Notes under the pieces: generated by a model
The model's database searches: none
Told to the model about the DNA's origin: nothing
What the model saw: the letters and a program-made list of their open reading frames with translations, nothing else
Source of the DNA: a virus
Reading direction: 5' to 3' (one strand)
Length of the DNA: 60,036 nt
Virus record (IMG/VR): IMGVR_UViG_3300017605_000626
Span: 64,001 to 124,036 of that record
Part shown: one piece after another, positions 1-60,036 of the stretch
Numbering within the stretch: position 1 is the stretch's first letter
Layout: each line of letters starts with the position of its first letter
Translations under genes and position numbers: made by a program

Positions 1-2
1 GC

Positions 3-122
3 CCTAAAATACTACATTATACTTTAGGCTCCCCTAATATGGTAGGGTATGAAAATTGTGAATTTGCGCAGGAATGGTTAAATGAAAGAAAAATAATAGA
101 AAGGAAATATTATGCAATTTAA
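3..122 (+). CDS. C-terminal end of a glycosyltransferase-like protein (partial)
   Basis: This open frame enters from the left edge and stops at 120-122, overlapping the start of the next gene by 11 bases. The 39 visible residues contain ILHYTLGSPNMVGYENCEFA. A histidine-tyrosine-threonine-x-glycine stretch followed by a Cys-Glu-x-Ala is typical of the C-terminus of phage GT8-like sugar transferases, in which the histidine helps to hold the sugar nucleotide. With another glycosyltransferase 1.1 kb downstream this reading is reasonable, but most of the protein lies outside the window, so the assignment is tentative. Confidence 0.45.
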   Translation, partial: PKILHYTLGSPNMVGYENCEFAQEWLNERKIIERKYYAI

Positions 123-453
123 ATTTGCTTTTGATAGTAATCCAAGAATTGAAAGATACAAGGAAATTGATCATCAGTTTTCTACTGGAGTTGATGTACA
201 TAATCATACACCTTTAGGCAGAGAAAATTGTTTGCATGAGCATATAGATTTTTGTGGTCATTGTAATGAATTTTATTGTTTAAGTTGTACAGAACAGCAT
301 TATAGGTTAAGAAAAGTTTTCTTAGAAAGATTTTTAGTTTCGGACCACTGCCAATCAATGGAAACTTTGAAAGATTACTTATTAGATGGTGGATTTATTG
401 TGGAGACTCCAGCGGTTTCTTATACTTTTAGGTCGGCTAAAATAACAGTTTAA
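112..453 (+). CDS. Small Cys/His-rich protein of unknown function
   Basis: I do not recognise this 113-residue protein. Residues 41-60 hold a compact metal-ligand cluster, CLHEHIDFCGHCNEFYCLSC, with two CxxC pairs plus His residues, so a structural zinc site is likely. No membrane segment or signal peptide is visible. The ATG is preceded by AAAGGAAA and overlaps the end of the upstream partial gene, as expected for a packed late operon. Confidence 0.6.
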   Translation: MQFKFAFDSNPRIERYKEIDHQFSTGVDVHNHTPLGRENCLHEHIDFCGHCNEFYCLSCTEQHYRLRKVFLERFLVSDHCQSMETLKDYLLDGGFIVETPAVSYTFRSAKITV

Positions 454-495
454 GAGCTTCCTATTACTGCTTAAGACGGAGATAAAAGGAGTTGC

Positions 496-903
496 ATGAT
501 TATTAGGATAAGAAAACACCATTTGTCTTATTTTAGAAGGAAGGCTGCTAGATCTAATAATGAAGTTTTTGCTATGCTTTTAGGTCGTAGAATATCACCT
601 TCTTTAATAGAAGTAGATTTTTTTAAATACCCTAAATTGGAAAGATCTACGCCTTCAGAGGTTTGGGCTGATATGTATTCCTTTGGTCTTATAGAAGAAG
701 ATGCTAAAGATGATGGATTACATATTGTTGCTGATATTCATAGTCATGTAAATTACCCCCCAGTTTTAAGCCCATGTGATTATAGTGATTTAAAAGGAAG
801 TAAATGTACTTTATCTGGGGTAGTGAGTGTTATTGGTGGCCGCACATGGGTGAATTTTTGGGAAAGAGATAAATCTTTACCAGTTAGTATTGTATATTAT
901 TAA
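496..903 (+). CDS. Stand-alone JAMM/MPN metalloprotease-like protein
   Basis: The 135-residue protein carries a complete JAMM metalloprotease signature: the upstream glutamate is E23 (NNEVFAMLLG) and the zinc core is HSHVNYPPVLSPCD at 82-95, giving H82, H84, S92 and D95 in exact HxH-x7-S-x2-D spacing. JAMM proteins hydrolyse isopeptide or peptide bonds. In lambda-like phages a JAMM domain is normally fused to an NlpC/P60 peptidase in the tail-tip protein (gpK). Here it is alone and lies before the portal gene. A role in prohead or tail protein processing is possible but is inference. A ribosome site AAAAGGAG precedes the ATG. Confidence 0.8.
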   Translation: MIIRIRKHHLSYFRRKAARSNNEVFAMLLGRRISPSLIEVDFFKYPKLERSTPSEVWADMYSFGLIEEDAKDDGLHIVADIHSHVNYPPVLSPCDYSDLKGSKCTLSGVVSVIGGRTWVNFWERDKSLPVSIVYY

Positions 904-912
904 GGATTATTT

Positions 913-1104
913 ATGAATAAAAGAGAAGTAATAGAAGATTTAACTAGAATGTACAAAGATAAGGAGAAAGAGCTTGTACAAGGTTACAGCATTTCTTCTA
1001 GATTTGTAGATTCAGAGACAAAATATAAAACTTTCACGGATGAACTATATAAATTAAGACAAGAATATGAAGATTCTTTAAGAAAAGTTGAATATTCTGA
1101 ATAA
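913..1104 (+). CDS. Short charged helical protein
   Basis: This 63-residue, strongly charged sequence (MNKREVIEDLTRMYKDKEKE and onward) is predicted mostly helical, possibly a short coiled coil. No catalytic motif or membrane segment is seen. It starts nine bases after the JAMM gene, so the two are likely co-translated. I cannot assign a function. Confidence 0.55.
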   Translation: MNKREVIEDLTRMYKDKEKELVQGYSISSRFVDSETKYKTFTDELYKLRQEYEDSLRKVEYSE

Positions 1105-1141
1105 ATCTTACTGTTTTATGCTAAAAAGGGATGAATCATGT

Positions 1142-1149
1142 GGTATAAT
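1142..1149 (+). promoter_or_regulatory. Candidate extended -10 promoter
   Basis: TGGTATAAT matches an extended -10 element (TGnTATAAT). No good -35 box lies 17 bases upstream, which is typical for extended -10 promoters. It stands in the 160-base gap before the glycosyltransferase-portal pair, where a separate late transcript could begin. Confidence 0.4.
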
Positions 1150-1263
1150 ATACTTAGGGACGTTTCCACACTTTATACATAGGTGATTAACTTGTTACGC
1201 TTAAAGAAAAAGACTCCTAAAAAGAAGAAAATGTATTAAGAGGTATTAGAAAGGATGTAAGTT

Positions 1264-2223
1264 TTGGCAGAGCCGTTGGTTACAATAGTAATAGCTTCTA
1301 GAAAGAATGCTCAAGGACTCTGGATGAGCATCAATAATATTGAGTGGGAGTTAAAAGAAGCCGGAATAGACTTTCAGTTTGCTATAGTAACAAATGATGA
1401 TGGCAAGTTAGATACTGATTCTAGGCAAGTTATTGAAATGCTTAGAACTAAAACAGGTTACTTAAAATACTACAGACATAACGAACTACCAATGACGCCG
1501 CAACAGGCGCGACAAGAGGCAATTGACAATACAAACTCTAAATATATTATTTGTTTTGATAATCATGTCCAGCTATGTCCTGGCTTTTTTAAAAGATTTT
1601 TTCACGATTGGGAAAGTACAGAAGCAGACATACTTCATTCGGCGACACAATATTACATAAACGATTTTATTTGTTATAACTATAAGTTACAACTAAAAAA
1701 AGATTTTTGGGGAGTATCAGACAGTTTTGCTTTAAATGAATATAAGCCCTTTAAAATAGGGGCGGCTGGTCATGGTGGAGTTGGATTTAAAAGAAGTTCT
1801 TTTGAGAAATACAGCGGATATAAATTATCAAGTTCTTTTGTGGGCTATTCAGGTGAGGAATTAACAGCAGATTTAGGTACTTGGTTACAAGGTGGTAATG
1901 TTTATATAAGTCCAAGATCAATTCATAGACATTGGGCTGCAACGACTAGGGGTTACGGAAGACATCACACAGAAGATTTTTATAAAAATTTATTTTCTTG
2001 TGCTTTTATACTCGCTAATGAAACAGCCGATGACTATGTTTATACAATGATGGATCATTTTAAGTCTTGCTCTAAACCTTATTTAAAGAAGCCAATGTTT
2101 GATATATTAATGGAAGCAAAAGAAAGAAGTAAACAAGATGCTAATTGGATTAAGGAAAGACGAGTAAGAACAATAGAAGAACAACTAGAAAAGTTCGAAT
2201 TAGAAGAAGTTGCTTATAGATAA
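1264..2223 (+). CDS. GT-A fold glycosyltransferase (GT2-like), coupled to the portal gene
   Basis: The N-terminus PLVTIVIASRKNAQGLWMSI is the first beta-strand and nucleotide-binding start of a GT2-like transferase. The DxD position appears as ICFDNHV near residue 100, a DNH variant. A long central part contains GAAGHGGVGFKRSSFE and the C-terminus is a charged helix. The start is TTG, supported by AAAGGATG about eight bases upstream and by the strand motif beginning at residue 5. Its TAA overlaps the portal ATG (TAATG), so the two are translationally coupled. Sugar donor and acceptor are unknown; the location suggests a virion protein could be the target, but this is inference. Confidence 0.8.
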   Translation: MAEPLVTIVIASRKNAQGLWMSINNIEWELKEAGIDFQFAIVTNDDGKLDTDSRQVIEMLRTKTGYLKYYRHNELPMTPQQARQEAIDNTNSKYIICFDNHVQLCPGFFKRFFHDWESTEADILHSATQYYINDFICYNYKLQLKKDFWGVSDSFALNEYKPFKIGAAGHGGVGFKRSSFEKYSGYKLSSSFVGYSGEELTADLGTWLQGGNVYISPRSIHRHWAATTRGYGRHHTEDFYKNLFSCAFILANETADDYVYTMMDHFKSCSKPYLKKPMFDILMEAKERSKQDANWIKERRVRTIEEQLEKFELEEVAYR

Positions 2224-3827
2224 TGTCACCTTATATCTCAGCAGAAGAAGTTAAGAGGCAAGAAACAGAAGAGAAATTAAAACTTCTTAGGTCCACACAT
2301 GAATTTTATGATGTGTATTATCATGATTGGAAGTTTTATCTTAATTCTTATGAAGGTGGAAATTGTGTATTAACACAAGATAACCTTTTTAAACACGCTA
2401 GGGAAAATGACGAAGACTATTTAGATAGAGTTAAAAGAGCACATTTCTTAAACTATACAAATGTAGTTGTAGATTTTTATACTAATTTTATTTTCTCTGA
2501 TGTGATAGAAAGAGATGGTCGTGATAATGACGTTTTCTATCAACAATTTATTAAAGATGTAAATAGAAAGGGAGAAAATATAGATAATTTCATGTCACAG
2601 ATTTGTACAGATTTGCAAATTTTTGGTATGGTATATGTCTTAGTAGATTCTCCTAGTATTGATGAAATTAGTGGGGCTGATGATGGAGCTATAATTACTC
2701 AGCAGTTCCAAGAAAAAAATGGTATTAGACCATATTGGATTTTGATTCAGCCCGATGAAATTTTAGATTGGGATACTGATGATTTTGGAAATTATCTTTA
2801 TGTAAAACGTAGACAATACGATGTAAAGATGTTGGCAGGATCAAAAAGAAAGTATGAAAAATTTACTGAATGGTATCCCGATAGAATTGAAACTTCATTA
2901 GTAGATTTAACCAATCCAGAAAATCCCGAATTATTGGAGTTTAGAACAGCACAAGGAAATAATGTAGGAGAAGTTCCTTTCATATCTGTGATTTATAAGA
3001 AAAGTAAAAAGTATAAAGATATGGGAGTAAGTTTTATTTGTGACATAGCTGGCAATAACAGAGAAATTCTAAATATAACTAGTCTTATTGATGAATTTTT
3101 ATATCGCCAATGTTTTAATATGTTGGCAAGAGAAAGAGACTCTTTGTTACCATTTACTTCTGCTGATGATTCAAAATTTGGTACTTCCAATGTTATAGAA
3201 TATTCAAGAGGCGGAGATCCCCCACAATATATCACACCACCAGCACAACCTGCTGAATTTTTACAAACGGAAAGAGAAAAAATAATTGGTGAGATATATA
3301 GACAAGCAATTCAAGATTTAAGATCTGACTTAGCTAATGGGGAGAAATCTTCTGGATTTAGTCAAGCTCAGTCTTTTTCACGTACTGTTCCTTTTATAGC
3401 TGCTAGAGCGGAGACTTTAGAAAGGGCAGAAAATAAATTAATGTCCTTAACGATGAAGTATTACAACGATAGGGAATGGAAAGGTAAAGTAAAATATAAG
3501 GATGACTATTCTGTAACTAATGTATCTGATGCTACATCTCATTTGCTGAAGTTATTTAAAGAACTGGCTCTTCCTTCTAAAACATTTGCTGTATTAGAAT
3601 TAAAAAGACTTGTTCAAACTCTTGATGGAAAAATAGCTACTGAGGATTTGAGTAAAGTGTTTTCTGAAATTGATAGTTTGGATTTTAATGATTGGCAGGA
3701 TAAGGTTATTGGTCAAAATAAAACTGTAGTTCCTCCTGCTGATCCAAATAAATTGCCAACCGGAAGCAATGAAAAAAAACCAGCTACTATTTCTGAAGTT
3801 TCTAAAGAAGCAAAGATTAAAAAATAA
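2223..3827 (+). CDS. Portal protein
   Basis: The size (534 residues), position before scaffold and capsid, and sequence style identify the portal: an N-terminal region with repeated aromatic residues (YDVYYHDWKFYLNSY), the FLNYTNVVVDFYTNFIFSD stretch typical of phage portal N-terminal domains, a central RPYWILIQPDEILDWD segment as in SPP1 gp6/HK97-type portals, and a C-terminal helical region ending in a Lys/Pro-rich tail. Twelve copies would form the DNA channel at one capsid vertex and bind terminase. The terminase genes are not in the window and should lie upstream. Confidence 0.85.
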   Translation: MSPYISAEEVKRQETEEKLKLLRSTHEFYDVYYHDWKFYLNSYEGGNCVLTQDNLFKHARENDEDYLDRVKRAHFLNYTNVVVDFYTNFIFSDVIERDGRDNDVFYQQFIKDVNRKGENIDNFMSQICTDLQIFGMVYVLVDSPSIDEISGADDGAIITQQFQEKNGIRPYWILIQPDEILDWDTDDFGNYLYVKRRQYDVKMLAGSKRKYEKFTEWYPDRIETSLVDLTNPENPELLEFRTAQGNNVGEVPFISVIYKKSKKYKDMGVSFICDIAGNNREILNITSLIDEFLYRQCFNMLARERDSLLPFTSADDSKFGTSNVIEYSRGGDPPQYITPPAQPAEFLQTEREKIIGEIYRQAIQDLRSDLANGEKSSGFSQAQSFSRTVPFIAARAETLERAENKLMSLTMKYYNDREWKGKVKYKDDYSVTNVSDATSHLLKLFKELALPSKTFAVLELKRLVQTLDGKIATEDLSKVFSEIDSLDFNDWQDKVIGQNKTVVPPADPNKLPTGSNEKKPATISEVSKEAKIKK

Positions 3828-3842
3828 TTAGAGGTATAATAA

Positions 3843-4073
3843 ATGTCTTATTTAAAACCAACGTTGGAAATCGGAAGCTTGTATAAGACCACTGGCTCTA
3901 GTCCTACACGGCCTAAAGCAGTTGGAGCTAAGCCTGATGTTCCTTCTGATACCACAAAGATGCAAGCTAATAACAAGAAAACTGGTTCATTAGCTGGCCA
4001 ACCAAAAGCCATGCAGTCAAAAAAGATGTTGCCTGCTACGTCTAACCCAGACGGAAAAGACTTTAGGAAGTAA
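3843..4073 (+). CDS. Small basic protein between portal and scaffold
   Basis: This 76-residue protein is rich in Lys, Pro, Ser and Thr and looks largely disordered. Such short proteins beside the portal are often minor capsid or capsid-decoration components, but no family is recognisable. The start has GAGGTATAATAA upstream of the ATG. Function unknown. Confidence 0.55.
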   Translation: MSYLKPTLEIGSLYKTTGSSPTRPKAVGAKPDVPSDTTKMQANNKKTGSLAGQPKAMQSKKMLPATSNPDGKDFRK

Positions 4074-4078
4074 TTAAA

Positions 4079-4096
4079 GTTCCGAACTCACGGAAC
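4079..4096 (+). promoter_or_regulatory. Perfect hairpin in the leader of the scaffold-capsid genes
   Basis: GTTCCG and CGGAAC pair perfectly around the six-base loop AACTCA. An A-run rather than a T-run follows, so it is not a conventional terminator. A second small stem (GCG/CGC around AACTCTA) follows at about 4117-4129. An mRNA-processing or stabilising role upstream of the highly expressed scaffold and capsid genes is plausible. Confidence 0.35.
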
Positions 4097-4163
4097 AAAA
4101 ATATTGAGGCTTAATGCGAACTCTACGCTATTTTAAATATAGAGGCATGTAAGGAGAATAGAT

Positions 4164-4991
4164 ATGTCTACGAACGACAACAACGGTTCGGCTGTAGTGG
4201 AAGATACAAAACCAGAGAAGCTTGATTTTACTGACGCTCAGCAAGCTTATATTCAAACTTTAATAGACAGGGCTGTTGGTAAAACAGGCGCTGCTTATAA
4301 AAAGAAAATGGAGCCGCTGGAAACTACTGTTTCTACTTTGACTCAAGAACTAGAGGATGCAAAAGAACAATTGAAAAACGCAAAAACTTCTGGTGACAAA
4401 TCTGACGCCAAGGATCTAGTCGAATCATTGCAGGGACAGTTGGATGAAACAAGAAAGGTGTATAAAGAAGTTGCTAACGAGTTGGAATCATACAAGAAAA
4501 ATATTTTAGAGAAAGATAAACTTGTTGAAAGAACCAAAGAAGACATGATTGAGGTTCGAAAAATTAATTCTATTAAGCTTGCTATGGGCAAGATTGAATG
4601 GGTTGATGATGAGGCTGTAGAAGAGATCACTAAGAAATTTGTTAAGTATGACCCAGAGGAGGATGACTTTTTTGTTGTTTCTGAGCCAAAGGCTACGCAG
4701 CCTAGATTAAATGCTGCAATGCAGAAAATGACATTACAAGAGTTTTATCAGGATTACGCACAAAATAAAAAGCATTTAGTTAAAGGTGATTTGAAATTTG
4801 GTACAGGTTCCGGAGAGTCAAACCGTTCAAGTTTGACTGGAAAGAAATACACTACTGAAGATTTATTTACCAATAAACCAGGATCTGGTAAGCGAGCTAT
4901 GGAGCTAAAGCGCCTCGATCCTAAGATGTATCAGCAGTTAAGACAGACTGCCATTGAAGAAGGCAAGCTGGCTAAACCAAAATATTTTTAA
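4164..4991 (+). CDS. Prohead scaffolding protein
   Basis: The 275-residue protein directly precedes the major capsid gene and is acidic and highly helical. Residues about 15-140 form a long coiled coil full of Glu, Lys and Leu heptads (for example TLTQELEDAKEQLKNAKTSG). A short C-terminal segment rich in Lys and Arg could be the capsid-binding tail. This is the standard architecture of phage GPO/gp7-type scaffolds, which guide assembly of the prohead and then leave or are degraded. No Ser-protease motif is visible, so self-cleavage is not suggested. Confidence 0.8.
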   Translation: MSTNDNNGSAVVEDTKPEKLDFTDAQQAYIQTLIDRAVGKTGAAYKKKMEPLETTVSTLTQELEDAKEQLKNAKTSGDKSDAKDLVESLQGQLDETRKVYKEVANELESYKKNILEKDKLVERTKEDMIEVRKINSIKLAMGKIEWVDDEAVEEITKKFVKYDPEEDDFFVVSEPKATQPRLNAAMQKMTLQEFYQDYAQNKKHLVKGDLKFGTGSGESNRSSLTGKKYTTEDLFTNKPGSGKRAMELKRLDPKMYQQLRQTAIEEGKLAKPKYF

Positions 4992-5014
4992 TAATTTAGG
5001 AGTTAACATATAAT

Positions 5015-5947
5015 ATGGCACCGACTTTAATTGCCAATATCATCGACCCTGAAGTTTTAGGAGACCAAATCTCTGCGAAATTTCCCGATCATTTGGTATT
5101 AGGTAACACGAATCTAGTTCAGGTTAATGGAGAGTTCCCATTGGGATCTCCGGGAACTAAATTCAAGATTCCGTTTTACAAGAGAATCGCTGCGTTCGGA
5201 GATTTGACAGAGAACGTTGCATTGACCACAAATAACGTTACCACTGGAACGGAAACTGCTACGGTAGTTCGTGGTGGTGGGGCGTATGAAGTACTCGATA
5301 CCGCAGAATTGGTATCTATCTCAGATCCTATGGCTGAAATTTCAGATCAGATTGCTCGAAGAGCCGCAGAGTATATCGACGCTAAATTGGTTTCTCAGTT
5401 GGATTTGACACCAAATAACTTTGATCAGAACGGAACAGAAGGTGTAACAGCTTCTCCAACCGGAACCCTGAATCAGAACGCTATTATTAAGGCTTATACC
5501 ACAAAGCTTGGAGATAACTATAGTTCTCTAATGAATGGTGGGTGGATTATCATGCACTCAAAGCAGTTTGCTGATTTATTGCAGACAGGCGCGGTGCAGA
5601 ATCAGTATCAGATTGGTCCTATGACAACTCAGGGTGTAATTACTCAGGGTCCGTCAGCACTTCCTATGATTGCTGGTCTTAGAATTCACGTATCAGATAG
5701 AGTTACTAGCAATACTATCTCTGCTGTACAACAGTACAAATGTTACCTTGTAGCTCCAGAATCTCTTGCTCTGTTTTACCAGAGACAGGTTATGGTAGAA
5801 TTCGACCGAGATGTTTTGAAGTTTAGTGACATTGTTTCAGCTAGTGTTCACTTCGCTCCCCATCTTTATGGGTACGATGATACTACTGCTTCAGTGGTTG
5901 CACAAGACAACAAATCTATTGCTGTGGTAAGAATTAATACCGTATAA
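5015..5947 (+). CDS. Major capsid protein (HK97 fold)
   Basis: A 310-residue protein follows the scaffold. Features typical of HK97-fold capsid proteins are the N-terminal arm (residues 1-50), an E-loop region around GTKFKIPFYKRIAAFGDLTE, and a spine helix containing DPMAEISDQIARRAAEYID. Codon use is visibly more GC-rich at third positions than in neighbouring genes, as often seen for the most abundant virion protein. An AGGAG site lies upstream of the ATG. Confidence 0.9.
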   Translation: MAPTLIANIIDPEVLGDQISAKFPDHLVLGNTNLVQVNGEFPLGSPGTKFKIPFYKRIAAFGDLTENVALTTNNVTTGTETATVVRGGGAYEVLDTAELVSISDPMAEISDQIARRAAEYIDAKLVSQLDLTPNNFDQNGTEGVTASPTGTLNQNAIIKAYTTKLGDNYSSLMNGGWIIMHSKQFADLLQTGAVQNQYQIGPMTTQGVITQGPSALPMIAGLRIHVSDRVTSNTISAVQQYKCYLVAPESLALFYQRQVMVEFDRDVLKFSDIVSASVHFAPHLYGYDDTTASVVAQDNKSIAVVRINTV

Positions 5948-6042
5948 TTTTATTTAGGCTGAGCCAGTAGAGTAAGAGTGTTTGCCGAATCGAGGCTGGA
6001 TGTGGGGAAGCAGCGCCGCCTAACTAAACTAAAGGAATTAAA

Positions 6043-6246
6043 ATGGGAATTGGAAGTCTACGCAGGCACCCAGACAGATATGGTCCTGAAGAGAAATATG
6101 AAACCTCTTTAGAACAAGATAAGTTTGAAGCAGCTTTTGAACAAGTTTTAAATAAACTGTTAGAAGAAGGTACTATAGATCTTCAGAAAGATACTGTACA
6201 GGATATTAAGTATAAAGTAGTTAATTCAAAATATTTTACAGGATAA
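6043..6246 (+). CDS. Small head-operon protein of unknown function
   Basis: This 67-residue acidic protein starts MGIGSLRRHPDRYGPEEKY and continues as amphipathic helix. It follows a 95-base leader after the capsid gene that is richer in GC than its surroundings. Its position between capsid and connector suggests a structural or head-fibre-type accessory, but no family is recognised. Confidence 0.6.
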   Translation: MGIGSLRRHPDRYGPEEKYETSLEQDKFEAAFEQVLNKLLEEGTIDLQKDTVQDIKYKVVNSKYFTG

Positions 6247-6249
6247 TAG

Positions 6250-6852
6250 ATGGCAGTCGTTCTTGATGATACTTTGAGTGGAGAGTACAGCAATAGTTAT
6301 GTGGATATAACGTGGGCAGATGAGTATTTTGAGGGAAGTTTTAATACTTCTAAGCAAGATGCTTGGGCAGCTTTGAATGATGACCAAAAGCAGCAAGCTT
6401 TAGTGCAAGCTACTATGTCTATAGAGAGGCTTAGATTTACTTATCCATCTAATCGTAATTTTTATAATTTAAGATATGATAAGCATTCACAGAGAGTATT
6501 ATATTTTACTGTGAATATAGAACCTATCAAATATAATTACGTACAGAATTTACAATTTCCTAGAAATCTAGATGTTGATTCTGTAACAGGTGAAACTTAT
6601 ATACCAGAAACAGTTAAAATTGCTCAAGCTGAGCAGGCTGTTTTTTTACTTACATTTAGTGACGCCGCTACCGTTCAAACAGCTAGTGGTATAACTAGAG
6701 AAATGGTAGAAATTGCTGGTCAGATTAAAAGAGATGTCTCTTACGGTGGAGTTGGAGCTATTCAAGCTTTTTCAACTACGTCAATGGCGCCTTTGGCGTA
6801 TCAATATCTTACTCCATATCTTATAAGTGGAACAACAGTGAAGAGATCGTAA
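6250..6852 (+). CDS. Head-tail connector (adaptor) of the DnaT-like family
   Basis: The 200-residue sequence shows the hallmarks of phage connectors annotated as DnaT-like: an NSYVDITWADEYFEG stretch near the N-terminus, a helical WAALNDDQKQQALVQAT segment, an LQFPRN motif near residue 98 and a C-terminal helix rich in Ala. These proteins form a ring under the portal. It begins three bases after the preceding stop and ends two bases before the next gene, inside a compact neck module. Confidence 0.75.
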   Translation: MAVVLDDTLSGEYSNSYVDITWADEYFEGSFNTSKQDAWAALNDDQKQQALVQATMSIERLRFTYPSNRNFYNLRYDKHSQRVLYFTVNIEPIKYNYVQNLQFPRNLDVDSVTGETYIPETVKIAQAEQAVFLLTFSDAATVQTASGITREMVEIAGQIKRDVSYGGVGAIQAFSTTSMAPLAYQYLTPYLISGTTVKRS

Positions 6853-6854
6853 CT

Positions 6855-7274
6855 ATGGCAATAAGTGATGATCTTAAACTTGCAGTTAAAAATATTTTAA
6901 TTCAATTTGCTCCAACTGGTAGTAGAAAAGCATATAAAAGAACAATAAGTAAAACAGGTGGAGATCAATTATTAGATATTGGCGTAACAGTCACAAACAC
7001 TGATACGTTGTTAAGTCCACAGCCAGCATTTAGAAGATTAGGTCAAAACATGGCCACTATTGCTGGAACCTCAAAAACTGTAATTGCTGATTATGTTTTT
7101 GTATTTTCTGTAGAGGCAATATCTAGAACAGAGTTATTGGGTAGTACTTCAACTATAGTATTAAAAGATTCTTCTGGGAATGAGGAGATTCTTTATTTGG
7201 TAGATTATACAGATCCGGCTGTAAGTGAGGTAGATGTAGCTTACATTGGATTCTATCGAAGTTCTGATAGGTAA
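6855..7274 (+). CDS. Head-closure (stopper) protein candidate
   Basis: A 139-residue protein between connector and tail terminator. The N-terminus is a helix (MAISDDLKLAVKNILIQFAP) and the rest is predicted beta-rich, as in gp16/FII-type stoppers that plug the portal channel after DNA packaging. The assignment rests mainly on gene order and size. Confidence 0.5.
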   Translation: MAISDDLKLAVKNILIQFAPTGSRKAYKRTISKTGGDQLLDIGVTVTNTDTLLSPQPAFRRLGQNMATIAGTSKTVIADYVFVFSVEAISRTELLGSTSTIVLKDSSGNEEILYLVDYTDPAVSEVDVAYIGFYRSSDR

Positions 7275-7277
7275 GAT

Positions 7278-7697
7278 ATGAGAAATACTAGAAACTCTTT
7301 TTTAAAATTTTTAGAAGCAGAGTTGCCTAGTATAGAGATTCATCCATTAACTATAAATTCACGTTATCCAGAAGATGCGTTATTAAAATTAAATTGTTTA
7401 AATGTAAACTTTTTGAATACTAATTTTGATCCGCATATAAATGAACAAACAGTATCTTTAGATGTTATTTTTGAAAAAGAGAATGATGGAGTAGATGCTG
7501 TTGAAGATATTTTTGATTTATTAAGTAAAAGATTTTTTATACCGAAGTATGATTATACTGTTCCTTCGGTCCCAGTTTCTTTAAACAGTAATATTTATTG
7601 GGATAAAGACGTAATTAATTTTACTAAGATTTCTAACAATAAATATTACCATGCTAACACAACGTTTAACTTAAAACATTACCGTGCTCTAGCATAA
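7278..7697 (+). CDS. Tail terminator / tail completion protein candidate
   Basis: A 139-residue protein with an N-terminal helix followed by alternating strands. It begins four bases after the stopper candidate and immediately precedes the tail tube gene, the place of the tail terminator in siphophages (gpU, gp17). Terminators form a hexamer that caps the tube at its head-proximal end. No diagnostic motif is visible. Confidence 0.5.
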   Translation: MRNTRNSFLKFLEAELPSIEIHPLTINSRYPEDALLKLNCLNVNFLNTNFDPHINEQTVSLDVIFEKENDGVDAVEDIFDLLSKRFFIPKYDYTVPSVPVSLNSNIYWDKDVINFTKISNNKYYHANTTFNLKHYRALA

Positions 7698-7749
7698 GGA
7701 AAAAATGCAGTAGTATTAAAAGTTTTATTTTAGGAGTTTATATAAAAAT

Positions 7750-8379
7750 ATGGCCGTAATTGTAAATAAGAATACTCGCCAGAACCCTGTAGTTCAGGGT
7801 AAAACTGGTACGCAGGTTGTGAAGTTTATTCCAGCCCCGCGTGTGTATATTAGCACAGAAGAGTCTATTACTGCTGCTCCTGTTCAAACACACTTTATTA
7901 AGTCAAACGGTTCTACCCCTTTTGGTGGTGGTATTACTTGGCTTGATTTAGGAATTATTGAATCAGTTGCAACAGTTACATACACTAAAGAAATTAAAGA
8001 AGTTAAGACAGGTATTGACTTGGTATTGCGTCAGTCTTACGTAGGTGAGAAAACCGCCAATATTGAATTCAACTTGTCACAGTTTGATGATTTTGCATTT
8101 GAGCAGGTTTCAGGTATTTCAGCTTCAACGATTATATCTGGATCAACAATTTCTTACACAGTAGGTTCGGAAGATATTGTTTCAAAGTCTCTTTTGCTTG
8201 TATTGCAGAATAAGCTGGATGGTAAAGAAATTCAGTTATACACGCCTTCATGCGATTTGACTTTCAACTTCCAACAGAATGCTGAGTTCCTAGAACTACA
8301 GGCTCAAGGAAAATTGAAGTCATTTACGCCTTCAGGAAGCGTTACAGAAGGATTCTTTCAAATGACATTTTTTGCTTGA
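7750..8379 (+). CDS. Major tail tube protein
   Basis: The 209-residue, beta-rich protein stands between neck genes and the tail chaperones, the canonical place of the tube subunit. Segments such as SVATVTYTKEIKEVKTGID and the C-terminal sandwich resemble gpV-type tube proteins. As with the capsid gene, codons are less AT-biased than neighbours, consistent with high expression. Only one such gene is present and no sheath gene is found, so the tail should be non-contractile. Confidence 0.8.
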   Translation: MAVIVNKNTRQNPVVQGKTGTQVVKFIPAPRVYISTEESITAAPVQTHFIKSNGSTPFGGGITWLDLGIIESVATVTYTKEIKEVKTGIDLVLRQSYVGEKTANIEFNLSQFDDFAFEQVSGISASTIISGSTISYTVGSEDIVSKSLLLVLQNKLDGKEIQLYTPSCDLTFNFQQNAEFLELQAQGKLKSFTPSGSVTEGFFQMTFFA

Positions 8380-8414
8380 TTAAGTGCTTAAAAATCAATC
8401 ACTTAATTATTTTT
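8377..8414 (+). terminator. Weak intrinsic terminator after the tail tube gene
   Basis: TGATTAAGTG and CACTTAATTA pair over ten positions (one G-U) around a 13-base loop and are followed by TTTTT. The stem is AT-rich, so termination is probably partial. It begins within the stop codon of the tube gene and separates it from the endonuclease cassette. Confidence 0.5.
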
Positions 8415-8427
8415 ATAGTTTTTACAC

Positions 8428-8456
8428 TTGACAAATAATTAAATTCATGATACACT
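8428..8456 (+). promoter_or_regulatory. Sigma-70-like promoter of the HNH endonuclease gene
   Basis: A perfect -35 TTGACA is followed after exactly 17 bases by TACACT (four of six matches to TATAAT). The expected start near 8463 leads into AAGGAG and the GTG start. The endonuclease can thus be transcribed apart from the late operon. Confidence 0.7.
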
Positions 8457-8486
8457 CTTTTTAATTAGATTTAAGGAGAGTGTATT

Positions 8487-9173
8487 GTGACAATAGAAGA
8501 AAGATTTTTAAGCAAAGTAAATAAGAATAGTGGAAGGTTTTGTAAAGTAAAAGGTACGGAATGTTGGGAATGGTTAGCCGCTAAAGACATCGCTGGTTAT
8601 GGTGTATTTGGTAGTAAAGTTAGCCAAAGAGCACATAGATTTAGTTGTTGGTTTTATAACACTACTAGGGAAGAAGAAAAATTAGAGTTATTGGTTTGTC
8701 ATACATGTGACTGGACATCTTGTGTAAATCCTGATCATCTGTTTCTTGGCACTGATTATGATAACATGAGAGACAAGGTAAAAAAGGGACGAGCTAAAGG
8801 ACAAGCATCTGGTTCTGAACATAGTCTATCTAAGATTACTGATGGTGATGTAGAGTTAATGTTTGAATGGAATCAGTTAGGAAAATCAAATTTAGAGATA
8901 GCTGAAAAATTTAATTTAGACCCCTCTAATGTTTCTCTTATTTTAAGAGGCAAAAGATGGGGCCATGTAGAAACGCCTTATCGTTACCAAGTAAAGGATA
9001 GTAGAAGATTTACAGATCAAGAAATAATTGAGATATTTAAATCTTACAGAGAGTTAAAGAGTTATAAGAAAGTAGCTAAAAGATTTGATACAGTTCAGTC
9101 TGTTATTTATAATATAATCAAAAGAATCAAATATCCTCATGTGAGTGTTCCAGAGGTTTTATTAGTAGGTTAA
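8487..9173 (+). CDS. HNH homing endonuclease with C-terminal helix-turn-helix regions
   Basis: Residues about 20-105 form an HNH_3-type nuclease: conserved CWEW, the AHRFSCW stretch, then VCHTCDWTSCVNPDHLFLG with the catalytic His and the zinc Cys pairs, ending in DYDNMRDKVKKGR. Two helix-turn-helix-like segments follow (around GKSNLEIAEKFNLDPSNVSL and SYKKVAKRFDTVQSVIYNI), which would bind DNA. The GTG start is set by AAGGAG eight bases upstream. The gene sits between tube and chaperone genes with its own promoter and terminator, as expected for a selfish free-standing endonuclease. Confidence 0.88.
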   Translation: MTIEERFLSKVNKNSGRFCKVKGTECWEWLAAKDIAGYGVFGSKVSQRAHRFSCWFYNTTREEEKLELLVCHTCDWTSCVNPDHLFLGTDYDNMRDKVKKGRAKGQASGSEHSLSKITDGDVELMFEWNQLGKSNLEIAEKFNLDPSNVSLILRGKRWGHVETPYRYQVKDSRRFTDQEIIEIFKSYRELKSYKKVAKRFDTVQSVIYNIIKRIKYPHVSVPEVLLVG

Positions 9174-9222
9174 TAAGGTATGTAAGAAAGGTTTGTTTGA
9201 TGTATTTAGCATTAGACAATTT

Positions 9223-9258
9223 AAAGGGCCGTTAATAAAATAGCGGTCCTTTTTGTTT
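9223..9258 (+). terminator. Intrinsic terminator after the HNH gene
   Basis: AAAGGGCCG and CGGTCCTTT pair over nine positions (one G-U) around the loop TTAATAAAATAG and run into TTTTTG. This is a good rho-independent terminator and closes the endonuclease cassette before the chaperone gene. Confidence 0.8.
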
Positions 9259-9288
9259 TTGTAGTAAAATTAATTAATAAAGGAATTT

Positions 9289-9726
9289 ATGTCAAAGGTG
9301 AAAAAAGTATTAGATAAATTAGATGTAGCGGAAGCTGCTCTTAATGATCCTAATTTTAATAGAGATGAAGTGGTTCTTGGAGATCAAACTTTTAAAATCA
9401 TGCATTTAGAGTACGATGATTATATTCAGTTTGTTGCTTATCTTGAGCCATTCTTTAATGTGTTGTTGTCTAATACAGGATTATCTAAAACTGAGGCTAA
9501 TTTAGATTTTAAATCATTAATTACTCTTTGTAAAAATGATCTTCCTGAGATGGGCAGGTTGGTATTAAAACAATCTAAACCAGATATTACTATTGAAGAA
9601 GTAAAATCTCTATGTAAAACTCCTTTTAAGATTTGTGATTTGGTATTCTTACAATACCATAAAAACGAAACTGTAAAAGAGTTTCAGAGTTTTTTTCCAC
9701 AGCTAGTGACGATTCTTCAGGGGTAA
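9289..9726 (+). CDS. Tail assembly chaperone, short (G) product
   Basis: The 145-residue protein is mainly helical and lies directly before the frameshifted T segment and the tape measure gene, the position of lambda gpG. G-type chaperones coat the tape measure protein before tube assembly. About eleven codons before its stop there is a run of seven T residues (9690-9696) in the phase needed for a -1 shift, so a fraction of ribosomes should make a longer G-T protein instead of ending here. Confidence 0.85.
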   Translation: MSKVKKVLDKLDVAEAALNDPNFNRDEVVLGDQTFKIMHLEYDDYIQFVAYLEPFFNVLLSNTGLSKTEANLDFKSLITLCKNDLPEMGRLVLKQSKPDITIEEVKSLCKTPFKICDLVFLQYHKNETVKEFQSFFPQLVTILQG

Positions 9727-10088
9727 TTCCTCCAGTTGATGCTAAGGATAATCCTTTTATTTTAGTTTCTTCTTTTGCAGAGGCTTATCATTGGAGTTTA
9801 CCAGAGATAATGCAGTTGACTATGCCTCAGATAGTTTTAATGAACCATGCGGCTCATTATAACGGGGAATTAATGAGAGCTAGGATAGACTCAGATAAAC
9901 CTTCTAGATCAATTAATTATGAAGATGCTTATATTCCTGACGCTAATCCCAGAACTGGATGGTTTGATAGTCACGCAGCAAAGCAAATTGTGAAGGATGA
10001 CCCCTTAGTAATGGGAAATAAAAGATTATCGGATGTTAGTGATGACTTTGAATTATTAGCTAGGTATTTGTCAGACTGGAGTGTTTAA
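9289..10088 (+). CDS. Tail assembly chaperone, G-T fusion made by -1 frameshift
   Basis: Slipping back one base on T_TTT_TTT (9690-9696) moves ribosomes from the G frame into an open frame that runs to 10088. After the shift the peptide reads STASDDSSGVIPPVDAKDN, then FILVSSFAEAYHWSLPEIMQ and on through the T domain. A stop (TAA) at 9660 bounds the T frame upstream, so the shift must happen between 9663 and 9724, and the T-run is the only good slippery heptamer there. The product is about 266 residues. In lambda the T part recruits the tube protein; the same role is expected here. Confidence 0.85.
9690..9696 (+). promoter_or_regulatory. Slippery heptamer for -1 ribosomal frameshift
   Basis: T_TTT_TTT lies in the X_XXY_YYZ phase relative to the G frame, 11 codons before the G stop, and connects to the open T frame. 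Confidence 0.8.
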
Positions 10089-10726
10089 TGAAAATAAAAG
10101 TAGCGCCAAAAAAAGGCCCATCAGGTAGAACATTCTCTCAAGAAATAACTAGAAGAAAGAATGAGCTATCTAGACCTATGGCTGTTACTTTGGCTGGCAA
10201 TGAGCATGAGTTAGATTGGGTTATATTTCAAGAGTTTGGTACTGCAACTAGAAGACAGGCTGATGAAGAAAGAGGTATACCAGGGCCTACTGGTGCGCCT
10301 TATAGAATTCCTAGCATAACTAATTTAACAGCTAAGCCTTTAATATTTCCAGATCCAGAAGATAAGTATATTTTATTAGAACATTTGGAAAATGGTTACG
10401 TTATTACCGATGTTGTTCATCACCCTGGAGTTGCACCTAAATTCTTTATTAGAAGTAAATTAGACCAAATAAGAGAAGATACAAAGGAGTTAATAGTTCA
10501 AGCAATTATTAATCCTAAGATACCGTATAGTTTTAAATACATTAAAAATATATTATTTAATCCAGTTGTAAGAAATATTATTGATAGGATTTCAGATAGT
10601 ATGTCTGAATCATTAAGACAAACCAGAGAAGATGGTAGATTAACTGGAGAATATCCAGAGGTTGTGTTTAGAGAAAAGGTTATAGTAATAGACTCTAGCA
10701 ATCAAACAGACGCGAGTACAGACTAA
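10088..10726 (+). CDS. Minor tail / tail completion protein (HK97 gp10-like)
   Basis: The ATG overlaps the stop of the T segment (TAATG). The 212-residue protein contains WVIFQEFGTATRR and HHPGVAPKFFIRSKLDQIR, a pattern like the E-x-GT and HPG-x-x-P-x-PFLRP regions of HK97 gp10/lambda Z-type tail completion proteins. Such proteins sit at the head-proximal end of the tail. Its place between chaperone and tape measure, rather than in the neck block, is unusual, so the exact role is uncertain. Confidence 0.55.
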   Translation: MKIKVAPKKGPSGRTFSQEITRRKNELSRPMAVTLAGNEHELDWVIFQEFGTATRRQADEERGIPGPTGAPYRIPSITNLTAKPLIFPDPEDKYILLEHLENGYVITDVVHHPGVAPKFFIRSKLDQIREDTKELIVQAIINPKIPYSFKYIKNILFNPVVRNIIDRISDSMSESLRQTREDGRLTGEYPEVVFREKVIVIDSSNQTDASTD

Positions 10727-10730
10727 ATAG

Positions 10731-13700
10731 ATGCCTCCCACTTTTAATGAAATTCTTGGAATGCGGCTCGATTTTTCCGAGTTCCTTCAAGATTTTGAAA
10801 AGTTTAAAGTAGAATATCAGAAGAAGATTAAATCTCTTGATGAGATTGAAATCAGTTCTAAGGCACAGAAGGTCGTAGACTCTCTTGGTATAAATGAAGT
10901 TAGCAAAGAGATTAGCAATTTAACCAAAGCGTTTAGTGAGTTCTCTGATATTCTTAAAGCTAACTTTGTTAACCCCATTAAAAAAGGGGCTGATGAAGCT
11001 GCTAAGGCTATGCAGAATCTTGGTAGTGAAACTAAGGCTGCCTTTACTCCACTAAAAGAATTTAATGTACAAGATATAGCTAAAGATGAACAAGATGTAA
11101 TTAATACAACTGAGCTTCTTAATAAGAATCTTTCTGAGTTAGTTAGACTTATAATACACAGACAGGAACTTCATAAACAAGGAACTGATCTTACAAGCAT
11201 AGAAAAAGAAATTAAGTTTTTAGAAGAAGAGAATCGTCTTTTAATTAAAGTAAATAATGAGCAAGATAAATTAAATAAGAGTAAGGAGAAGGCGAAAGAA
11301 TCTACTGGTGACGTTGGAGGTATTGGCGGTAATGAAGGAGATCTTGTAAGATCTTCTAAAGCTATTGCAGATGAACAGTTAAAGCTTGTTCGAGCAGGAA
11401 AAATGTTCGAGCAGGTTACAGAAGACGCTAAGATTAGGCAAGCCGATTTTAGACAGTTAGCTCTAGATACTCAGGAAATTTTATTTAGAGAGATTAGTCA
11501 GGGTATTGAAACTGGCGGTGAGATTACTTTTGATAAGCTTACTCAAATTAATCAAAAGTGGTTTGCTGATCAAAAAGCTATTAGAGCTAAGGATGATGTT
11601 GCTTATGACTCATTCTTACAAAACAGAGAAGCCCTTACTAAGAAATCTTTAGACGCCCTTTCTACACAGCAAAAACAATTATTAGAAATTCAGGATCTTA
11701 AGCAGAAAGCTATTAGTCAAAGAGCTATTGTATTTGATTCTGGTGAAGCTACTGAAAAAGATAGAGCCAGAGCAGAACAATCTGTAGAGAATTTTACAAA
11801 AGCTGAGGAAGCAAAAAGAGCACAAATTGCAATTACTAGAGAAGTTACTTTACATGCTCATGAAATTCAAGATCAAGCACAATTAAATTCGATAGAAAAA
11901 ACTTTAGTTGCTTCTGAGAAAGCTGCGGATAAAAGAGTTAATATAGCTATTCGTAGTGAAGAACAAACCAGTGCAGCGATAGAAAAAATACGCAATAAAG
12001 AGATTGCTAGTGAAGAAGCTAGAAATGCAAAAAGAGAAAAAATAAAGCTTTCTCTTTCTAGAGTTAATAAGCAGTTTGCTGATTTACAATTTGCACAACA
12101 AGGCGCTCTTGATGAAATATCCAAAGCTCCTAATGTTGATTTATTCAAAACTACTTTAGCTGAACTTGAAAAATTAGTTCAAGATTCTTTTGCTAAGAGA
12201 ACTGCGTTTGCAGAACAACACGCTAAGTTAGATCAAGCACTTGCGACAGAAACAAATACAGTTGTTATTCAAGGAATTAGAAATGAGCTAGCTATAAGGT
12301 TAGATGCATATAATGAGTCTATACGTGCCGCTGAGAAGTTTGCCGCATCTATTACTAAGAAACCAGAAAATGCTTTAAAAGATCTTGGGTTAAGTAATGA
12401 GCAATTAAAGATTGAAAGAGAAAAAGCTAATGTAATTAGAGATAGTCAAGATGAAATTGGTAAGTTAAAAGTACGTTCTGATAGAATAGAAGAAAGAAGA
12501 CAACAATCCGAATTAGAAAGAAACAAAGCTGTTGAAAGTAATAAAAGCCAAGAGTTAATAAATGCTTTAGATAAAAGATTACAGGCTATAAAAGATTATT
12601 TTGCTGCTGTTGAAAGATTAACTCAAGTTCATAACGCTAAAATAAAAGAAGCTAGTAGCCAGCAAACTGGAATATTTAATAAATCTTCTCAAATAGCGGT
12701 TGATTTTGAAGAAGCTAATAAGGCTGTAAGTAAAACTAGCAAGTCTTTAGCTCTTGCTGATGATACTGTGGGGCGTGTTAAAGAGAAAGCAACTGGCTTA
12801 AGTCAAATTTTTGCTTCATTTAGCAAAGATATATTTAAAACTATTGGTACTGTAGCTAAGTTTGGTTTAATTTGGAATACCGTTGGATTTATTATTGAAG
12901 GTGCATTATTTCCATTCAAGTTATTTGTAAAATCTCTTCAGGATGGGTTTACTTTCCTTGTTAATTTACAGCAGAAGTTGGCTGATGTTAGGGAGAACCT
13001 TGTACAGAATGTAACTTTTGCTAAAAATCTAGCGGATAATTTTGAGTTAGCAGGTAAAGTTGCTACTTTCTTAACACTTGAACAAGAAAGAGCAGCCGCA
13101 TTAATTGGCGTAGAAGCAGATAAGTTTAGACAAGTTTTCGAATCATTTTCATCTACTGGTGGTATTAAAGGAGTAAAGAGAGCTACCGACGATACAGAAC
13201 AAGCTTTATCAAGAGCCGTCAGAACGTCTGCTTTATTGGTGGCCGCACTTAATGCGGTTGGTGTAGGGTCCGAAAATACTAGAAGGCAGACTACAGAAAT
13301 TGGTAAGTTGTTAGAAGGTCAGGTAACGCAAAGAGATAGAATTAGAATTGCTAGTGGTTTGACTGTTAAAGAATTAAATAAGCAATCTTTAGAGGCACAA
13401 AAACAAGGCAAATTTTTAGAATTTGTTGAAGGATTATTTGGCGCGCAAGTTAAAAGATTAGAAAGTGCAAATGATCGTTTTAAAGAATTAAATACTCAAG
13501 TTCAATTCTTTGTCAATAGATTACAAGCTGCATTTGTAGAGCAGATTTTTAGTGAAGTAGTTAAAGCTTTAAAAGATGTATTAAAATTTTTGAAAGAAAA
13601 TGAAAAAGAGTTAATTGTCTTTGCTAGAATAGGCGGAGCAACTTTTAAAGGCTTTTTAGTTCTTCTTTTAGAGATAGGAAAAACTTTTGGAGTAGTGTTT

Positions 13701-16700
13701 AAAGGAGTTTTTGAGTTAGTTGGTAAGATTATTACTTTAGACGGTGTGTTAAATGATACTACTGATTCTTTGCATAAACTTGGCGAAGAATCTAGTAGTA
13801 TTTCTAATCTTAATGATCTTAGTCTAGCTCTGTTCAGAACTTTTCAACATATTTCTTTAGTTGTTTTTGCTGTTAATAATGGATTAAAAGCAATGTTTCA
13901 AATATTGAAGAATGGTCCGTCTGGATTAGATCCTGTTGGACGATTTTTTAATGTTTCTTCTGACCGATCAAAGGCGGCAAAAGATTACACTGAAGCATTA
14001 AAAACAATCACAGAATCTGAAGAAAAATTTGTTAAAAAAAGAGGAGAGCTATTACAAGAGGAGGATAATCTTAGATTTACTATTGGCAGTTTATCTGAAA
14101 GAGCTGCTAAAGATATTGAGCATAATAATAACAAAGCAGCAGAAGATAAAATAAAAAATGCTAATGAAGATAAAAAACGTCTTGAAGCTAATCTAGAAGA
14201 ACAAAAGAGAATTGAAACAAAGTTCCTTTCGGAAAAAGCTGAATTTGATAAGAAGAAACAAAAAGCAATAGAATTAGATTCTGCTATTGTTCTGGACACT
14301 ACTTTTCAAGCTTTCGATGATCAGAAAAAATTATTAGACAAAGAATTTGATGAGCTAAGAAAGTTAGGAAAAAAACAAGAAAAACAAGGCTTGCCGACAA
14401 TAATAGGATTTCCTAAAAAGGAAGGCCCAGAGACGAAGCCAAAATTTGATAATGCTCAGTTACAAGACGCACTTAGACAGTTTAAAGAAGACGCAGATTT
14501 AATTCGTAATTTATTTGCGGAATTAAGAGATGATGTAAATCAAGCTGTAGCAGCCAATGAAAAAGATATAATACCAGCGAGGTCAGAGCTTATAAGTTTG
14601 TTTAAAAGTCAAGGAGAAGCTTTGACTGGTTTGGCTAATGATTTCATTAAAAACTTAAATAAAATTAAGGGAGCTGCTAATCCAAAGGATGTTGAAAAAA
14701 CTAAGGATCAATTAGTAAGGGCTAAAATTGATGCTGAGGAAGAATCTCGCAAAGCTATTGCTAAGATTATACGAGAAGGGACAGCAGAGGAAAAAGCACA
14801 AGAACTAGAAAGACTTAAAAATTCTATAGAAACATTAACACAAGAAGGAAATGCAAGAATTAATTTAATAAAATCTCAAGTTGAGTTAGGCGTTAAATTA
14901 AGGTCAGATGTAGCACAAGAAGAGATTGAATTAAATAGACAGATATTTGAAGAATCATTAAAGATAAATGATTTAGAATTAGATTTGGCTGACCAAAATC
15001 AATCTAAAATAGAAAAAATATTAATAGATCGTGCTAGATCTATTATTACTTTTAATGAGAAGAACGCACAATTAGTTAATGAAAGAATTAAATTACTAGA
15101 AGAAGAGTTAATTGCTACTGAAGAACAAGCCCGCGCTATTTTTGAAGTAAGAAACAACCTTAATAAAGAATTAAATGAATTAGCTAAGAAAGGAACTGCA
15201 ACTGAATTTGAAAAAACTAGAATTGATAATCTTAATTTACAGCTTGAAAGCAAATCTTTAGATTTAAGAGTTAAACAAAATCAATTAGAGTTTGAAAGTA
15301 ATGAAAGACAAAAAGAACAAATTAGAGCTAAGTTAGCTGAATTTAATATAATTAAATTAACTAGAGATTTGGATGCTACAGAAGCTCAACAGTTACTTTT
15401 TAGTCAAAAAGCATTAGAAGAAAAAAGTCAAATTTATCGTAGATTAAAAGTACAACAAGAGGAATTAACATCTGAACTAGTAAAACAAAACGAAGCTATT
15501 GCGGAAGGTAATGTCCGTCAGAATAGAGGATTAGGATCTGCCACGCTTAACTTTTTAACAGGTAGAGAAGTTGATGTTCAAAGATTTAATAGAAATCCAC
15601 AAGCTCAAGCAACTGTTATAAGGGGTGTTGCAGCTAGAGTTACTTCTGAACCTGTTAAAAAGTTTCTTAATGACTTAGCTGATGAAGTAGAAAAGAATTT
15701 AACTAAACAGTTTGGTGGTAAATTTAATAAGTTTAAGTTTGGAATAGATACCGCTGCCGATGCAATACTAGGACTAGCCAGTTTAATTACTAATTTAGCA
15801 GGAGCATTTAGAGAAGGTATAGGTCAAGGAATTACTGCGCTTGGTGGTATTATTAGAACTATAGGAGGCAGTATCGGGCAGTTAGGTACAGCACTTCCTA
15901 AAATTGGTAAAGCATTATCTGGGATTTTTGGTAAAGGATTTGGAAAAACTTTAGGTAAGATATTTGAAGCGGCTGGTCCTATTGCAGAGATTATAGGTGT
16001 AGGTGTGCAGTTATTTTCTGCAATTTTTAGCAGAGCAGCTAAAAGAATTGCTGAAGACATTAAGAAAAATATAGAAAGAATTACTAAAAATTTGGATAGA
16101 GGTATAACTGGGCTAGGAGATACTATTGTCGAGCTTGAGAAACAAAGAGTAGATGCTATCCGTCGTCTTTCTGGAAAGAAGGGAGGTCAAAAAGAATTAG
16201 ATCAAATTCTTCCTGGATTAGAAGATCAGATTTTTTCTTTAAAAAAACAACAAAAGGACGTTCAAGAAGCTTTTGAAGACCAACTAAGTGTTCTTCGTCT
16301 TAACAGTGATGCATTAGTTAGTTTTAATAGAAGTTGGAAAGATGTTGTTAAAACTGTAAAAGATTATTTGGATAGCTTTGCTAAAGGAGAAGATTTACTT
16401 AAAGCTCAAGCCAATGCTGCTGAATTTCTTTCTTTATCTTTAAAGAAGATTAGAGAAGACTTTCTAGATCAAATAGAAAGTGAAGAACAAAGTGCTATTG
16501 ATAGTGCCATAGAATTTAATGATCTTCTTAAAGAAAGAGAAGACTTATTAAAAGATCTTATTAAACTACAAGAAGAGTTTAATAAAGCGCAATTTGATTT
16601 ATTAACTGAAGATGCTGTTGAGGCTAGAGTTGCTGGAGTTGTAGAAAGAGGAAATAAGATTGTTCAACTTCGTAAAGACTTTGAAGAGAGCAAGGCTGAA

Positions 16701-18083
16701 AAAGAAGATAGACTTAGAGAGCTTAATGTAGAGATTGCTCATCAAGCAAGAATTGTTGCGCAGCAGAAACAAATATTCAACTTAGCCTCTAGCACCGCAG
16801 ATTTAAAGGCTAGGTCTAATGCTTTAGAGGAAGCTAGTTTACAAAGACAGCTTGATAAGATCCGTCAAATAAAAGAGGTTGTAGATGGTATAAAGGAGAA
16901 TAATGGAGTATTTACTATTGATCCAGCTTTATTAGCTGCTGCTGGAATTAATCCTAACACAACAACTCCACAAGGAATACAAAATCCTTCCGCTCAGCAG
17001 CAGATTGTTTTAAATTCTAGTGATTTTGATCAAAGCTCGGAAAAATTTAGATTATCTAGTGATAATATTTTTGGGGCTACTAATACATTTGATAGTAGTG
17101 TTTCTAAATTTAGTCAAACTGTCGATAATATTCCTGTTAATACTTTTGAGGCGCCTGCCGTTGTTAACGTAGATTTTTCTAAGGTTGAGTCTTCACTAGA
17201 TACTTTATCTGAGAGCACAATTAAAACGTCTAAAAAGCTTTTAACTATTGAGCCACCAAAACAACAAGTAATAGATGTCAAGCCTTTGGACGATTCTTTA
17301 ACTTCTGCTTCAAGTAAGTTTCAAACTTCGTTAAAAGAAGTAACTAGTACTATAAAGGATGTAACTACTAGATTAGAGAATATAGATATATCTGTTCCTA
17401 AAATAATTGGATTAAATGATTTTGAAACTTCTTTTAAAGAGATAATAAAAACTTTAAATGATGTGACTATTGAGTTAAATCAAATAAGCGTGCCTTTACC
17501 AGAAGTAACTGGATTTGATCATTTTGAAAATTCTTTAAATAGTGCATCAAGTATTTTAGATAGTACAATTAATAAGTTAGAAAAAATAGTCATTCCAGTT
17601 CCAAAAATAACTGGATTGGAAAATCTTGAAATAGCTTTAAAAGACACTACATCATTTATTTCTAATTTTACTAAGAATCCTGCATTTACTTTTGTTGAAG
17701 ATAGATTATTATCCTCTATGGAAGGTTTTACGAATAGCATAGATGATATAGAAATCCCCAAGTTAGAAATTGCTGATACAAAGCAAGTTGCTGATCCTTT
17801 AAATATATTAGTAGAAACGCTAGATAAAATTTTTGTTCAAATAAAAAGTTCTTTTGAATTAGTTACAACTGGTTTAAAAGATATAACTTTAAATACCGTT
17901 AGTTTAAAAGATTTAACCTCTAACTTAGGTAATATTACTAATAATAATAATATGAACACTATTCTTACCAACCCTACTTTTATTATTAATGTGCCAGAAG
18001 GTGTAGATGGTGTTCAATTTGGTCGGGATATGTTAGGAGTTTGGCAAGAAGAACAAACTCGTTTTGGTTTTAACAATCAATAA
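10731..18083 (+). CDS. Tape measure protein
   Basis: At 2450 residues this is by far the largest gene and lies directly after the chaperones. It is mostly long heptad-patterned coiled coil rich in Lys, Glu, Ala and Gln, with hydrophobic segments around residues 703-735 (KFGLIWNTVGFIIEGALFPF), 973-1005 (GFLVLLLEIGKTFGVVFKGV) and a Gly-rich block at about 1673-1766. These hydrophobic parts are typical of tape measures that enter the host membrane for DNA delivery. The C-terminal part has imperfect repeats with an IPVPKITGL-like motif. Length predicts a tail of about 370 nm. No lysozyme or peptidase motif is evident. Confidence 0.93.
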   Translation: MPPTFNEILGMRLDFSEFLQDFEKFKVEYQKKIKSLDEIEISSKAQKVVDSLGINEVSKEISNLTKAFSEFSDILKANFVNPIKKGADEAAKAMQNLGSETKAAFTPLKEFNVQDIAKDEQDVINTTELLNKNLSELVRLIIHRQELHKQGTDLTSIEKEIKFLEEENRLLIKVNNEQDKLNKSKEKAKESTGDVGGIGGNEGDLVRSSKAIADEQLKLVRAGKMFEQVTEDAKIRQADFRQLALDTQEILFREISQGIETGGEITFDKLTQINQKWFADQKAIRAKDDVAYDSFLQNREALTKKSLDALSTQQKQLLEIQDLKQKAISQRAIVFDSGEATEKDRARAEQSVENFTKAEEAKRAQIAITREVTLHAHEIQDQAQLNSIEKTLVASEKAADKRVNIAIRSEEQTSAAIEKIRNKEIASEEARNAKREKIKLSLSRVNKQFADLQFAQQGALDEISKAPNVDLFKTTLAELEKLVQDSFAKRTAFAEQHAKLDQALATETNTVVIQGIRNELAIRLDAYNESIRAAEKFAASITKKPENALKDLGLSNEQLKIEREKANVIRDSQDEIGKLKVRSDRIEERRQQSELERNKAVESNKSQELINALDKRLQAIKDYFAAVERLTQVHNAKIKEASSQQTGIFNKSSQIAVDFEEANKAVSKTSKSLALADDTVGRVKEKATGLSQIFASFSKDIFKTIGTVAKFGLIWNTVGFIIEGALFPFKLFVKSLQDGFTFLVNLQQKLADVRENLVQNVTFAKNLADNFELAGKVATFLTLEQERAAALIGVEADKFRQVFESFSSTGGIKGVKRATDDTEQALSRAVRTSALLVAALNAVGVGSENTRRQTTEIGKLLEGQVTQRDRIRIASGLTVKELNKQSLEAQKQGKFLEFVEGLFGAQVKRLESANDRFKELNTQVQFFVNRLQAAFVEQIFSEVVKALKDVLKFLKENEKELIVFARIGGATFKGFLVLLLEIGKTFGVVFKGVFELVGKIITLDGVLNDTTDSLHKLGEESSSISNLNDLSLALFRTFQHISLVVFAVNNGLKAMFQILKNGPSGLDPVGRFFNVSSDRSKAAKDYTEALKTITESEEKFVKKRGELLQEEDNLRFTIGSLSERAAKDIEHNNNKAAEDKIKNANEDKKRLEANLEEQKRIETKFLSEKAEFDKKKQKAIELDSAIVLDTTFQAFDDQKKLLDKEFDELRKLGKKQEKQGLPTIIGFPKKEGPETKPKFDNAQLQDALRQFKEDADLIRNLFAELRDDVNQAVAANEKDIIPARSELISLFKSQGEALTGLANDFIKNLNKIKGAANPKDVEKTKDQLVRAKIDAEEESRKAIAKIIREGTAEEKAQELERLKNSIETLTQEGNARINLIKSQVELGVKLRSDVAQEEIELNRQIFEESLKINDLELDLADQNQSKIEKILIDRARSIITFNEKNAQLVNERIKLLEEELIATEEQARAIFEVRNNLNKELNELAKKGTATEFEKTRIDNLNLQLESKSLDLRVKQNQLEFESNERQKEQIRAKLAEFNIIKLTRDLDATEAQQLLFSQKALEEKSQIYRRLKVQQEELTSELVKQNEAIAEGNVRQNRGLGSATLNFLTGREVDVQRFNRNPQAQATVIRGVAARVTSEPVKKFLNDLADEVEKNLTKQFGGKFNKFKFGIDTAADAILGLASLITNLAGAFREGIGQGITALGGIIRTIGGSIGQLGTALPKIGKALSGIFGKGFGKTLGKIFEAAGPIAEIIGVGVQLFSAIFSRAAKRIAEDIKKNIERITKNLDRGITGLGDTIVELEKQRVDAIRRLSGKKGGQKELDQILPGLEDQIFSLKKQQKDVQEAFEDQLSVLRLNSDALVSFNRSWKDVVKTVKDYLDSFAKGEDLLKAQANAAEFLSLSLKKIREDFLDQIESEEQSAIDSAIEFNDLLKEREDLLKDLIKLQEEFNKAQFDLLTEDAVEARVAGVVERGNKIVQLRKDFEESKAEKEDRLRELNVEIAHQARIVAQQKQIFNLASSTADLKARSNALEEASLQRQLDKIRQIKEVVDGIKENNGVFTIDPALLAAAGINPNTTTPQGIQNPSAQQQIVLNSSDFDQSSEKFRLSSDNIFGATNTFDSSVSKFSQTVDNIPVNTFEAPAVVNVDFSKVESSLDTLSESTIKTSKKLLTIEPPKQQVIDVKPLDDSLTSASSKFQTSLKEVTSTIKDVTTRLENIDISVPKIIGLNDFETSFKEIIKTLNDVTIELNQISVPLPEVTGFDHFENSLNSASSILDSTINKLEKIVIPVPKITGLENLEIALKDTTSFISNFTKNPAFTFVEDRLLSSMEGFTNSIDDIEIPKLEIADTKQVADPLNILVETLDKIFVQIKSSFELVTTGLKDITLNTVSLKDLTSNLGNITNNNNMNTILTNPTFIINVPEGVDGVQFGRDMLGVWQEEQTRFGFNNQ

Positions 18084-18087
18084 ATAT

Positions 18088-18456
18088 ATGTTTAAACTTC
18101 ATAAATTTGATGAAACGCATGTGGACGAAGACTTAACAAAAATTTGTAATAAGGAGTATAAAAACGCTTTGTTATTTAATTGTAAGTTTAAAGATCTTCG
18201 TAACGTTACATTTAAAGATTGTGACATGAATCAAAGTAGAATTCTTTCTGATAGGATTGAAGAATTACTGGGATTTACTGCTACATTTTCATGCAAGCAT
18301 TTTCATAATGTAGAACTATCAGAGCTGGTCTTTGATTTATTTATAATGCTTCTTATTCAAAGTAAGGGTAATGATGAGAAGAGGAGTAAATTAAAGGAAA
18401 TTTTAGGACAGGAAAAATTAGATTTCTTTATTAATAAACTTAAGGACTTAGAATAA
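18088..18456 (+). CDS. Small tail-operon protein with pentapeptide-like segment
   Basis: This 122-residue protein follows the tape measure gene by four bases. I start it at the ATG 18088 (MFKLHKFDETHVDED); an upstream TTG at 18064 lies inside the tape measure gene and has no clear ribosome site. Residues about 24-52 (CKFKDLRNVTFKDCDMNQS) have the five-residue periodicity of pentapeptide repeats, though only a few turns. The C-terminal half is helical and acidic. Its place between tape measure and hub suggests a distal tail or assembly role, otherwise unknown. Confidence 0.6.
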   Translation: MFKLHKFDETHVDEDLTKICNKEYKNALLFNCKFKDLRNVTFKDCDMNQSRILSDRIEELLGFTATFSCKHFHNVELSELVFDLFIMLLIQSKGNDEKRSKLKEILGQEKLDFFINKLKDLE

Positions 18457-21400
18457 ATGGCACTTAGTTTTACCAGTGATGACCCTACATTAGCAGGCAT
18501 AGATTTCATAAAGTATCTTACGGATAAGCCTGTTATATCTAGAGGTATAAACCAACCATCTACTTGTGATATGACTTTTGCTAAGTGGGGAAGTGGATTT
18601 GTGCTTCCGAGAAGAGGGTCTTATTTTACTTTTGGAACTACTGCAAATGCAAAGTTTTGGACAGGATTTTTAATTGAAGACCCAGATTTAGAGTATCTAG
18701 GTAAAAAATCTGATGATGATCAACCACAATGGCAGTGGAAATTTAAAGGCACCTCTGATGAATATATATTGAACCTTGCTCCAGTTGGAATTCTTCCTGT
18801 TTATATTAACCAAACACAAGGAAATATTATAAAAGATTTAGCAAGCCGTATTGCTCCATCTAAATTTGATGTAACTAATGTGGATGATGGGCAATTAGTA
18901 CCATACTTTTTTTGTGACCCAACTAAAACTTTTAGTGAAATTGTTAGAGATTTTGCTGAAGCAGCTTACTTTGCTTTTTGGGCCACCGATTTTAAATTAT
19001 ATTATAAACGTCAAGACACTATTACTTCACCAATAATTATTAATGGTAAGACGGATTATTCTAGTAGGGTAAGAATCTCTTCTTCTACCAATGCTTCACC
19101 AATTGTTATTACTACATCTTCTGCACACGGAAGAAGTAATGGAGATTGTGTTTCTATTACTAACCATTTAATTAATACGGCAGCCAATGGTAATTGGATT
19201 ATCCAGAATGTAGCCCCAACAACTATGGAGTTGGTTGGTTCAACTGGTAATGGTGTAGGCGGAGCAACTGGATGGGCTGGACTACATAACCCACATTTTA
19301 CACCAGCTCGATTACAAATTGGCCCAGTAAATGACCCAGTAATTAATGACTGTATTGTAATTGGAGACATAGAGCCACAAGGATTAATAAATGAGTTCTT
19401 TGTTGGCGATGGCCTTACTAATAATTTTCCTTTGTTATCTTCTATATTTGGCACAGATAGTGCTTTATTATTAGATGAAGTTTTTTCTGGTAATACTATT
19501 GATTCTAATAAATGGTTAGAAGTAGACTCTGTTAATGATGTATTAACTGCTGATAATGGTTATCTACAGGTTATTGGAAATGCTCTTGATAATTATGAAG
19601 TATATTTACAGTCAACTGCATTAATACCATTACAAGGAAATTTACGACTAACGCATGGAGAATATGATTTTGTAACTACAACAAATGATGGCGTGGTAGC
19701 ATCTTTGTGGACATCAACCCCTTCGTTTAGTTCAACTGGACCTGTTGAATTTCCTGGGTGTATTTATGGTATTAGAGTTACTTCTAATGGAACAGAAATT
19801 ACTTTAAATCCCATCCTTAATGGAGTGGTACAAGAAGCGGCTGGAGATTCTTATACCGCTTTAACATTATCTGACAATAAAAGATATATTATCAGAACTT
19901 TAGTTAATTTTGAGAATGTTTATAGAAGAGATAGAGAGTCTCTATTTAGATTAATTAATGGAACTTTAGGAAGTTATGGTGGAAACTCTATCCCAGATCA
20001 TCCAGTTTATCGTACTATCATTACAGAGATTGATGCTTTAACTGGTAAGTCAACTACTAATCAAGTGCTTTGGACACATTCAGGAGCAAGCACTGGTGTG
20101 GGTGACACACAATTTTACGCCGCGTATGTTCCAGTGCTTTCTAATGACCTACACCTAACTCTTTCTAATATTACAATTAGTGTTCCAATGCAGGCGTCTT
20201 TGGAAACGCTAGATAAAAATATCTGGTATCCAGAAAGAATGAAGTATGATATTAATACTGGCGAGCCAGTGCCATTTGATACCACTATATTACCTTGGCA
20301 ACCTAAAATAATTGGGCCAAACGAAATAGAATCTTATGACAATATGAATCCTGTGGCTACTATTTTAACTAGTAGACAAGGTAGAATTGATCAAGGAAAT
20401 ATTCTTGGTTCTACTCTTTATAATTCTGGAGATGCATCATTAGCTTTTTTTAAAGACAGTGTTAAGCAGACAGCTAATACACCACCGCCAGGCCAGTTGT
20501 TACATTTAAAATATAGAAGAGCTGGTGTAGCTATTGGTAGAGCACAAAGCACTGATCCAGCCGTCCCTAATAGCATTCCTAATGAAGCTACTCTTTGGGG
20601 AGATAATGGATATCGTACTATAACTAGAAAAGATATTAGTCCATTGCCAAGAACTTCTTTAGAGTGTGAGCAGGTCGCCGCAGCTATTGTGGAGGAGAAT
20701 ATTTATCAACATTATGCTGGCACCTATAATCAATTTAGTAATTATGAGTTTACTCAGAACACTCCAATTCCGGGTGGAATATTATTATTTAAGAACTTAC
20801 CTACAACTTTACCTGATATTCAAGCGGAACAAATTACTAAGGTTGTTTCAACTATTGAGAGTAAATCTCAAGAAATTTTTACGCATGAAATTACTTTTGG
20901 AAAAATAGATAAAGTTAAGAAGTTTTTATCTGGACTAAAAGAAACTAGAAATCCATTTGCACCAACAGATACTGCTGAAGTTCCAACTGCTCAAGATTTA
21001 GAAGATGCTGTTGATTCTACTAATGTTTTATCTTTGATTTATAATTCTATTACTTTGACTTTGACTTATGGAGGCACTTCTAGTGTTTTACCAAATACAG
21101 CTTTAAATGTTGATTTACATCTTAAATTGAAATCTTGGACCAGTGTTCCATCTGATACTATAGTTTCAGGTCTAACAATAGATCAAGAAGATAATAATTA
21201 TCTTGTTATTGATATTGGACAAGCTCCACCAGAAGGCGGTGGTTTTGAAATTAGGTATAGTGATCAAGGATGGGGAGATAGTAATAACAAAAACTTTTTG
21301 GTTTATGACATTATTACGGATGGTAAAACAACAGCACAAGAATTTAAAATCGCTAGAAAAATTAGTAATGTAGTGTTTGTTAAAGCTTATGATTCTAGTG

Positions 21401-22200
21401 GCAAATATTCACGATATGCAAGTGGAATAAGAGTAGTGTTTCCTGGTATTCCTGGTAATTCATCTGGTATTATTGCTAAGGGTGGTACTTTGACTTATCC
21501 AGTTTTTAAGGCGAACCTTCCGATTAATGATAGTGGAAGTGTCGTTTTAAATAGTGATGTTTTTGGATTAGTAGCAACGTACAATCATGAATTATCTTTA
21601 AGTACTAATGTGTTTACTGATAATCGTAATGTTGGTACTAGCATTTCACCTTATCAACCAATTGGAACAGATAATCCCGGTGCTTATAATGTAACGCCAA
21701 CAAGCGATGGATTTCAGTATGGTGGTGCAGATGTATTTCTTGGTGGTGGAGTTACAATTTTTGATAGTGGTTTTATAAATTTTGAAACGGAAATTTCTAT
21801 GCAGAGAGGAGTTTCAATATTTTTTGTTTGGGTTAGGGCTGTTGATGTTACTGAAGATGACGGACTTTATATCAGGTTAAATATTAAGGATGATGCATTG
21901 CTTGGACAAAGCTCAGTTCCTTTTGGTTTCTATTCTCGTCAAGACTATTTATTAACAGGCGATTGGCAACCTTTAGCTACGGTAGTAGATCTTTCAACGG
22001 TTCCAACAGATATTTCAGGCCCAACTCCGCTTAATTATAATTTGGTAATACATAACATTAATACAACTGATTTAAACTTGAAGATATGTTTGCCGTTTTT
22101 AGGAACTAGTTTTTCTAATCATGCAGACATAGTTTTAGGTGCTAGTGAAGATAGCCCCGGCTTAAATTTTACTTATGAGAATATAGGAGTAACAGAATAA
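18457..22200 (+). CDS. Tail hub / tip protein with carbohydrate-binding-like insertions
   Basis: A 1247-residue protein at the place of the distal tail/hub protein. The first 200 residues resemble baseplate-hub domains, ending in FSEIVRDFAEAAYFAFWATD and LYYKRQD (about 162-190). A LamG/concanavalin-like insert begins near residue 336 (DEVFSGNTIDSNKWLEVDS). A second hub-like part occurs near 795-850 (VSTIESKSQEIFTHEITFGK). The C-terminal 300 residues are beta-rich with FN3-like and jelly-roll-like segments. It should close the tube end and hold the fibres. Its TAA overlaps the next ATG. Confidence 0.75.
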   Translation: MALSFTSDDPTLAGIDFIKYLTDKPVISRGINQPSTCDMTFAKWGSGFVLPRRGSYFTFGTTANAKFWTGFLIEDPDLEYLGKKSDDDQPQWQWKFKGTSDEYILNLAPVGILPVYINQTQGNIIKDLASRIAPSKFDVTNVDDGQLVPYFFCDPTKTFSEIVRDFAEAAYFAFWATDFKLYYKRQDTITSPIIINGKTDYSSRVRISSSTNASPIVITTSSAHGRSNGDCVSITNHLINTAANGNWIIQNVAPTTMELVGSTGNGVGGATGWAGLHNPHFTPARLQIGPVNDPVINDCIVIGDIEPQGLINEFFVGDGLTNNFPLLSSIFGTDSALLLDEVFSGNTIDSNKWLEVDSVNDVLTADNGYLQVIGNALDNYEVYLQSTALIPLQGNLRLTHGEYDFVTTTNDGVVASLWTSTPSFSSTGPVEFPGCIYGIRVTSNGTEITLNPILNGVVQEAAGDSYTALTLSDNKRYIIRTLVNFENVYRRDRESLFRLINGTLGSYGGNSIPDHPVYRTIITEIDALTGKSTTNQVLWTHSGASTGVGDTQFYAAYVPVLSNDLHLTLSNITISVPMQASLETLDKNIWYPERMKYDINTGEPVPFDTTILPWQPKIIGPNEIESYDNMNPVATILTSRQGRIDQGNILGSTLYNSGDASLAFFKDSVKQTANTPPPGQLLHLKYRRAGVAIGRAQSTDPAVPNSIPNEATLWGDNGYRTITRKDISPLPRTSLECEQVAAAIVEENIYQHYAGTYNQFSNYEFTQNTPIPGGILLFKNLPTTLPDIQAEQITKVVSTIESKSQEIFTHEITFGKIDKVKKFLSGLKETRNPFAPTDTAEVPTAQDLEDAVDSTNVLSLIYNSITLTLTYGGTSSVLPNTALNVDLHLKLKSWTSVPSDTIVSGLTIDQEDNNYLVIDIGQAPPEGGGFEIRYSDQGWGDSNNKNFLVYDIITDGKTTAQEFKIARKISNVVFVKAYDSSGKYSRYASGIRVVFPGIPGNSSGIIAKGGTLTYPVFKANLPINDSGSVVLNSDVFGLVATYNHELSLSTNVFTDNRNVGTSISPYQPIGTDNPGAYNVTPTSDGFQYGGADVFLGGGVTIFDSGFINFETEISMQRGVSIFFVWVRAVDVTEDDGLYIRLNIKDDALLGQSSVPFGFYSRQDYLLTGDWQPLATVVDLSTVPTDISGPTPLNYNLVIHNINTTDLNLKICLPFLGTSFSNHADIVLGASEDSPGLNFTYENIGVTE

Positions 22201-23189
22201 TGGCAACATATTACGTAGCAACAACTGGTAACAATTCAAATCCAGGAACGATAGGTTCCCCGTTTTTGACCATTGCAAAAGGATTGAGTGTGATGGTTGC
22301 TGGAGATACGCTTGATATTAGAACTGGAACATATAATGAAAGTATTAATAGTAATAATCAGACAATTCCTACTGGAACCTCATGGTCAAATGCCCCCCTC
22401 ATTACAGCGCACACCGGAGAAACAGTAACTATACGCAATGTAGGTGCGGTTCACTCTTATGTCAAGTATGTAATTTTTCAGAACATAGTTATAGATGGTC
22501 TAACCACTGAAGAAGAGGTTGTCTCTATCAACAATGGTGCAAACCATGTCCGTTTCACGGGATGTGAAATCAAGAACGCTAACCGTCAAGGTGTTCACTG
22601 TGCTCACGCTGCTGATGGGTACAATGAATTCATCAATTGCAACGTCCACAACAATGGTACAACTCAAAACTTGGATCACGGATTTTACATAGGCTCCACC
22701 AACAATTTAGTTGAGGGGTGCTTAATACACGATAACGCGGCGTTTGGACTCCAAATTTATAACGGTTACGGAGAGCGTGCTGACAACAACACCGTGAGAG
22801 GAAACAAAGTTTACAACAACTCAACACTTGGTACAGGTTCTGGCATTGCTCTCACTTCAGGAACAGGTAATCTTGCGTACAACAACATTATCTATGGGCA
22901 TCAGCTTTACGGAATTGATGTGTCATTTGGAAGCCCTTCAAACACAGGAGTATATAACAATACGGTCTACAATAACGGTGGAGGCATACGTGTTGGCAGT
23001 GATAGTAGTGGTGCCGTAGTTAAAAATAACATTGTCTATAGTTCTGGTGGAATTACGAATAATGGATCAGGAACAATTATGTCAAATAACTTAACCGCAG
23101 ACCCTAGTTTTGTTGATGCTCCTGGAGGAAATTTTCATCTGACTGCTGCAAGTACGAACGCAATTGACCAAGGGGTTGTAATAAATTAG
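22200..23189 (+). CDS. Right-handed beta-helix fibre protein
   Basis: The 329 residues begin with a DUF1565-type signature (ATYYVATTGNNSNPGT, then SPFLTIAKGLSVMVAGDTL and GTYNES) and continue as Asn/Gly-rich beta-helix coils such as NNLVEGCLIHDNAAFGLQIY and YNNTVYNNGGGIRVG. Beta-helix proteins of this kind bind or cut polysaccharide; catalytic acids cannot be assigned by eye. Proteins of this family normally end in a D-DG-x-R ... DIGA-x-E cap. Here the frame stops just before it and the cap opens the next frame. Base composition is more GC-rich than adjacent genes, hinting at recent acquisition. Confidence 0.85.
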   Translation: MATYYVATTGNNSNPGTIGSPFLTIAKGLSVMVAGDTLDIRTGTYNESINSNNQTIPTGTSWSNAPLITAHTGETVTIRNVGAVHSYVKYVIFQNIVIDGLTTEEEVVSINNGANHVRFTGCEIKNANRQGVHCAHAADGYNEFINCNVHNNGTTQNLDHGFYIGSTNNLVEGCLIHDNAAFGLQIYNGYGERADNNTVRGNKVYNNSTLGTGSGIALTSGTGNLAYNNIIYGHQLYGIDVSFGSPSNTGVYNNTVYNNGGGIRVGSDSSGAVVKNNIVYSSGGITNNGSGTIMSNNLTADPSFVDAPGGNFHLTAASTNAIDQGVVIN

Positions 23190-23203
23190 TTAGGAGAAAA
23201 ATT

Positions 23204-26200
23204 ATGCCTTTATTTAATACAGATTATGATGGAAATTTGCGTGGCTCTACGTGGGATATTGGTGCTCTTGAATATGGTTCTACATCATCGTCAGACACAA
23301 CATTTCCAGTTGTACAAATTACAAACCCTACTAATAATCAAACTGTTTCTGGTTCTTTAGTAGTTACTGCCACTGCTTCAGACAATGTTGGTGTTGTCGG
23401 AGTTCAGTTTAAGTTGGATGGAGTCAATCTTGGCACTGAGGATACATCTAGCCCATACTCGATTAATTGGAACACATTGACTATTGCCGACGGAGCTCAC
23501 ACTTTAAGAGCTGCTGCCCGTGATGCTGCTGGAAATGTAACAAATTATGATGTTTCTGTTACAGTTAATAATGCAGTTTCGCAGCCTACTCCTCCTACAT
23601 TGATTGCTGCTTATGCTTTTAATGAAGGTTCTGGAACGATATCTACTGATATTTCTGGTAAAGGGCATGTTGCTACTCTTACTGGTGCTACATGGAACAA
23701 CACAGGAAAGTATGGTAATTCATTAACATTTAATGGCACAAGTGATTATGTGTCTATTGCTGATACAAATGATTTAGATTTTACTTCTGGTATGACTTTG
23801 GAAGCATGGGTTTATCCAACCAGTGTTTCGCCAAACCCTACAGTTATTTTAGTTAAACAACATGTTTACTTTTTGTTTGGCAGTTATACGGGTGGATTTC
23901 CGATGGTAGGTTTCGCTTCTGGTGGATCTAATCGTCTTCTTTCTGGTGTTTCCTCATTACCTCTTAATGTCTGGACTCATCTTGCTGGAACGTATGATGG
24001 TTCTATAATGCGTTTATATGTTAATGGCTTTGAAGTAGCTAATCGTCCAATGACTGGAACCATTGATACTACTGTTAATCAAATGTGGATTGGTTCTAGT
24101 GTCTTTAATGAATTTTTTCCTGGAAGAATTGATGATGTTCGTGTTTACAATGGCGCTTTAACACAGGCAGCTATTCAGGCAGATATGAATACGGCTTTGT
24201 CTGGTGGTGTGCCACCAACTGATACCAGTTTGAAATTGTCGTATGCGTTTGGAGAGGGCTCTGGTGGTACAACAAGCGATTCTTCTGGGAATGGCCATAC
24301 CGGAACTATTTCTGGGGCTTCATGGACTACTTCTGGAAAGTATGGTAATGCTTTAAGTTTTGACGGAATTAATGATATAGTTACGTCTCCAGATGCAAAT
24401 GATTTAGATCTTACTAATGCTATGACTTTGGAAGCATGGGTATTTCCAACTGCCACATTAACCTCACCAGCAGCCGTCATTGCAAAAGAACATGTGTATT
24501 TTTTGTATGCTAATTTGTATAATAATTTACCGCACGGTGGTGTTAGAATTGGAAGTACAAATTATCTTGCCTCTGGTACTTCTCCATTACAACCAAATGT
24601 ATGGACTCACTTAGCGGTAACTTATGATGGCACTATAGTAAGATTATATTCAAATGGTGTACAAGTCTCAACCTTACCAGCTACAGGAAGTATAAGTGTT
24701 AGCGCGAATCAACTTTGGATTGGTTCTAGCGTCTTTAATGAATTTTTTCCTGGAAGAATTGATCAGGTTAGAATTTTTAACAGGGCATTAACTTTAGCAG
24801 AAATTGTTAGCAATATGAATACGGCTATAACTGCTGGACAAGACATTATTCCACCAATTATTTCGTCTGTCACATCTGGAAGTGTAACTAGTTCTAGTGG
24901 TCGTATAACTTGGACAACTAATGAACTTAGTAATTCGCAAGTTGAATATGGCACTACAACTACTTATGGAACATCTTCTATTTTAGATGCTAGTTTAGCT
25001 ACATCTCATACTGTTGATTTGACTGGACTATCACCAAGTACATTGTATCATTACCGTGTGAAATCTAAAGATCCATCTAATAATTTAGCAATGAGTTCTG
25101 ATGCTACATTTACTACGTCAGCGGCTTCAGATGTTACTCCTCCTAATATTTCTGGAGTGGGTACTTCTAATACTACATCTACTTCAGTTAGTATTAATTG
25201 GACAACCAATGAAGCTGGTGACTCGCAGGTTGAGTATGGACCAACTACAGCTTATGAAAATGGAAGTACAACTTTAAATACATCTTTAGTAACCAGTCAT
25301 TCAGTTGGTTTAACTGGATTAATTGCATCAACAACTTATCATTATAGGGTAAAATCTAGAGATGGGGCTGGTAATTTAGCGACAGGAAGTGATAGTAATT
25401 TTACCACCTCCTCACCGCCAGACACTACTGCTCCAATAATTTCAAGTATTATGAATTCCACTCCTACTACTACTGGAACTACTGTTTCATGGTTAACTAA
25501 TGAACTTAGTAATAGTGTTGTAGAGTACGGTATAACTACGTCTTATGGAACTACATCTTCAGATTCTTCATCAGTATTATCTCATAGTGTTAGTTTAAGT
25601 GGGCTGTCATCTGGTACGTTATATCATTATCGTGTTAAAAGCACTGATCCTTCTGGTAATCTTGCTACATCTAGTGATAACACATTTACTACTCAAGTTA
25701 CTCCAGATATAACTCCACCAGTTATTTCTAACCTACAACCTTCTGGGATTTTTCCGGCTGGAACGACCCAAGTAATTTTAAGTTGTATTACAAATGAATT
25801 AGCAACAGTTAAATATGGAGATACATTAGGAACAACTTATGATTTATTGCCTGGGACTTTTAGCACCACAGGTGGAACAACTCATTCTGTAGTTGTTACT
25901 GGTTTAGTTGATGGAACTACTTATAAATATTATATAAAAGCTAGAGACGTGGCTGGTAATGCTAATACTGGAGATCTTTATGTAGTTACATTTTCTGTTA
26001 GTAGTGCTCCTCCACAACAACCTCATGCTAGTATAAAAGTAATTAGTCCTAACGGTGGAGAAAATTGGAAATTAGGTAGTACAAAACAAATTCAATGGTC
26101 TACTATTAGTGTTACTACTAATGTAAAAATTGAATTACTTCGAAATGGAAGTTATTTAACTTTATTTAGTAATCTCAGTAACACAGGAAGTGCTTCTTGG

Positions 26201-26299
26201 GTTGTTTCAGGAGCTAGAGACAATCATTGTAAAATACGTATTTCTACTGTAGATGGTACTGTTACGGGCAGTAGTCCTGATTTCTTTAAGATAACTTAA
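23204..26299 (+). CDS. Multidomain fibre protein: beta-helix cap, Ig, two LamG, FN3-like repeats, Kre9/KNH domain
   Basis: The 1031 residues start with MPLFNTDYDGNLRGSTWDIG, a beta-helix end cap. Then come an Ig-like domain (about 30-125, DNVGVVGVQFKLDGV), two tandem LamG/concanavalin domains (about 130-325 and 335-545, each with GRIDDVRVYN-like ends), three FN3-like repeats from about 545 (TTNELSNSQVEYGTT, YHYRVKS), a fourth beta domain, and a C-terminal Kre9/KNH-like domain (942-1031, VISPNGGENWKLGSTKQIQW). LamG and Ig domains suggest glycan binding at the host surface. TTAGGAG lies ahead of the ATG, so translation initiates separately from the preceding beta-helix. Confidence 0.85.
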   Translation: MPLFNTDYDGNLRGSTWDIGALEYGSTSSSDTTFPVVQITNPTNNQTVSGSLVVTATASDNVGVVGVQFKLDGVNLGTEDTSSPYSINWNTLTIADGAHTLRAAARDAAGNVTNYDVSVTVNNAVSQPTPPTLIAAYAFNEGSGTISTDISGKGHVATLTGATWNNTGKYGNSLTFNGTSDYVSIADTNDLDFTSGMTLEAWVYPTSVSPNPTVILVKQHVYFLFGSYTGGFPMVGFASGGSNRLLSGVSSLPLNVWTHLAGTYDGSIMRLYVNGFEVANRPMTGTIDTTVNQMWIGSSVFNEFFPGRIDDVRVYNGALTQAAIQADMNTALSGGVPPTDTSLKLSYAFGEGSGGTTSDSSGNGHTGTISGASWTTSGKYGNALSFDGINDIVTSPDANDLDLTNAMTLEAWVFPTATLTSPAAVIAKEHVYFLYANLYNNLPHGGVRIGSTNYLASGTSPLQPNVWTHLAVTYDGTIVRLYSNGVQVSTLPATGSISVSANQLWIGSSVFNEFFPGRIDQVRIFNRALTLAEIVSNMNTAITAGQDIIPPIISSVTSGSVTSSSGRITWTTNELSNSQVEYGTTTTYGTSSILDASLATSHTVDLTGLSPSTLYHYRVKSKDPSNNLAMSSDATFTTSAASDVTPPNISGVGTSNTTSTSVSINWTTNEAGDSQVEYGPTTAYENGSTTLNTSLVTSHSVGLTGLIASTTYHYRVKSRDGAGNLATGSDSNFTTSSPPDTTAPIISSIMNSTPTTTGTTVSWLTNELSNSVVEYGITTSYGTTSSDSSSVLSHSVSLSGLSSGTLYHYRVKSTDPSGNLATSSDNTFTTQVTPDITPPVISNLQPSGIFPAGTTQVILSCITNELATVKYGDTLGTTYDLLPGTFSTTGGTTHSVVVTGLVDGTTYKYYIKARDVAGNANTGDLYVVTFSVSSAPPQQPHASIKVISPNGGENWKLGSTKQIQWSTISVTTNVKIELLRNGSYLTLFSNLSNTGSASWVVSGARDNHCKIRISTVDGTVTGSSPDFFKIT

Positions 26300-26315
26300 C
26301 TGGTGAGGAATTAAT

Positions 26316-27338
26316 ATGGCAACTTTTTATGTTTCAAAAACAGGAAGTGATGTTAATCCTGGAACATTTAGACAACCTAAGTTGACTATTGCAGATGGTA
26401 TGCGGTCTTTAGGTAGTGGAGATATTCTTTATGTGCTGGCAGGAACGTATACAGAGGGCTTTGTTTTTACAAATACTATAAGAACCGATCATTCTTTGTG
26501 GATGAAATCTCCAAAAGTTATTGCTTATCCTAATAATACAGTAATTTTAACTTCTAATATTACATCACAATCTAGAACACTCGTATATTATAGACTACAA
26601 GGATTACATGTTATGCAGGAGCCAATAAATTATGCTGGTGTTACTTTATTTGATATAGAAAATATAAGAGATAGTGCAGAAGGTAAAGTACATGCATTAT
26701 CTTTTAGTGCAGGCGGCCCAGATTATGTTACAACCGCTCCATCAGATTTAACTAGACCAACTGCTATTATAACTTCTCATGCTGATAGAGACGAGGTATA
26801 TGGAACTATCACTATAGAGGCCACTATTACAGATAATGTCGCTGTTGCTAGTAGTTGGTTAAAATTAGATGGTGAAACAGTACATAGTGAAGAGCCTGAA
26901 GATGTTTGTGAGTTTACATGGGATACAACATTATCTTTAAATGGAGAACATACTATACAAGTTTTTGGGAAAGATACATCTGGTAATATAGGAATTTCTC
27001 CACCAATAACAATTATTGTAAATAATACGCCTGAAATAGAACAGGCTGATCCATCTTTATTGCAGCCCTCAATAACTGTCACTTGTCCTTGGGGAGTTGA
27101 AAAATGGGGAAATGGAATTGAGGTTGATATTACTTGGACTTCTATTGGTATTGAAGGTAATTTAGATATATATTTACTTAGAGATGGATTTCCATATCAA
27201 ATTTTTGGAAATATATCAAATAGTGGTACAGTGCCTTGGACAGTTTTTGGTAACAAAGCGCCTAATTGCCAGATACAAATTAAAAGTATTAACAATTTAA
27301 ATGTAATTGGGTTAAGTGAATTTTTTGACATAGTTTAA
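26316..27338 (+). CDS. Fibre protein: shortened beta-helix start, Ig and Kre9/KNH domains
   Basis: The first 100 residues repeat the DUF1565 start of the gene at 22200 (ATFYVSKTGSDVNPGT, LTIADGMRSLGSGDI, AGTYTEGF), but the beta-helix coils are almost absent. An Ig-like domain follows (about 148-238, DNVAVASSWLKLDGE), then a Kre9/KNH-like domain (247-340, LDIYLLRDGFPYQIFGNISN). It appears to be a deletion or recombination derivative of the upstream pair. The next frame again opens with the cap motif. Confidence 0.75.
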   Translation: MATFYVSKTGSDVNPGTFRQPKLTIADGMRSLGSGDILYVLAGTYTEGFVFTNTIRTDHSLWMKSPKVIAYPNNTVILTSNITSQSRTLVYYRLQGLHVMQEPINYAGVTLFDIENIRDSAEGKVHALSFSAGGPDYVTTAPSDLTRPTAIITSHADRDEVYGTITIEATITDNVAVASSWLKLDGETVHSEEPEDVCEFTWDTTLSLNGEHTIQVFGKDTSGNIGISPPITIIVNNTPEIEQADPSLLQPSITVTCPWGVEKWGNGIEVDITWTSIGIEGNLDIYLLRDGFPYQIFGNISNSGTVPWTVFGNKAPNCQIQIKSINNLNVIGLSEFFDIV

Positions 27339-27349
27339 TAGGAGAAATT

Positions 27350-27739
27350 ATGCCTTTGTTTAATACAGACTTTGATGGAGTTATACGTCCGCAAGGCAAT
27401 GCTTGGGATATCGGGGCATGTGAATTTGTTTCTAGTAGCCCACAACCAGTAATTTCCACTCTTTCTATTATTGCTCCAAACGGTGGAGAACGTTTAAAGA
27501 CTGGCCGTTGGAAAAGTTTTTATTGGGCTTCAACAAATTTATCTGAAGGGGCTATGATTAAGGTTGAGTTATCTAGGAATAATGGAGGTAGTTACCAATT
27601 CTTATTTAATACATCAAATTCAGGTAGTGCGAATTGGTGGGTTGTAGGACCAACATCTAATGCATGTCTCATTAAATTAAGTAGTTTAGATTATCCAAAC
27701 GTGTTTAGTGTTAGTAATCACGTATTTAAAGTGATGTAA
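27350..27739 (+). CDS. Short fibre protein: beta-helix cap plus Kre9/KNH domain
   Basis: The 129 residues consist of the cap (MPLFNTDFDGVIRPQGNAWD) and one Kre9/KNH-like domain (LSIIAPNGGERLKTGRWKSF onward). ATAGGAG precedes the ATG. The cap resembles those at 23204 and 27755 at both DNA and protein level. It looks like a shortened copy of the 23204 gene lacking all central domains. Confidence 0.75.
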   Translation: MPLFNTDFDGVIRPQGNAWDIGACEFVSSSPQPVISTLSIIAPNGGERLKTGRWKSFYWASTNLSEGAMIKVELSRNNGGSYQFLFNTSNSGSANWWVVGPTSNACLIKLSSLDYPNVFSVSNHVFKVM

Positions 27740-27754
27740 AGAGATTTAATTATA

Positions 27755-28006
27755 ATGCCTTTATTTACTACAGATTACGATGGTGTTACTAGGCCGCAAG
27801 GATCGGCGTGGGATATTGGTGCTCTTGAATATGTTGGTGGGGGAACTCCTGACACTACCGATCCTACTGGATCTATTACTGCTCCTAGTAATGGTGCAAC
27901 TGTGGCTGGCACTATTACAATAATTTGTGCTGCTACGGACAATATTGGAGTGGCTAATGTGCAATTTTATTTAGATGGAACTCCGCTTGGAGGGCCTGTA
28001 ACTTAG
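27755..28006 (+). CDS. Fibre fragment: beta-helix cap plus first half of an Ig domain
   Basis: The 83 residues hold a third copy of the cap (MPLFTTDYDGVTRPQGSAWD) and then half of an Ig-like domain ending DNIGVANVQFYLDGTPLGG. The frame closes with TAG at 28004. Two bases later an ATG opens the +1 frame, which supplies the missing half (FSLPWNTATSPNGPHTIYAV). Comparison with the intact Ig domain in the 23204 gene shows the break falls mid-domain. Ribosome reinitiation at TAGTATG, a real frameshift mutation or a sequence error are all possible. Confidence 0.6.
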   Translation: MPLFTTDYDGVTRPQGSAWDIGALEYVGGGTPDTTDPTGSITAPSNGATVAGTITIICAATDNIGVANVQFYLDGTPLGGPVT

Positions 28007-28007
28007 T

Positions 28008-30197
28008 ATGTCTAATTTTTCATTGCCGTGGAATACAGCTACATCCCCTAATGGACCTCATACTATTTACGCGGTAGTTACAGATTTTTCTGGTAATACT
28101 GTTACAACGAGTACAATTAATGTAACGGTACTAAATGATGAGCCTGCTCCACCAGATACACCTCCAACACCGACCCCTCCTCCAGTTGTTGTACCACAGA
28201 CAACAACTACAGAGCCTATTCCGTTAGGGGCGTTATTTTACAATACACTTGGTGAGTTTTCTACATTCATAGCACAAGCTGTTTTTCCTAGTGCGACTGA
28301 TCCAGACGCTAGTGGTAATTTTACCGATGATTGGATTGATGTTGTTAGGGACTTGGGGGTTGTTGGAGATGGTTCAGACGAAACTGAGAAAGTTCAAACA
28401 GCATTAGATCAAGCAAGGGACAATGTAATAGCAGGAGCAGGTAAAACTAGAGTTCTTATTCCAAGCAGTGTGGTGGTTAGTGTTGCTCCTGTAGAAAATG
28501 ATTTATGTGATGGGTCTTACTATAACTCTGTTGGTGTTTGTTTGTGGATAGATAGTGGTGTTCATTTTAGAGTTAATGGGGTTTTGAAAGCAAGATTTGG
28601 TTCTATTCAGACTTATTCTAATGGGCAAATAACTATATTAGAAGCGCGTAATTCATTTGTAGGTGCTATTGATTCTGGAGATCACGATATTGTTATTGAT
28701 GGTACAGGCACAATTGATTTAGAAGGTATCTATGATACTAATGGTGAATTTACTGATGATGAAACAGAATCCTTAGCTAAACAAATAAAATCTCTATGGG
28801 CATTGAGGGCATATAAAGTAAGTAAGTTGACAGTTAAAGATTTAACAATTGCACATGGTATTGGAGAGAAGTTCCAAATAGGTTTTTCTGAGTTTGTGAA
28901 TTTTGATAATGTTAAATTTGATACTGCTCTGAGATATGAAGTTAGTAATGAAATAGATACGGCATTAATTAATTTAGATGTTTGTCGTGGTGTTCATGTT
29001 ACTGGTTGTTATAGTAAGAATTGTAGTATTTATAGGGGAGTGGCTTGTTGGGCAAGCACAGAAGTTACAATTGATGGAAATGATTTTTCTGATTTAACTG
29101 GGGCGACAGGCGCTGAAATTGAAGAAGTAGATGTTGGAGTTTCTAGAATTTGGGACGGCTCTGTTTCTAACTATATTAAGTTAACTGGCCAAGGATTATT
29201 TAATGGTGCTTCTTGTCAGTGTGCTTGGATTGAGCCTGCTAGTATAGGAGTGTTGGGGACGATTCTTGGGAACAGGTTCGACTCTGGTTATTCTATGAGA
29301 ATAACTGCTGCCAATGAGCTAGAATTGTTCTGGTCTACAGAGCCATTAGTGGCGGGCAATTGGACAGATTATTCATTGAAAGTTCCATTAACAACTGCTG
29401 GCGGAGCATCGTCAAATTTTTTGGTGGCGGGTAGACCTCTTTTTGTTGCTATAAATGTTACTTTTTCGGGTGCTCCTGTCATTGCTGACTTTTATGCTGG
29501 CTTTACTCCAGGCAGTGTGCAGCTCCTTGGCACGGTAAGTGGTGGTCATGCTATAGCACCTAATGGCACGATTGCATGTGGTATCGGAGTAAATATGTAT
29601 GGTTTAACCCCGCAGCACGCCTTTAATGGTAAGCTTGCTCGAATTGCGGTAATTACTCGCGCTCTTACCGTAAGTGAATTAAGAGCGTTTGCTGCTTGTG
29701 GGGCACTACCACCAGATGCAGATGTTGCTATTACTAGGTTCTTTTTGGAAATTACTGGTGATTCCCCTGAACCAAATAATTATGGAACGTCCATTCCTGG
29801 AACTGTTGTTGGTTCTCTGCCGATAGCTGATGGTTTATGTGGTAATGTTGACGACTTAACTACTCCAGGAATAGGCACTGCTGTTTGGTTTACAGATTAT
29901 GGTATGGAATTTATTGAAAAAGATATGGCTTACGATGAGGATATTTATGATTTGGATGCAGGTTTAGATTCCAGACTAAAAATTACTAACAACACATTCT
30001 GTCGTAATGGTTCTGATGGGATTAGAATTTTGGGCGCGGCCCAACAAGGGACGCTCACTGACAGTGTTACGATTGTGAACAACACTATTTGTAGTAACGG
30101 GGCCAGTGGTATTTTGATTGATGGTTTGAAAGATTTCATTATTAACGATAATCAGATTAAAAATAATGGTCATGGTTATCCTCTTCAGTTTGATTAG
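28008..30197 (+). CDS. Pectate-lyase-like beta-helix fibre protein with inserted LamG domain
   Basis: The 729 residues begin with the second half of an Ig domain, then a Pro/Thr-rich linker (about 45-70). A Pectate_lyase_3-like start follows (DDWIDVVRDLGVVGDGSDET) with beta-helix coils (DHDIVIDGTGTIDLEG, VTIDGNDF). A LamG-like domain interrupts the helix at about 380-580 (IWDGSVSNYIKLTGQG). Helix coils resume at about 650 (LKITNNTFCRNGSDGIRILG) and the frame ends in unfinished coil NQIKNNGHGYPLQFD. It is probably a receptor-binding or depolymerase spike, though no active site is evident. Confidence 0.75.
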   Translation: MSNFSLPWNTATSPNGPHTIYAVVTDFSGNTVTTSTINVTVLNDEPAPPDTPPTPTPPPVVVPQTTTTEPIPLGALFYNTLGEFSTFIAQAVFPSATDPDASGNFTDDWIDVVRDLGVVGDGSDETEKVQTALDQARDNVIAGAGKTRVLIPSSVVVSVAPVENDLCDGSYYNSVGVCLWIDSGVHFRVNGVLKARFGSIQTYSNGQITILEARNSFVGAIDSGDHDIVIDGTGTIDLEGIYDTNGEFTDDETESLAKQIKSLWALRAYKVSKLTVKDLTIAHGIGEKFQIGFSEFVNFDNVKFDTALRYEVSNEIDTALINLDVCRGVHVTGCYSKNCSIYRGVACWASTEVTIDGNDFSDLTGATGAEIEEVDVGVSRIWDGSVSNYIKLTGQGLFNGASCQCAWIEPASIGVLGTILGNRFDSGYSMRITAANELELFWSTEPLVAGNWTDYSLKVPLTTAGGASSNFLVAGRPLFVAINVTFSGAPVIADFYAGFTPGSVQLLGTVSGGHAIAPNGTIACGIGVNMYGLTPQHAFNGKLARIAVITRALTVSELRAFAACGALPPDADVAITRFFLEITGDSPEPNNYGTSIPGTVVGSLPIADGLCGNVDDLTTPGIGTAVWFTDYGMEFIEKDMAYDEDIYDLDAGLDSRLKITNNTFCRNGSDGIRILGAAQQGTLTDSVTIVNNTICSNGASGILIDGLKDFIINDNQIKNNGHGYPLQFD

Positions 30198-30205
30198 GAC
30201 TAGAA

Positions 30206-31384
30206 ATGGCTATATTAGATTTTCCACCAAATAATTTAGAGGCTACTTACACTGTTAAACAGTTTGCTATTGGCCAAAGACTTGTAGTTTATTTAGTTTG
30301 GGAACCTGGGGCAACTGCTAATGGAGTATATTTTAGTTTGGAGTTTTGTACAGGTGCAGCATGTAGTGGATTTACTGAGTTTACTACTGACCTTGTGTTT
30401 CCCTATGTTGCAAGCAATACTGGGCTTGCCACGTTTCTTGATGGGTATGATAGAACACTTACCCCATCCACAGTATATAGATATAGAGTCAGGAACCAGT
30501 ATGCAGGTGGATATAGCACTTATTCTAATATTGCTGAGGTTACACTGCCAGCGTTTACCCCTGATCCTGTGCCAGACCCCGGCACAAACACGGCGCCACC
30601 ATTGCCACCGTCTAATCTAACAGGGTCTGCAACGGCCAATGATATTGATCTTTTGTGGGATGACAACTCTGATAATGAAACAAGTTTTATATTACAGAGA
30701 TCAAGTGAAGTTGATGCTACTTGGAGAACAATAACTAATCTTGCTCCTAATACTGTTTCATATTCTGATACTGGATTGTCTTATGATGTTTCATATTTCT
30801 ATAGAATTAAATCAGCCAATCAATATGGAGAATCTGCATATATTACTTCTGCTGCAATTACTACTGATCCTCTGACAGTATCTAATCTTGGCGCACCTAC
30901 GTTTTCTTCTGCAACGGCTGAGTTTGTTTCTGGAGTTCCACAAGTAAACCTAGTTTGGATTGATAATGCAACTACTGAAACAGCTTATATTATTGAGCGT
31001 AAAATAGGTACAGGTGGAACATTTTCTACTTTAGTTGTTACTCTACCAGATGTTCAAGCATTTACAGACACTAATGTTGTATCAGGTGGTATTTATTTGT
31101 ATAGAATCAGAGCTTATCGCAGTTCTGATACACAGTATTCCCCTTGGAGCGCCACAAAGACTGTGGGTGTTGGAGAGGATAATCCAGATACAACTGCTGC
31201 TGGTTACGGAATTGCACATGCTGATATGAATCCATTACAAGGCGGAGTGATTAGGGATAATCAAATTGGTAATAATGGTAAAGCTAATATTAGTGCGACC
31301 ATTTATATAGCCACAGATATTACTATTGATAACCCTGGAACAGAAAATACTTATATACGCAGAGGCGTAGTTATCTACGAATAA
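30206..31384 (+). CDS. FN3-domain fibre protein with a beta-helix tail
   Basis: Of the 392 residues, the first 320 form about three FN3-like domains (for example LTGSATANDIDLLWDDNSDN, TVSYSDTGLSYDVSYFYRIK). The last 60 residues abruptly switch to beta-helix sequence (GGVIRDNQIGNNGKANISA), similar to coils at the end of the preceding gene. The helix of that gene thus seems to continue at the end of this one. The gene starts eight bases after the previous stop. Confidence 0.7.
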   Translation: MAILDFPPNNLEATYTVKQFAIGQRLVVYLVWEPGATANGVYFSLEFCTGAACSGFTEFTTDLVFPYVASNTGLATFLDGYDRTLTPSTVYRYRVRNQYAGGYSTYSNIAEVTLPAFTPDPVPDPGTNTAPPLPPSNLTGSATANDIDLLWDDNSDNETSFILQRSSEVDATWRTITNLAPNTVSYSDTGLSYDVSYFYRIKSANQYGESAYITSAAITTDPLTVSNLGAPTFSSATAEFVSGVPQVNLVWIDNATTETAYIIERKIGTGGTFSTLVVTLPDVQAFTDTNVVSGGIYLYRIRAYRSSDTQYSPWSATKTVGVGEDNPDTTAAGYGIAHADMNPLQGGVIRDNQIGNNGKANISATIYIATDITIDNPGTENTYIRRGVVIYE

Positions 31385-31389
31385 ATAAA

Positions 31390-31887
31390 ATGGGAATTGT
31401 TACATGGGGCAAACGTGCTCTTAATCTTTTAACTGCCAGTAACACTTGGTCTGGAACTAATACATTTCAGACTGCAACATTAGCACAACAAACTACTTCT
31501 AACGCGGCGAAGATAACATTTGGTTGGGTCACTGAACAACTTACTTTAAGTACAGGCGCTGCTACAACTGATACTTCTATGGATTTGCCTGCAAACAGCA
31601 TAATAGATAGTGTCGTATATCGTGTCACAACTACCATTACGACAGCAGCGAGTTATAGTATAGGTGATCCTACTACAGCAGCAAGATTTATTAGCGGTAG
31701 CACGGGATTAACGGCAGGTAGTACAGGGGTTGGATTATTACATATGCAGGGTGGGATAACAACTGATGCAGCAGGACCAGTGCAAATTACAACTGCGAAG
31801 GTGAGGGTAACTTGTAATACTACTCCCGGCGCCGGAGTAATTAGATTAACAGTCTTTTATCGCACATTGACACCGCCAACCTCATAA
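31390..31887 (+). CDS. Tail fibre / tip protein, Thr- and Ala-rich
   Basis: This 165-residue protein starts with MGIVTWGKRALNLLTASNTW and the TWSGTNTFQTATL motif often found in trimeric phage fibre shafts. The rest is beta-rich with many Thr, Ala and Gly residues and a short aliphatic C-terminus. It is most likely a virion surface protein at the tail tip. No enzymatic motif is seen. Confidence 0.6.
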   Translation: MGIVTWGKRALNLLTASNTWSGTNTFQTATLAQQTTSNAAKITFGWVTEQLTLSTGAATTDTSMDLPANSIIDSVVYRVTTTITTAASYSIGDPTTAARFISGSTGLTAGSTGVGLLHMQGGITTDAAGPVQITTAKVRVTCNTTPGAGVIRLTVFYRTLTPPTS

Positions 31888-31899
31888 TGGAGATTTTAA

Positions 31900-32736
31900 A
31901 TGGCAAATAAAATGTTTGGTGCAGTTGTTACTGGCACCGTTGACTTATCCTTAGAAGTTACTTTACATGATAGTACTACTGGAGCAGGTTTAACAGGAGT
32001 AGCTTTTGGGTCAGTAACTACTTATTATTACAGGCAAGGTGCAGCTTCTGCCGTTCAGATTACTATGGCTTCATTAGCTGCAAATAATACTGTTCATACT
32101 GATGGTGGGTGGAGAGAAATAGATTCTACTAATATGCCTGGAGTATATCGTCTTGACTCTACAGACGCCGCTTTTGCAACTGGAGCAGAATGGGTGCATT
32201 TTAATATTAGAGTAACTGGTGCTGATGCAGTTAACTTTACTGTGCCATTAAATAATTTAAGTATTGGAACTACTGGTGGAGTTTTACTTCAGCCAACAAC
32301 ACATACTTCTGCTGTTATTCCTACAGTTAGTACGCTTACAGGCCATACTGCACAAACTGGAGATTCTTACGCCATAGTAAATAGTTCTACATTTGGTAAT
32401 TCAAAGTTAGTAAGATCAACAACACCTGCTAATACACTTACTGTTAATGCTTCTAATCAGGCAAGTATTGATGGCTCTTCTGTTACTTTAGGTTCAACAG
32501 AACGAAATGCTATTGCTGCTGCTATATGGTTATCAAGTCCTGCAACTGAAAGTTATGCTGCTGATGGAGCTATACCTACTTTGGCTCAGTTTTTATTTAT
32601 GATACAACAAAGACAAAATGAGTTTGCAAAGGTAACGACTACAATCACTGTTAAGAAATTAGATGGTACTACAACAGCAGCAACATTTACTTTAAACGAC
32701 AGTACTAATCCAACTACTATTACAAGAGCAAGTTAA
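31900..32736 (+). CDS. Baseplate-upper/fibre-like protein
   Basis: The 278 residues start with MANKMFGAVVTGTVDLSLEV and have a beta-sandwich of the type seen in BppU-like N-terminal domains (GWREIDSTNMPGVYRLDSTD, WVHFNIRVTGADAVNFTVPL). The C-terminal 80 residues contain the recurrent AIAAAIWLSSPA and FAKVTTTITVKKLDGTT stretches, where a PP-like connection to the next domain is usual. It closes the fibre block. Role inferred from fold style and position. Confidence 0.6.
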   Translation: MANKMFGAVVTGTVDLSLEVTLHDSTTGAGLTGVAFGSVTTYYYRQGAASAVQITMASLAANNTVHTDGGWREIDSTNMPGVYRLDSTDAAFATGAEWVHFNIRVTGADAVNFTVPLNNLSIGTTGGVLLQPTTHTSAVIPTVSTLTGHTAQTGDSYAIVNSSTFGNSKLVRSTTPANTLTVNASNQASIDGSSVTLGSTERNAIAAAIWLSSPATESYAADGAIPTLAQFLFMIQQRQNEFAKVTTTITVKKLDGTTTAATFTLNDSTNPTTITRAS

Positions 32737-32763
32737 TGAGCAAAATATTTTAGAGGTAGTATT

Positions 32764-33153
32764 ATGACAGTGCAGGACTTTATTCAGTACGCAGGGGCTG
32801 TAGGAGGAGGAGCAGCTAGTCTTAAATTAATTGAGCTTATAGTGGATTATTTTAAGGCAAGAAGAGAAAAATCTGTAGATTTTAAAAAGATTGACGTAGA
32901 AGAAAATATTGCTTTAACTAAATTAAATATTGAGAGTGAAGATAAACTTAGGCTTGAACTATGGGAAAGAATTAAATCCTTAGAATCAAGAGTAAATGAT
33001 TTAGATAGAAAAGAACAAGATTGTTGGGATAAGTATAATTTATTATTTAAAAGTAATGCAGAACTTTCAGCAGAGCTAAACTACGTGAAGACTATTTTAC
33101 ATAGTAGTAGTTCAGAAATAATTAAACTTCTTCCAAAAAAGGAGGATAAATAA
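32764..33153 (+). CDS. Membrane-anchored coiled-coil protein (spanin-like candidate)
   Basis: A hydrophobic N-terminal stretch (FIQYAGAVGGGAASLKLIEL) is followed by about 90 residues of charged coiled coil with LELWERIKSLESRVNDLDRK. This anchor-plus-coil layout resembles i-spanins or lysis-associated phage proteins and lies after the fibre genes, where lysis genes often occur. The endolysin, however, is 19 kb away on the other strand. A role in lysis is possible but not shown. Confidence 0.45.
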   Translation: MTVQDFIQYAGAVGGGAASLKLIELIVDYFKARREKSVDFKKIDVEENIALTKLNIESEDKLRLELWERIKSLESRVNDLDRKEQDCWDKYNLLFKSNAELSAELNYVKTILHSSSSEIIKLLPKKEDK

Positions 33154-33154
33154 T

Positions 33155-33523
33155 TTGTTTGAGCATGGCTTTTGTATATTATGGAATAAGAATCTTATTA
33201 TTTGGTCTATTATAACTAATAGTGCTATAGCTATAGCTTATTTTTTAATACCATTAATATTATGGAGTGTGGCAAAATCTACTGATTTTAAAATTCCTAA
33301 GTCATATAAGAAAACTTTGTTGATGTTTGCGTCGTTTATATTTTTTTGTGGGTCTGGCCATTTATTAGATATAATGGTTATATGGTTTCCCTGGTATTGG
33401 ACTAAGATAGTCTGGGACGGTTTGACGGCTTTAACTAGCTTAATAACTGTATTTAATTTATACCCACTAGCTAAACGTTTTATAATCTTAGTGGATTTAG
33501 AGACTTCAGAGAATAAACTTTAA
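33155..33523 (+). CDS. Three-helix membrane protein resembling the ethylene-receptor sensor domain
   Basis: The 122 residues match the membrane domain of ETR1-type receptors and bacterial histidine kinases. The segment TNSAIAIAYFLIPL aligns with SDFFIALAYFSIPL of ETR1, followed by FIFFCGSGHLLDI, which keeps the copper-binding Cys and His as C65 and H69. The third helix is WTKIVWDGLTALTSLITV. ETR1 Asp25 is replaced by Asn22; Tyr29 matches Tyr32. No kinase or GAF part follows. The TTG start has AAAGGAGG nine bases upstream and is needed to include the HGFCILW motif. As a small three-helix protein near a spanin-like gene it might act as a holin; that is inference. Confidence 0.75.
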   Translation: MFEHGFCILWNKNLIIWSIITNSAIAIAYFLIPLILWSVAKSTDFKIPKSYKKTLLMFASFIFFCGSGHLLDIMVIWFPWYWTKIVWDGLTALTSLITVFNLYPLAKRFIILVDLETSENKL

Positions 33524-33525
33524 GC

Positions 33526-33552
33526 TTGACTTTAACTAGCATTTATGATAAT
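33526..33552 (+). promoter_or_regulatory. Candidate promoter before the exonuclease gene
   Basis: TTGACT and GATAAT each match consensus at five of six positions but are separated by only 15 bases, slightly short. The site lies in the 69-base gap between the membrane protein and the exonuclease gene and could start a separate transcript for the nucleotide-metabolism genes. Confidence 0.4.
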
Positions 33553-33592
33553 GTACATCACAAAGTAATTATATTTATTTGAAAGGCTAGTA

Positions 33593-34384
33593 ATGACTAA
33601 ATCATTAATATCAAGTAATACAGTAAAAACATTGTTGTTAGATTGTGAGACGGCGCCAATACTTGCTTCGGTCTGGCAACTATTTGATGTAAATGTTGGA
33701 CTTGAGCAAATAAAAACGGACTGGCATTTATTAAGTTTTGCCGCTAAATGGCTAGGAAGTAAAGGAGTATTTTACGAAGATCAATCTAAAGCCAAGGACA
33801 TTGAAGATGATAGTAAATTATTAAAATCACTACATAAGTTGTTGGATGAAGCGGAGATTGTAATTGCTCACAATGGTAGGAAGTTTGATCTTAAAAAAAT
33901 AAATACTCGGCTTATTATAAATGGTTTTAGTCCGCCATCACCATATAAAATTATAGATACACTTGAAATAGCAAGACGTAACTTTGGATTTTCTAGTAAT
34001 CGTTTAGCGTTTTTATCTGAATTTTTATGCAAAGAAAAAAAATCAGACCATAAAAAATTTCCTGGATTTTCTTTGTGGAAGGAATGTTTGGCTGGTAATA
34101 AACAAGCGTGGGAAGAGATGAAAAAATACAATGTTCAAGATGTAGTTTCCTTGGAGCAGCTCTACCTTAAGTTAAGGCCGTGGGATAATAAGCACCCAAA
34201 TAAAGGTGTGTATTTAACTGGGTCTATTTGTCCTAAATGTGGTAGTAGTAAAATTGAGAAACGTGGATTTAGTTTTACTCAGGTAGGTAAGTATCAACGT
34301 TATCAATGTCTTAGTTGTGCTGGATGGTCACGCGGCGCCCAACTATTAAATACAAGAGAAGAGCGCAGTGAATTAGTGAGGTAA
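33593..34384 (+). CDS. DEDD-family 3'-5' exonuclease with C-terminal zinc ribbon
   Basis: The 263-residue protein has RNase H-like exonuclease motifs: LLLDCETAP (Asp17 and Glu19 as metal ligands), IAHNGRKFDLKKI for motif II, and YNVQDVVSLEQLY for motif III of the DEDDy type. From about residue 212 a zinc ribbon follows with CPKCGSS and CLSC pairs. It resembles phage RNase_H_2-type proteins that degrade nucleic acid or proofread. AAAGG lies before the ATG. Confidence 0.8.
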   Translation: MTKSLISSNTVKTLLLDCETAPILASVWQLFDVNVGLEQIKTDWHLLSFAAKWLGSKGVFYEDQSKAKDIEDDSKLLKSLHKLLDEAEIVIAHNGRKFDLKKINTRLIINGFSPPSPYKIIDTLEIARRNFGFSSNRLAFLSEFLCKEKKSDHKKFPGFSLWKECLAGNKQAWEEMKKYNVQDVVSLEQLYLKLRPWDNKHPNKGVYLTGSICPKCGSSKIEKRGFSFTQVGKYQRYQCLSCAGWSRGAQLLNTREERSELVR

Positions 34385-34390
34385 GTATTT

Positions 34391-34609
34391 ATGGAAGTTA
34401 AAGCAGAAATTTCTAATTTTAGAATGGCAGTTGCTTTACTTTCTGCTATTTCATTGTCTTATACATTATTTACAATGTTTGTTTATTATATATTTGGTGC
34501 TATATCTTTTGTTCTTGGAATTAGATATGTGTCATTTGGGTCCGCACATTTAATTTCTTTAATTTTATTTGTTTCTTTAACTTTAGTTAATATACTAAGA
34601 AAGGCTTAA
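34391..34609 (+). CDS. Small membrane protein with two predicted helices
   Basis: The 72 residues contain two hydrophobic segments (about 12-45 and 50-68), for example AVALLSAISLSYTLFTMFVY and HLISLILFVSLTLV. No family is recognised. Size and topology would suit a holin or antiholin, but position between an exonuclease and a kinase gives no support either way. Confidence 0.55.
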   Translation: MEVKAEISNFRMAVALLSAISLSYTLFTMFVYYIFGAISFVLGIRYVSFGSAHLISLILFVSLTLVNILRKA

Positions 34610-34613
34610 TACA

Positions 34614-35216
34614 ATGGCTTCAAGTAGTCCGGTTATTATTGGATTTGGGTATAGACTTCAGAATGGAAAAGATACAGTGGTACAATCTATTCTTGATGGT
34701 TATGGTTCTAAGTATGATATGAAGAGATATGCATTTGCCGATGATTTAAAGGAAGAAGTGGCTGGCAAGGAAATGGACCTTTGTATTAAGTATGATATTG
34801 AACCAGACCCAGAGAATAAGTGGAGAAATTTATTACAATTTTGGGGTCAATTTAGAAGAGAGCAAGATGAGTTTTATTGGATTAAAAAAGTAGCTAATAA
34901 ATTAGATATAGATCAACCAAGAGTTGCTTTAATATCGGATGTTAGATATAGAAATGAAGCTACATTTATTAAAGATAGAGATGGTTTCTTGGTTAAAGTA
35001 ACTAGAACTGGTTATGTCGATGTTACTTCTAATAATGACCACCAATCAGAGCACGATTTAGATTATTATCCTTTTGATTATGAGGTAATTCAAGAAGATG
35101 GTAAGGTAGAAGATTTGAAGTTAGATGCTTTAGAGTTGTTTCAGTTGATTGAAAAAGAGTTGGATGTGGTGGGAGAGTTTCTTAGAATGCTAAGAGAAAG
35201 TGAAGTGAAAGGATAA
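34614..35216 (+). CDS. Deoxynucleoside monophosphate kinase-like protein
   Basis: The 200 residues start with a P-loop variant GFGYRLQNGKDT (residues 10-21) of the kind found in T4 gp1-type dNMP kinases. They continue with YAFADDLKEEVA, LLQFWGQFRREQDEFYWIKK and the LISDVRYRNEA strand that binds nucleotide in this family. The enzyme would phosphorylate dNMPs to dNDPs for phage DNA synthesis. It is the only clear nucleotide-metabolism enzyme in the window. Confidence 0.8.
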   Translation: MASSSPVIIGFGYRLQNGKDTVVQSILDGYGSKYDMKRYAFADDLKEEVAGKEMDLCIKYDIEPDPENKWRNLLQFWGQFRREQDEFYWIKKVANKLDIDQPRVALISDVRYRNEATFIKDRDGFLVKVTRTGYVDVTSNNDHQSEHDLDYYPFDYEVIQEDGKVEDLKLDALELFQLIEKELDVVGEFLRMLRESEVKG

Positions 35217-35220
35217 TAAT

Positions 35221-35346
35221 ATGGGCGAAATGATTAATATGCTTGGAATACTAGGTGGGTTTGTTTTTGTAGGTACACTCTGGTTAGGTGTAGTTTGTTG
35301 GGGTATAAAGCAAGTGGCCGCACTACTTGAATCTAAGTCTAAATAA
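35221..35346 (+). CDS. 41-residue single-helix membrane peptide
   Basis: An ATG four bases after the kinase stop opens a 41-codon frame, MGEMINMLGILGGFVFVGTL and so on, with one strong hydrophobic helix and a short charged end (ESKSK). TAATAAT precedes the start with AAAGGAT just upstream within the kinase end, which could serve as ribosome site. Function unknown. Confidence 0.55.
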   Translation: MGEMINMLGILGGFVFVGTLWLGVVCWGIKQVAALLESKSK

Positions 35347-35361
35347 GAAAGAAGATGGGTA

Positions 35362-35637
35362 ATGAATAAGAGTGAGTATGGTAATTGTTTAAAAGCTTTT
35401 CGGTTATTCCGTGAATGCGAAGATAGTAGAATGTCTGGTCCAGGTTTGGTATTAGAAGGTGTGGTATTTCATACCGGGCAGATAGTAGTTAGTTGGTTTA
35501 GTGACGTTAATAGATCAAAGAGCGGTGCTAGTTCTTTAGGATTTTATAATAGTTTAGATGATTTTTATAAAATACACTGTAATTCACATCCGGCAGTTGG
35601 GTCTAAATTGGAATGGTATCGTATAAACTGGCCTTAA
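35362..35637 (+). CDS. Small soluble protein of unknown function
   Basis: The 91 residues contain GLVLEGVVFHTGQIVVSWFS and a SSLGFYNSLDDFYKIHCNSH segment, a type of short beta-rich protein frequent in phage genomes but without known role. An AAGAAGATGGGTA region is upstream. It ends just before the next start. Confidence 0.6.
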   Translation: MNKSEYGNCLKAFRLFRECEDSRMSGPGLVLEGVVFHTGQIVVSWFSDVNRSKSGASSLGFYNSLDDFYKIHCNSHPAVGSKLEWYRINWP

Positions 35638-35640
35638 TGA

Positions 35641-36279
35641 ATGGCACTGAAAATAAAGTTACTTTCAGATTTTCATGATTTCTATGATTTTGCTTTTGAT
35701 CAGGAGGGGGTTTCGTGGGAAAGGTTTGCCAATCCTGGTTTAAGCAGAGTTAAGATGTTTCAGCATTTAGCCGCTTGTGGATTTTCAGTGCCTGCTTACG
35801 GCTATTGTAAGTATTTAATTCCTAATTTAGTTAAACATTTAGGAACAGTTAAATTTAAAGTAGTGGTGCATTTAAAGGAGCATTCTTTTGGCGGAGATTC
35901 TAAAGTATTATTAGACTCAGATGATGCTTTGAGAATGTACCCAGGTAATATAGGAGTTCAGTATATAGAGTCACATAGCACAACTTACACATATTTTAAG
36001 GTAGGTAAATTAGAGTATGGGTTGAAGTACATTAGTACCTCTGATTGGAGGGCTAATTGTGGTGAGTTTAAAGTAGATTTAGTATGTGAAGGATTGGGTA
36101 ATTCATTTCATAAAAGAATTAAATATCCGATATTTTCTATAGATTGTGTTTCAAATTCTGGTCATGTTTATGCTATTGATTTAAATATAGCACCTAAACT
36201 GAGGGGCACTGGTTTGGAGTATCATCTTAGACCTCTTCAAGTATACAAGCAAGTAAGAGACTTTGTTAATTCTCTTTAA
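35641..36279 (+). CDS. Protein of unknown function, ATP-grasp-like C-terminus
   Basis: I do not firmly recognise this 212-residue protein. The C-terminal segment FSIDCVSNSGHVYAIDLNIA, followed by P-x-L-x-GTG, resembles the end of ATP-grasp domains (D-x-N-x-xPGLxGTG), but the N-terminal ATP site is not obvious. It is the last gene of the rightward block, and its stop overlaps the end of the opposing gene by 14 bases. Confidence 0.55.
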   Translation: MALKIKLLSDFHDFYDFAFDQEGVSWERFANPGLSRVKMFQHLAACGFSVPAYGYCKYLIPNLVKHLGTVKFKVVVHLKEHSFGGDSKVLLDSDDALRMYPGNIGVQYIESHSTTYTYFKVGKLEYGLKYISTSDWRANCGEFKVDLVCEGLGNSFHKRIKYPIFSIDCVSNSGHVYAIDLNIAPKLRGTGLEYHLRPLQVYKQVRDFVNSL

Positions 36280-36817
36280 TTTGTGTTGCTAAGAAAGCAT
36301 CAAGTTCTTGTTGTAGATCGTGTGGATCTGTCCAATTTCTAAGGCGTGTCAGCAACTTAACTGCTTCGTTCATCCTGCGTTGCATGGCGTCGATAGTTTT
36401 TCCGTGCTGATTAGCGAGTGATCCATAGCAATTCGCTTCATACTGAACCTTCTGATTCGCTTCAAGTAAAGCAGCATTCTCACGTTGGCTGTGGGTGAGC
36501 TTCTCTTCTGTATCAACCCACCTATCGTAATCTTCGGCGTGTTCTTTGCATTCCTTGGCGAGTTCGATGCGAAGTTGTCTATTTTCAACTGTAAGAATAT
36601 TGATCTCTCGCGTTTTAGCTGAGTCTTTTATATTGACATCCTCTAATCTTTGCTGGAGTGAGTCACATATCTTAATACGCTCATGATATTTTCTAGACAG
36701 TTCTTCTAGATCTATTTCAAGAATTTCATTGTCTTTCTGGAGAATGGTGAAGTCCTTTTGACAAGGGCTACACGAATGATCTCCAAATCCAACTCTACAT
36801 GCTGTGCAATCTGTCAT
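36266..36817 (-). CDS. Zinc-finger plus coiled-coil protein
   Basis: This 183-residue protein has four N-terminal cysteines (C4, C7, C16, C19) that would make one zinc site, followed by a coiled coil through most of the chain (for example LQQRLEDVNIKDSAKTREIN). Base composition is more GC-rich than the surrounding - strand genes. It is the last gene of the leftward operon. Function unknown; it could be a scaffold or adaptor. Confidence 0.6.
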   Translation of the reverse strand: MTDCTACRVGFGDHSCSPCQKDFTILQKDNEILEIDLEELSRKYHERIKICDSLQQRLEDVNIKDSAKTREINILTVENRQLRIELAKECKEHAEDYDRWVDTEEKLTHSQRENAALLEANQKVQYEANCYGSLANQHGKTIDAMQRRMNEAVKLLTRLRNWTDPHDLQQELDAFLATQIKEN

Positions 36818-36819
36818 AT

Positions 36820-37401
36820 TTAATCCTTTTCTACATCTATAAGTAATATTCTAATTCCGCTAAATTCGTATTGAGGGTGTGTAGAATTAGCTCCTGTTAA
36901 AGCCCCTTCCTCTTTAAAATCCCAATCTTTTGGTAATCCTAAAATATCTATAAACATTCTATGATCTACTTTATCATAGATATCACAAGTAATAATTAGC
37001 CGTTTACGTGCATGGTTAAGAAGGTTGTTAAAGGCTTTCTTTATTGTTTTAGGATTTATAAAATCTTCTACTGTTGATATATTTATAACACAATCATATT
37101 CAAATGGTGATGGAGTTAATATATCGTATTTCCAATAATTTTCAAAATCAAGTGGGTTTTTGTCAAATAAATCAGAGTTTGTGAAGTGATCACCAACGCC
37201 TCTTCTAATTGCACTTATACTTTCAGCAAAGTCCCAATGTAATTTAGAAAAGCCACAAGAAGTATTATGTACGCTGTATAAGCCATTAACATTTTCTACA
37301 ATTTGGTCGTATACGTATTTATATTCGAATCTTCTTGACCAATTAGGTGTATTGTCTTGTTTATCATTAATATTTAAAAATCTACATTCTTTTACTTTCA
37401 T
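36820..37401 (-). CDS. Methyltransferase-like protein in the glycan island
   Basis: I place the start at the ATG 37401, which overlaps the stop of the upstream epimerase gene (ATGA), rather than 17 codons earlier inside that gene. The 193-residue protein has a Rossmann-like strand DCVINISTVEDFIN followed by FNNLLNHARKRLIITCDI, resembling motifs post-I and II of class I SAM methyltransferases. A Gly-rich SAM loop is not obvious. Coupling to sugar genes suggests modification of a sugar, but this is weakly supported. Confidence 0.5.
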   Translation of the reverse strand: MKVKECRFLNINDKQDNTPNWSRRFEYKYVYDQIVENVNGLYSVHNTSCGFSKLHWDFAESISAIRRGVGDHFTNSDLFDKNPLDFENYWKYDILTPSPFEYDCVINISTVEDFINPKTIKKAFNNLLNHARKRLIITCDIYDKVDHRMFIDILGLPKDWDFKEEGALTGANSTHPQYEFSGIRILLIDVEKD

Positions 37402-38363
37402 ATGCCTCTTTCTGCTAAAAATGCAAAGGTTTCTTCTTGAGACATTAAACAATCATTATCATTAGATTGTCTATTATTTTTTGCTACTTCTTTGCCGTGT
37501 TTGTTGTTTACTACCACGCACATACCTACATTTTTTAACGTAGTAAGATCAAATTTTTCTTCTGTGCTTACTAGTGTTTCGTGTATTTTTTCGAAATGGT
37601 TAGGTATCCCAATTTTAATTGCTTTTTCTGGTAGCCCATATTTTTTAACAAAGTATCTTGCTATGTCTATTATTTTAGCAGACTTAACAGCTATAGGAAC
37701 CACTATTCCATTTACATCTTCAAATAAAGCATTTGCTATTAGATAAACTGCTTGATTTACATCTAATAAGAACCTTGTCATAGCTATGCTATTAACGGTT
37801 ATTTCCTTTTTATCTTGGCATTGCTTTTTAAATAAAGGTATGACTGATCCTGTTGAGTTAATTACGTTTCCATATCTAACCGAGCAAAATTTAATGTTAG
37901 CTCCTTTTCTGTTACTTTCTTGGGTTATAATCTGTTCACAAATCTTTTTACTGCTCCCATATATAGAGCACGGATTAACCGCTTTATCAGTAGATATAAA
38001 ACAAACTTTTCTAACAAATGGCGCTACCTTATTACAAGTTTCAATGACGTTTAATGTGCCATCTACATTTGTTTTTAAGCACTCAGAATAATTATCTTCA
38101 CAGGCTTTTATTTGTTTTAGAGCATGGGCAATAACTACATTTGAGGGTTTTTCTTCAGATATTACTTTGCATAGTCTGGTATTATCTCTTACATCTCCGA
38201 TAATAGTTTTTAATTTTATTTTAGTATTTTTAAATTTTTCTTTGAGTATAAGATGTTTGGCTTCATCTCTAGAATAAACTATGTAGTCATGTGTTGTTCC
38301 TAGTGTCCCTATTATAGCGGTACCTAGAAATCCTGCCCCTCCTGTTATTAGAATTTTTGACAT
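37398..38363 (-). CDS. UDP-GlcNAc C4,6-dehydratase/C5-epimerase-like enzyme (PseB/CapE/WbjB/WbvB family)
   Basis: The 321 residues carry the NAD site ILITGGAGFLGTAI at the N-terminus, IKACEDNYSECLKTNVDGTL, the signature FISTDKAVNPCSIYGSSK with the Thr-Asp-Lys and YxxxK catalytic residues, and RYGNVINSTGSVIPLFKKQ. The C-terminal EKIHETLVSTEEKF fits the CapE/FnlA side of the family. These enzymes oxidise UDP-GlcNAc, remove water at C4/C6 and epimerise at C5, giving a UDP-4-keto-6-deoxy hexosamine. A matching reductase and 2-epimerase are found 1.7 and 6.7 kb upstream in the same operon. Confidence 0.85.
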   Translation of the reverse strand: MSKILITGGAGFLGTAIIGTLGTTHDYIVYSRDEAKHLILKEKFKNTKIKLKTIIGDVRDNTRLCKVISEEKPSNVVIAHALKQIKACEDNYSECLKTNVDGTLNVIETCNKVAPFVRKVCFISTDKAVNPCSIYGSSKKICEQIITQESNRKGANIKFCSVRYGNVINSTGSVIPLFKKQCQDKKEITVNSIAMTRFLLDVNQAVYLIANALFEDVNGIVVPIAVKSAKIIDIARYFVKKYGLPEKAIKIGIPNHFEKIHETLVSTEEKFDLTTLKNVGMCVVVNNKHGKEVAKNNRQSNDNDCLMSQEETFAFLAERGI

Positions 38364-39224
38364 TTATTTTATTCTCCATCCTAAGTTATCATTGCAGATA
38401 TTAAAATACTTAGGTTGATATATTATTTCTCTGTATATACATTTATATACAAAATCTTTTACCCATGCTTCTTTTTCTTTGTGGAACTCTTCACTTTCTT
38501 TCGGGTTCCAGCCAGAAGATCTACAATAGTGTAGAAATTTGTTACCAAATAATTCTACATCAAATCCTTCTTTATAGCAAGCTTTAATTTCTTTTGGCAG
38601 CAAATTAGTGTTAACATTTCTTTCGCTTATATGCCAGCTTTGATTAAGCAACCAGCATTTTTTCTTTACTTCTGGATATTTATTAAAGTAATTATAAAAC
38701 CCGCCACCAGTATCTAAATGTGTTTCAGTTCCTTCTACTTTAATACCTTCCCAATCTAGTTCTTCCGGAGATTTGATATGCTTCATATTTAAGAAAACAA
38801 TTGTAGGGGTGATGTATTCATGGCCTTTTCTGTGCTGTGGTGCCCCCATTATACTCCAGTCATTGTCTCCCAATTTTAAGAAATCTAATAAGAAGATATC
38901 TCCGTCCATCACACCAACTATATCTAATCCTTTTATTCTAGAGGCGCTGTTCTGCCACACGTTATTAATTGCACTGGCATGATGTGCTCCAGCGTAATCA
39001 AATGGAATATCTGAGTATGTTTGAAGTGAGATTAAGTTTAATTCAGTCGCCGCCTTATTAATTTCTAGCCTCATTTCATTAGTTCTAGCATTGTTTACTA
39101 TTATTAATTGAAATGGATTTTGAAGAAATTTATAGAAACTATCAAACTGCCACTTTATAAAATGTGGTTTATTATAGTGGATACTATAAAGAGTTATGTG
39201 CGGAGACAGATTTTGTTTGATCAT
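38364..39224 (-). CDS. GT-A glycosyltransferase with DGD metal motif
   Basis: The 286-residue protein starts with a GT-A nucleotide-binding strand (ITLYSIHYNKPHFIKWQFDS) and has the DxD motif in VGVMDGDIFLLDF near residue 115. The C-terminal HYCRSSGWNPKES segment closely parallels HFGRGSNWDSSD of the gene at 47405-48253, so the two are paralogues. The start overlaps the reductase gene by 41 bases, and no better internal start is seen. Confidence 0.8.
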   Translation of the reverse strand: MIKQNLSPHITLYSIHYNKPHFIKWQFDSFYKFLQNPFQLIIVNNARTNEMRLEINKAATELNLISLQTYSDIPFDYAGAHHASAINNVWQNSASRIKGLDIVGVMDGDIFLLDFLKLGDNDWSIMGAPQHRKGHEYITPTIVFLNMKHIKSPEELDWEGIKVEGTETHLDTGGGFYNYFNKYPEVKKKCWLLNQSWHISERNVNTNLLPKEIKACYKEGFDVELFGNKFLHYCRSSGWNPKESEEFHKEKEAWVKDFVYKCIYREIIYQPKYFNICNDNLGWRIK

Positions 39225-40044
39225 ATTTTTCTGCTAGTTCTTTTATTTGTTGATAAATAGTGGGTATTTCAAAGTTTTCTATAAACCATTGATTGTTAGT
39301 AGATAGTGTTCTATCTATATTTCTTTTGCAGAAACTGGGTATTGGCTCTTTATTTGCTTTGAATTCTCTGTTTATTGCACAAAGCAATTCATATTTAGAA
39401 ATAGAATGAGGACTGAATACATGGAATATACCATATGAGAATAAATTTCTTTCTATAGTATGTCCAATTATTTTGCTTAATTGAATGGTGCTTAAACCAT
39501 TCCAATAGTTATTGATATAGCCCATTGGTTGTGTTTTAATTTCATGTAAGAACCAGTCTAATAGACCAAACTTCTTTTCAGAAAGTTCTTGTCCTATGAA
39601 ACTAGTTCTAATTACCATAGATTTACTAGGAAATTCCCCATTTAATTTTGAATGGCCATATGCTGATACTGGATCTGGTTTGTCTGCCTCTGTATACCTT
39701 CCCCTTTTGCCACTAAATACACAGTCTGTAGAGACTTGTATTAGATTTATACCATACTGGCCACATTTAAATGCTAATTTTCTAGCAAAAGAATTATTTA
39801 CTAGGTTTAAAGTGTTGTAATCATGTGGTTTTTGTGGTATTACTCCTATACAATTAATTATAAAATCATCTTTTTTTATTTTATAAAGAGGAAGTAAGTT
39901 GCTAGCTGCATTTTTCTTAGTAGCATCTAAACCTCTTCTTGTAATGCCCCGTATTTCTGTTAGTCCTTTAATTTTTCTATGCCTTAAATGATCTACTAGT
40001 GTGTGCCCTAAATTTCCAGTGGAGCCTAGAATTATGATTTTCAT
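39184..40044 (-). CDS. RmlD-like NAD(P)-dependent sugar reductase
   Basis: The 286 residues show the extended-SDR start MKIIILGSTGNLGHTLVDHL, the IQVSTDCVFSGKRGRYTEAD motif and YGHSK (YxxxK), all features of dTDP-4-dehydrorhamnose reductase relatives. In N-acetyl-6-deoxy-L-hexosamine routes the 4-keto product of a WbvB/CapE-type enzyme is reduced by such a protein. Lack of the cupin domain found in CapF/FnlB favours an L-RhaNAc (WbvR-type) over an L-FucNAc product. Product specificity is inferred. Confidence 0.82.
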   Translation of the reverse strand: MKIIILGSTGNLGHTLVDHLRHRKIKGLTEIRGITRRGLDATKKNAASNLLPLYKIKKDDFIINCIGVIPQKPHDYNTLNLVNNSFARKLAFKCGQYGINLIQVSTDCVFSGKRGRYTEADKPDPVSAYGHSKLNGEFPSKSMVIRTSFIGQELSEKKFGLLDWFLHEIKTQPMGYINNYWNGLSTIQLSKIIGHTIERNLFSYGIFHVFSPHSISKYELLCAINREFKANKEPIPSFCKRNIDRTLSTNNQWFIENFEIPTIYQQIKELAEKYDQTKSVSAHNSL

Positions 40045-40045
40045 T

Positions 40046-40294
40046 TCATCCTTGATTTGTTTTGTTTTTATTTATCTTTTTATAGCTGTGTCTTTTAGAA
40101 GGAGCGGTTCCGCCTTCTCCAAATGTTCCCATAAATTTAGCGGATATTTGCACTTCATTTCTTGTAGTTTTGCCTCCACATTCATCACAAGTAAAGATTA
40201 CATTTTTTCTTTCTTCAGATTCTTTATATGTTAGAAACAGTTTATCTAATTGGTGCCCACACTTTTTACAAGTGTAGGTAAATATTGGTGACAT
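40046..40294 (-). CDS. FmdB-like zinc ribbon protein
   Basis: The 82 residues begin MSPIFTYTCKKCGHQLDKLF, matching the FmdB regulatory-protein pattern, with the second pair at TCDECGGKT. The C-terminal half is basic and disordered. It probably binds nucleic acid or serves as a small regulator. It abuts the endonuclease gene. Confidence 0.75.
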   Translation of the reverse strand: MSPIFTYTCKKCGHQLDKLFLTYKESEERKNVIFTCDECGGKTTRNEVQISAKFMGTFGEGGTAPSKRHSYKKINKNKTNQG

Positions 40295-40872
40295 TATATA
40301 TTATCCCATCGTTTTTTATTTACTATTCTAGAAATAGTTGATTGATTTACTTTGTATTTTCTTGCTAATTCTATGGTTGTCATGTGACTATAGAGTTTTC
40401 TTATGGTTATTATATCTTCTGCTGTGAATCTAGTAGTCCTTTTATTTTGATTTTGTTCTTGTTGTGTTGTCCATCTACAATTGTCAGGGCTATAACCTAG
40501 ACTATTGTTGATACGTTCTAAGCTGTGGTCATCAGATGGCCTGTCTCCCATATCATCATAAAAATTCCAGAAGCTTTCTCTCCATCTATTGCAGACTGTT
40601 ATGCCCCTACCACCATAGTTTTTGTAGGCTTTTCCTTTTGTATTGTAACACCTAGTTATCATACTTCTCCATACTTTATGTAATGGAGTTTTAACTAAAC
40701 ATCTACAACTAGTTGAATGTCCAGTTATTAGCATAATGTTTGATGTCTCAACAGTTTTACCACAGGCGCAAAGACATTCTACTATTGTGTAGCCTTTGTA
40801 GTTTTTATTTAAAATCTTTGTTACCTTTAATCTTCTAAAGGTTTGTCCTTCCTTTACTTCACTACCAAACAT
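40294..40872 (-). CDS. Homing-endonuclease-like protein with zinc module and HTH
   Basis: The N-terminal 60 residues (GQTFRRLKVTKIL, CLCACGKTV, TSCRC) are a zinc-binding module also present in the endonucleases at 49551 and 54378. The central region RCYNTKGKAYKNYGGRGI, VCNRW, SLERINNSLGYSPDNCRWTT is typical of a phage HNH-like nuclease family. The C-terminus has an HTH (MTTIELARKYKVNQSTISRI). It should cut DNA at a phage target site and thus be a mobile gene. Confidence 0.78.
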   Translation of the reverse strand: MFGSEVKEGQTFRRLKVTKILNKNYKGYTIVECLCACGKTVETSNIMLITGHSTSCRCLVKTPLHKVWRSMITRCYNTKGKAYKNYGGRGITVCNRWRESFWNFYDDMGDRPSDDHSLERINNSLGYSPDNCRWTTQQEQNQNKRTTRFTAEDIITIRKLYSHMTTIELARKYKVNQSTISRIVNKKRWDNI

Positions 40873-41072
40873 TACTTACTTTCCTCTTCTGGTTTATCGG
40901 CTTCTACCACTATTGGAATAGCTCCTACTGTATCAAGATAGGGCCTCCAAAATCTTTCCATAAGTTCTTCTTTGATCTTATCTTTGTCTCTATCAATTCC
41001 AAATTGAGCTTCACCTAAAAAGATTTGTTTTTCTTCATTAGGGAATTTATACCATAAACTAAATTTCCACAT
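40872..41072 (-). CDS. Small protein of unknown function
   Basis: A 66-residue acidic protein, MWKFSLWYKFPNEEKQIFLG and on, with a proline and a charged tail (EADKPEEESK). No motif is recognised. Its stop overlaps the start of the endonuclease gene by one base. Confidence 0.5.
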   Translation of the reverse strand: MWKFSLWYKFPNEEKQIFLGEAQFGIDRDKDKIKEELMERFWRPYLDTVGAIPIVVEADKPEEESK

Positions 41073-41086
41073 ATTATTATTACCCC

Positions 41087-41395
41087 TTAATTAAATTTGA
41101 TATTAACACTTTTCCAAAGTCTGTTGCAAGGTTCACATGTTATTTTAGAGTTAGATTTATATCCTTTTTTACCGCAGATATGTTTTCTGCTGGTTCTATC
41201 GGCATATATACTTAAGCACACCTTACATTTAATTGCTTTACTAAGATCTATTCCTACATATCTTGGGTGTCTATCACATCTATTAGGAATTTGTGGTTTT
41301 AAAACTAAACCATTAATAATTTTTTCTAAATTACTTACTCTGTCGTCCACCGTTATAAGTTTGTTTACTTGATTTTTTACTAGTTCTTCGCTCAT
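41087..41395 (-). CDS. Small zinc-binding protein
   Basis: The 102 residues have a helical N-terminal third followed by several Cys/His pairs: CDRHPRY, CKVCLSIY, HICGKKGY and CEPCNR. This suggests one or two zinc sites. The start overlaps the upstream gene stop by one base. Role unknown. Confidence 0.6.
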   Translation of the reverse strand: MSEELVKNQVNKLITVDDRVSNLEKIINGLVLKPQIPNRCDRHPRYVGIDLSKAIKCKVCLSIYADRTSRKHICGKKGYKSNSKITCEPCNRLWKSVNIKFN

Positions 41396-41583
41396 TACAT
41401 TATCCTTTTTATAATTGTTTGATATGGTTCTATGCCATATACCTTTATTAACTCAGCTACTCTTTCTGAGTGTGGACAAATTGATTTTTTTCCTTTAGGT
41501 GTTCTACATGGTTCATTTGTTAGTGCTTTACATTTAGGACAGTTTAATCTAGTTTTTGCATCTGAAAATATCCAGTTTACCAT
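41395..41583 (-). CDS. Small phage zinc-finger protein
   Basis: The 62 residues contain NCPKCKALTNEPCRTPKGKK followed by CPH, the CPxC-x-A-x(3)-PC-x-TP-x-G pattern of short phage or actinobacterial zinc-finger proteins thought to bind DNA. Both ends overlap neighbouring genes by a base. Confidence 0.65.
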   Translation of the reverse strand: MVNWIFSDAKTRLNCPKCKALTNEPCRTPKGKKSICPHSERVAELIKVYGIEPYQTIIKRIM

Positions 41584-42323
41584 TATTTTCTTTCCTTAGC
41601 TACGATTTGATTTTTATGAATTCTATAATGAACTAGTACTTGAGGAACAATACCTATTCTTGCTCCCTTATTTATTGATTTCTGCCACAGTAACAAATCT
41701 TCTAATGGTATAGCATCTTCATATGGGCCATATTTCCTCCAAAAATTCTTTGTATATGCTACACCTGGGTGGCATATTACATTGTGTCCCGCATTAAGTT
41801 CTTTCCAAACATCTCTATTAGACATTATAAGAGTATTATTGTCAGTGTCAATACCGTTTTCATTTTCTTCCACATATCTAAAATCAGATGATACCATATC
41901 ATACCTATTGTTTGCGATGAAATCTATTTGACTCATGAATCTTTCTTTGGAATAGTAATCATCTAAATTAGTGTTAAATACTACATTATAATGAGATTCA
42001 AATACAGGCTTAAGATCTGAGAAACAATAGAATAAAAGGAAGTTCATTGCATGAACATGATTAGGAAGAGGTTTGTGTATTCTTTGGTGTGTTGTGAAGT
42101 TTAATTTTCTTCCTAGTATATTGTGAAGAAATGTTTTCTTTTCTCCATACGATAGTTCAATTACATCGAAGTTTTTAAACGTTTGATTTTCTATAGATCT
42201 GACACACTTATCTATCCAATCTTTCTTATAAATTCTACTAATGTCTTTATGGTAGAAAATGACTGCATGTTTAGCAGTAGGTTCTTTGGGCACAAATTCT
42301 TTTACTAGGTCGTTATAAAGCAT
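41583..42323 (-). CDS. GT2-like glycosyltransferase
   Basis: The 246-residue protein has a GT-A start (KHAVIFYHKDISRIYKKDWI), SIENQTFKNFDVIEL as in GT2 enzymes, the acidic metal motif NTNLDDYYSKER near residue 120, and a C-terminal LEDLLLWQKSINKGARIGIV containing the ED catalytic-base region. It overlaps the upstream methyltransferase gene by 19 bases. Donor unknown. Confidence 0.78.
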   Translation of the reverse strand: MLYNDLVKEFVPKEPTAKHAVIFYHKDISRIYKKDWIDKCVRSIENQTFKNFDVIELSYGEKKTFLHNILGRKLNFTTHQRIHKPLPNHVHAMNFLLFYCFSDLKPVFESHYNVVFNTNLDDYYSKERFMSQIDFIANNRYDMVSSDFRYVEENENGIDTDNNTLIMSNRDVWKELNAGHNVICHPGVAYTKNFWRKYGPYEDAIPLEDLLLWQKSINKGARIGIVPQVLVHYRIHKNQIVAKERK

Positions 42324-43009
42324 GTTGGCGGCTTCCTTATTCTTCTTAATATTAGGACTTGATCAGTAGAATTTTCTGTTATGTGTGTAACAGTTCTTTC
42401 TTCTTCCCAACCATATTTATTGCAGAACTTATAGAATAGTTTTTTACTTAATTTATTATGATAAAATATATCGTCATATTTTATTTCATCAAAATCTAAG
42501 TCAGATAATGGAATGAAGAAGTTTATGATGATGTTTTCTTTAGTAACTCTAAAGACTTCTCTTAGCTGCCACCTATAGTTTTCTTGGTGTTCTAGTACAT
42601 GTCTCATATAGAAGCAGTCAAAGAAATGTGTATGATAAGGGATATCATATCCATTAATAAGAGTTACTTTCATCTCTGGGTGATTTGAAGCCGCAAGAGC
42701 GCAGAACTCTGGAGTAACATCTAGGCCGTAATATTCAATAGTAGAATTAGGGGTTGATTTTAATAGTCCATTATTTTTCCACATTTGGAAATCAATTGCG
42801 GCTCCAAAACCTAGTTCTCCTATTTTAATTTTTTTAGAATTTGTAGTAGTATTTCTTATTTGATTCCCTATTTTAAGCCATTCTATTCTACCAGGATTGT
42901 CTGGTCCTTGGCCTTCTCCCCACAAAGTTCCATCTCCTGCGAGAAATTCTCCAGGATTTTTTTCTTTAAATAAATTACTCCAATTGAAATGATTTGTTTT
43001 CATGGCCAT
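42305..43009 (-). CDS. SAM-dependent methyltransferase
   Basis: The 234-residue protein has a SAM-binding loop IGELGFGAAIDFQMW (motif I), YYGLDVTPEFC (motif II acidic residue), and FYMRHVLEHQENYRWQLREV as in sugar and lipid methyltransferases. It probably methylates a glycan or sugar nucleotide made by the surrounding genes, an inference from context. Confidence 0.75.
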   Translation of the reverse strand: MAMKTNHFNWSNLFKEKNPGEFLAGDGTLWGEGQGPDNPGRIEWLKIGNQIRNTTTNSKKIKIGELGFGAAIDFQMWKNNGLLKSTPNSTIEYYGLDVTPEFCALAASNHPEMKVTLINGYDIPYHTHFFDCFYMRHVLEHQENYRWQLREVFRVTKENIIINFFIPLSDLDFDEIKYDDIFYHNKLSKKLFYKFCNKYGWEEERTVTHITENSTDQVLILRRIRKPPTCFITT

Positions 43010-43272
43010 TCCTGATAAATTAATATACCATCATCATGCTCATGTAAAAGTTCTACCGCGCTCACTCTTGGCATTTTAGACAGCAACTCTGCTAATAGAT
43101 GTGGATCATATTTATACTGATCAAAGCTATCAACTGCTGTTTCTATTAAGTCATTATTGTTGTAGCTATCACTTATAATTTCTTGATTTCTCCATACCCT
43201 AATTTTAAATTCTATGTCTCTAGTTTTATCTATCAGGAGAATATTAGTCATACTTTCTATTACTTTAGGCAC
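43000..43272 (-). CDS. Small protein of unknown function in the glycan island
   Basis: The 90 residues (TNILLIDKTRDIEFKIRVWR and following) look like a small alpha/beta domain. It overlaps both neighbours by a few bases, so it is probably co-translated with the methyltransferase. No motif is recognised. Confidence 0.55.
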   Translation of the reverse strand: MPKVIESMTNILLIDKTRDIEFKIRVWRNQEIISDSYNNNDLIETAVDSFDQYKYDPHLLAELLSKMPRVSAVELLHEHDDGILIYQEWP

Positions 43273-44194
43273 TTTTAAATACCTCTATATCCCTGCATAT
43301 TTCATCTTCTTGGGTTAATGTTCTTAACACACCATTACTAAATATTTCTCTATCTCCTAATAGATTGTGGTGATCTTTTAGATGAGCTAGCATATCATCA
43401 AAGGTAAAGTCTGAGAAATTTGTTTCTTGTATTCTTCTATACCAATGCATATAATCTTCACCTAAAGTCTTTTCTTTATTACTAATCCAATCTTTAGATG
43501 AACTGAATACCATGTGCCAGACTAAATTATCTATTGTGTGCCCGAACACACCCATTTCATTGGTCATGCCAAGTATTTTGTTCATGGATAAGCTTAATTT
43601 AGCTCCCATATTAATTTGGTCTGAGTAGAAGTTTGCTACCACACCATTATCTGCGTTTTGCTCGAACTCACAATTTGCTACTGGAGTAAAATTCACTTTG
43701 TATCTGTTTTCTGGGCGTAGAAATCCCACCGCCCTAGATAAACTTCTAACCTCTCTAGTTTTCCCTACTCTGAAGTAGTTGTTTATCTGTACAAAATTAC
43801 CCCATTTAGCATATCCTGGATGCATGTGTAGTCCAGTTTGTTTGCCTACGAATAATAGATCGTATTTTTCTATTAGTTTAATAGGAGCAAGCAGCCAGTT
43901 TGGATGAATAGGAATACAATCTACATCCAAGCTACAGAAGTAGTATCCCTCCGCCATAGAAGCAGCTACGTCTATCGGCCAGCCCGCATCTATTCTTGGC
44001 GCTTTTATTACTCTAGCAAAAGAAGAATATTCTATCATAAGATCATTAGGTATACCAGATTCTGTTTGATCTATAACTAATACTTCAGTTGGTAAAGTAG
44101 TTCTATGAAACTTTCTAATCTGGTGAAGATTTCTCTTTAAAAATACTAGCTCTTCTTCATAAGCTAGTGGTATTACTACACTTGCTGTGCGCAT
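43265..44194 (-). CDS. GT2-like glycosyltransferase with DVD motif
   Basis: The 309 residues start MRTASVVIPLAYEEELVFLK, a GT2 nucleotide-binding strand. YYFCSLDVDCIPIHPNW near residue 90 supplies the DxD. HPGYAKWGNFV and the Asn/Gly-rich middle are acceptor-side features. It overlaps the 2-epimerase gene by 19 bases, a sign of tight coupling between sugar synthesis and transfer. Confidence 0.8.
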   Translation of the reverse strand: MRTASVVIPLAYEEELVFLKRNLHQIRKFHRTTLPTEVLVIDQTESGIPNDLMIEYSSFARVIKAPRIDAGWPIDVAASMAEGYYFCSLDVDCIPIHPNWLLAPIKLIEKYDLLFVGKQTGLHMHPGYAKWGNFVQINNYFRVGKTREVRSLSRAVGFLRPENRYKVNFTPVANCEFEQNADNGVVANFYSDQINMGAKLSLSMNKILGMTNEMGVFGHTIDNLVWHMVFSSSKDWISNKEKTLGEDYMHWYRRIQETNFSDFTFDDMLAHLKDHHNLLGDREIFSNGVLRTLTQEDEICRDIEVFKSA

Positions 44195-45309
44195 GAATTC
44201 TCCTTAAATATTATCTTTCTGTATAATATATCTGCAATTCTTTGTCCAGATCGACCATCACCAAAAGGAGAATCTATAGTTGCATTTAAAGATCTTTGAT
44301 ATCTTTCTTCATGATGAACTGTATAAAAACTTGCAAGTTCTCTTCTGAATGATTGTGGATCTTCACATAGTTTAGTCCCTGGAAATTTTAATACTTCTTC
44401 TCTTTCAGTGGTATCTCTTAGCACAAACAGCGGTCTTTTTATTCTTGTTATTTCTTCTTGTATGCCGCCAGAATCACTACAAACAAACCAAGAATTCATA
44501 CATTGTTTTACAAACTTATGATATGGTAAAGGGCTTTGTATAGTTACTTTATGAGAAGCTTCACAATGGTGCAAAGCTTCTTGTACTTGTCTTCCAACTT
44601 CAGGATTAGGGTGAAGAGGCAATAAACAATGAAATTCATCATGTATTTTTAGAAAGTTTAGAAGCTCTAGAAAGTATCTATATATTCTTTTGTATTTAAT
44701 ATTTTCTCTACGATGCATTGTAAAGGTAATGTAAAGTTTTTTTATTTCTTCTCTCTTGCCAAGCCCTTCTATTACGCGGTCAACGGCATCTAGAGCTGTA
44801 CTACCAGTAACCCACACATTCCTAGTTATATTTTCTATAAAAAGATTTTCTTTATTTTGTTTTGTAGGGCAAAAATGGTATTTAGATAGTTGGCTTATTA
44901 ATATCCTATTTATTTCTTCAGGAAAAGGACTATTATGGTTGTGTGTCCTTAGACCTGCTTCTACATGTGCTACTGGTGTTTCTAGATTAGAAGCACATAT
45001 AGCAGATGCAGTAGCAGTAGTTGTATCTCCTTGTACTATGATAAGATCTGGTTTATCTTCTTCAAGAATTGGTTCTAGTTTTTGTATAACAGAAGCAAAG
45101 ATAGTATTAAGAGTAGATTTAGGTGCCATTATTCCTAAATTTATATCAGATGCTAATTCTAGCAAAGAATCTTCTGCAATTTGTAGATGTTGTCCAGTGT
45201 TTATTAATCTAATATCTAGATTATCATAAGGCTTTAGGGCTCTAATTACAGGTGATATTTTTACAACTTCTGGCCTTGTTCCATATATGAATGCTACTTT
45301 CTTTTTCAT
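44176..45309 (-). CDS. UDP-GlcNAc (or 6-deoxy-HexNAc) 2-epimerase, WecB family
   Basis: At 377 residues it matches full-length WecB. Conserved segments are AFIYGTRPEVVKISP (residues 6-20), IVQGDTTTATASAI, VAHVEAGLRTHNHNSPFPEE, INRILISQLS and CSDSGGIQEE. The fold is GT-B-like. WecB converts UDP-GlcNAc to UDP-ManNAc; relatives WbjD/WbvD/CapG epimerise UDP-6-deoxy-L-HexNAc at C2 as the last step of UDP-L-FucNAc or L-QuiNAc synthesis. Presence of the dehydratase and reductase in the same operon favours the latter use. Confidence 0.88.
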   Translation of the reverse strand: MKKKVAFIYGTRPEVVKISPVIRALKPYDNLDIRLINTGQHLQIAEDSLLELASDINLGIMAPKSTLNTIFASVIQKLEPILEEDKPDLIIVQGDTTTATASAICASNLETPVAHVEAGLRTHNHNSPFPEEINRILISQLSKYHFCPTKQNKENLFIENITRNVWVTGSTALDAVDRVIEGLGKREEIKKLYITFTMHRRENIKYKRIYRYFLELLNFLKIHDEFHCLLPLHPNPEVGRQVQEALHHCEASHKVTIQSPLPYHKFVKQCMNSWFVCSDSGGIQEEITRIKRPLFVLRDTTEREEVLKFPGTKLCEDPQSFRRELASFYTVHHEERYQRSLNATIDSPFGDGRSGQRIADILYRKIIFKENSCAQQV

Positions 45310-45452
45310 TTATATTCCATTATCTCTTTTTCTGCTTCTTTTATTTTAATCTTTTCTTTCTTGTTCTTAAGAATTCTAGTAGGTTTTACATGAAGTAAAG
45401 CTCTACTAATTGATTTAATGTGTTTTGTACGATTGAAGGTTTTATTTTTCAT
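45306..45452 (-). CDS. 48-residue lysine-rich protein
   Basis: A frame that starts one base after the upstream stop region (TAGTATG) and ends overlapping the ATG of the 2-epimerase gene (ATGA). The peptide, MKNKTFNRTKHIKSISRALL and on, is very basic. The snug fit between two genes argues that it is translated. It may bind nucleic acid; function unknown. Confidence 0.5.
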   Translation of the reverse strand: MKNKTFNRTKHIKSISRALLHVKPTRILKNKKEKIKIKEAEKEIMEYK

Positions 45453-45453
45453 A

Positions 45454-45726
45454 CTAGTTAATATATTCTGTTTTAGTATTTTGCAATATCTTAAATTGTT
45501 CTAATTCTATCATAGTGCGAAGATAAAGTCCATCACATAACATTAATAATTCTTTTTGCATAGATTTGGAACGACACATTGATAATAGTATCAACTGTAA
45601 ACTTTCGCTATAACCTTGATAAAACTCAACACTTTTTTCTTTAGGAAATTTTAGTTCGACAAAGGCTTTTATGTTTGTATCAATTTTTTCCCAAGTCTCT
45701 CTTAGAACATTCAGGATAGTTGTCAT
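45454..45726 (-). CDS. Small helical protein of unknown function
   Basis: The 90 residues are predicted helical (TILNVLRETWEKIDTNIKAF onward) with no membrane segment or metal motif. It shares one base with the stop of the GT6 gene. Function unknown. Confidence 0.5.
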   Translation of the reverse strand: MTTILNVLRETWEKIDTNIKAFVELKFPKEKSVEFYQGYSESLQLILLSMCRSKSMQKELLMLCDGLYLRTMIELEQFKILQNTKTEYIN

Positions 45727-46472
45727 TAATCTTCTTTCCTTAATTCACTGTGATTTTTGTTTAATGCTATTATTCTTTTTTTGAATGGAAGATTCCATTT
45801 TATATGTTCACTATCCTCTGGATAAATATAGCCACTATCTAATGTTTTAACTTCTTGATCAATTAGATATCTATTAAAATAACTTTCATCGTGCCACTTT
45901 GCTATAATATTAACACATTCATCTAAGGCCAGCATTGTGGATATTTCTTGGCACATTGATAAGTATTTAGCAGAAGAAGCGCCATTGAATCCCCCTGCCC
46001 AATATGTTTTTCTTTGGGCTGGTGATACAAAAGCGACGGAAGACATACTTGTTTCCCAATCTCCACCGCCCTGATAATATCCGGGATGTTTTACAGCAAC
46101 TATTTGATTAGGGTTATCTGGTAATACCTCTTCATCTATAATAGACTCTACTTTCATATCCGCATCTATGTAGTACAGATAGTCAAAGTTCTTTAGATGT
46201 TCTTTGTGTTTATTAAAGATATTATAGCGATGTAGCGTCATGTATGGCCAAGGTTTATGTGTTACTTCAAACGCACTAACATGTACTCTATTATTACAAT
46301 TTTTTGCGGTGTGTTCTTTGAAGTTATATATTTGGCTATACGGAGCATCTGTGAATAACATTAATCCAATTCTATGTTCAGGTAAAAAATTAGTAGCAAT
46401 AGACGTAAATAGAGGGTTTATAAAATCATTGTATCCTCTTGTTGCTATAACTAATATTCCTATCTTTTTCAT
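45726..46472 (-). CDS. GT6-family glycosyltransferase (ABO blood-group transferase homologue)
   Basis: The 248 residues carry the GT6 catalytic core: a start strand IGILVIATRGYNDFINPLF, HRIGLMLFTD, KPWPYMTLHRYNIF, the metal motif YYIDADMKV (D103, D105), KHPGYYQ, WAGGFNGAS, and the diagnostic WHDESYFNRYL at 193-203, ending with LNKNHSELR. The same blocks occur in human ABO transferase (DVDM, HPGFYG, GGFFGG, WHDESHLNKYL, KNH). GT6 enzymes add Gal or GalNAc in alpha-1,3 linkage, usually to fucosylated galactose. Bacterial members often have NxN at the metal site; this one has DxD. An alpha-1,2-fucosyltransferase gene lies 1.8 kb upstream. Confidence 0.88.
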   Translation of the reverse strand: MKKIGILVIATRGYNDFINPLFTSIATNFLPEHRIGLMLFTDAPYSQIYNFKEHTAKNCNNRVHVSAFEVTHKPWPYMTLHRYNIFNKHKEHLKNFDYLYYIDADMKVESIIDEEVLPDNPNQIVAVKHPGYYQGGGDWETSMSSVAFVSPAQRKTYWAGGFNGASSAKYLSMCQEISTMLALDECVNIIAKWHDESYFNRYLIDQEVKTLDSGYIYPEDSEHIKWNLPFKKRIIALNKNHSELRKED

Positions 46473-46483
46473 TTACTAGTTCC

Positions 46484-47401
46484 TTAGTCCGTTCTATCTG
46501 CTGATAATTCAAATCTTATTGGTTCTATATTTTCTAATCTATCTACATAAAATTGACTTTCATTTATAGAATACTTACTAGTTGATTTTTTATTTGCTTT
46601 TTCTTTTTTCTTAGGCTCATCTGTATAATAGTTAAACAACTTTTTCCAAAAATAATCTTTTTGAGTTTTGTTGTTATTTTCCTCTGGATTGAAGTACCAG
46701 AAGGCTCCAATATTTTTTATTGTAATTCCACTAGGAAATGAATTGCTCATTTCATTTCCAAGAAACATTGGTAAATCATGGGTTGATCTGTTTATATCCA
46801 TGCTGCGCCAATAATTTGCATAGACTTTAGGGTTGTTTTTAAAATAAACATAGAATAATCCGCCAGGTTTTAATTGGCATCCTTTTATTTTTGCACTTCT
46901 AGCGTCTAATTCGTATACATTAGAATGATCGTGAGCTAATACTAATCTTGGCCAGATATACGTGTACTTTTCTGTGGTTATTGCCAATCCTTCTATTGAG
47001 GATCTGTTATTTATAGAGTATTGGTTTGATAATTTTAAAGCAGAATAAGCTAGAAAATTAGCATCTAATATTAAGTTGTTTCTTTCGTTAGAACATAGAT
47101 TTTGTACAACGTAATTAAAGGCTCTTTCGTATGTTATTGTGTTTTTACAATAAAATTGTTTTGGAACATTGATTATGTCCGTGAATTTAGATGTGTCTCC
47201 CCATACTTGGTATTTATTATACAGTTCTGCTGATAACTTTTCATACTTCTCCTCCATTCCTTCCTCTTCTGGCAGGGCTTTAATTAAGAAAGATCTTACG
47301 TTAAATTTAGTATGTACTTTAAGAGTTATAACTTGCATTATAGCTCTTTCAAGTTCTTCTAAACTAAGGAGAATTGTAAAAGAATCTGCTGCTGATGACA
47401 T
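46484..47401 (-). CDS. Unknown protein between glycosyltransferases
   Basis: I do not recognise this 305-residue protein. It has a helical N-terminal third, a central alpha/beta part (NLILDANFLAYSALKLSNQY, YIWPRLVLAHDHSNVYELDA) and a C-terminal aromatic segment (GAFWYFNPEE) before a Lys-rich tail. Its place between GT6 and GT-A genes suggests a glycan-related function, perhaps a divergent transferase, but I see no DxD or Rossmann loop. Confidence 0.5.
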   Translation of the reverse strand: MSSAADSFTILLSLEELERAIMQVITLKVHTKFNVRSFLIKALPEEEGMEEKYEKLSAELYNKYQVWGDTSKFTDIINVPKQFYCKNTITYERAFNYVVQNLCSNERNNLILDANFLAYSALKLSNQYSINNRSSIEGLAITTEKYTYIWPRLVLAHDHSNVYELDARSAKIKGCQLKPGGLFYVYFKNNPKVYANYWRSMDINRSTHDLPMFLGNEMSNSFPSGITIKNIGAFWYFNPEENNNKTQKDYFWKKLFNYYTDEPKKKEKANKKSTSKYSINESQFYVDRLENIEPIRFELSADRTD

Positions 47402-47404
47402 TTA

Positions 47405-48253
47405 TTATAGAACCTCATTCATCCAGTAATTTAAGAAAGCCACTTTTCTAGTAAAATATGATTGATCACTACTGTCCCAATTAGATCCTCTACCAAAATG
47501 CAACCAAGCATTATCTATAATCCAGAATTTAAATGCAGGATCATGCAGATGTTGAATAGATTTGGGTATTTTGTTGCCCACATCTAAATTCAAAGAATAT
47601 TCGTCTGGTTCTAGATGAGAATCTTTTATTAGGAAATGCAGCATAGCTCCAGAATCGAAAGGCTTATATCCTGCATTGAATTTTCTCCAGTATTCATCCC
47701 ATGTAAAACCATGTTCTTCGTCACAGATAAAGAAATCATTGGTTTCAGCATGAATCATGGCACCACGGAAATCGACAGATTTATATAGTCCATACATTCT
47801 AAATATAGGACCATTAAATACTATAAGTCCTGGCCAAAGATATGTTATTTCTTCACTGCCTTGTTTAAGCCCACACATATAGTAATCTAATTTACGGGTT
47901 ACTACACTAGGTTTTGTTATAGGAAATATGTCAAAATCAACTATGATATCACAAGTACTGTTTTTGTTTGGTACTATATTTCTAAATATCCAATTTAAAC
48001 TTTCTTGGTGTGATGTTCCAACTCTATCAAATTTGTTGTGTGTGGGTCTTATACATTCAATACCTCTTTCATTACAGTATGAGAAAATATGGTTGGCTTC
48101 ATTATCATTTCTGCCGTTGTTTATTACAACGAAGTTTACTACATTCTTTTCGCCGCCTTCTTTTGAAGGCATAGTAAGAAATTTATCAAATGATTTTAGT
48201 TGTAAGTCTAAAAAAGTTGTATTTATTAGGGTAGAGTAGACTGTATATTCCAT
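47405..48253 (-). CDS. GT-A glycosyltransferase, paralogue of 38364-39224
   Basis: The 282 residues have a GT-A architecture with the DxD in CDIIVDFDIFPITKPS near residue 105, LWPGLIVFNGP in the acceptor region and WLHFGRGSNWDSSDQS at the C-terminus. These match DGDIF, YITPTIVFLNM and LHYCRSSGWNPKES in the protein encoded at 38364-39224, so they share ancestry. Donor and acceptor are unknown. Confidence 0.75.
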   Translation of the reverse strand: MEYTVYSTLINTTFLDLQLKSFDKFLTMPSKEGGEKNVVNFVVINNGRNDNEANHIFSYCNERGIECIRPTHNKFDRVGTSHQESLNWIFRNIVPNKNSTCDIIVDFDIFPITKPSVVTRKLDYYMCGLKQGSEEITYLWPGLIVFNGPIFRMYGLYKSVDFRGAMIHAETNDFFICDEEHGFTWDEYWRKFNAGYKPFDSGAMLHFLIKDSHLEPDEYSLNLDVGNKIPKSIQHLHDPAFKFWIIDNAWLHFGRGSNWDSSDQSYFTRKVAFLNYWMNEVL

Positions 48254-48256
48254 AGG

Positions 48257-49081
48257 TTAGGGCATTAACATCGTTCCAGGATAATATAAATCATGTTTGG
48301 TAGGGCCTTTAGGACCAAACCATTTAGCGGGGGTTACTACTAATTTATTAGCGTGATCACTAAGCCATGATCCCCACCAGCTAAAAGAGCTGTTAGCCAT
48401 AATATGATACTTACATTTAGACATTACATAAAGAGATTTGATATCACTCTTTTCATTTATAGGTATGTAGTTACAGTTTGGGAAAGATTCTTTAAACCAT
48501 CTTTCAGTAAAGTACATATCATCTGAAAATAAAAGAAACATTTTAGCTTTGGTTGTGCCGTTGGTTAGAGTTTTTACAAAATTAACCGCTTTTTTGTAGT
48601 AATCCGTTTTAATTAAATTGGTGTGGTATTCCTCTAAATCTAGGTAATCTCCGCGCCTCACATGTAGGGACACTAAAGTTATATCATCGTGGTTTAATAT
48701 AGGATTATTTTCATGTATAATTTTTCTTAGCACTGGTAATAAAGAAAACGTATTTCTTATTTCTTCTTTACAATCTTTGAAGTATTTTTCAGATTGAAAG
48801 TAACCCATTAGATCATAGTTAAATGATCTGTCGCTAAGATCTAGGTGTTTATAACTAAAATCCGCCTCTCTTACTATTTTGTACCCTTGATAATCAAGAG
48901 ATTTTTCATGATATTGTTCTAGATTAGGCAATCCATTTTCGAAATATACGCCATAGTTCCAAATAGGGAAGTAGGCATCTTTCTTATTTGCTCTAGCTAG
49001 ACCTATTGTTGACGCAATTTCGAATAAACAATTGCCGAGGCGGCCCATCTTACCTAAACGAGAGAATGTAACGATTGACAT
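48257..49081 (-). CDS. GT11 alpha-1,2-fucosyltransferase
   Basis: The 274 residues show the GT11 motifs: GRLGNCLFEIASTIGLAR at the N-terminus, VSLHVRRGDYLDLE (the HxRRGD GDP-fucose site), LLFSDDMYFTERWF, and MSKCKYHIMANSSFSWWGSW followed by VTPAKWFG. The family transfers L-fucose from GDP-fucose in alpha-1,2 linkage, typically to galactose. No GDP-fucose synthesis genes are in the window, so the donor would come from the host or from genes elsewhere. Confidence 0.9.
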   Translation of the reverse strand: MSIVTFSRLGKMGRLGNCLFEIASTIGLARANKKDAYFPIWNYGVYFENGLPNLEQYHEKSLDYQGYKIVREADFSYKHLDLSDRSFNYDLMGYFQSEKYFKDCKEEIRNTFSLLPVLRKIIHENNPILNHDDITLVSLHVRRGDYLDLEEYHTNLIKTDYYKKAVNFVKTLTNGTTKAKMFLLFSDDMYFTERWFKESFPNCNYIPINEKSDIKSLYVMSKCKYHIMANSSFSWWGSWLSDHANKLVVTPAKWFGPKGPTKHDLYYPGTMLMP

Positions 49082-49087
49082 TGTGTT

Positions 49088-49357
49088 TTACTCTTCATCA
49101 ATTTTTATTTTTGTTAAGTCTGGTAGTGTAATGTATGGTATAGAGTATTTTCCAGTGCCACAATCTAATGATAATCTTTCTTCTGTATTTAAAACGTCGT
49201 TGTTTCCCGCAAGTTCAAATTTTAAATACCTGTTACAATCACAACTAAAATTACCTTCTTGCCATAAGAAGAAAGAGCCGTCTTCCCACTCAAAGTCTGA
49301 TGTATAGTTTCTAATTTCTTTTGTTAGGTTATTTTTAATAGTGACTATGTATGGCAT
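49088..49357 (-). CDS. Small protein with W-x-x-G-x-FSCDCNR motif
   Basis: The 89 residues contain DGSFFLWQEGNFSCDCNRYL, a short motif I associate with uncharacterised viral and bacterial proteins next to glycosyltransferases. It is beta-rich with no membrane segment. The role is unknown. Confidence 0.55.
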   Translation of the reverse strand: MPYIVTIKNNLTKEIRNYTSDFEWEDGSFFLWQEGNFSCDCNRYLKFELAGNNDVLNTEERLSLDCGTGKYSIPYITLPDLTKIKIDEE

Positions 49358-49551
49358 GATGAATTTGATTCCTCTTTTGTTGTATTTTCTTTAGGTGGCA
49401 ACTCCTGTAATCTAAGGCAGGTGCACGGGTGCTTGGTTTTAGTTACTAAGTTCGTGCCAATAAATCCTCTACCGTGGCAAAGATGGCAATTACTTCTTGG
49501 CACAATAACGTGTTTTTCTGGATTATAGCCATGTAAGAAGTTCTTATTCAT
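49345..49551 (-). CDS. Small zinc-binding protein (half DnaJ-type finger)
   Basis: The 68 residues contain NCHLCHGRGFIGT and HPCTCLRL, i.e. one CxxCxGxG and one CxC pair that could build a single zinc site, similar to half of a DnaJ zinc finger. It overlaps the next gene by 13 bases and shares one base with the endonuclease stop. Confidence 0.6.
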   Translation of the reverse strand: MNKNFLHGYNPEKHVIVPRSNCHLCHGRGFIGTNLVTKTKHPCTCLRLQELPPKENTTKEESNSSCHT

Positions 49552-50258
49552 TAGATTTTATTTAACCTCGCAAATTTACCAAAATATTTTACCGCAGCCT
49601 CATTGTATGCTTGTGCAGCTTCTATTTCTGTTTTAAATCTACCTAGACTAATTCTTTTATAGTTTAATCCAATTTGTGATACCCAAGTTTTATATGTTTT
49701 ACACCACCACACGCCTTTGTATTTACTTGTAATGAGTTTCTTTCCTTTATAATTTTGTTTTTCTTTGTTCTGTGAATTTTGTAAGTTAGTGGCCTCCCTT
49801 AAATTTTCTTTTCTATTGTCTAAACCATTACCATTTTTATGGTCTACCTGTTTGTCTGTAGTTATTAGTAAGCGGTGTAATTTTACATGATATCCTTTTG
49901 ATTCAGATTGAACATAGAATTTAATATTGTTTTGGTAGTTGTAGTTAGCCATTAAATACCATCTATAATCTTTTACCTTATCATAATCTTCTTTATCAAT
50001 TAGGCAAATTTTTTGGCCATGCTTAGGCGACTTAATTATAATTCCTATAGTTTTATTGTCAATTTCTACTATATTATTTACATGTATTTTCCCACATGAC
50101 TTTGTACTTCCATCTTTTAGGGAATCGCTCCTTACTACTGTTTTATTGCCACAAGTACATAGACAATTCCATCTTTGGCGGCCATTTTGATCAGTGTGGC
50201 TGTAACCTAATACTTTTAAAAAGCCAAATTTTTTACCTGTTAGATCTTTAAATTTCAT
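49551..50258 (-). CDS. HNH-AP2 homing endonuclease
   Basis: The 235-residue protein has an N-terminal zinc module (FGFLKVLGYSH, CLCTCGNK, SCGK), a central HNH nuclease (HRLLITTDKQVDHKNGNGLD, NLREAT) and a C-terminal AP2 DNA-binding domain (SKYKGVWWCKTYKTWVSQ, AAQAYNEAAVKYFGKFARLN). This is the classical HNH-AP2 mobile endonuclease. A decayed copy of its last 24 codons lies about 1.8 kb away at 51322-51396. Confidence 0.88.
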   Translation of the reverse strand: MKFKDLTGKKFGFLKVLGYSHTDQNGRQRWNCLCTCGNKTVVRSDSLKDGSTKSCGKIHVNNIVEIDNKTIGIIIKSPKHGQKICLIDKEDYDKVKDYRWYLMANYNYQNNIKFYVQSESKGYHVKLHRLLITTDKQVDHKNGNGLDNRKENLREATNLQNSQNKEKQNYKGKKLITSKYKGVWWCKTYKTWVSQIGLNYKRISLGRFKTEIEAAQAYNEAAVKYFGKFARLNKI

Positions 50259-50836
50259 TTTTGACCTCTTAATGCTTTATAGTATTCTACGTTGTCGTGT
50301 CCTTTTCTATCTTTCAGAATTTCCATTAATTCTACTTCCGAGAAAGGCTCAGCCCTCCCTAATATTTCTATAGCACTATCAATACCTACATCCATAGATC
50401 TTCTTTCTGGAAAGAGATCATTTAATAACTTTTCTCTGTTGTTGTGCATATGCCCATAAAAATGGTATGAACCATGATGCGACTTGTCCCAGAATATCAT
50501 AGGGTAATGACAACACACTGCTAATGCCCCATTAAATAGTTTAAATGTTTTAGACTCTATTAGATTTGGGCCAAATGTTTGTCTGCTCTTTTGTTTGTTA
50601 TCATGATTTCCCAATATGAATATTACATTTTTGCATTTTATTTGCATTCTATGCTTTGCTGGATTTTTCCAAGAGAAATCACCAATGATAACCAGAGTAT
50701 CTTTAGGCCCCACCTTATTATTTATATTTTCCATTACTACTTTAGCATGTTCTTCGGGATTAGTAAAGCCTTTTCTGCCTAATTTAGTAATCAGATTATC
50801 ATGTTCTAGGTGTAAGTCCGCCGAAAAGAATAACAT
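50255..50836 (-). CDS. Calcineurin-like metallophosphoesterase
   Basis: The 193 residues carry the metallophosphoesterase ligands in order: FSADLHLEH (DxH), VIIGDFSW (GD), FILGNHDNK (GNHD), VCCHYPM (H) and FYGHMHNN (GHxH). The family hydrolyses phosphomono- or diesters, including dinucleotides and nucleic acid ends. The substrate is unknown. Its stop overlaps the endonuclease start by four bases (ATGA type). Confidence 0.85.
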   Translation of the reverse strand: MLFFSADLHLEHDNLITKLGRKGFTNPEEHAKVVMENINNKVGPKDTLVIIGDFSWKNPAKHRMQIKCKNVIFILGNHDNKQKSRQTFGPNLIESKTFKLFNGALAVCCHYPMIFWDKSHHGSYHFYGHMHNNREKLLNDLFPERRSMDVGIDSAIEILGRAEPFSEVELMEILKDRKGHDNVEYYKALRGQK

Positions 50837-50837
50837 A

Positions 50838-51071
50838 TTATTCCTGTTTGTTTTGTGCTTCTATTTCTTTCTCTTCTTCAATTCTTTTTAGCTGCGTTGT
50901 TAGGTTGCCTATGATATCAATATGAGAAAACAATATATCAATGGTTTGGTCATTTACTTTTAACAAACTATTTGAATGTTCAATTAAGCCTTTAATATTT
51001 TTCTTTAAACATTCATTTTCGTATGTAACTTCTTCGATCTTCTTCTCTAAAGCTGCTGTAGATTCTGACAT
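50838..51071 (-). CDS. Short coiled-coil protein
   Basis: The 77 residues form a nearly continuous coiled coil (ALEKKIEEVTYENECLKKNI) with acidic C-terminus. It overlaps the next gene stop by one base. No other feature is visible. Confidence 0.5.
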   Translation of the reverse strand: MSESTAALEKKIEEVTYENECLKKNIKGLIEHSNSLLKVNDQTIDILFSHIDIIGNLTTQLKRIEEEKEIEAQNKQE

Positions 51072-51325
51072 TATTCCATTTCCTCTTCTTTTTGTCTTCG
51101 TCTTTTATCTTCTTTTTCTTTTAGTTCTGTTAAATTTCTTACTTTATTTTTTCTAAGAATTTCATTATATTCATAATCATCCCACCAACGAATATCTTTT
51201 GTAAAACCACAACCAGAGCAAATTATATTATTTTCATCTACACGATAAGTTAATTTTCCTTTATTTATCTCTTTACAACAAGAGCCGCCACACACTTGTT
51301 TAGTGTCACATTTAGGACAATTCAT
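51071..51325 (-). CDS. Zinc-ribbon protein with charged C-terminal helix
   Basis: The 84 residues have an N-terminal NCPKCDTKQVCGGSCC cluster, a second ICSGCG pair and a long Lys/Glu helix (KEKEDKRRRQKEEEME). Its ATG overlaps the TGA of the decayed AP2 fragment upstream. Probably a nucleic-acid-associated small protein. Confidence 0.6.
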   Translation of the reverse strand: MNCPKCDTKQVCGGSCCKEINKGKLTYRVDENNIICSGCGFTKDIRWWDDYEYNEILRKNKVRNLTELKEKEDKRRRQKEEEME

Positions 51326-51396
51326 ATTTTATTTAAATTAGCAAATTCACCAAAATATTTAATAGCTGCTCCATTATATGCCTGTGCAGCTTCTAC
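51322..51396 (-). pseudogene. Relic of an HNH-AP2 endonuclease (C-terminal end only)
   Basis: Translated on the - strand this 75-base segment ends AYNGAAIKYFGEFANLNKI and a stop, differing at few positions from AYNEAAVKYFGKFARLNKI at the end of the intact endonuclease at 49551. The similarity is also clear at DNA level. It begins right after the GT25 stop and has no start of its own. It is a scar of a former homing endonuclease insertion or a recombination by-product. Confidence 0.8.
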
Positions 51397-51397
51397 A

Positions 51398-52060
51398 TTA
51401 TTTAATACAATCCTCATAACTTACAATTTTTTCCTGAATGTCACTATAGGATTTTCTTTGTGAAACTAGGGCAGGATAGAATGAATAAGCTTTAATTTGA
51501 TTGTTGTCTTGAAGTTCAGCGTACATAATATCAAGTTGTTTATTTATATTCTCTGCCCAATTATCATTTTTACCTTTTATTTTGTTTATTATAACAGAAT
51601 AGGCCGAGCTTTTCAATGCATAAGCACTAGTGGTAAGTGACCAATTACATTTCATTACAAATTTATTTATAAGATGATCTCTTTTTCTTGTCCAACTAAT
51701 TTCATTGTGGTTGCTTCCCAAGTATAGTTGTTGCCAGTTATTAGGCACTAATTTATATCTTTCAGAGAAGTAGAAATCTATGCCTGGGTTTATCAGTGCG
51801 TCATCTTCTAGTATTAAAACAGAATCTAACTTCATAAGTTGTGCTAGTTCTATTATTTGGAGATGGCTTACTATGCATCCTATTTCTGCTGGTTTCAATC
51901 CCTTAGTAAAACCCCAAGGATTCCCTTTAACAGCTATTCTTCTTGTAGCTTTTATGCCTAGCTTATCTAGCTGTGCTTCCATTTGCTGGCGTCTGTCAGT
52001 GCGGTGCTCTAGGTTTATATAGAATATATGGGGGAAGTACCTGTTTAAGATTGAAGACAT
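51398..52060 (-). CDS. GT25-family glycosyltransferase
   Basis: The 220 residues show the GT25 pattern: IFYINLEHRTDRRQQM at the N-terminus, GCIVSHLQIIELA, SVLILEDDALINPG (the acidic metal motif) and LYLGSNHNE. This family contains LPS beta-galactosyltransferases and collagen galactosyltransferases. The protein ends at a TAA immediately followed by the endonuclease relic, so its own C-terminus may have been altered by that event. Confidence 0.85.
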   Translation of the reverse strand: MSSILNRYFPHIFYINLEHRTDRRQQMEAQLDKLGIKATRRIAVKGNPWGFTKGLKPAEIGCIVSHLQIIELAQLMKLDSVLILEDDALINPGIDFYFSERYKLVPNNWQQLYLGSNHNEISWTRKRDHLINKFVMKCNWSLTTSAYALKSSAYSVIINKIKGKNDNWAENINKQLDIMYAELQDNNQIKAYSFYPALVSQRKSYSDIQEKIVSYEDCIK

Positions 52061-52185
52061 TTATATCTTTTTGATTTCTTTTGTTTATCTAATTCTTTGT
52101 CTAAGGAATCTTGAATCCTTGCCAATACTTTTTTTGCTTTGTTATTAATTTTAGCTTTAGTTAATTTTGGGTTTCTTTTTACCAA
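52045..52185 (-). CDS. 46-residue basic protein with TTG start
   Basis: A TTG start inside the last codons of the endolysin gene is preceded by AAAGGAA at five bases. The frame encodes a lysine-rich peptide (VKRNPKLTKAKINNKAKKVL onward) and ends just inside the GT25 gene. The fit between two genes and the good ribosome site support translation, but the small size leaves doubt. Confidence 0.4.
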   Translation of the reverse strand: MVKRNPKLTKAKINNKAKKVLARIQDSLDKELDKQKKSKRYKCLQS

Positions 52186-52616
52186 GTTGGTTCCTTTCCG
52201 GCTCTAGCATCTCTCCATGTAAACTGTGGTGGTTCTAAATGTGGAGTATCTTTCTTTCTTCCGGGCCAATCTCCACCCCAAGCTAGCCCATATGATTTGG
52301 CAATTTGTGCAAATCGTCTAAAGAATTCTTCATTCCAAAAAACTTCTTTGCCTTTTCTGAAAGCAAAATCAACAGCAAAAGAAGGTTTATAGTTATGTAA
52401 GCTTTGATAAGCTTCAGCATGTGTGACAATTGGACCTGGTTTTGTTCTGCCTTGTGCATAAAGTTCTGTTTGTTCTTCTGGACTTCTGTATGTGCATGTT
52501 ATAAATACGTCTGGAAGCTCTGGTTCTATATTTCTTAATTTGTTCCAACCTTCTACCGCCTTAAGCCACCGAGATACTATTTCAGGGTGTAGATCCTCTA
52601 GTTTTCTTGATGCCAT
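52179..52616 (-). CDS. Endolysin, M15-type L-Ala-D-Glu / D-Ala-D-Ala peptidase
   Basis: I start at the ATG 52616 (MASRKLEDLHPE), which has GGGAG eight bases upstream; a GTG five codons earlier contains that ribosome site itself. The 145 residues match VanY/M15 peptidases: VFITCTYRSPEEQTELYAQG, VTHAEAYQSLHNYKPSFAVD with zinc-ligand His and Asp, LAWGGDWPG and DTPHLEP with the last His. Such enzymes cut peptide bonds of peptidoglycan at the end of infection. There is no cell-wall-binding domain. No holin is adjacent. Confidence 0.85.
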   Translation of the reverse strand: MASRKLEDLHPEIVSRWLKAVEGWNKLRNIEPELPDVFITCTYRSPEEQTELYAQGRTKPGPIVTHAEAYQSLHNYKPSFAVDFAFRKGKEVFWNEEFFRRFAQIAKSYGLAWGGDWPGRKKDTPHLEPPQFTWRDARAGKEPTW

Positions 52617-52833
52617 TACTTCTTCTCCCACGTAGTTTTTGTTCTACGATATTAAGATTTTTACTGTAGTATGTTAGCTTTTCCTCTATTTCTTGTGAAG
52701 AAAATTGAACGCCGCCATACCTTAACTTATTGTCTATTAATATAGCCCAATCTGATGTGTTGACTACGGGCATTATAACTATATACTTATATTTCTTTGA
52801 ATCAATAATTTTAAAAAGCCTTGGTTGTCTCAT
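52582..52833 (-). CDS. Small alpha/beta protein of unknown function
   Basis: The 83 residues (RLFKIIDSKKYKYIVIMPVV, WAILIDNKLRYGG) start with a short beta-meander and end in a basic tail. It overlaps both neighbours, by 35 bases on the endolysin side, so translation coupling is likely. Function unknown. Confidence 0.5.
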   Translation of the reverse strand: MRQPRLFKIIDSKKYKYIVIMPVVNTSDWAILIDNKLRYGGVQFSSQEIEEKLTYYSKNLNIVEQKLRGRRSNGIKKTRGSTP

Positions 52834-53104
52834 TCTCTACTTTCAATAGACTTTTCTTTGTGGGTATAATTTTTTCTATGTCCCATACAGGCCCTGTTTC
52901 TATAAAGTTTTCTACTAGAATATCTGCGTCTGTAACTATACTAGTTACTTTAGTTATTGTATATATTCTTTTAACATCATTGATGAATAGTGCGTGTAGT
53001 CCCACCTTGAGCTCAGGAGTGTTTATTAACCATTCTTGTCTATGGTCTAGAACGTCATCATCAAAATTTTCAAATTCAACTAATATAGCTTGTTTATTAA
53101 TCAT
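52811..53104 (-). CDS. Small beta-rich protein of unknown function
   Basis: The 97 residues include DVLDHRQEWLINTPELKVGL and GLHALFINDVKRIYTITKVT, suggestive of a small SH3- or OB-like barrel. No conserved motif is recognised. It overlaps the HD-domain gene by eight bases. Confidence 0.5.
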   Translation of the reverse strand: MINKQAILVEFENFDDDVLDHRQEWLINTPELKVGLHALFINDVKRIYTITKVTSIVTDADILVENFIETGPVWDIEKIIPTKKSLLKVENETTKAF

Positions 53105-53639
53105 CTGTGCAAATGTCCAATTCTCTCCATCTCTTAAGAAACAGTTCTTTACCTTGTTTAAAGCTTTTCGCAGGCTCCCAATCTATTTTCTTTAATATCT
53201 TCTTAGCTCCAATGCTATCTTCATCGCCCCAATATACTACACGTTCTATCAAATATGCAAGCTCATCAAATTCTTTAACTCTTTCCCAAGCCGCCTTATC
53301 ATTAAAGATTTTATACTTATTTAAGATAAGTAGTGTAGCACCATGTTCTAATTTTCTATAGTTAGGAAGAAGTATCTTTAAAGGTCTGGGCACTTCAACA
53401 TAGTAACTTTCTCCAGTGTCGTGCCCTAGCCCTAAAGGCTTGTATTTCTTTTCTTTAACTAAGTAACTGACCAATCTACTGTGGTCGTTTATAGGGCAAA
53501 ATCTTTTTGAATGCCCACCATATCGACATAACTGTGAGCCAGAATGCGCTATATCCTCTATAGTTACATTGTCAATAGTCTTATGAAAGTTAGATAAATC
53601 TATATAGTTATTACTTACTGTTCGTATAATATTACTCAT
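53097..53639 (-). CDS. HD-domain phosphohydrolase-like protein
   Basis: The 180 residues contain CRYGGHSKRFCPINDHSRLV and GLGHDTGESYYVEVPRPLK, with the spaced histidines, the HD doublet and the E-x-x-x-x-x-x-P-x-K pattern of YfbR-like or phage HD-domain proteins. Known relatives hydrolyse deoxynucleoside monophosphates. Substrate here is not known. The tRNA array begins just upstream. Confidence 0.7.
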   Translation of the reverse strand: MSNIIRTVSNNYIDLSNFHKTIDNVTIEDIAHSGSQLCRYGGHSKRFCPINDHSRLVSYLVKEKKYKPLGLGHDTGESYYVEVPRPLKILLPNYRKLEHGATLLILNKYKIFNDKAAWERVKEFDELAYLIERVVYWGDEDSIGAKKILKKIDWEPAKSFKQGKELFLKRWRELDICTDD

Positions 53640-53655
53640 TTACTTCCTTTAAATT

Positions 53656-53734
53656 TGGTCCCACTGACGGGATTCGGACCCGTGATAGCCAGCGTGACGG
53701 GCTGGTGCATTGAGCCAGACTTTGCTACAGTGGG
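53656..53734 (-). tRNA. tRNA-Asp (GTC)
   Basis: Acceptor CCCACTG/CAGTGGG, A73 and encoded CCA are seen. The anticodon arm is CCAGC-CCGTCAC-GCTGG with anticodon GTC. Two odd bases: position 33 is C instead of U, and the T-loop reads TCCGAAT, so position 55 is C. Confidence 0.85.
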
Positions 53735-53735
53735 A

Positions 53736-53810
53736 TGGCTGGAGGGGTGGGATTCGGACCCACATATTCTTCATTAACAGTGAAGCGCCTTGCCTGTCGG
53801 CCACCCGCCA
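53736..53810 (-). tRNA. tRNA-Asn (GTT)
   Basis: Acceptor TGGCGGG/CCCTCCA has one C-T mismatch; G73 and CCA are encoded. The anticodon arm is CTTCA-CTGTTAA-TGAAG. The T-loop TCCGAAT has C55, like the neighbouring tRNA-Asp, one base away. Confidence 0.88.
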
Positions 53811-54044
53811 TTAAAAATCTTCATCTAATATGTTTGATATTAATTCCCAAGTACATTTTTTTTCATGCGGATCTTGCCAATCCTGCCCGCAAAATAAACA
53901 TTTGTGGCTAAATTCATCGTAGCAAGACATTCTAGATGTTATCTCCCACATGTATGTTTTTAACTTGGAGAACTTATCTACGTTATTTATCATTCTTATT
54001 AATACTTTTGGTTTAATAAGTGACACATCAATTTTTTGTAGCAT
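53811..54044 (-). CDS. Small CCHC-type protein
   Basis: I start at the ATG 54044 (MLQKIDVSLIKPKVLIRMIN) because an earlier start would lie in tRNA-Met. The 77 residues have CLFCGQDWQDPHEKKC near the C-terminus, a C-x2-C-x7-H-x3-C set likely binding one zinc. It fills the space between two tRNA genes exactly. Confidence 0.55.
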   Translation of the reverse strand: MLQKIDVSLIKPKVLIRMINNVDKFSKLKTYMWEITSRMSCYDEFSHKCLFCGQDWQDPHEKKCTWELISNILDEDF

Positions 54045-54064
54045 ATCTTTATTTTCAATAAGTT

Positions 54065-54151
54065 TGGTAGCGGGATTGGGAGTCGAACCCAACTGGGCAT
54101 TAAAGCCATAAGCTTATGAGACTTACAAGTCACCGTAACTACATTCCCGCA
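54065..54151 (-). tRNA. tRNA-Met (CAT), enlarged variable region
   Basis: Acceptor GCGGGA/TCCCGC pairs with a T-T mismatch at 1-72; A73 and CCA are encoded. The anticodon arm TAAGT-CTCATAA-GCTTA has the standard Met loop. A 16-base variable region follows, unusually long for Met. The T-arm TTGGG-TTCGACT-CCCAA is perfect. The D-arm is poorly formed. tRNA-Ile with a modified CAT is an alternative. Confidence 0.62.
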
Positions 54152-54159
54152 TTATATTT

Positions 54160-54235
54160 TGGAGCCAATGAAAGGAGTTGAACCCTTAACCTTCGCATTA
54201 CAAATGCGCTGCTCTGCCAATTGAGCTACACTGGC
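54160..54235 (-). tRNA. tRNA-Thr (TGT)
   Basis: Acceptor GCCAGTG/CATTGGC with one G-U, T73 and CCA; D-arm GCTC/GAGC; anticodon arm GCGCA-TTTGTAA-TGCGA; T-loop TTCAACT. All parts are regular. Confidence 0.95.
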
Positions 54236-54241
54236 TAATTA

Positions 54242-54331
54242 TTACCAAGATTGATAATTGTCTATGTCTACTCCATCAAATACAAATATAAGAACTATTA
54301 CTGCAATTAGAAAAGCAAGTAATCCTATCAT
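54242..54331 (-). CDS. 29-residue membrane peptide (possible)
   Basis: The frame encodes MIGLLAFLIAVIVLIFVFDG followed by a short acidic end, a single helix. No ribosome site is evident, and a promoter-like sequence overlaps its start, so it may not be translated. Confidence 0.3.
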   Translation of the reverse strand: MIGLLAFLIAVIVLIFVFDGVDIDNYQSW

Positions 54332-54350
54332 ATCTAAAGTTTTTTGTCAA
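54322..54350 (-). promoter_or_regulatory. Sigma-70-like promoter upstream of the Thr-Met-Asn-Asp tRNA genes
   Basis: On the - strand TTGACA (54350-54345) is followed after 17 bases by TAGGAT (54327-54322; four of six matches). It points toward tRNA-Thr and the tRNA genes beyond it. Confidence 0.5.
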
Positions 54351-54377
54351 GTTCAAAATGGTTTATCTAGTAAAATT

Positions 54378-54938
54378 TTAATTAATTGCAGCTATTAATT
54401 TAGCTAGTTCTATAAATCTTTCTTGAGATAAACACATTTTCATATAATTAATATCTTTGTGAACCCATTGTATGTTATCCATTGTGTATCCTTTTGAAGA
54501 ATCAATTCTATCTAAAGAAGCTGTGTTTTCCCCATTGGCTAGCTTTTTAGAATTTTCGGCAAATTCTATAGGAAGTCCTGTTAATTTGCATTTTTTATCT
54601 TGTGCTATAAATAAGTTATAGGCATCTTCTATGGTTATTTCAATTGGAATATTTCTAGTTCTAGCGGTAGCTTTAATTCTACTCCAAATTGATCCTGATA
54701 GTTCTTTATAGCCATTAAATTGTGGATGATTTTGTCTCATTCTTGGCCAAATATTTTTTAAGCGTGAGCAACCACAAGATTTTGTTGGATATTTTTTTAC
54801 TTTTAACTTAGCTCCTATTACAGTTGTTAATTTTCCACAATCACATTTACATAAATAATATTTTCCTCTTTGAGTTTCTTTACGAATGTCATATACTTCT
54901 TCTAAAACCGTTAGTTGGTTGAATTTTAATCCTATCAT
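54378..54938 (-). CDS. HNH endonuclease with N-terminal zinc module
   Basis: The 186 residues start with the module seen in two other endonucleases here (FNQLTVLEE, CKCDCGK, KSCGCSR). The nuclease part has KCKLTGLPIEF, ASLDRIDSSKGYTMDNIQWV and HKDINYMK, an HNH/HNN-type metal finger. Its start lies 50 bases inside the end of the upstream gene, suggesting insertion there. It is probably a mobile endonuclease. Confidence 0.8.
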   Translation of the reverse strand: MIGLKFNQLTVLEEVYDIRKETQRGKYYLCKCDCGKLTTVIGAKLKVKKYPTKSCGCSRLKNIWPRMRQNHPQFNGYKELSGSIWSRIKATARTRNIPIEITIEDAYNLFIAQDKKCKLTGLPIEFAENSKKLANGENTASLDRIDSSKGYTMDNIQWVHKDINYMKMCLSQERFIELAKLIAAIN

Positions 54939-55431
54939 TGAATGGTTTATCCGTTAATATGTTTAAATAATATAATAATTTTTTGTGTAGTTTATCTTTC
55001 TTTTTAAATCCGTATTTTTCTGTAGCTATCTCTAGTATCCATTCTCTTATATCTGTTCCGAACTCTTCAGATCTAGCTTTAATATCACAAACTAGTTCCA
55101 TTAAATATACTTCAGGCATTAAGTGTATATTACCCCAATATTCAGGGTGATGGGGGTTAACTTTTACGTGATGTGCTATAGCACATTCTATTAATTCAAT
55201 TGGACCTTCTTCTTCTAATACTAGATATCTAAACTCTATACCATGAAATTTAGATTGGTCATGTATCATTCCGTTGGCTATGATCTGCCGCCCCATATCT
55301 ATATTAGTGTGGCGGCTTATTAAATATTCTCCTATTACTATAGTGCTTTCTTGTACATGCTTTATATGTCTTAATAGCCTATCTATACCCTTGGTATTTA
55401 TAGCTATTTCACTCTGTTGTGCGGCATTCAT
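54889..55431 (-). CDS. DUF5662-like HD-type protein
   Basis: The 180 residues contain GMIHDQSKFHGIEFRYLVLE and AHHVKVNPHHPEYWG, the HD-S-K-F and HHP-x-x-W motifs of the DUF5662 family, which has an HD-like metal site. Its biochemical role is unknown. The last 16 residues are encoded within the start of the HNH gene, so the native C-terminus may have been replaced. Confidence 0.75.
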   Translation of the reverse strand: MNAAQQSEIAINTKGIDRLLRHIKHVQESTIVIGEYLISRHTNIDMGRQIIANGMIHDQSKFHGIEFRYLVLEEEGPIELIECAIAHHVKVNPHHPEYWGNIHLMPEVYLMELVCDIKARSEEFGTDIREWILEIATEKYGFKKKDKLHKKLLYYLNILTDKPFNDRIKIQPTNGFRRSI

Positions 55432-55721
55432 ATTTTATTTTGTTTGCATTTGTCGTACCATTCTTTGTTTAAAGCTTCTTCCTCCATATCAGCTCTGGTA
55501 CGTATTGCTCCAATTCTTTCTCTATATACTTGCCCAATTTCCCAACATCTTTTACAAAATGTACTTGGGTAATCACCGTAATCTCTTGGGTCATATACTC
55601 TATGTTTATCACATAAATCTTTTGAGCATAGCCTGCATTTTGCAGTTCCATTACTTGTTCCAGTGCAAATATCACAGGTATAAACGTATCTTTTTACAGT
55701 TTCTTCTGTTGTTTTTCTCAT
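55428..55721 (-). CDS. Cys-rich zinc-finger protein
   Basis: I start at the ATG 55721 (MRKTTEETVKRYVYTCDICT); longer versions would run through two tRNA-Ser genes. The 97 residues have CDIC, CRLC, CDKH and CKRC sets, enough for two zinc sites. The C-terminal helix is charged. The stop overlaps the next start (ATGA). Confidence 0.6.
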   Translation of the reverse strand: MRKTTEETVKRYVYTCDICTGTSNGTAKCRLCSKDLCDKHRVYDPRDYGDYPSTFCKRCWEIGQVYRERIGAIRTRADMEEEALNKEWYDKCKQNKI

Positions 55722-55728
55722 ATATTTA

Positions 55729-55817
55729 TGGCGGAGATAACAAGTTTCGAACTTGTTTGCCCTTTCGGACAACCTCAGTTTAGCAAACTGGTGCGTTTCC
55801 AAACCCGCCCTATCTCC
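55729..55817 (-). tRNA. tRNA-Ser (GCT)
   Basis: Acceptor GGAGATA/TATCTCC is perfect, with G73 and CCA. The anticodon loop is TTGCTAA. The class II variable arm TTGTCC-GAAA-GGGCAA is well paired, and the T-arm ACAAG-TTCGAAA-CTTGT is regular. Confidence 0.92.
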
Positions 55818-55825
55818 TTTTATTT

Positions 55826-55912
55826 TGGCAGTGAGTGTCGGAGTTGAACCGACCAGAGTTTTACCTCCCGCAGTTTTCAGGACTGTTTGGCGTGCCACAT
55901 GCCGAACTCACT
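55826..55912 (-). tRNA. tRNA-Ser (TGA)
   Basis: Acceptor AGTGAGT/ACTCACT is perfect, with G73 and CCA. D-arm GGC/GCC. The anticodon loop is CCTGAAA, so base 33 is C instead of U. A long variable arm and the T-loop TTCAACT support a class II Ser tRNA. Confidence 0.85.
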
Positions 55913-55919
55913 ATTATTT

Positions 55920-56177
55920 TTATTCAAATCCAGGAAATATTACTCTTTCTTTGATTGGTGGTTCTATTCTTTTTCTAGGATTAAGCCGACCACTTTGGAA
56001 GAATTTTTTATATTGGCCGCCTGGATCAGCGTCTACATCAATTAACAATGTGCCTTCCTTAGATAGATAAACTCCTCCTATTGGAGTACATACACTCTCG
56101 GCCGTTGAAAGAATTTTAGTGTCAGGTGAGTATTGTTTAAGCTGATTTAATAAATCTCTGACTGTATTAATTTTCAT
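55920..56177 (-). CDS. Small protein of unknown function
   Basis: The 85 residues begin with TVRDLLNQLKQYSPDTKILS, a pattern common to small phage proteins with an alpha-beta-beta fold, and end in a basic PRKRIEPPIKERV segment. It lies between tRNA-Ser and a membrane peptide. Function unknown. Confidence 0.55.
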   Translation of the reverse strand: MKINTVRDLLNQLKQYSPDTKILSTAESVCTPIGGVYLSKEGTLLIDVDADPGGQYKKFFQSGRLNPRKRIEPPIKERVIFPGFE

Positions 56178-56188
56178 TGTTTTTATCC

Positions 56189-56299
56189 TTATTTGTTTTT
56201 CCTTCTCTCTTCGAAATATCTTTCCAATTCAATTAGTAGTTTAAGTATAAGAGGCAATAATATGACTGAACTTATTAATAATAATATAGCTGGTGACAT
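56189..56299 (-). CDS. 36-residue membrane peptide
   Basis: The frame encodes a hydrophobic helix (SPAILLLISSVILLPLILKL) and a charged end (EERRKNK), the usual form of tiny phage membrane proteins. No strong ribosome site is visible. It lies between two genes of the same strand. Confidence 0.4.
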   Translation of the reverse strand: MSPAILLLISSVILLPLILKLLIELERYFEERRKNK

Positions 56300-56307
56300 A
56301 ATAAAAT

Positions 56308-56386
56308 TGGAGGGAAGGGCGTGGATTCGAACCCGCGTTTTATAGGTTTTGCAGACCTATGCCTTTGGCCTCTTGGCTACCTCCCC
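56308..56386 (-). tRNA. tRNA-Cys (GCA)
   Basis: Acceptor GGGGAGG/CCTTCCC has one G-U; T73 and CCA are encoded. D-arm GCC/GGC; anticodon arm TAGGT-CTGCAAA-ACCTA. The T-arm (GCGGG/CACGC) has one mismatch and an eight-base loop, slightly irregular. Its 5' end overlaps the stop of the upstream small gene by ten bases. Confidence 0.83.
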
Positions 56387-56571
56387 ATTACTCTATACTT
56401 TGTTTTTCTAGATTGTTTCCAATTTTTTAGTGGCCGTTTATTAGCATTTTCACCACGATTGTAAGGACATAAACCGCACTTAATTTTTCCTTTTTGTTCT
56501 AGTTCATGTTTCCTTACTTTATTAGCGACTGATCTATTAGTTTCTATTTTACTTAGTCTCTTTAGTTTCAT
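56377..56571 (-). CDS. Small basic CxxC protein
   Basis: The 64 residues contain KCGLCPYNRGENANKRPLKN and SRKTKYR, a conserved small phage protein type with two cysteines and many basic residues, likely nucleic-acid binding. Its last three codons and stop lie in the tRNA-Cys gene, so one transcript cannot easily serve both at once. Confidence 0.6.
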   Translation of the reverse strand: MKLKRLSKIETNRSVANKVRKHELEQKGKIKCGLCPYNRGENANKRPLKNWKQSRKTKYRVMGR

Positions 56572-56578
56572 AAAGAAA

Positions 56579-56652
56579 TGGGGTGTACGGAGCGAATCGA
56601 ACGCTCGTATTGTGGGTCACAGCCACTTGTCTTACCATTAGACTACGTACAC
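56579..56652 (-). tRNA. tRNA-His (GTG)
   Basis: Acceptor GTGTACG/CGTACAC is perfect; C73 and CCA are encoded. Anticodon arm AGTGG-CTGTGAC-CCACA; T-arm GAGCG-TTCGATT-CGCTC. The base before position 1 is T, so the usual genome-encoded G-1 of bacterial tRNA-His is absent. Confidence 0.92.
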
Positions 56653-56655
56653 AGT

Positions 56656-56727
56656 TGGTGGAGGTAGGGGAGTTGAACCCCACTTATTGAATGCAAATCA
56701 ATCGTGCTCCCATTACACTATACGCCC
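56656..56727 (-). tRNA. tRNA-Ala (TGC)
   Basis: Acceptor GGGCGTA/TACCTCC has one mismatch and one G-U; A73 and CCA are encoded. D-arm GTG/CAC; anticodon arm ATTGA-TTTGCAT-TCAAT. The T-stem is only four pairs (GGGG/CCCC). The G3-U70 pair, the alanine identity element, is present. Confidence 0.8.
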
Positions 56728-56733
56728 CGAAAT

Positions 56734-56810
56734 TGGTCAGGATGGATGGATTCGAACCACCGGCCCCTCGGTTCCAGGCCGAGAACTCTACCAGACTGAG
56801 CTACATCCTG
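56734..56810 (-). tRNA. tRNA-Pro (TGG)
   Basis: Acceptor CAGGATG/CATCCTG is perfect; A73 and CCA are encoded. D-arm GCTC/GAGT; anticodon arm CTCGG-CCTGGAA-CCGAG, so position 33 is C; T-arm GGTGG-TTCGAAT-CCATC with one G-U. Confidence 0.88.
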
Positions 56811-56815
56811 AAGCT

Positions 56816-56905
56816 TTAAACTTGTGATTTAAGTACATAATATAGCAGTACTATAAGAAGTGCTGCTACTATTAAATCTGTTAAATGTGTAAACATAAAG
56901 TTCAT
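56816..56905 (-). CDS. 29-residue single-helix membrane protein
   Basis: From the ATG 56905 the peptide is MNFMFTHLTDLIVAALLIVL and onward, one membrane helix. An earlier ATG at 56953 is possible; longer versions would enter the tRNA-Tyr gene. Function unknown. Confidence 0.4.
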   Translation of the reverse strand: MNFMFTHLTDLIVAALLIVLLYYVLKSQV

Positions 56906-56957
56906 AATTTTAATCTCTGAATAAGATGGTATTGGTCTAATAAATTTATACATAATT

Positions 56958-57049
56958 TGGTGTAGACTGGTTGAATTGAACAACTCGCTCGACACTCCAC
57001 AATGTTTAATGAGCATCCGGGTTACAGCCGGACATGGAGAACAGCCTAC
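56958..57049 (-). tRNA. Atypical tRNA-Tyr (GTA), D-arm apparently missing
   Basis: Acceptor GTAGGCT/AGTCTAC (one G-U), A73 and CCA are good, as is the anticodon arm TCCGG-CTGTAAC-CCGGA with anticodon GTA. The T-arm AGTTG-TTCAATT-CAACC has one mismatch. Only ten bases join acceptor and anticodon stems, too few for a D-arm, and the variable region is about 30 bases. CTCCA in the short linker can pair with TGGAG in the variable region. Confidence 0.6.
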
Positions 57050-57057
57050 TTATATTT

Positions 57058-57131
57058 TGGTAGCGGGACTAGGAATCAAACCTAAATTTTTCGCTCATCA
57101 GGCGAACTTTCTATCATTGAAATATCCCGCT
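57058..57131 (-). tRNA. tRNA-Ile (GAT)
   Basis: Acceptor AGCGGGA/TCCCGCT is perfect; A73 and CCA are encoded. D-arm TTC/GAA; anticodon arm TTCGC-CTGATGA-GCGAA; T-arm TTAGG-TTTGATT-CCTAG with one weak pair. Confidence 0.93.
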
Positions 57132-57132
57132 A

Positions 57133-57216
57133 TGGTAGCCGAAGAAGGAGTCGAACCTTCAAAGATTTCTCCGGTTGGGTTTGAGCCAACTGCGTTTACC
57201 GTTTCACCATTCGGCT
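57133..57216 (-). tRNA. tRNA-Leu (CAA)
   Basis: Acceptor AGCCGAA/TTCGGCT is perfect; A73 and CCA are encoded. Anticodon arm GTTGG-CTCAAAC-CCAAC; class II variable arm; T-arm GAAGG-TTCGACT-CCTTC. Only one base separates it from tRNA-Ile. Confidence 0.95.
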
Positions 57217-57351
57217 TTAAGTAGAACATTTATAATCTTTTATTACCTTTATCTCTTTGCAATCAGTACATTCATAAGTCATTTCCCACGTACTAACTGG
57301 TTCTTTTATTATCTTAGCTTTAATACATTGCCATGTGTGGTTGTGTTCCAT
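57217..57351 (-). CDS. 44-residue CxxC protein between two tRNA-Leu genes
   Basis: The frame from ATG 57351 encodes MEHNHTWQCIKAKIIKEPVS and later YECTDCKEIK, with three or four cysteines that could hold a zinc ion. It fills the space between tRNA-Leu(TAG) and tRNA-Leu(CAA) exactly, which supports it as a real gene. Confidence 0.5.
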   Translation of the reverse strand: MEHNHTWQCIKAKIIKEPVSTWEMTYECTDCKEIKVIKDYKCST

Positions 57352-57357
57352 AAGTTT

Positions 57358-57440
57358 TGGTCCCATCTAGAGGACTTGAACCTCTACGCCCGAAGGCACA
57401 CGCTTCTAAGGCGTGCGTGGCTGCATTACACCAAGATGGG
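57358..57440 (-). tRNA. tRNA-Leu (TAG)
   Basis: Acceptor CCCATCT/AGATGGG is perfect; A73 and CCA are encoded. D-arm GTG/CAC; anticodon arm CACGC-CTTAGAA-GCGTG; variable arm TGCC-TTCG-GGCG; T-arm AGAGG-TTCAAGT-CCTCT. The 5' end overlaps the stop region of the upstream gene by 15 bases. Confidence 0.97.
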
Positions 57441-57647
57441 TTTGTTTACTGTTACTTCTATTTTTTCTATATCGTAAAAGTCTGATATATCTTCAAATAC
57501 TTTCTTACTCATCCTGTTTAAAATGTTTTCAAAATATATTTTTGTTTTTAAATCTATTGTAGAGATAATATCTTGTCTAGTTGGTTTATCTGTGAAGTAT
57601 AAAGTTGGTACGCTATCTTTCCAATTTCTGACTTTATATATAATCAT
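57426..57647 (-). CDS. Small protein of unknown function, ends inside tRNA-Leu
   Basis: The 73 residues (IIYKVRNWKDSVPTLYFTDK onward) look like a small alpha/beta domain. The last five codons and stop lie within tRNA-Leu(TAG). No motif is recognised. It overlaps the next upstream gene by four bases. Confidence 0.5.
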   Translation of the reverse strand: MIIYKVRNWKDSVPTLYFTDKPTRQDIISTIDLKTKIYFENILNRMSKKVFEDISDFYDIEKIEVTVNKPILV

Positions 57648-57862
57648 CTAGGAAATCCAAATATGTCATAAACAAACATCAAATATTTTCCTATTAAAGA
57701 AGCAATAAAACCCATTACTTTAATAAAACTAAGCGCAAACCAAGGCGACAATAACAGACATACTATACAACATACTAGTTTATGATCGCCCAGCCAATCT
57801 AAAATACTTTCTATTCTTTCTTCCCAACTATAATATATTCTCTTACTCACCTTTAGCCTCAT
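57644..57862 (-). CDS. Small membrane protein
   Basis: The 72 residues have a cytoplasmic-looking basic start and two hydrophobic segments (LVCCIVCLLLSPWFALSFIK and MGFIASLIGKYLMFVYDIFG). No family is recognised. It could be a holin candidate but nothing else supports this. Confidence 0.5.
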   Translation of the reverse strand: MRLKVSKRIYYSWEERIESILDWLGDHKLVCCIVCLLLSPWFALSFIKVMGFIASLIGKYLMFVYDIFGFPR

Positions 57863-58121
57863 GGTTATTTAATAGGGATATTATATCCCAAATTGTAGAT
57901 ACTGAGATATCAAATAATTCATTTCTCTGGCCTTCTTGGTTATTAAGATGAACTTCATCTATAAACTCATCCCATTCTTCTAGTACAAGACCTGTTGTTT
58001 CATGAATGTTATGGTGAGTTCCCCAACCTTTTCGGTCGGCCTTCTTAATAATAAACTCTCTTAACTGAGCTAAAGCTGTATCTATGTTTTCTATTGTTAC
58101 TGGTCTTCGCATTTGTGCCAA
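57843..58121 (-). CDS. MazG-like (all-alpha NTP pyrophosphatase) protein
   Basis: The 92 residues contain HETTGLVLEEWDEFIDEVHL and RNELFDISVSTIW, giving the ExxE ... ExxD metal pattern of MazG/dUTPase-2-type enzymes. Such phage proteins hydrolyse nucleoside triphosphates or lower alarmone levels. At this length it is a minimal single domain. An alternative start three codons later (58112) is possible. Confidence 0.65.
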   Translation of the reverse strand: MAQMRRPVTIENIDTALAQLREFIIKKADRKGWGTHHNIHETTGLVLEEWDEFIDEVHLNNQEGQRNELFDISVSTIWDIISLLNNHEAKGE

Positions 58122-58324
58122 CCCAATATCTCACAAATTCTAATGGTAAAATCCTGAAATACTTGTATATCATCCATATTCTGTTCAACTACTTCATAAT
58201 GTCTTATTTCGTTCTCCTTAATAAAACTTTTACATTCATTGAATAATCTATTTTTTGTCTCTAGTGTAGATTTAATTTGAATTTCTTCGTCTATTTCTTT
58301 TATTAATTCTTTAGTTATTTTCAT
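58097..58324 (-). CDS. Small acidic helical protein
   Basis: The 75 residues are mainly helical (ITKELIKEIDEEIQIKSTLE) and end in GWHKCEDQ. It overlaps the MazG-like gene by 25 bases. Function unknown. Confidence 0.5.
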   Translation of the reverse strand: MKITKELIKEIDEEIQIKSTLETKNRLFNECKSFIKENEIRHYEVVEQNMDDIQVFQDFTIRICEILGWHKCEDQ

Positions 58325-58334
58325 ATATATGTTT

Positions 58335-58408
58335 TGGCTCGGCGATTAAGATTCGAACTTAAATTAACGGAGTCAGAGTCCATTTTCTTACCATTAGAAG
58401 ATCACCGA
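58335..58408 (-). tRNA. tRNA-Gln (CTG)
   Basis: Acceptor TCGGTGA/TCGCCGA has one G-U; G73 and CCA are encoded. D-arm TTC/GAA; anticodon arm ATGGA-CTCTGAC-TCCGT with anticodon CTG; T-arm TTAAG-TTCGAAT-CTTAA. Confidence 0.93.
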
Positions 58409-58410
58409 AT

Positions 58411-58491
58411 TGGATGCGGGAACAGGAGGCGAACCGAAATTTCCCAACTTGAAAGGATGGTTGCCTAGTCCATTTAGCAGACAATGCCATA
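58411..58491 (-). pseudogene. Decayed tRNA-Glu (TTC)-like sequence
   Basis: A CCA end, a D-arm GTCT/AGGC and an anticodon arm CCATC-CTTTCAA-GTTGG (one mismatch, anticodon TTC) can be recognised. The acceptor stem and T-stem have several mismatches. It is best read as a degenerating tRNA-Glu. Confidence 0.4.
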
Positions 58492-58728
58492 TTATTTTTT
58501 CTCAATTACTTCGTACTTCACACAAGCACCATTATGATGATTTTTCAAAGCTAATACACTGTATAATATAGAGCCGGAATGAAGCCAAACTCCAATCCAA
58601 TTCTTTCTTTTTGCGTTGTATGCAATACCTAGACCGTGTAATGCCACAAGAGAGCCATGTACAAAAATACAAAGTCTTTCTAATTCTTCATTATAAATAA
58701 AACTTGATTTACTAGTTTGTTGTTTCAT
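58492..58728 (-). CDS. Small protein with hydrophobic middle
   Basis: The 78 residues contain ERLCIFVHGSLVALHGLGIA and WIGVWLHSGSILYSVLALKN, two moderately hydrophobic segments. It shares 17 bases with the HNH gene upstream. No family is recognised. Confidence 0.5.
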   Translation of the reverse strand: MKQQTSKSSFIYNEELERLCIFVHGSLVALHGLGIAYNAKRKNWIGVWLHSGSILYSVLALKNHHNGACVKYEVIEKK

Positions 58729-59425
58729 TTAAAAACGCCATAATTTTATTATAGATGTCAGGATGAAAAAATTTTTTTATTTCTTTTAATGATAAGTTTT
58801 GTTTAACCGTGTTAAATTTATTGGTACATAAAACTACATTTCCTATAATGTACCCGTTTTCTGGAATTATTTTGTCTATTGATAATTTTTCCCAATCTTT
58901 TATTGAACTTACTTTTAATTTTAATTTTTTTCCAGTATAGAAACATCTTCCATTTTGTTTTTTGTATAGGCTTAGCAAATACTCTGGAGTTATATTTAAA
59001 TTAGAACTTCTAGATTTTAAAGTGCTTATACGTTGTCCAAAGTATCCTATAGGGTCTTTTGCATATCTTTTTTTGTCTCTTTGATACTCACAACCTATAC
59101 AATGAGATCTATAATAAAATTTTATTTCTGGGTAAGGATGGTTTGTTGGTAATTTTCTTTCTTTTTGAATTGAAAACCTATCTAAAGGCAGTGTTTTATT
59201 ACAAGCTTTACATTTTATTTTATCTATGGCTATAAAATTAGGGCCTTGGTGCGGTGTTTTGCCTAATTTGAACGCACTTAATTTTTTATTTTTCTCTAAC
59301 CATGTCCCTACTGTTTTTCCGTCAATACCGAATTTTTTCGCTATAGCACGATTTGTTAGTCCTTTTTCATTTTCTAGTAATACTTGTTTTACTATTTCTT
59401 TTTTATTAAAAATTTTTCTTCCCAT
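58712..59425 (-). CDS. HNH endonuclease with N-terminal HTH
   Basis: The 237 residues start with an HTH (GLTNRAIAKKFGIDGKTVGT), followed by a zinc part CKACNKTL ... HCIGCEYQR and an HNH-type nuclease (QNGRCFYTGKKLKL, LSIDKIIPENGYIIGNVVLC, NKFNTVKQ). The gene has a promoter eight bases before its ATG and no ribosome site, so its mRNA would be leaderless. It is probably a mobile endonuclease. Confidence 0.8.
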   Translation of the reverse strand: MGRKIFNKKEIVKQVLLENEKGLTNRAIAKKFGIDGKTVGTWLEKNKKLSAFKLGKTPHQGPNFIAIDKIKCKACNKTLPLDRFSIQKERKLPTNHPYPEIKFYYRSHCIGCEYQRDKKRYAKDPIGYFGQRISTLKSRSSNLNITPEYLLSLYKKQNGRCFYTGKKLKLKVSSIKDWEKLSIDKIIPENGYIIGNVVLCTNKFNTVKQNLSLKEIKKFFHPDIYNKIMAFLNETTN

Positions 59426-59433
59426 TACTTATT

Positions 59434-59462
59434 ATTATATTAATTAGAACAAAGTTTGCCAA
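59434..59462 (-). promoter_or_regulatory. Strong sigma-70-like promoter for the HNH gene
   Basis: On the - strand TTGGCA (59462-59457) and a perfect TATAAT (59439-59434) are 17 bases apart. The -10 box ends eight bases before the ATG, so transcription should start at or next to the start codon. Confidence 0.7.
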
Positions 59463-59599
59463 TGGTCGGAAGTTTCGTGGTCTTCCTAATGTTTTTATTT
59501 ACTTGTTGACTACCTAGTTTACCTCTAGAACAAGATGCCAGACATTAAACTGGTTGCTGTAATTGGTGAGATAATCCATCAACGTCGGCTCTAATCTTT

Positions 59600-59842
59600 C
59601 TATATAACCTTTATAGTCTCCGCTAAGAAAGTATTTTCTGTAAGAAATCCTGAGCATTCTACTTCTTTTCCTATGTATTGATTTAATTCTACATCACCAA
59701 ACACTGGTCCAGTTTTTCTTCTAAGTACTAGTCTTATACCGTCTTCATCAATAAAATGAGCTTTTCTTTCACTTTTACTTCCTTTACCGTATATATCATA
59801 ACTGACCATTCCCGTTATTACACACTTAATTGGTTTAGCCAT
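59600..59842 (-). CDS. Small OB-fold-like protein
   Basis: The 80 residues are beta-rich (KCVITGMVSYDIYGKGSKSE, LVLRRKTGPVFGD, IGKEVECSGFLTENTFLAET) and look like a small OB-fold barrel. Similar uncharacterised proteins occur in phages and bacteria. Nucleic-acid binding is possible. AAAGGAATA lies before the ATG. Confidence 0.55.
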   Translation of the reverse strand: MAKPIKCVITGMVSYDIYGKGSKSERKAHFIDEDGIRLVLRRKTGPVFGDVELNQYIGKEVECSGFLTENTFLAETIKVI

Positions 59843-59928
59843 TGTATTCCTTTGTATTAATTAGAGCAAGTTAATTACGAGCATTTTTATCCCCTGAAGA
59901 TAACGGTAACAATTCGGTTCTAATTCAT

Positions 59929-60036
59929 TTATCCTTTCTTATTTAATCCTTCTAGGAACTTTTTCCAATAATCTTCTACACTTCTTGGTGGTCTAACATT
60001 GACTTCAGGATTGTCAATAACAAATTGTTCATGCCG
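59929..60036 (-). CDS. C-terminal end of an unknown protein (partial)
   Basis: The frame enters from the right edge and encodes HEQFVIDNPEVNVRPPRSVE and a short charged end before the TAA at 59929-59931. Too little is visible for identification. Confidence 0.5.
   Translation of the reverse strand, partial: RHEQFVIDNPEVNVRPPRSVEDYWKKFLEGLNKKG

Follow-up and report, generated by a model that had tools for sequence, protein, structure and literature searches.

We found that genes for a predicted GT11 fucosyltransferase and a predicted GT6 transferase are closely linked in many phages, and it is well supported that the two enzymes act in succession, as judged from the phage-wide linkage, the agreement of strand and gene fusions in bacteria. 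The first-pass annotation had proposed them as a functional pair, and the same three lines of evidence bear out this proposal. The GT11/GT6 module is therefore real and probably working.

The window, a stretch of 60,036 nt, spans positions 64001-124036 of a virus record that is 124,036 bp long and may be a fragment. Terminase, portal, major capsid and tape-measure genes are present together with 14 tRNAs, confirming the phage setting that had been assumed for the pair. Open reading frames and Pfam matches likewise confirmed that GT11 and GT6 lie on the minus strand with two genes, P47 and P46, between them; in the four-gene run GT11, P47, P46 and GT6, the intergenic gaps are 3, 3 and 11 nt. 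The window's sugar region holds many further transferases besides these two. The features, in window coordinates, are as follows.

51398..52060, minus strand: GT25-family transferase (PF01755, 5e-11)
48257..49081, minus strand: GT11, predicted fucosyltransferase of 274 aa, first of the four-gene run (PF01531, PHROG 2644)
47405..48253, minus strand: P47, GT-A glycosyltransferase of an unnamed GT6-associated family, as predicted with AlphaFold2 and Foldseek, with DFD at the metal position
46484..47401, minus strand: P46, divergent P47 paralogue, perhaps inactive (phmmer, iterated family search, alignment)
45726..46472, minus strand: GT6, predicted metal-dependent alpha-1,3-GalNAc (or Gal) transferase of 248 aa (PF03414, BoGT6a match)
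44176..45309, minus strand: WecB-type UDP-sugar 2-epimerase (TIGR00236, 317 bits, cut-off 210; PF02350, 4e-80)
43265..44194, minus strand: GT2-like transferase (weak PF00535 match, 0.00094, under cut-off)
41583..42323, minus strand: GT2-like transferase (PF00535, 5e-4, under cut-off), with a homologue in 27 phage GT6 loci
39184..40044, minus strand: RmlD-like nucleotide-sugar reductase (PF04321, 1.6e-25; under the rmlD equivalog cut-off)
38364..39224, minus strand: P38, P47 paralogue with DGD as its metal motif, flanked by the RmlD-like and CapE-like genes
37398..38363, minus strand: CapE/PseB-like UDP-GlcNAc 4,6-dehydratase (PF02719, 8e-65; CapE structures matched)

Promoter-like and terminator-like sites were no more frequent than in shuffled sequences, and when GT6, WecB and TerL were each used singly as queries against viral contigs, no relatives emerged.

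We measured the linkage at loci drawn from an alignment-based scan of IMG/VR. The scan yielded at least 578 viral relatives of GT6, of which we retained the best 80; removing near-duplicates and short loci left 62. As a control we took 65 loci centred on a different phage sugar gene (CapE-like). Dereplicated viral loci had a GT11 no farther than 10 kb from GT6 in 53 of 62 cases, compared to 10 of 65 control loci (Fisher p = 3.6e-16), so that the GT11 share is 85% at GT6 loci versus 15% in other phage sugar islands, rates that hold for loci picked by their likeness to the window's GT6 and may not apply to all phage GT6s. When the GT6s were clustered at 80%, a GT11 was nearby in 40 of 53. Across the 80 loci, all 76 GT11 matches share the strand of GT6, and the nearest GT11 is upstream of GT6 at 49 loci and downstream at 17. 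When records of 63-248 kb that hold both genes were taken whole, 17 of 18 pairs lay within 10 kb, where random placement expects 3.5. Two bacterial genomes (L140 and L156) encode GT6 and GT11 fused in one frame, and the coupling expected of an ABO-type pathway thus appears as genetic linkage and fusions only. A GDP-mannose dehydratase gene adjoins GT6 in 33 of the 62 dereplicated viral loci. Four long viral records hold a GT6 without a GT11, and in the reciprocal test a GT6 occurred near 10 of 60 GT11 anchors, not significantly above the control.

The window's GT6 belongs to its family by its match to Pfam PF03414 (E = 5e-23, 82 bits against a cut-off of 25), while its score of 178 bits against the NCBIfam GT6 model NF041524 falls under the cut-off of 250. 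The closest solved structure is BoGT6a (4ayj, E = 3e-30; also 4cj8), with which it shares 33% identity and the key catalytic residues. BoGT6a is an A-antigen-type GalNAc transferase of Bacteroides ovatus. In the alignment, the catalytic and donor residues E196, Y14, W75, R82, K239 and D103-A-D105 are present. Among the BoGT6a residues in contact with UDP-GalNAc or at the acceptor site (PMC3961637), Tyr13, Trp66, Thr70, Arg73, His122, Trp189, His190, Asp191, Glu192 and Lys231 are kept, and two are substituted (Asn69 to Met78 and Thr134 to Asp138). Asp138, at the position of acceptor-site Thr134, is absent from the other 88 aligned phage-group enzymes.

The DxD metal site, which had been set apart from the NxN of many bacterial enzymes, is indeed present as D103-A-D105; as a trait peculiar to this enzyme it is ruled out, being carried by 87 of 88 phage-group GT6s. 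BoGT6a has a NAN motif and is metal-independent, whereas the DAD of the window's GT6 resembles the metal-dependent Parachlamydia enzyme (PMC3961637). The human A transferase carries Leu266/Gly268 and the B transferase Met266/Ala268 (PMC4202792). The donor triad of the window's GT6 (A159-G160-G161, AGG) is the same as in BoGT6a, which uses UDP-GalNAc, and by this analogy GalNAc is the likelier donor than Gal. The GT6 acceptor is not readable from sequence, because the mammalian alpha-1,3-galactosyltransferase, a member of the same family, uses unfucosylated acceptors.

The window's GT11 scores well above the gathering score of Pfam PF01531 (E = 1.7e-19, 71 bits against 23.9), matches PHROG 2644 (1e-49) and contains the HxRRxD motif, which places it in the family. 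Its motifs are HVRRGDY and NSSFSWWGSW, and HxRRxDY and NSSFSWW are common to its phage relatives. The enzyme would probably form an alpha-1,2 linkage, although GT11 includes at least one alpha-1,3-fucosyltransferase, HhFT2 (PMC4202792), so that the family assignment does not itself fix the linkage.

The intervening genes P47 and P46 are paralogues of one family with P38; P46 matches P38 with a phmmer E-value of 3.8e-5, and its membership was established by iterated search. A profile comparison of P46 with A5 was discarded as circular, P46 itself being within A5. The conserved family residues are largely lost from P46 in the alignment (DAN for DxD, KPGG for DxGG), and it is perhaps inactive. 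The libraries used put no name to any of the three; P47 matched no Pfam, NCBIfam or PHROG model (CAZy lay outside the search), and weak GT2 matches were found in 8 of 45 P47 relatives. A single-sequence structure model was set aside (pLDDT 36); modelled again with 45 sequences, AlphaFold2 gave a pLDDT of 91.3 and a pTM of 0.88. Foldseek matched this model to GT31, GT6 and other GT-A enzymes with E-values down to 1.2e-7, at TM-scores of only about 0.3-0.5 and about 10% identity. The predicted structure thus bears out the earlier suggestion that an intervening gene encodes a GT-A transferase: P47 has a GT-A fold with a DxD, and the model fixes the fold but not the sugar. It is possible that P47 builds the Gal acceptor, as had also been proposed. 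The P38/P47 family is present in 24 of 62 viral GT6 loci, compared to 3 of 60 and 6 of 65 loci at other anchors, and it is fused to GT6 in bacteria (L129, L155 and L132).

We looked for the sugar supply of the pair in the same genome. The 124-kb record holds no GDP-mannose dehydratase, the CapE-like gene being the sole match to that Pfam family, and no GDP-fucose supply was found; the record may be incomplete, or the host may supply it. Three genes, for the 4,6-dehydratase, the RmlD-like reductase and the WecB-type 2-epimerase, resemble a UDP-L-6-deoxyHexNAc pathway, and three enzymes of similar kind lead to UDP-L-FucNAc (PMC5774825). Compared with CapE/F/G (WbjB/C/D), the epimerase passes the wecB model TIGR00236, the dehydratase falls under the FnlA/PseB cut-offs and the reductase under that of rmlD; the reductase is RmlD-like and at most a putative counterpart of CapF. 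The RmlD-like/P38/CapE-like block is a recurrent companion of GT6, because three loci (L027, L060 and L090) have the contiguous order GT6, RmlD-like, P38, CapE-like. A second L-sugar may come from this block. That it cleanly takes the place of GT11 is ruled out, since the same three loci also hold GDP-fucose genes, and the contrast was not significant (p = 0.09).

Building on the observed families, residues, linkage, fusions and GT-A fold, we infer sugars, linkages, an order of action and a target as follows. The genes would form a phage glycan-building operon in which GT11 and then GT6 act in the cytoplasm, and to this explanation, with a virion protein as the most likely target, we give about even chances. 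GT11 would add fucose, probably in alpha-1,2 linkage, to the galactose or similar end of a growing cytoplasmic glycan, and GT6 would use a divalent metal to add GalNAc, or less likely Gal, in alpha-1,3 linkage to the fucose-bearing sugar. P47 would contribute a further sugar, possibly the acceptor, to this glycan. For GDP-fucose, either the host or phage sequence missing from the assembly would be the source, because the record is without genes for it. The phage would possibly add a branch derived from UDP-L-6-deoxyHexNAc, and the finished glycan would most likely be put on a virion protein. Against this explanation stand the lack of GDP-fucose genes, Asp138, the records with GT6 only, the unenriched GT11 anchors and a record that is possibly a fragment.

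A further point against the explanation is that its virion target is deduced from absence and gene order. A simple hydropathy test revealed no candidate flippase, polymerase, ligase or polytopic initiating transferase among the ORFs of the record, and no record protein has more than three hydrophobic segments. In addition, transferase-like genes overlap virion genes: one overlaps the portal gene (window 1264-2223, PF00535, 2e-9) and another the terminase gene (L012, 9964-11064; no family match, called from sequence only). Both observations lean towards a virion glycan, and neither is decisive against remodelling of the host surface. In that case the cassette would act, during infection, on lipid-linked LPS or O-antigen intermediates; once exported by the host, these would alter receptors and keep other phages out. 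Such remodelling falls short of even chances and is nevertheless a serious contender: cyanophage sugar clusters are usually interpreted in this way (PMC9602691), and soluble enzymes fit work on cytoplasmic lipid-linked precursors. Moreover, the O antigen of E. coli O86 uses WbwK (GT11) and WbnI (GT6) in succession on one glycan (PMC4202792), as proposed for the window pair, although that system is a chromosomal O-antigen locus with a known product, whereas the pair here sits in a phage record without O-antigen export genes.

It is unlikely that the two enzymes work on separate glycans, or on separate parts of one, and are neighbours simply as members of a general sugar-gene island. The region's wealth of other transferases and the phages that hold GT6 without GT11 would fit such an arrangement, but other phage sugar islands have a GT11 far less often than GT6 loci do, and the two bacterial GT6-GT11 fusions also speak against it.

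The phylogeny of the GT6, which the first-pass annotation had suggested as a check, was run on 126 GT6s. The window's GT6 falls in a mainly-phage DxD clade (support 95/85) with 50 rows from phages and 8 from bacteria, on a long branch whose exact placement is unsure. An NxN bacterial clade, comprising BoGT6a and gut bacteria, is separate from it, and the ACG-2014f-type cyanophages form a third lineage. The suggestion that the phage imitates animal ABO antigens, as immune or receptor mimicry, has in its favour that the human H and A/B pathway uses these two enzyme families; otherwise it is without support and highly improbable, given this separation, the NxN motif in the single human-faecal phage clone found (L009), named phage relatives that are mostly cyanophages and environmental phages, and a record with no link to an animal habitat.

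Uniqueness of the pair to the window phage is ruled out by a similar layout in P-SSM2 and ACG-2014f, where GenBank already annotates both GT11 and GT6. Prochlorococcus phage P-SSM2 (AY939844, PSSM2_257-271) also carries GT11, two genes and GT6 on one strand with GT25 next, and its GT6, about 38% identical, has a DVD and AGG where the window's has likewise a DxD and AGG. Unlike the window phage, P-SSM2 carries a GDP-mannose dehydratase and nucleotide-sugar epimerases, and its two intervening genes do not match the P38/P47 profile. Synechococcus phage ACG-2014f (KJ019106) shares the one-strand GT11 and GT6 with two small genes between and GT25 downstream, but its GT6 belongs to another deep lineage with a QGC donor triad, and a GDP-mannose dehydratase is present. 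A GT25-family gene lies near the pair in both cyanophages as well as in the window. In DSL-LC02, GT11 directly adjoins GT6, and a GT6 relative was found in 71 phage records. We found no discussion of the phage pairing in the literature covered, from which subscription papers were mostly absent. The pair is thus already known in phages, and what stands out is how strong the linkage is statistically, along with the fusions and the GT-A family that has no name.

Tentatively, phages as a group may carry a mobile A-antigen-type module, often GDP-fucose genes, GT11 and a DxD GT6, accompanied by a GT-A family, so far undescribed, that is associated with GT6 and would work on the same glycan; the window phage would be a variant that borrows its fucose and adds an L-6-deoxyHexNAc branch. 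The analysis brings to notice this unnamed GT-A family, fused to GT6 in some bacteria, and because the GT11/GT6 linkage recurs, culturable cyanophages could be used to test the question. Two cyanophages with a GT6 were listed in 2014 (PMC3961637), compared to at least 578 viral relatives in one scan here. Should the product of the pair be a fucosylated end capped with GalNAc, metal-dependent ABO-type transferases would have a large reservoir in environmental phages.

The structural operon of the phage has transferases embedded in it, at the portal and at the terminase; the second, on another part of the same record (L012), is only transferase-like and was without a family match.

Window 1264-2223, plus strand: GT2 gene, overlapping the portal start
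L012:9964-11064, plus strand: transferase-like gene, overlapping the terminase end

Outside this operon lie three ORFs (L011:11213-12025, L011:18099-18587 and L012:3970-4590) whose products, judged by eye, look similar to this phage's own major capsid and tail proteins; they are possibly paralogues or fragments. Three mutually related HNH/homing-endonuclease-like genes are dispersed across the window (8487-9173, 40294-40872 and 54378-54938).

In two loci of other phages, GDP-mannose dehydratase and GDP-fucose synthase queries both matched one open frame of ~670 codons (L027:15009-17021 and L090:15000-17015), an apparent phage fusion of both GDP-fucose enzymes. A Dysgonamonadaceae protein of 962 aa (L112:9971-12856) carries GT6, GT2 and GT4/GT1 domains in a single chain.

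The phage record also holds these three genes:

L010:3791-5140, minus strand: PurZ-type adenylosuccinate synthetase (phrog_1211, 2.4e-59)
L012:4600-6855, minus strand: PolA-family polymerase
Window 53097-53639, minus strand: HD dNMP phosphatase (phrog_318)

Together, they possibly constitute a 2-aminoadenine (Z) genome set.

What the first reader, a model, noticed from the sequence alone, without database searches (positions are those of the whole stretch)
56958..57049. A tRNA-Tyr apparently without a D-arm
Acceptor, anticodon and T arms with CCA are clear, but the linker between acceptor and anticodon stems is ten bases and the variable region about thirty. CTCCA in the linker can pair with TGGAG in the variable region, giving an alternative helix around the anticodon arm. 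D-arm-less tRNAs are known in animal mitochondria, not usually in phages.
Basis: partly seen in the sequence, partly recalled or inferred. Interest (0 to 1): 0.55.

Follow-up and report, generated by a model that had tools for sequence, protein, structure and literature searches.

The report
Phage tyrosine tRNAs without D-arm
This phage, and many unrelated phages including a few isolated on Pseudomonas, carry a tyrosine tRNA gene that has lost one of the four classic cloverleaf arms and holds its shape with a knot between two other parts, a natural design that I could not find described outside mitochondria.

Summary
On the minus strand, window 57049-56958 encodes a tyrosine tRNA with acceptor, anticodon and T arms and CCA, a 10-nt linker where the D-arm should be, and a 30-nt variable region. 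ARAGORN and Rfam do not see it. It is not a damaged gene. I found 22 distinct sequences of the same design (21 Tyr, one Arg-UCU) in 25 phage records: 20 IMG/VR contigs and 5 GenBank isolates (Pseudomonas phages SCYZ1, Rembedalsseter, Lyrsu01-03), where it is unannotated. The linker is 10 nt in 22 of 22. A second 4-bp variable-arm stem (82 of 84) crosses it, so a pseudoknot stands in for the D-arm. Acceptor stems covary at all 7 pairs; Tyr identity elements (A73, GUA; G1-C72 in 20 of 21) are kept. Most likely it is a working tRNA-Tyr; a plausible but untested reason for the fold is escape from defences (Septu, retron-Eco7) that cut the tRNA-Tyr variable loop. A 2024 paper states that natural armless tRNAs exist only in mitochondria.

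The parts
56958..57049 (-). D-arm-less tRNA-Tyr(GTA) gene, 92 nt with encoded CCA
   Evidence: model R2 79.8 bits, E 1.5e-21 (a training member)
57043..57049 (-). acceptor stem, 5' strand (GTAGGCT)
   Evidence: 7 of 7 pairs; in 21 Tyr members 140 of 147 cells paired, double changes at 7 of 7 pairs
57033..57042 (-). 10-nt linker in place of the D-arm (GTTCTCCATG)
   Evidence: length 10 in 22 of 22 members; no 3-bp hairpin in any of the 12 linkers tested
57034..57039 (-). pseudoknot stem P, 5' strand (CTCCAT)
   Evidence: 126 of 126 cells paired in 21 Tyr members, double changes at 4 of 6 pairs; slid by 1-4 positions 37-77 of 126
57016..57032 (-). anticodon arm (TCCGG CTGTAAC CCGGA), anticodon GTA at 57025-57023
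57012..57015 (-). variable-arm stem V, 5' strand (TGCT)
   Evidence: 82 of 84 cells paired in 21 Tyr members, double changes at 3 of 4 pairs
57001..57011 (-). loop or small hairpin between V and P (6-11 nt in the family)
   Evidence: 3 bp with covariation among the five members with 11 nt, 93.3% of cells paired, one mismatch in the window gene; shorter in the others
56995..57000 (-). pseudoknot stem P, 3' strand (GTGGAG), inside the variable-arm loop
56986..56989 (-). variable-arm stem V, 3' strand (AGCG)
56969..56985 (-). T arm (AGTTG TTCAATT CAACC)
56958..56968 (-). acceptor stem 3' strand AGTCTAC, discriminator A73, CCA
56308..57440 (-). surrounding tRNA cluster (Leu, Leu, Ile, [this Tyr], Pro, Ala, His, Cys), same strand

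Best explanation
The gene encodes a working tyrosine tRNA of a new fold. SHOWN (by sequence and covariation): the D-arm is gone. A 6-nt stretch of the 10-nt linker pairs instead with a 6-nt stretch in the enlarged loop of the long variable arm, whose own 4-bp stem crosses that helix, so the D-arm is replaced by a pseudoknot. SHOWN: the same design occurs in phage lineages that share almost no proteins, and tyrosine identity elements are kept. INFERRED: the linker:variable helix stacks on the anticodon stem where the D-stem normally sits and keeps a usable tRNA shape without D-loop/T-loop contacts; host TyrRS charges it and host EF-Tu and ribosome use it. INFERRED, less sure (about 0.4): the fold was selected because it restructures the variable arm, the place where Septu and retron-Eco7 cut tRNA-Tyr, so the phage keeps a cut-resistant tRNA-Tyr when host tRNA-Tyr is destroyed.
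For: 22 distinct members in 25 records. P 126/126 cells and V 82/84 in 21 Tyr members, 0 of 5000 strand swaps reach either; sliding destroys both. In the 5 members found without any constraint on P: P 30/30 with double changes at 4 of 6 pairs, V 20/20. First 5 members: 98% of cells paired, 16 of 30 pairs changed on both sides, 0 of 500 shuffles. Acceptor covaries at 7 of 7 pairs. A73 in 21/21 and G1-C72 in 20/21 Tyr members, the bacterial tyrosine identity elements (PMC9976931 passages). ARAGORN finds 180 tRNAs in 27 loci of member records and only 1 tRNA-Tyr: the gene fills the Tyr slot. An engineered D-arm-less tRNA-His works with E. coli HisRS, EF-Tu and ribosome (PMC11551756 abstract and passages). 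Septu cuts the tRNA-Tyr variable loop; [quoted passage not shown] Rembedalsseter has no ARAGORN tRNA in 45,228 b, so this is its only tRNA found; a promoter-like site (11 of 12) ends about 22 nt upstream of its gene.
Against: No expression, charging or translation data. Searches used patterns that fixed part of P, so the 126/126 is partly built in; the unbiased subset has 5 members. Strand-swap controls ignore relatedness. Pseudoknot-free MFE folding shows the P helix in 2 of the 6 members folded (G001, Rembedalsseter) and a competing hairpin in the window gene. T-loops are not more relaxed than in the same phages' other tRNAs (5 of 22 against 17 of 124, p = 0.33), so that sign of lost D-loop contacts is absent. 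Acceptor has 2 mismatches in L189, L200 and L201 and 1 in L198. CCA is not encoded in 5 of 21 Tyr members. Septu also cuts T6 phage tRNA-Tyr, so a phage origin alone gives no resistance. Nothing here tests a defence role, and one Arg member does not fit a Tyr-only story.
Confidence: 0.82

Rival explanations
1. It is a functional tRNA-Tyr that simply supplements the host for phage codon use; the odd fold is neutral drift, fixed because the pseudoknot happens to compensate.
For: In most records it sits among many ordinary tRNAs (14 in the window; 31 RF00005 matches in G013). LUZ24-like phages differ in their tRNA set at this place.
Against: Rembedalsseter carries it as its only detectable tRNA. 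Invariant linker length and recurrence in unrelated phages point to more than drift. Drift alone does not say why Tyr accounts for 21 of 22, although most scans asked for a Tyr anticodon, so other amino acids are under-sampled.
Confidence: 0.35
2. It is not used in translation but is a tRNA-like decoy or regulator that binds TyrRS, a nuclease or another tRNA-binding protein.
For: Plant-virus tRNA-like structures with tyrosine identity are charged but do not take part in protein synthesis (PMC9976931 passages). The D-loop, normally needed for the L-shape, is absent.
Against: Anticodon loop, identity elements and mostly CCA are conserved, mostly in tRNA clusters; an Arg(UCU) member exists; phages with many tRNAs lack another tRNA-Tyr.
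Confidence: 0.12
3. It is a decayed tRNA pseudogene with a deleted D-arm.
For: ARAGORN and Rfam do not recognise it.
Against: 22 distinct sequences with the same 10-nt linker and compensatory changes in acceptor, P, anticodon and V stems; decay would not preserve these.
Confidence: 0.02
4. It is a normal tRNA whose D-arm is restored by trans-splicing or use of distant sequence.
For: None found.
Against: 5' and 3' halves lie on one 88-94-nt stretch with a constant 10-nt linker; there is no room for a hairpin.
Confidence: 0.01

Closest known systems
Bacterial class II tRNA-Tyr (E. coli type; canonical phage example KPP10, L183:1476-1563)
   Same: GTA anticodon, A73, G1-C72, long variable region, T arm, CCA
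   Different: No D-arm; the variable-arm loop (about 3-4 nt in E. coli tRNA-Tyr, recalled) is 18-24 nt in 21 of 22 members, and 19 in the Arg one, by the segment lengths, and pairs with the linker
D-arm-less mitochondrial tRNAs (mammalian tRNA-Ser AGY, Ascaris tRNA-Ser UCU)
   Same: No D-arm, T arm kept
   Different: Those join acceptor and anticodon arms by a short connector (5 nt in the human tRNA-Ser structure, PMC11551756 passage); here 10 nt pair with the variable region in a conserved pseudoknot, and the setting is phage and bacterial cytosol
Engineered mini HisT (PMC11551756)
   Same: D-arm-less tRNA in a bacterium, accepted by the aaRS, EF-Tu and ribosome
   Different: Artificial, bases 11-25 deleted, no replacement helix described in the passages read, needed a pnp mutation in vivo; the phage tRNA is natural and knotted
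Phage tRNA-Tyr of T5/SP15/T6 that counter retron-Eco7 or Septu (PMC11555353, PMC13096335)
   Same: Phage-encoded tRNA-Tyr; T5 version differs in the variable loop
   Different: The words D-arm and D-loop do not occur in either paper; no D-arm-less form is mentioned in the passages read. Defence activity of the present ones is untested
tmRNA tRNA-like domain; viral tRNA-like structures
   Same: tRNA mimicry with pseudoknots and a reduced D region (recalled)
   Different: Here a GTA anticodon arm of normal size is present and the pseudoknot links linker and variable arm

Membership tests
tRNA (general) | 7-bp acceptor stem with A/G73 and CCA end | tested here: met
   window 7 of 7; family 140 of 147 cells; CCA encoded in 16 of 21 Tyr members and in the Arg member
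tRNA (general) | anticodon arm, 5-bp stem and 7-nt loop with U33 | tested here: met
   102 of 105 cells paired; loop CTGTAAA or CTGTAAC in 21 of 21 Tyr members, the scans having required CTGTAA or YTGTAA
tRNA (general) | T arm | tested here: met
   92 of 105 cells paired; T54-56 = TTC in 17 of 22 members
Canonical cloverleaf tRNA (Rfam RF00005) | D-arm and covariance-model match | tested here: not met
   no room for a D-arm in 22 of 22; no RF00005 match at the gene in the window nor at the gene's place in 9 other member loci
Bacterial tRNA-Tyr | G34 U35 anticodon, A73, G1-C72, long variable region | tested here: met
   GTA and A73 21 of 21, G1-C72 20 of 21 (L200 has C1-G72), variable region 26-32 nt; elements as in PMC9976931
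Bacterial tRNA-Tyr | tyrosylation by TyrRS and use on the ribosome | not testable with these tools
   needs biochemistry
D-arm-less mitochondrial tRNA | absence of D-arm | tested here: met
D-arm-less mitochondrial tRNA | unpaired short connector, organellar genome | tested here: not met
   10-nt linker paired in stem P; found in phage contigs and isolates
Anti-defence phage tRNA-Tyr | rescues phage from a tRNA-Tyr-cutting defence | not testable with these tools
   only analogy with PMC11555353 and PMC13096335

The most novel reading that the evidence does not exclude
Phages use, in bacterial cytosol, natural tRNAs with a non-cloverleaf, pseudoknot-locked fold in which the partner of the D-stem's first strand has moved into the variable-arm loop. 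The fold serves at least two amino acids (Tyr, and Arg in one phage) and was selected because it makes the tRNA unrecognisable to defence nucleases that cut host tRNA while the host's own synthetase, EF-Tu and ribosome still accept it.
Probability: 0.35. Interest if true: 0.95.

Novelty: new variant of a known kind. Interest (0 to 1): 0.88.

Why it matters
The cloverleaf with a D-arm is held to be universal outside organelles; a 2024 paper that had to engineer a D-arm-less tRNA for E. [quoted passage not shown] Here are natural ones, recurring across unrelated phages and with a covariation-supported replacement for the D-arm. The two standard tools used here miss them, so surveys of phage tRNAs undercount, and phages that seem to lack tRNA-Tyr may have one. 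Because five carriers are isolated Pseudomonas phages, charging, decoding and resistance to tRNA-cutting defences can be tested directly, and the fold could be a scaffold for tRNA engineering.

Tried and rejected
Exact and near-exact DNA search for the window gene found nothing useful: no match in viral contigs, only chance-level BLAST matches among phages, and four chance pattern hits without anticodon stems.

Genome-wide look for chromosomal copies: a pattern for the 11-nt-loop class hit 11 stretches in genome contigs, none of them with an anticodon stem. A broader pattern hit 0 of 390 genomes of the order of G019, the genome of L144 (Porticoccus). Model R2 on 10 of the 11 genomes behind the loci (one not held) gave at best 33.3 bits, against 43.6 or more for members and up to 31.4 for other hits in member records (only 150 candidates per genome were scored). 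These patterns cover only part of the family, so chromosomal copies are not excluded.

T-loop relaxation as a sign of lost D-loop contact: rejected, not significant.

The small hairpin inside the variable loop as a conserved element: supported only in the five members with an 11-nt loop; the others have 6-10 nt there, so not a defining part.

PaP3 and LUZ24 tRNA-Tyr (same place upstream of tRNA-Pro and terminase): ARAGORN gives them a cloverleaf and they score only 20.5 and 23.6 bits with R2, so not members. Delta and MR299-2 have other tRNAs there but no Tyr; tf, NV1, UFV-P2 and Bjorn have none in the stretch read.

Of 63, 21 and 18 pattern stretches 4, 7 and 12 carry a member; the rest do not (60 of the 63 loci that are not members were judged by the anticodon stem only in part by R2). 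Searches gave 1 of 3 and 4 of 11.

Full report
WHAT IS THERE. The feature is on the minus strand of the window, 57049 to 56958, in a tRNA cluster of a 124,036-b phage record (the window is bases 64001-124036 of it). Read 5' to 3' it is GTAGGCT GTTCTCCATG TCCGG CTGTAAC CCGGA TGCT CATTAAACATT GTGGAG TGTCG AGCG AGTTG TTCAATT CAACC AGTCTAC A CCA. ARAGORN finds 14 other tRNAs in the window and not this one. Rfam's tRNA model finds 11 others and not this one, even in a permissive search of the spot. The cluster reads Leu, Leu, Ile, [Tyr], Pro, Ala, His, Cys on one strand, with 8 nt between tRNA-Ile and this gene.

FIRST RELATIVE. A descriptor that asked only for acceptor, anticodon and T arms around a 5-15-nt linker found the same design in the closest phage relative, G001. 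That record is 160,874 b, its capsid protein is 72% identical, and 70 ORFs of the window's record match it.

THE FAMILY. Pattern scans of IMG/VR, BLAST of members against isolated phages and a covariance model brought the total to 22 distinct sequences in 25 records: 20 IMG/VR contigs and 5 isolates. The isolates are SCYZ1 (Pseudomonas fluorescens), Rembedalsseter (P. trivialis) and Lyrsu01, 02 and 03 (P. syringae, identical gene). None is annotated there as a tRNA; the adjacent tRNA-Pro is annotated in Lyrsu02 and Lyrsu03. ARAGORN lists no member in the loci it was run on, and Rfam misses those in the 9 loci given to it. G013 gave 1 protein match to the window's phage, and G014 and G015 gave none (on the stretches fetched). 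Contigs range from 7,911 to 343,421 b. So the design crosses phage lineages.

STRUCTURE. Linker length is 10 in 22 of 22; a D-arm cannot form. Stem P (linker 11-16 with variable region 50-55, numbering of the window RNA) is paired in 126 of 126 cells of the 21 Tyr members, with double changes at 4 of 6 pairs. Sliding the partner by 1-4 positions gives 37-77 of 126. The clearest cases are CCTCAC/GTGAGG in SCYZ1, CCTGTC/GACAGG in Lyrsu and CTTCAC/GTGAAG in L199. Stem V (35-38 with 61-64) is paired in 82 of 84 cells, with double changes at 3 of 4 pairs. P and V cross, so the fold is an H-type pseudoknot with the anticodon arm in its first loop. The acceptor stem covaries at 7 of 7 pairs (140 of 147 cells). 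On the first five members the tool's own count gave 98.0% of cells paired and 16 of 30 pairs changed on both sides, against a shuffled mean of 5.8 (0 of 500).

BIAS. Three of the scans fixed some bases on both strands of P, so the 126 of 126 is partly built in, and the place of P and V in each row was chosen for best pairing; none of these patterns fixed V or the acceptor. All scans that reached IMG/VR asked for a Tyr anticodon loop, so other amino acids are under-sampled. The five members found with no constraint on P (window, G001, SCYZ1, Rembedalsseter, Lyrsu) give P 30 of 30 with double changes at 4 of 6 pairs, and V 20 of 20. Strand-swap controls (0 of 5000 for both stems on 21 members; 86 and 68 of 5000 on the five) do not correct for relatedness. 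Plain MFE folding, which cannot show a pseudoknot, draws P in 2 of 6 members folded (G001 and Rembedalsseter).

IDENTITY AND FUNCTION. Anticodon GTA and A73 are present in 21 of 21 Tyr members and G1-C72 in 20 of 21 (L200 has C1-G72); the variable region is 26-32 nt. These are among the elements listed for bacterial tyrosine identity (PMC9976931, passages). In 27 loci of member records ARAGORN finds 180 tRNAs and only one tRNA-Tyr, in L195; most loci are parts of records. One phage, L192, has besides its Tyr gene a second gene of the same design with an Arg(UCU) anticodon, stem P CCTGGT/ACTGGG, 7 of 7 acceptor pairs, G73 and CCA. An engineered tRNA-His without D-arm is charged and used in E. 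coli (PMC11551756, abstract and passages), so the translation machinery can accept such a fold. I therefore read these as working tRNAs; that step is inference.

WHY THIS FOLD. Retron-Eco7 depletes tRNA-Tyr (PMC11555353, passages). Septu cuts tRNA-Tyr in the variable loop, and T5 tRNA-Tyr is described as resistant to retron-Eco7 cutting because of its distinctive variable loop; T6 tRNA-Tyr is cut by Septu all the same (PMC13096335, passages). In the present family the whole variable-arm loop is enlarged and tied into stem P. Rembedalsseter keeps this gene as its only detectable tRNA, about 22 nt downstream of a promoter-like site matching 11 of 12 positions. Among LUZ24-like phages the tRNA cassette at this place varies: D-arm-less Tyr in SCYZ1, Rembedalsseter and Lyrsu; a D-armed Tyr in PaP3 and LUZ24; no Tyr in Delta and MR299-2; none found in the stretch read of tf, NV1, UFV-P2 and Bjorn. 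The Arg member does not fit a Tyr-only account.

ORIGIN (recalled, not tested). The E. coli tRNA-Tyr D-stem begins with UUCCC after position 7. The family linker (T/G)TTCCCCAC looks like that 5' strand kept, with its partner moved into the variable loop.

LITERATURE. Ten full-text searches (listings only, except the five papers named by passages) found no description of D-arm-less tRNAs in phages or bacteria. The library holds only open-licence PMC papers, so prior reports elsewhere are not excluded. [quoted passage not shown] The review PMC7609411 does not contain the words phage or viral and treats D-arm-less tRNAs under mitochondria in the passages shown.

VERDICT. New variant of a known kind (tRNA), with an unusual and testable fold.

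Noticed in passing
L192:7007-7095 (-): Second D-arm-less gene in the same phage with anticodon TCT (Arg), G73 and CCA; ARAGORN misses it. ArgRS usually needs A20 of the D-loop (recalled), so its charging is an open question.
   Followed up: partly
L098:696-772 and 778-854; L106:3493-3569 and 3575-3652; L153:14208-14286, 18816-18893, 19249-19326: tRNAs with leucine anticodons (UAG, UAA, CAA) but only 77-79 nt long, without the long variable arm usual for bacterial tRNA-Leu; possibly charged with another amino acid, or another unusual design.
   Followed up: no
L058:16252-16321 (+): tRNA-Ala-like gene (TGC) in phage G001 with a poor D-arm; missed by ARAGORN, 23.8 bits with RF00005.
   Followed up: no
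L098:587-665 (+): tRNA-like sequence with acceptor, D, anticodon (apparently AAC) and T arms that ARAGORN does not list.
   Followed up: no
L184:44684-44770 (-) and L185:1789-1875 (+): LUZ24 and PaP3 tRNA-Tyr are themselves irregular (23-nt D region, last acceptor pairs mismatched); the LUZ24 RefSeq record lists no tRNAs although ARAGORN finds three.
   Followed up: partly
L195:2272-2361 and 5302-5385 (-): One contig with both a D-arm-less tRNA-Tyr and an ARAGORN-detected tRNA-Tyr of odd D region.
   Followed up: no
L189 and L192, several tRNAs: Unusual T-loops such as ATCGTTA in otherwise ordinary phage tRNAs; 17 of 124 distinct CCA-bearing tRNAs in member loci do not read TTC at the positions taken as T54-56.
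   Followed up: no
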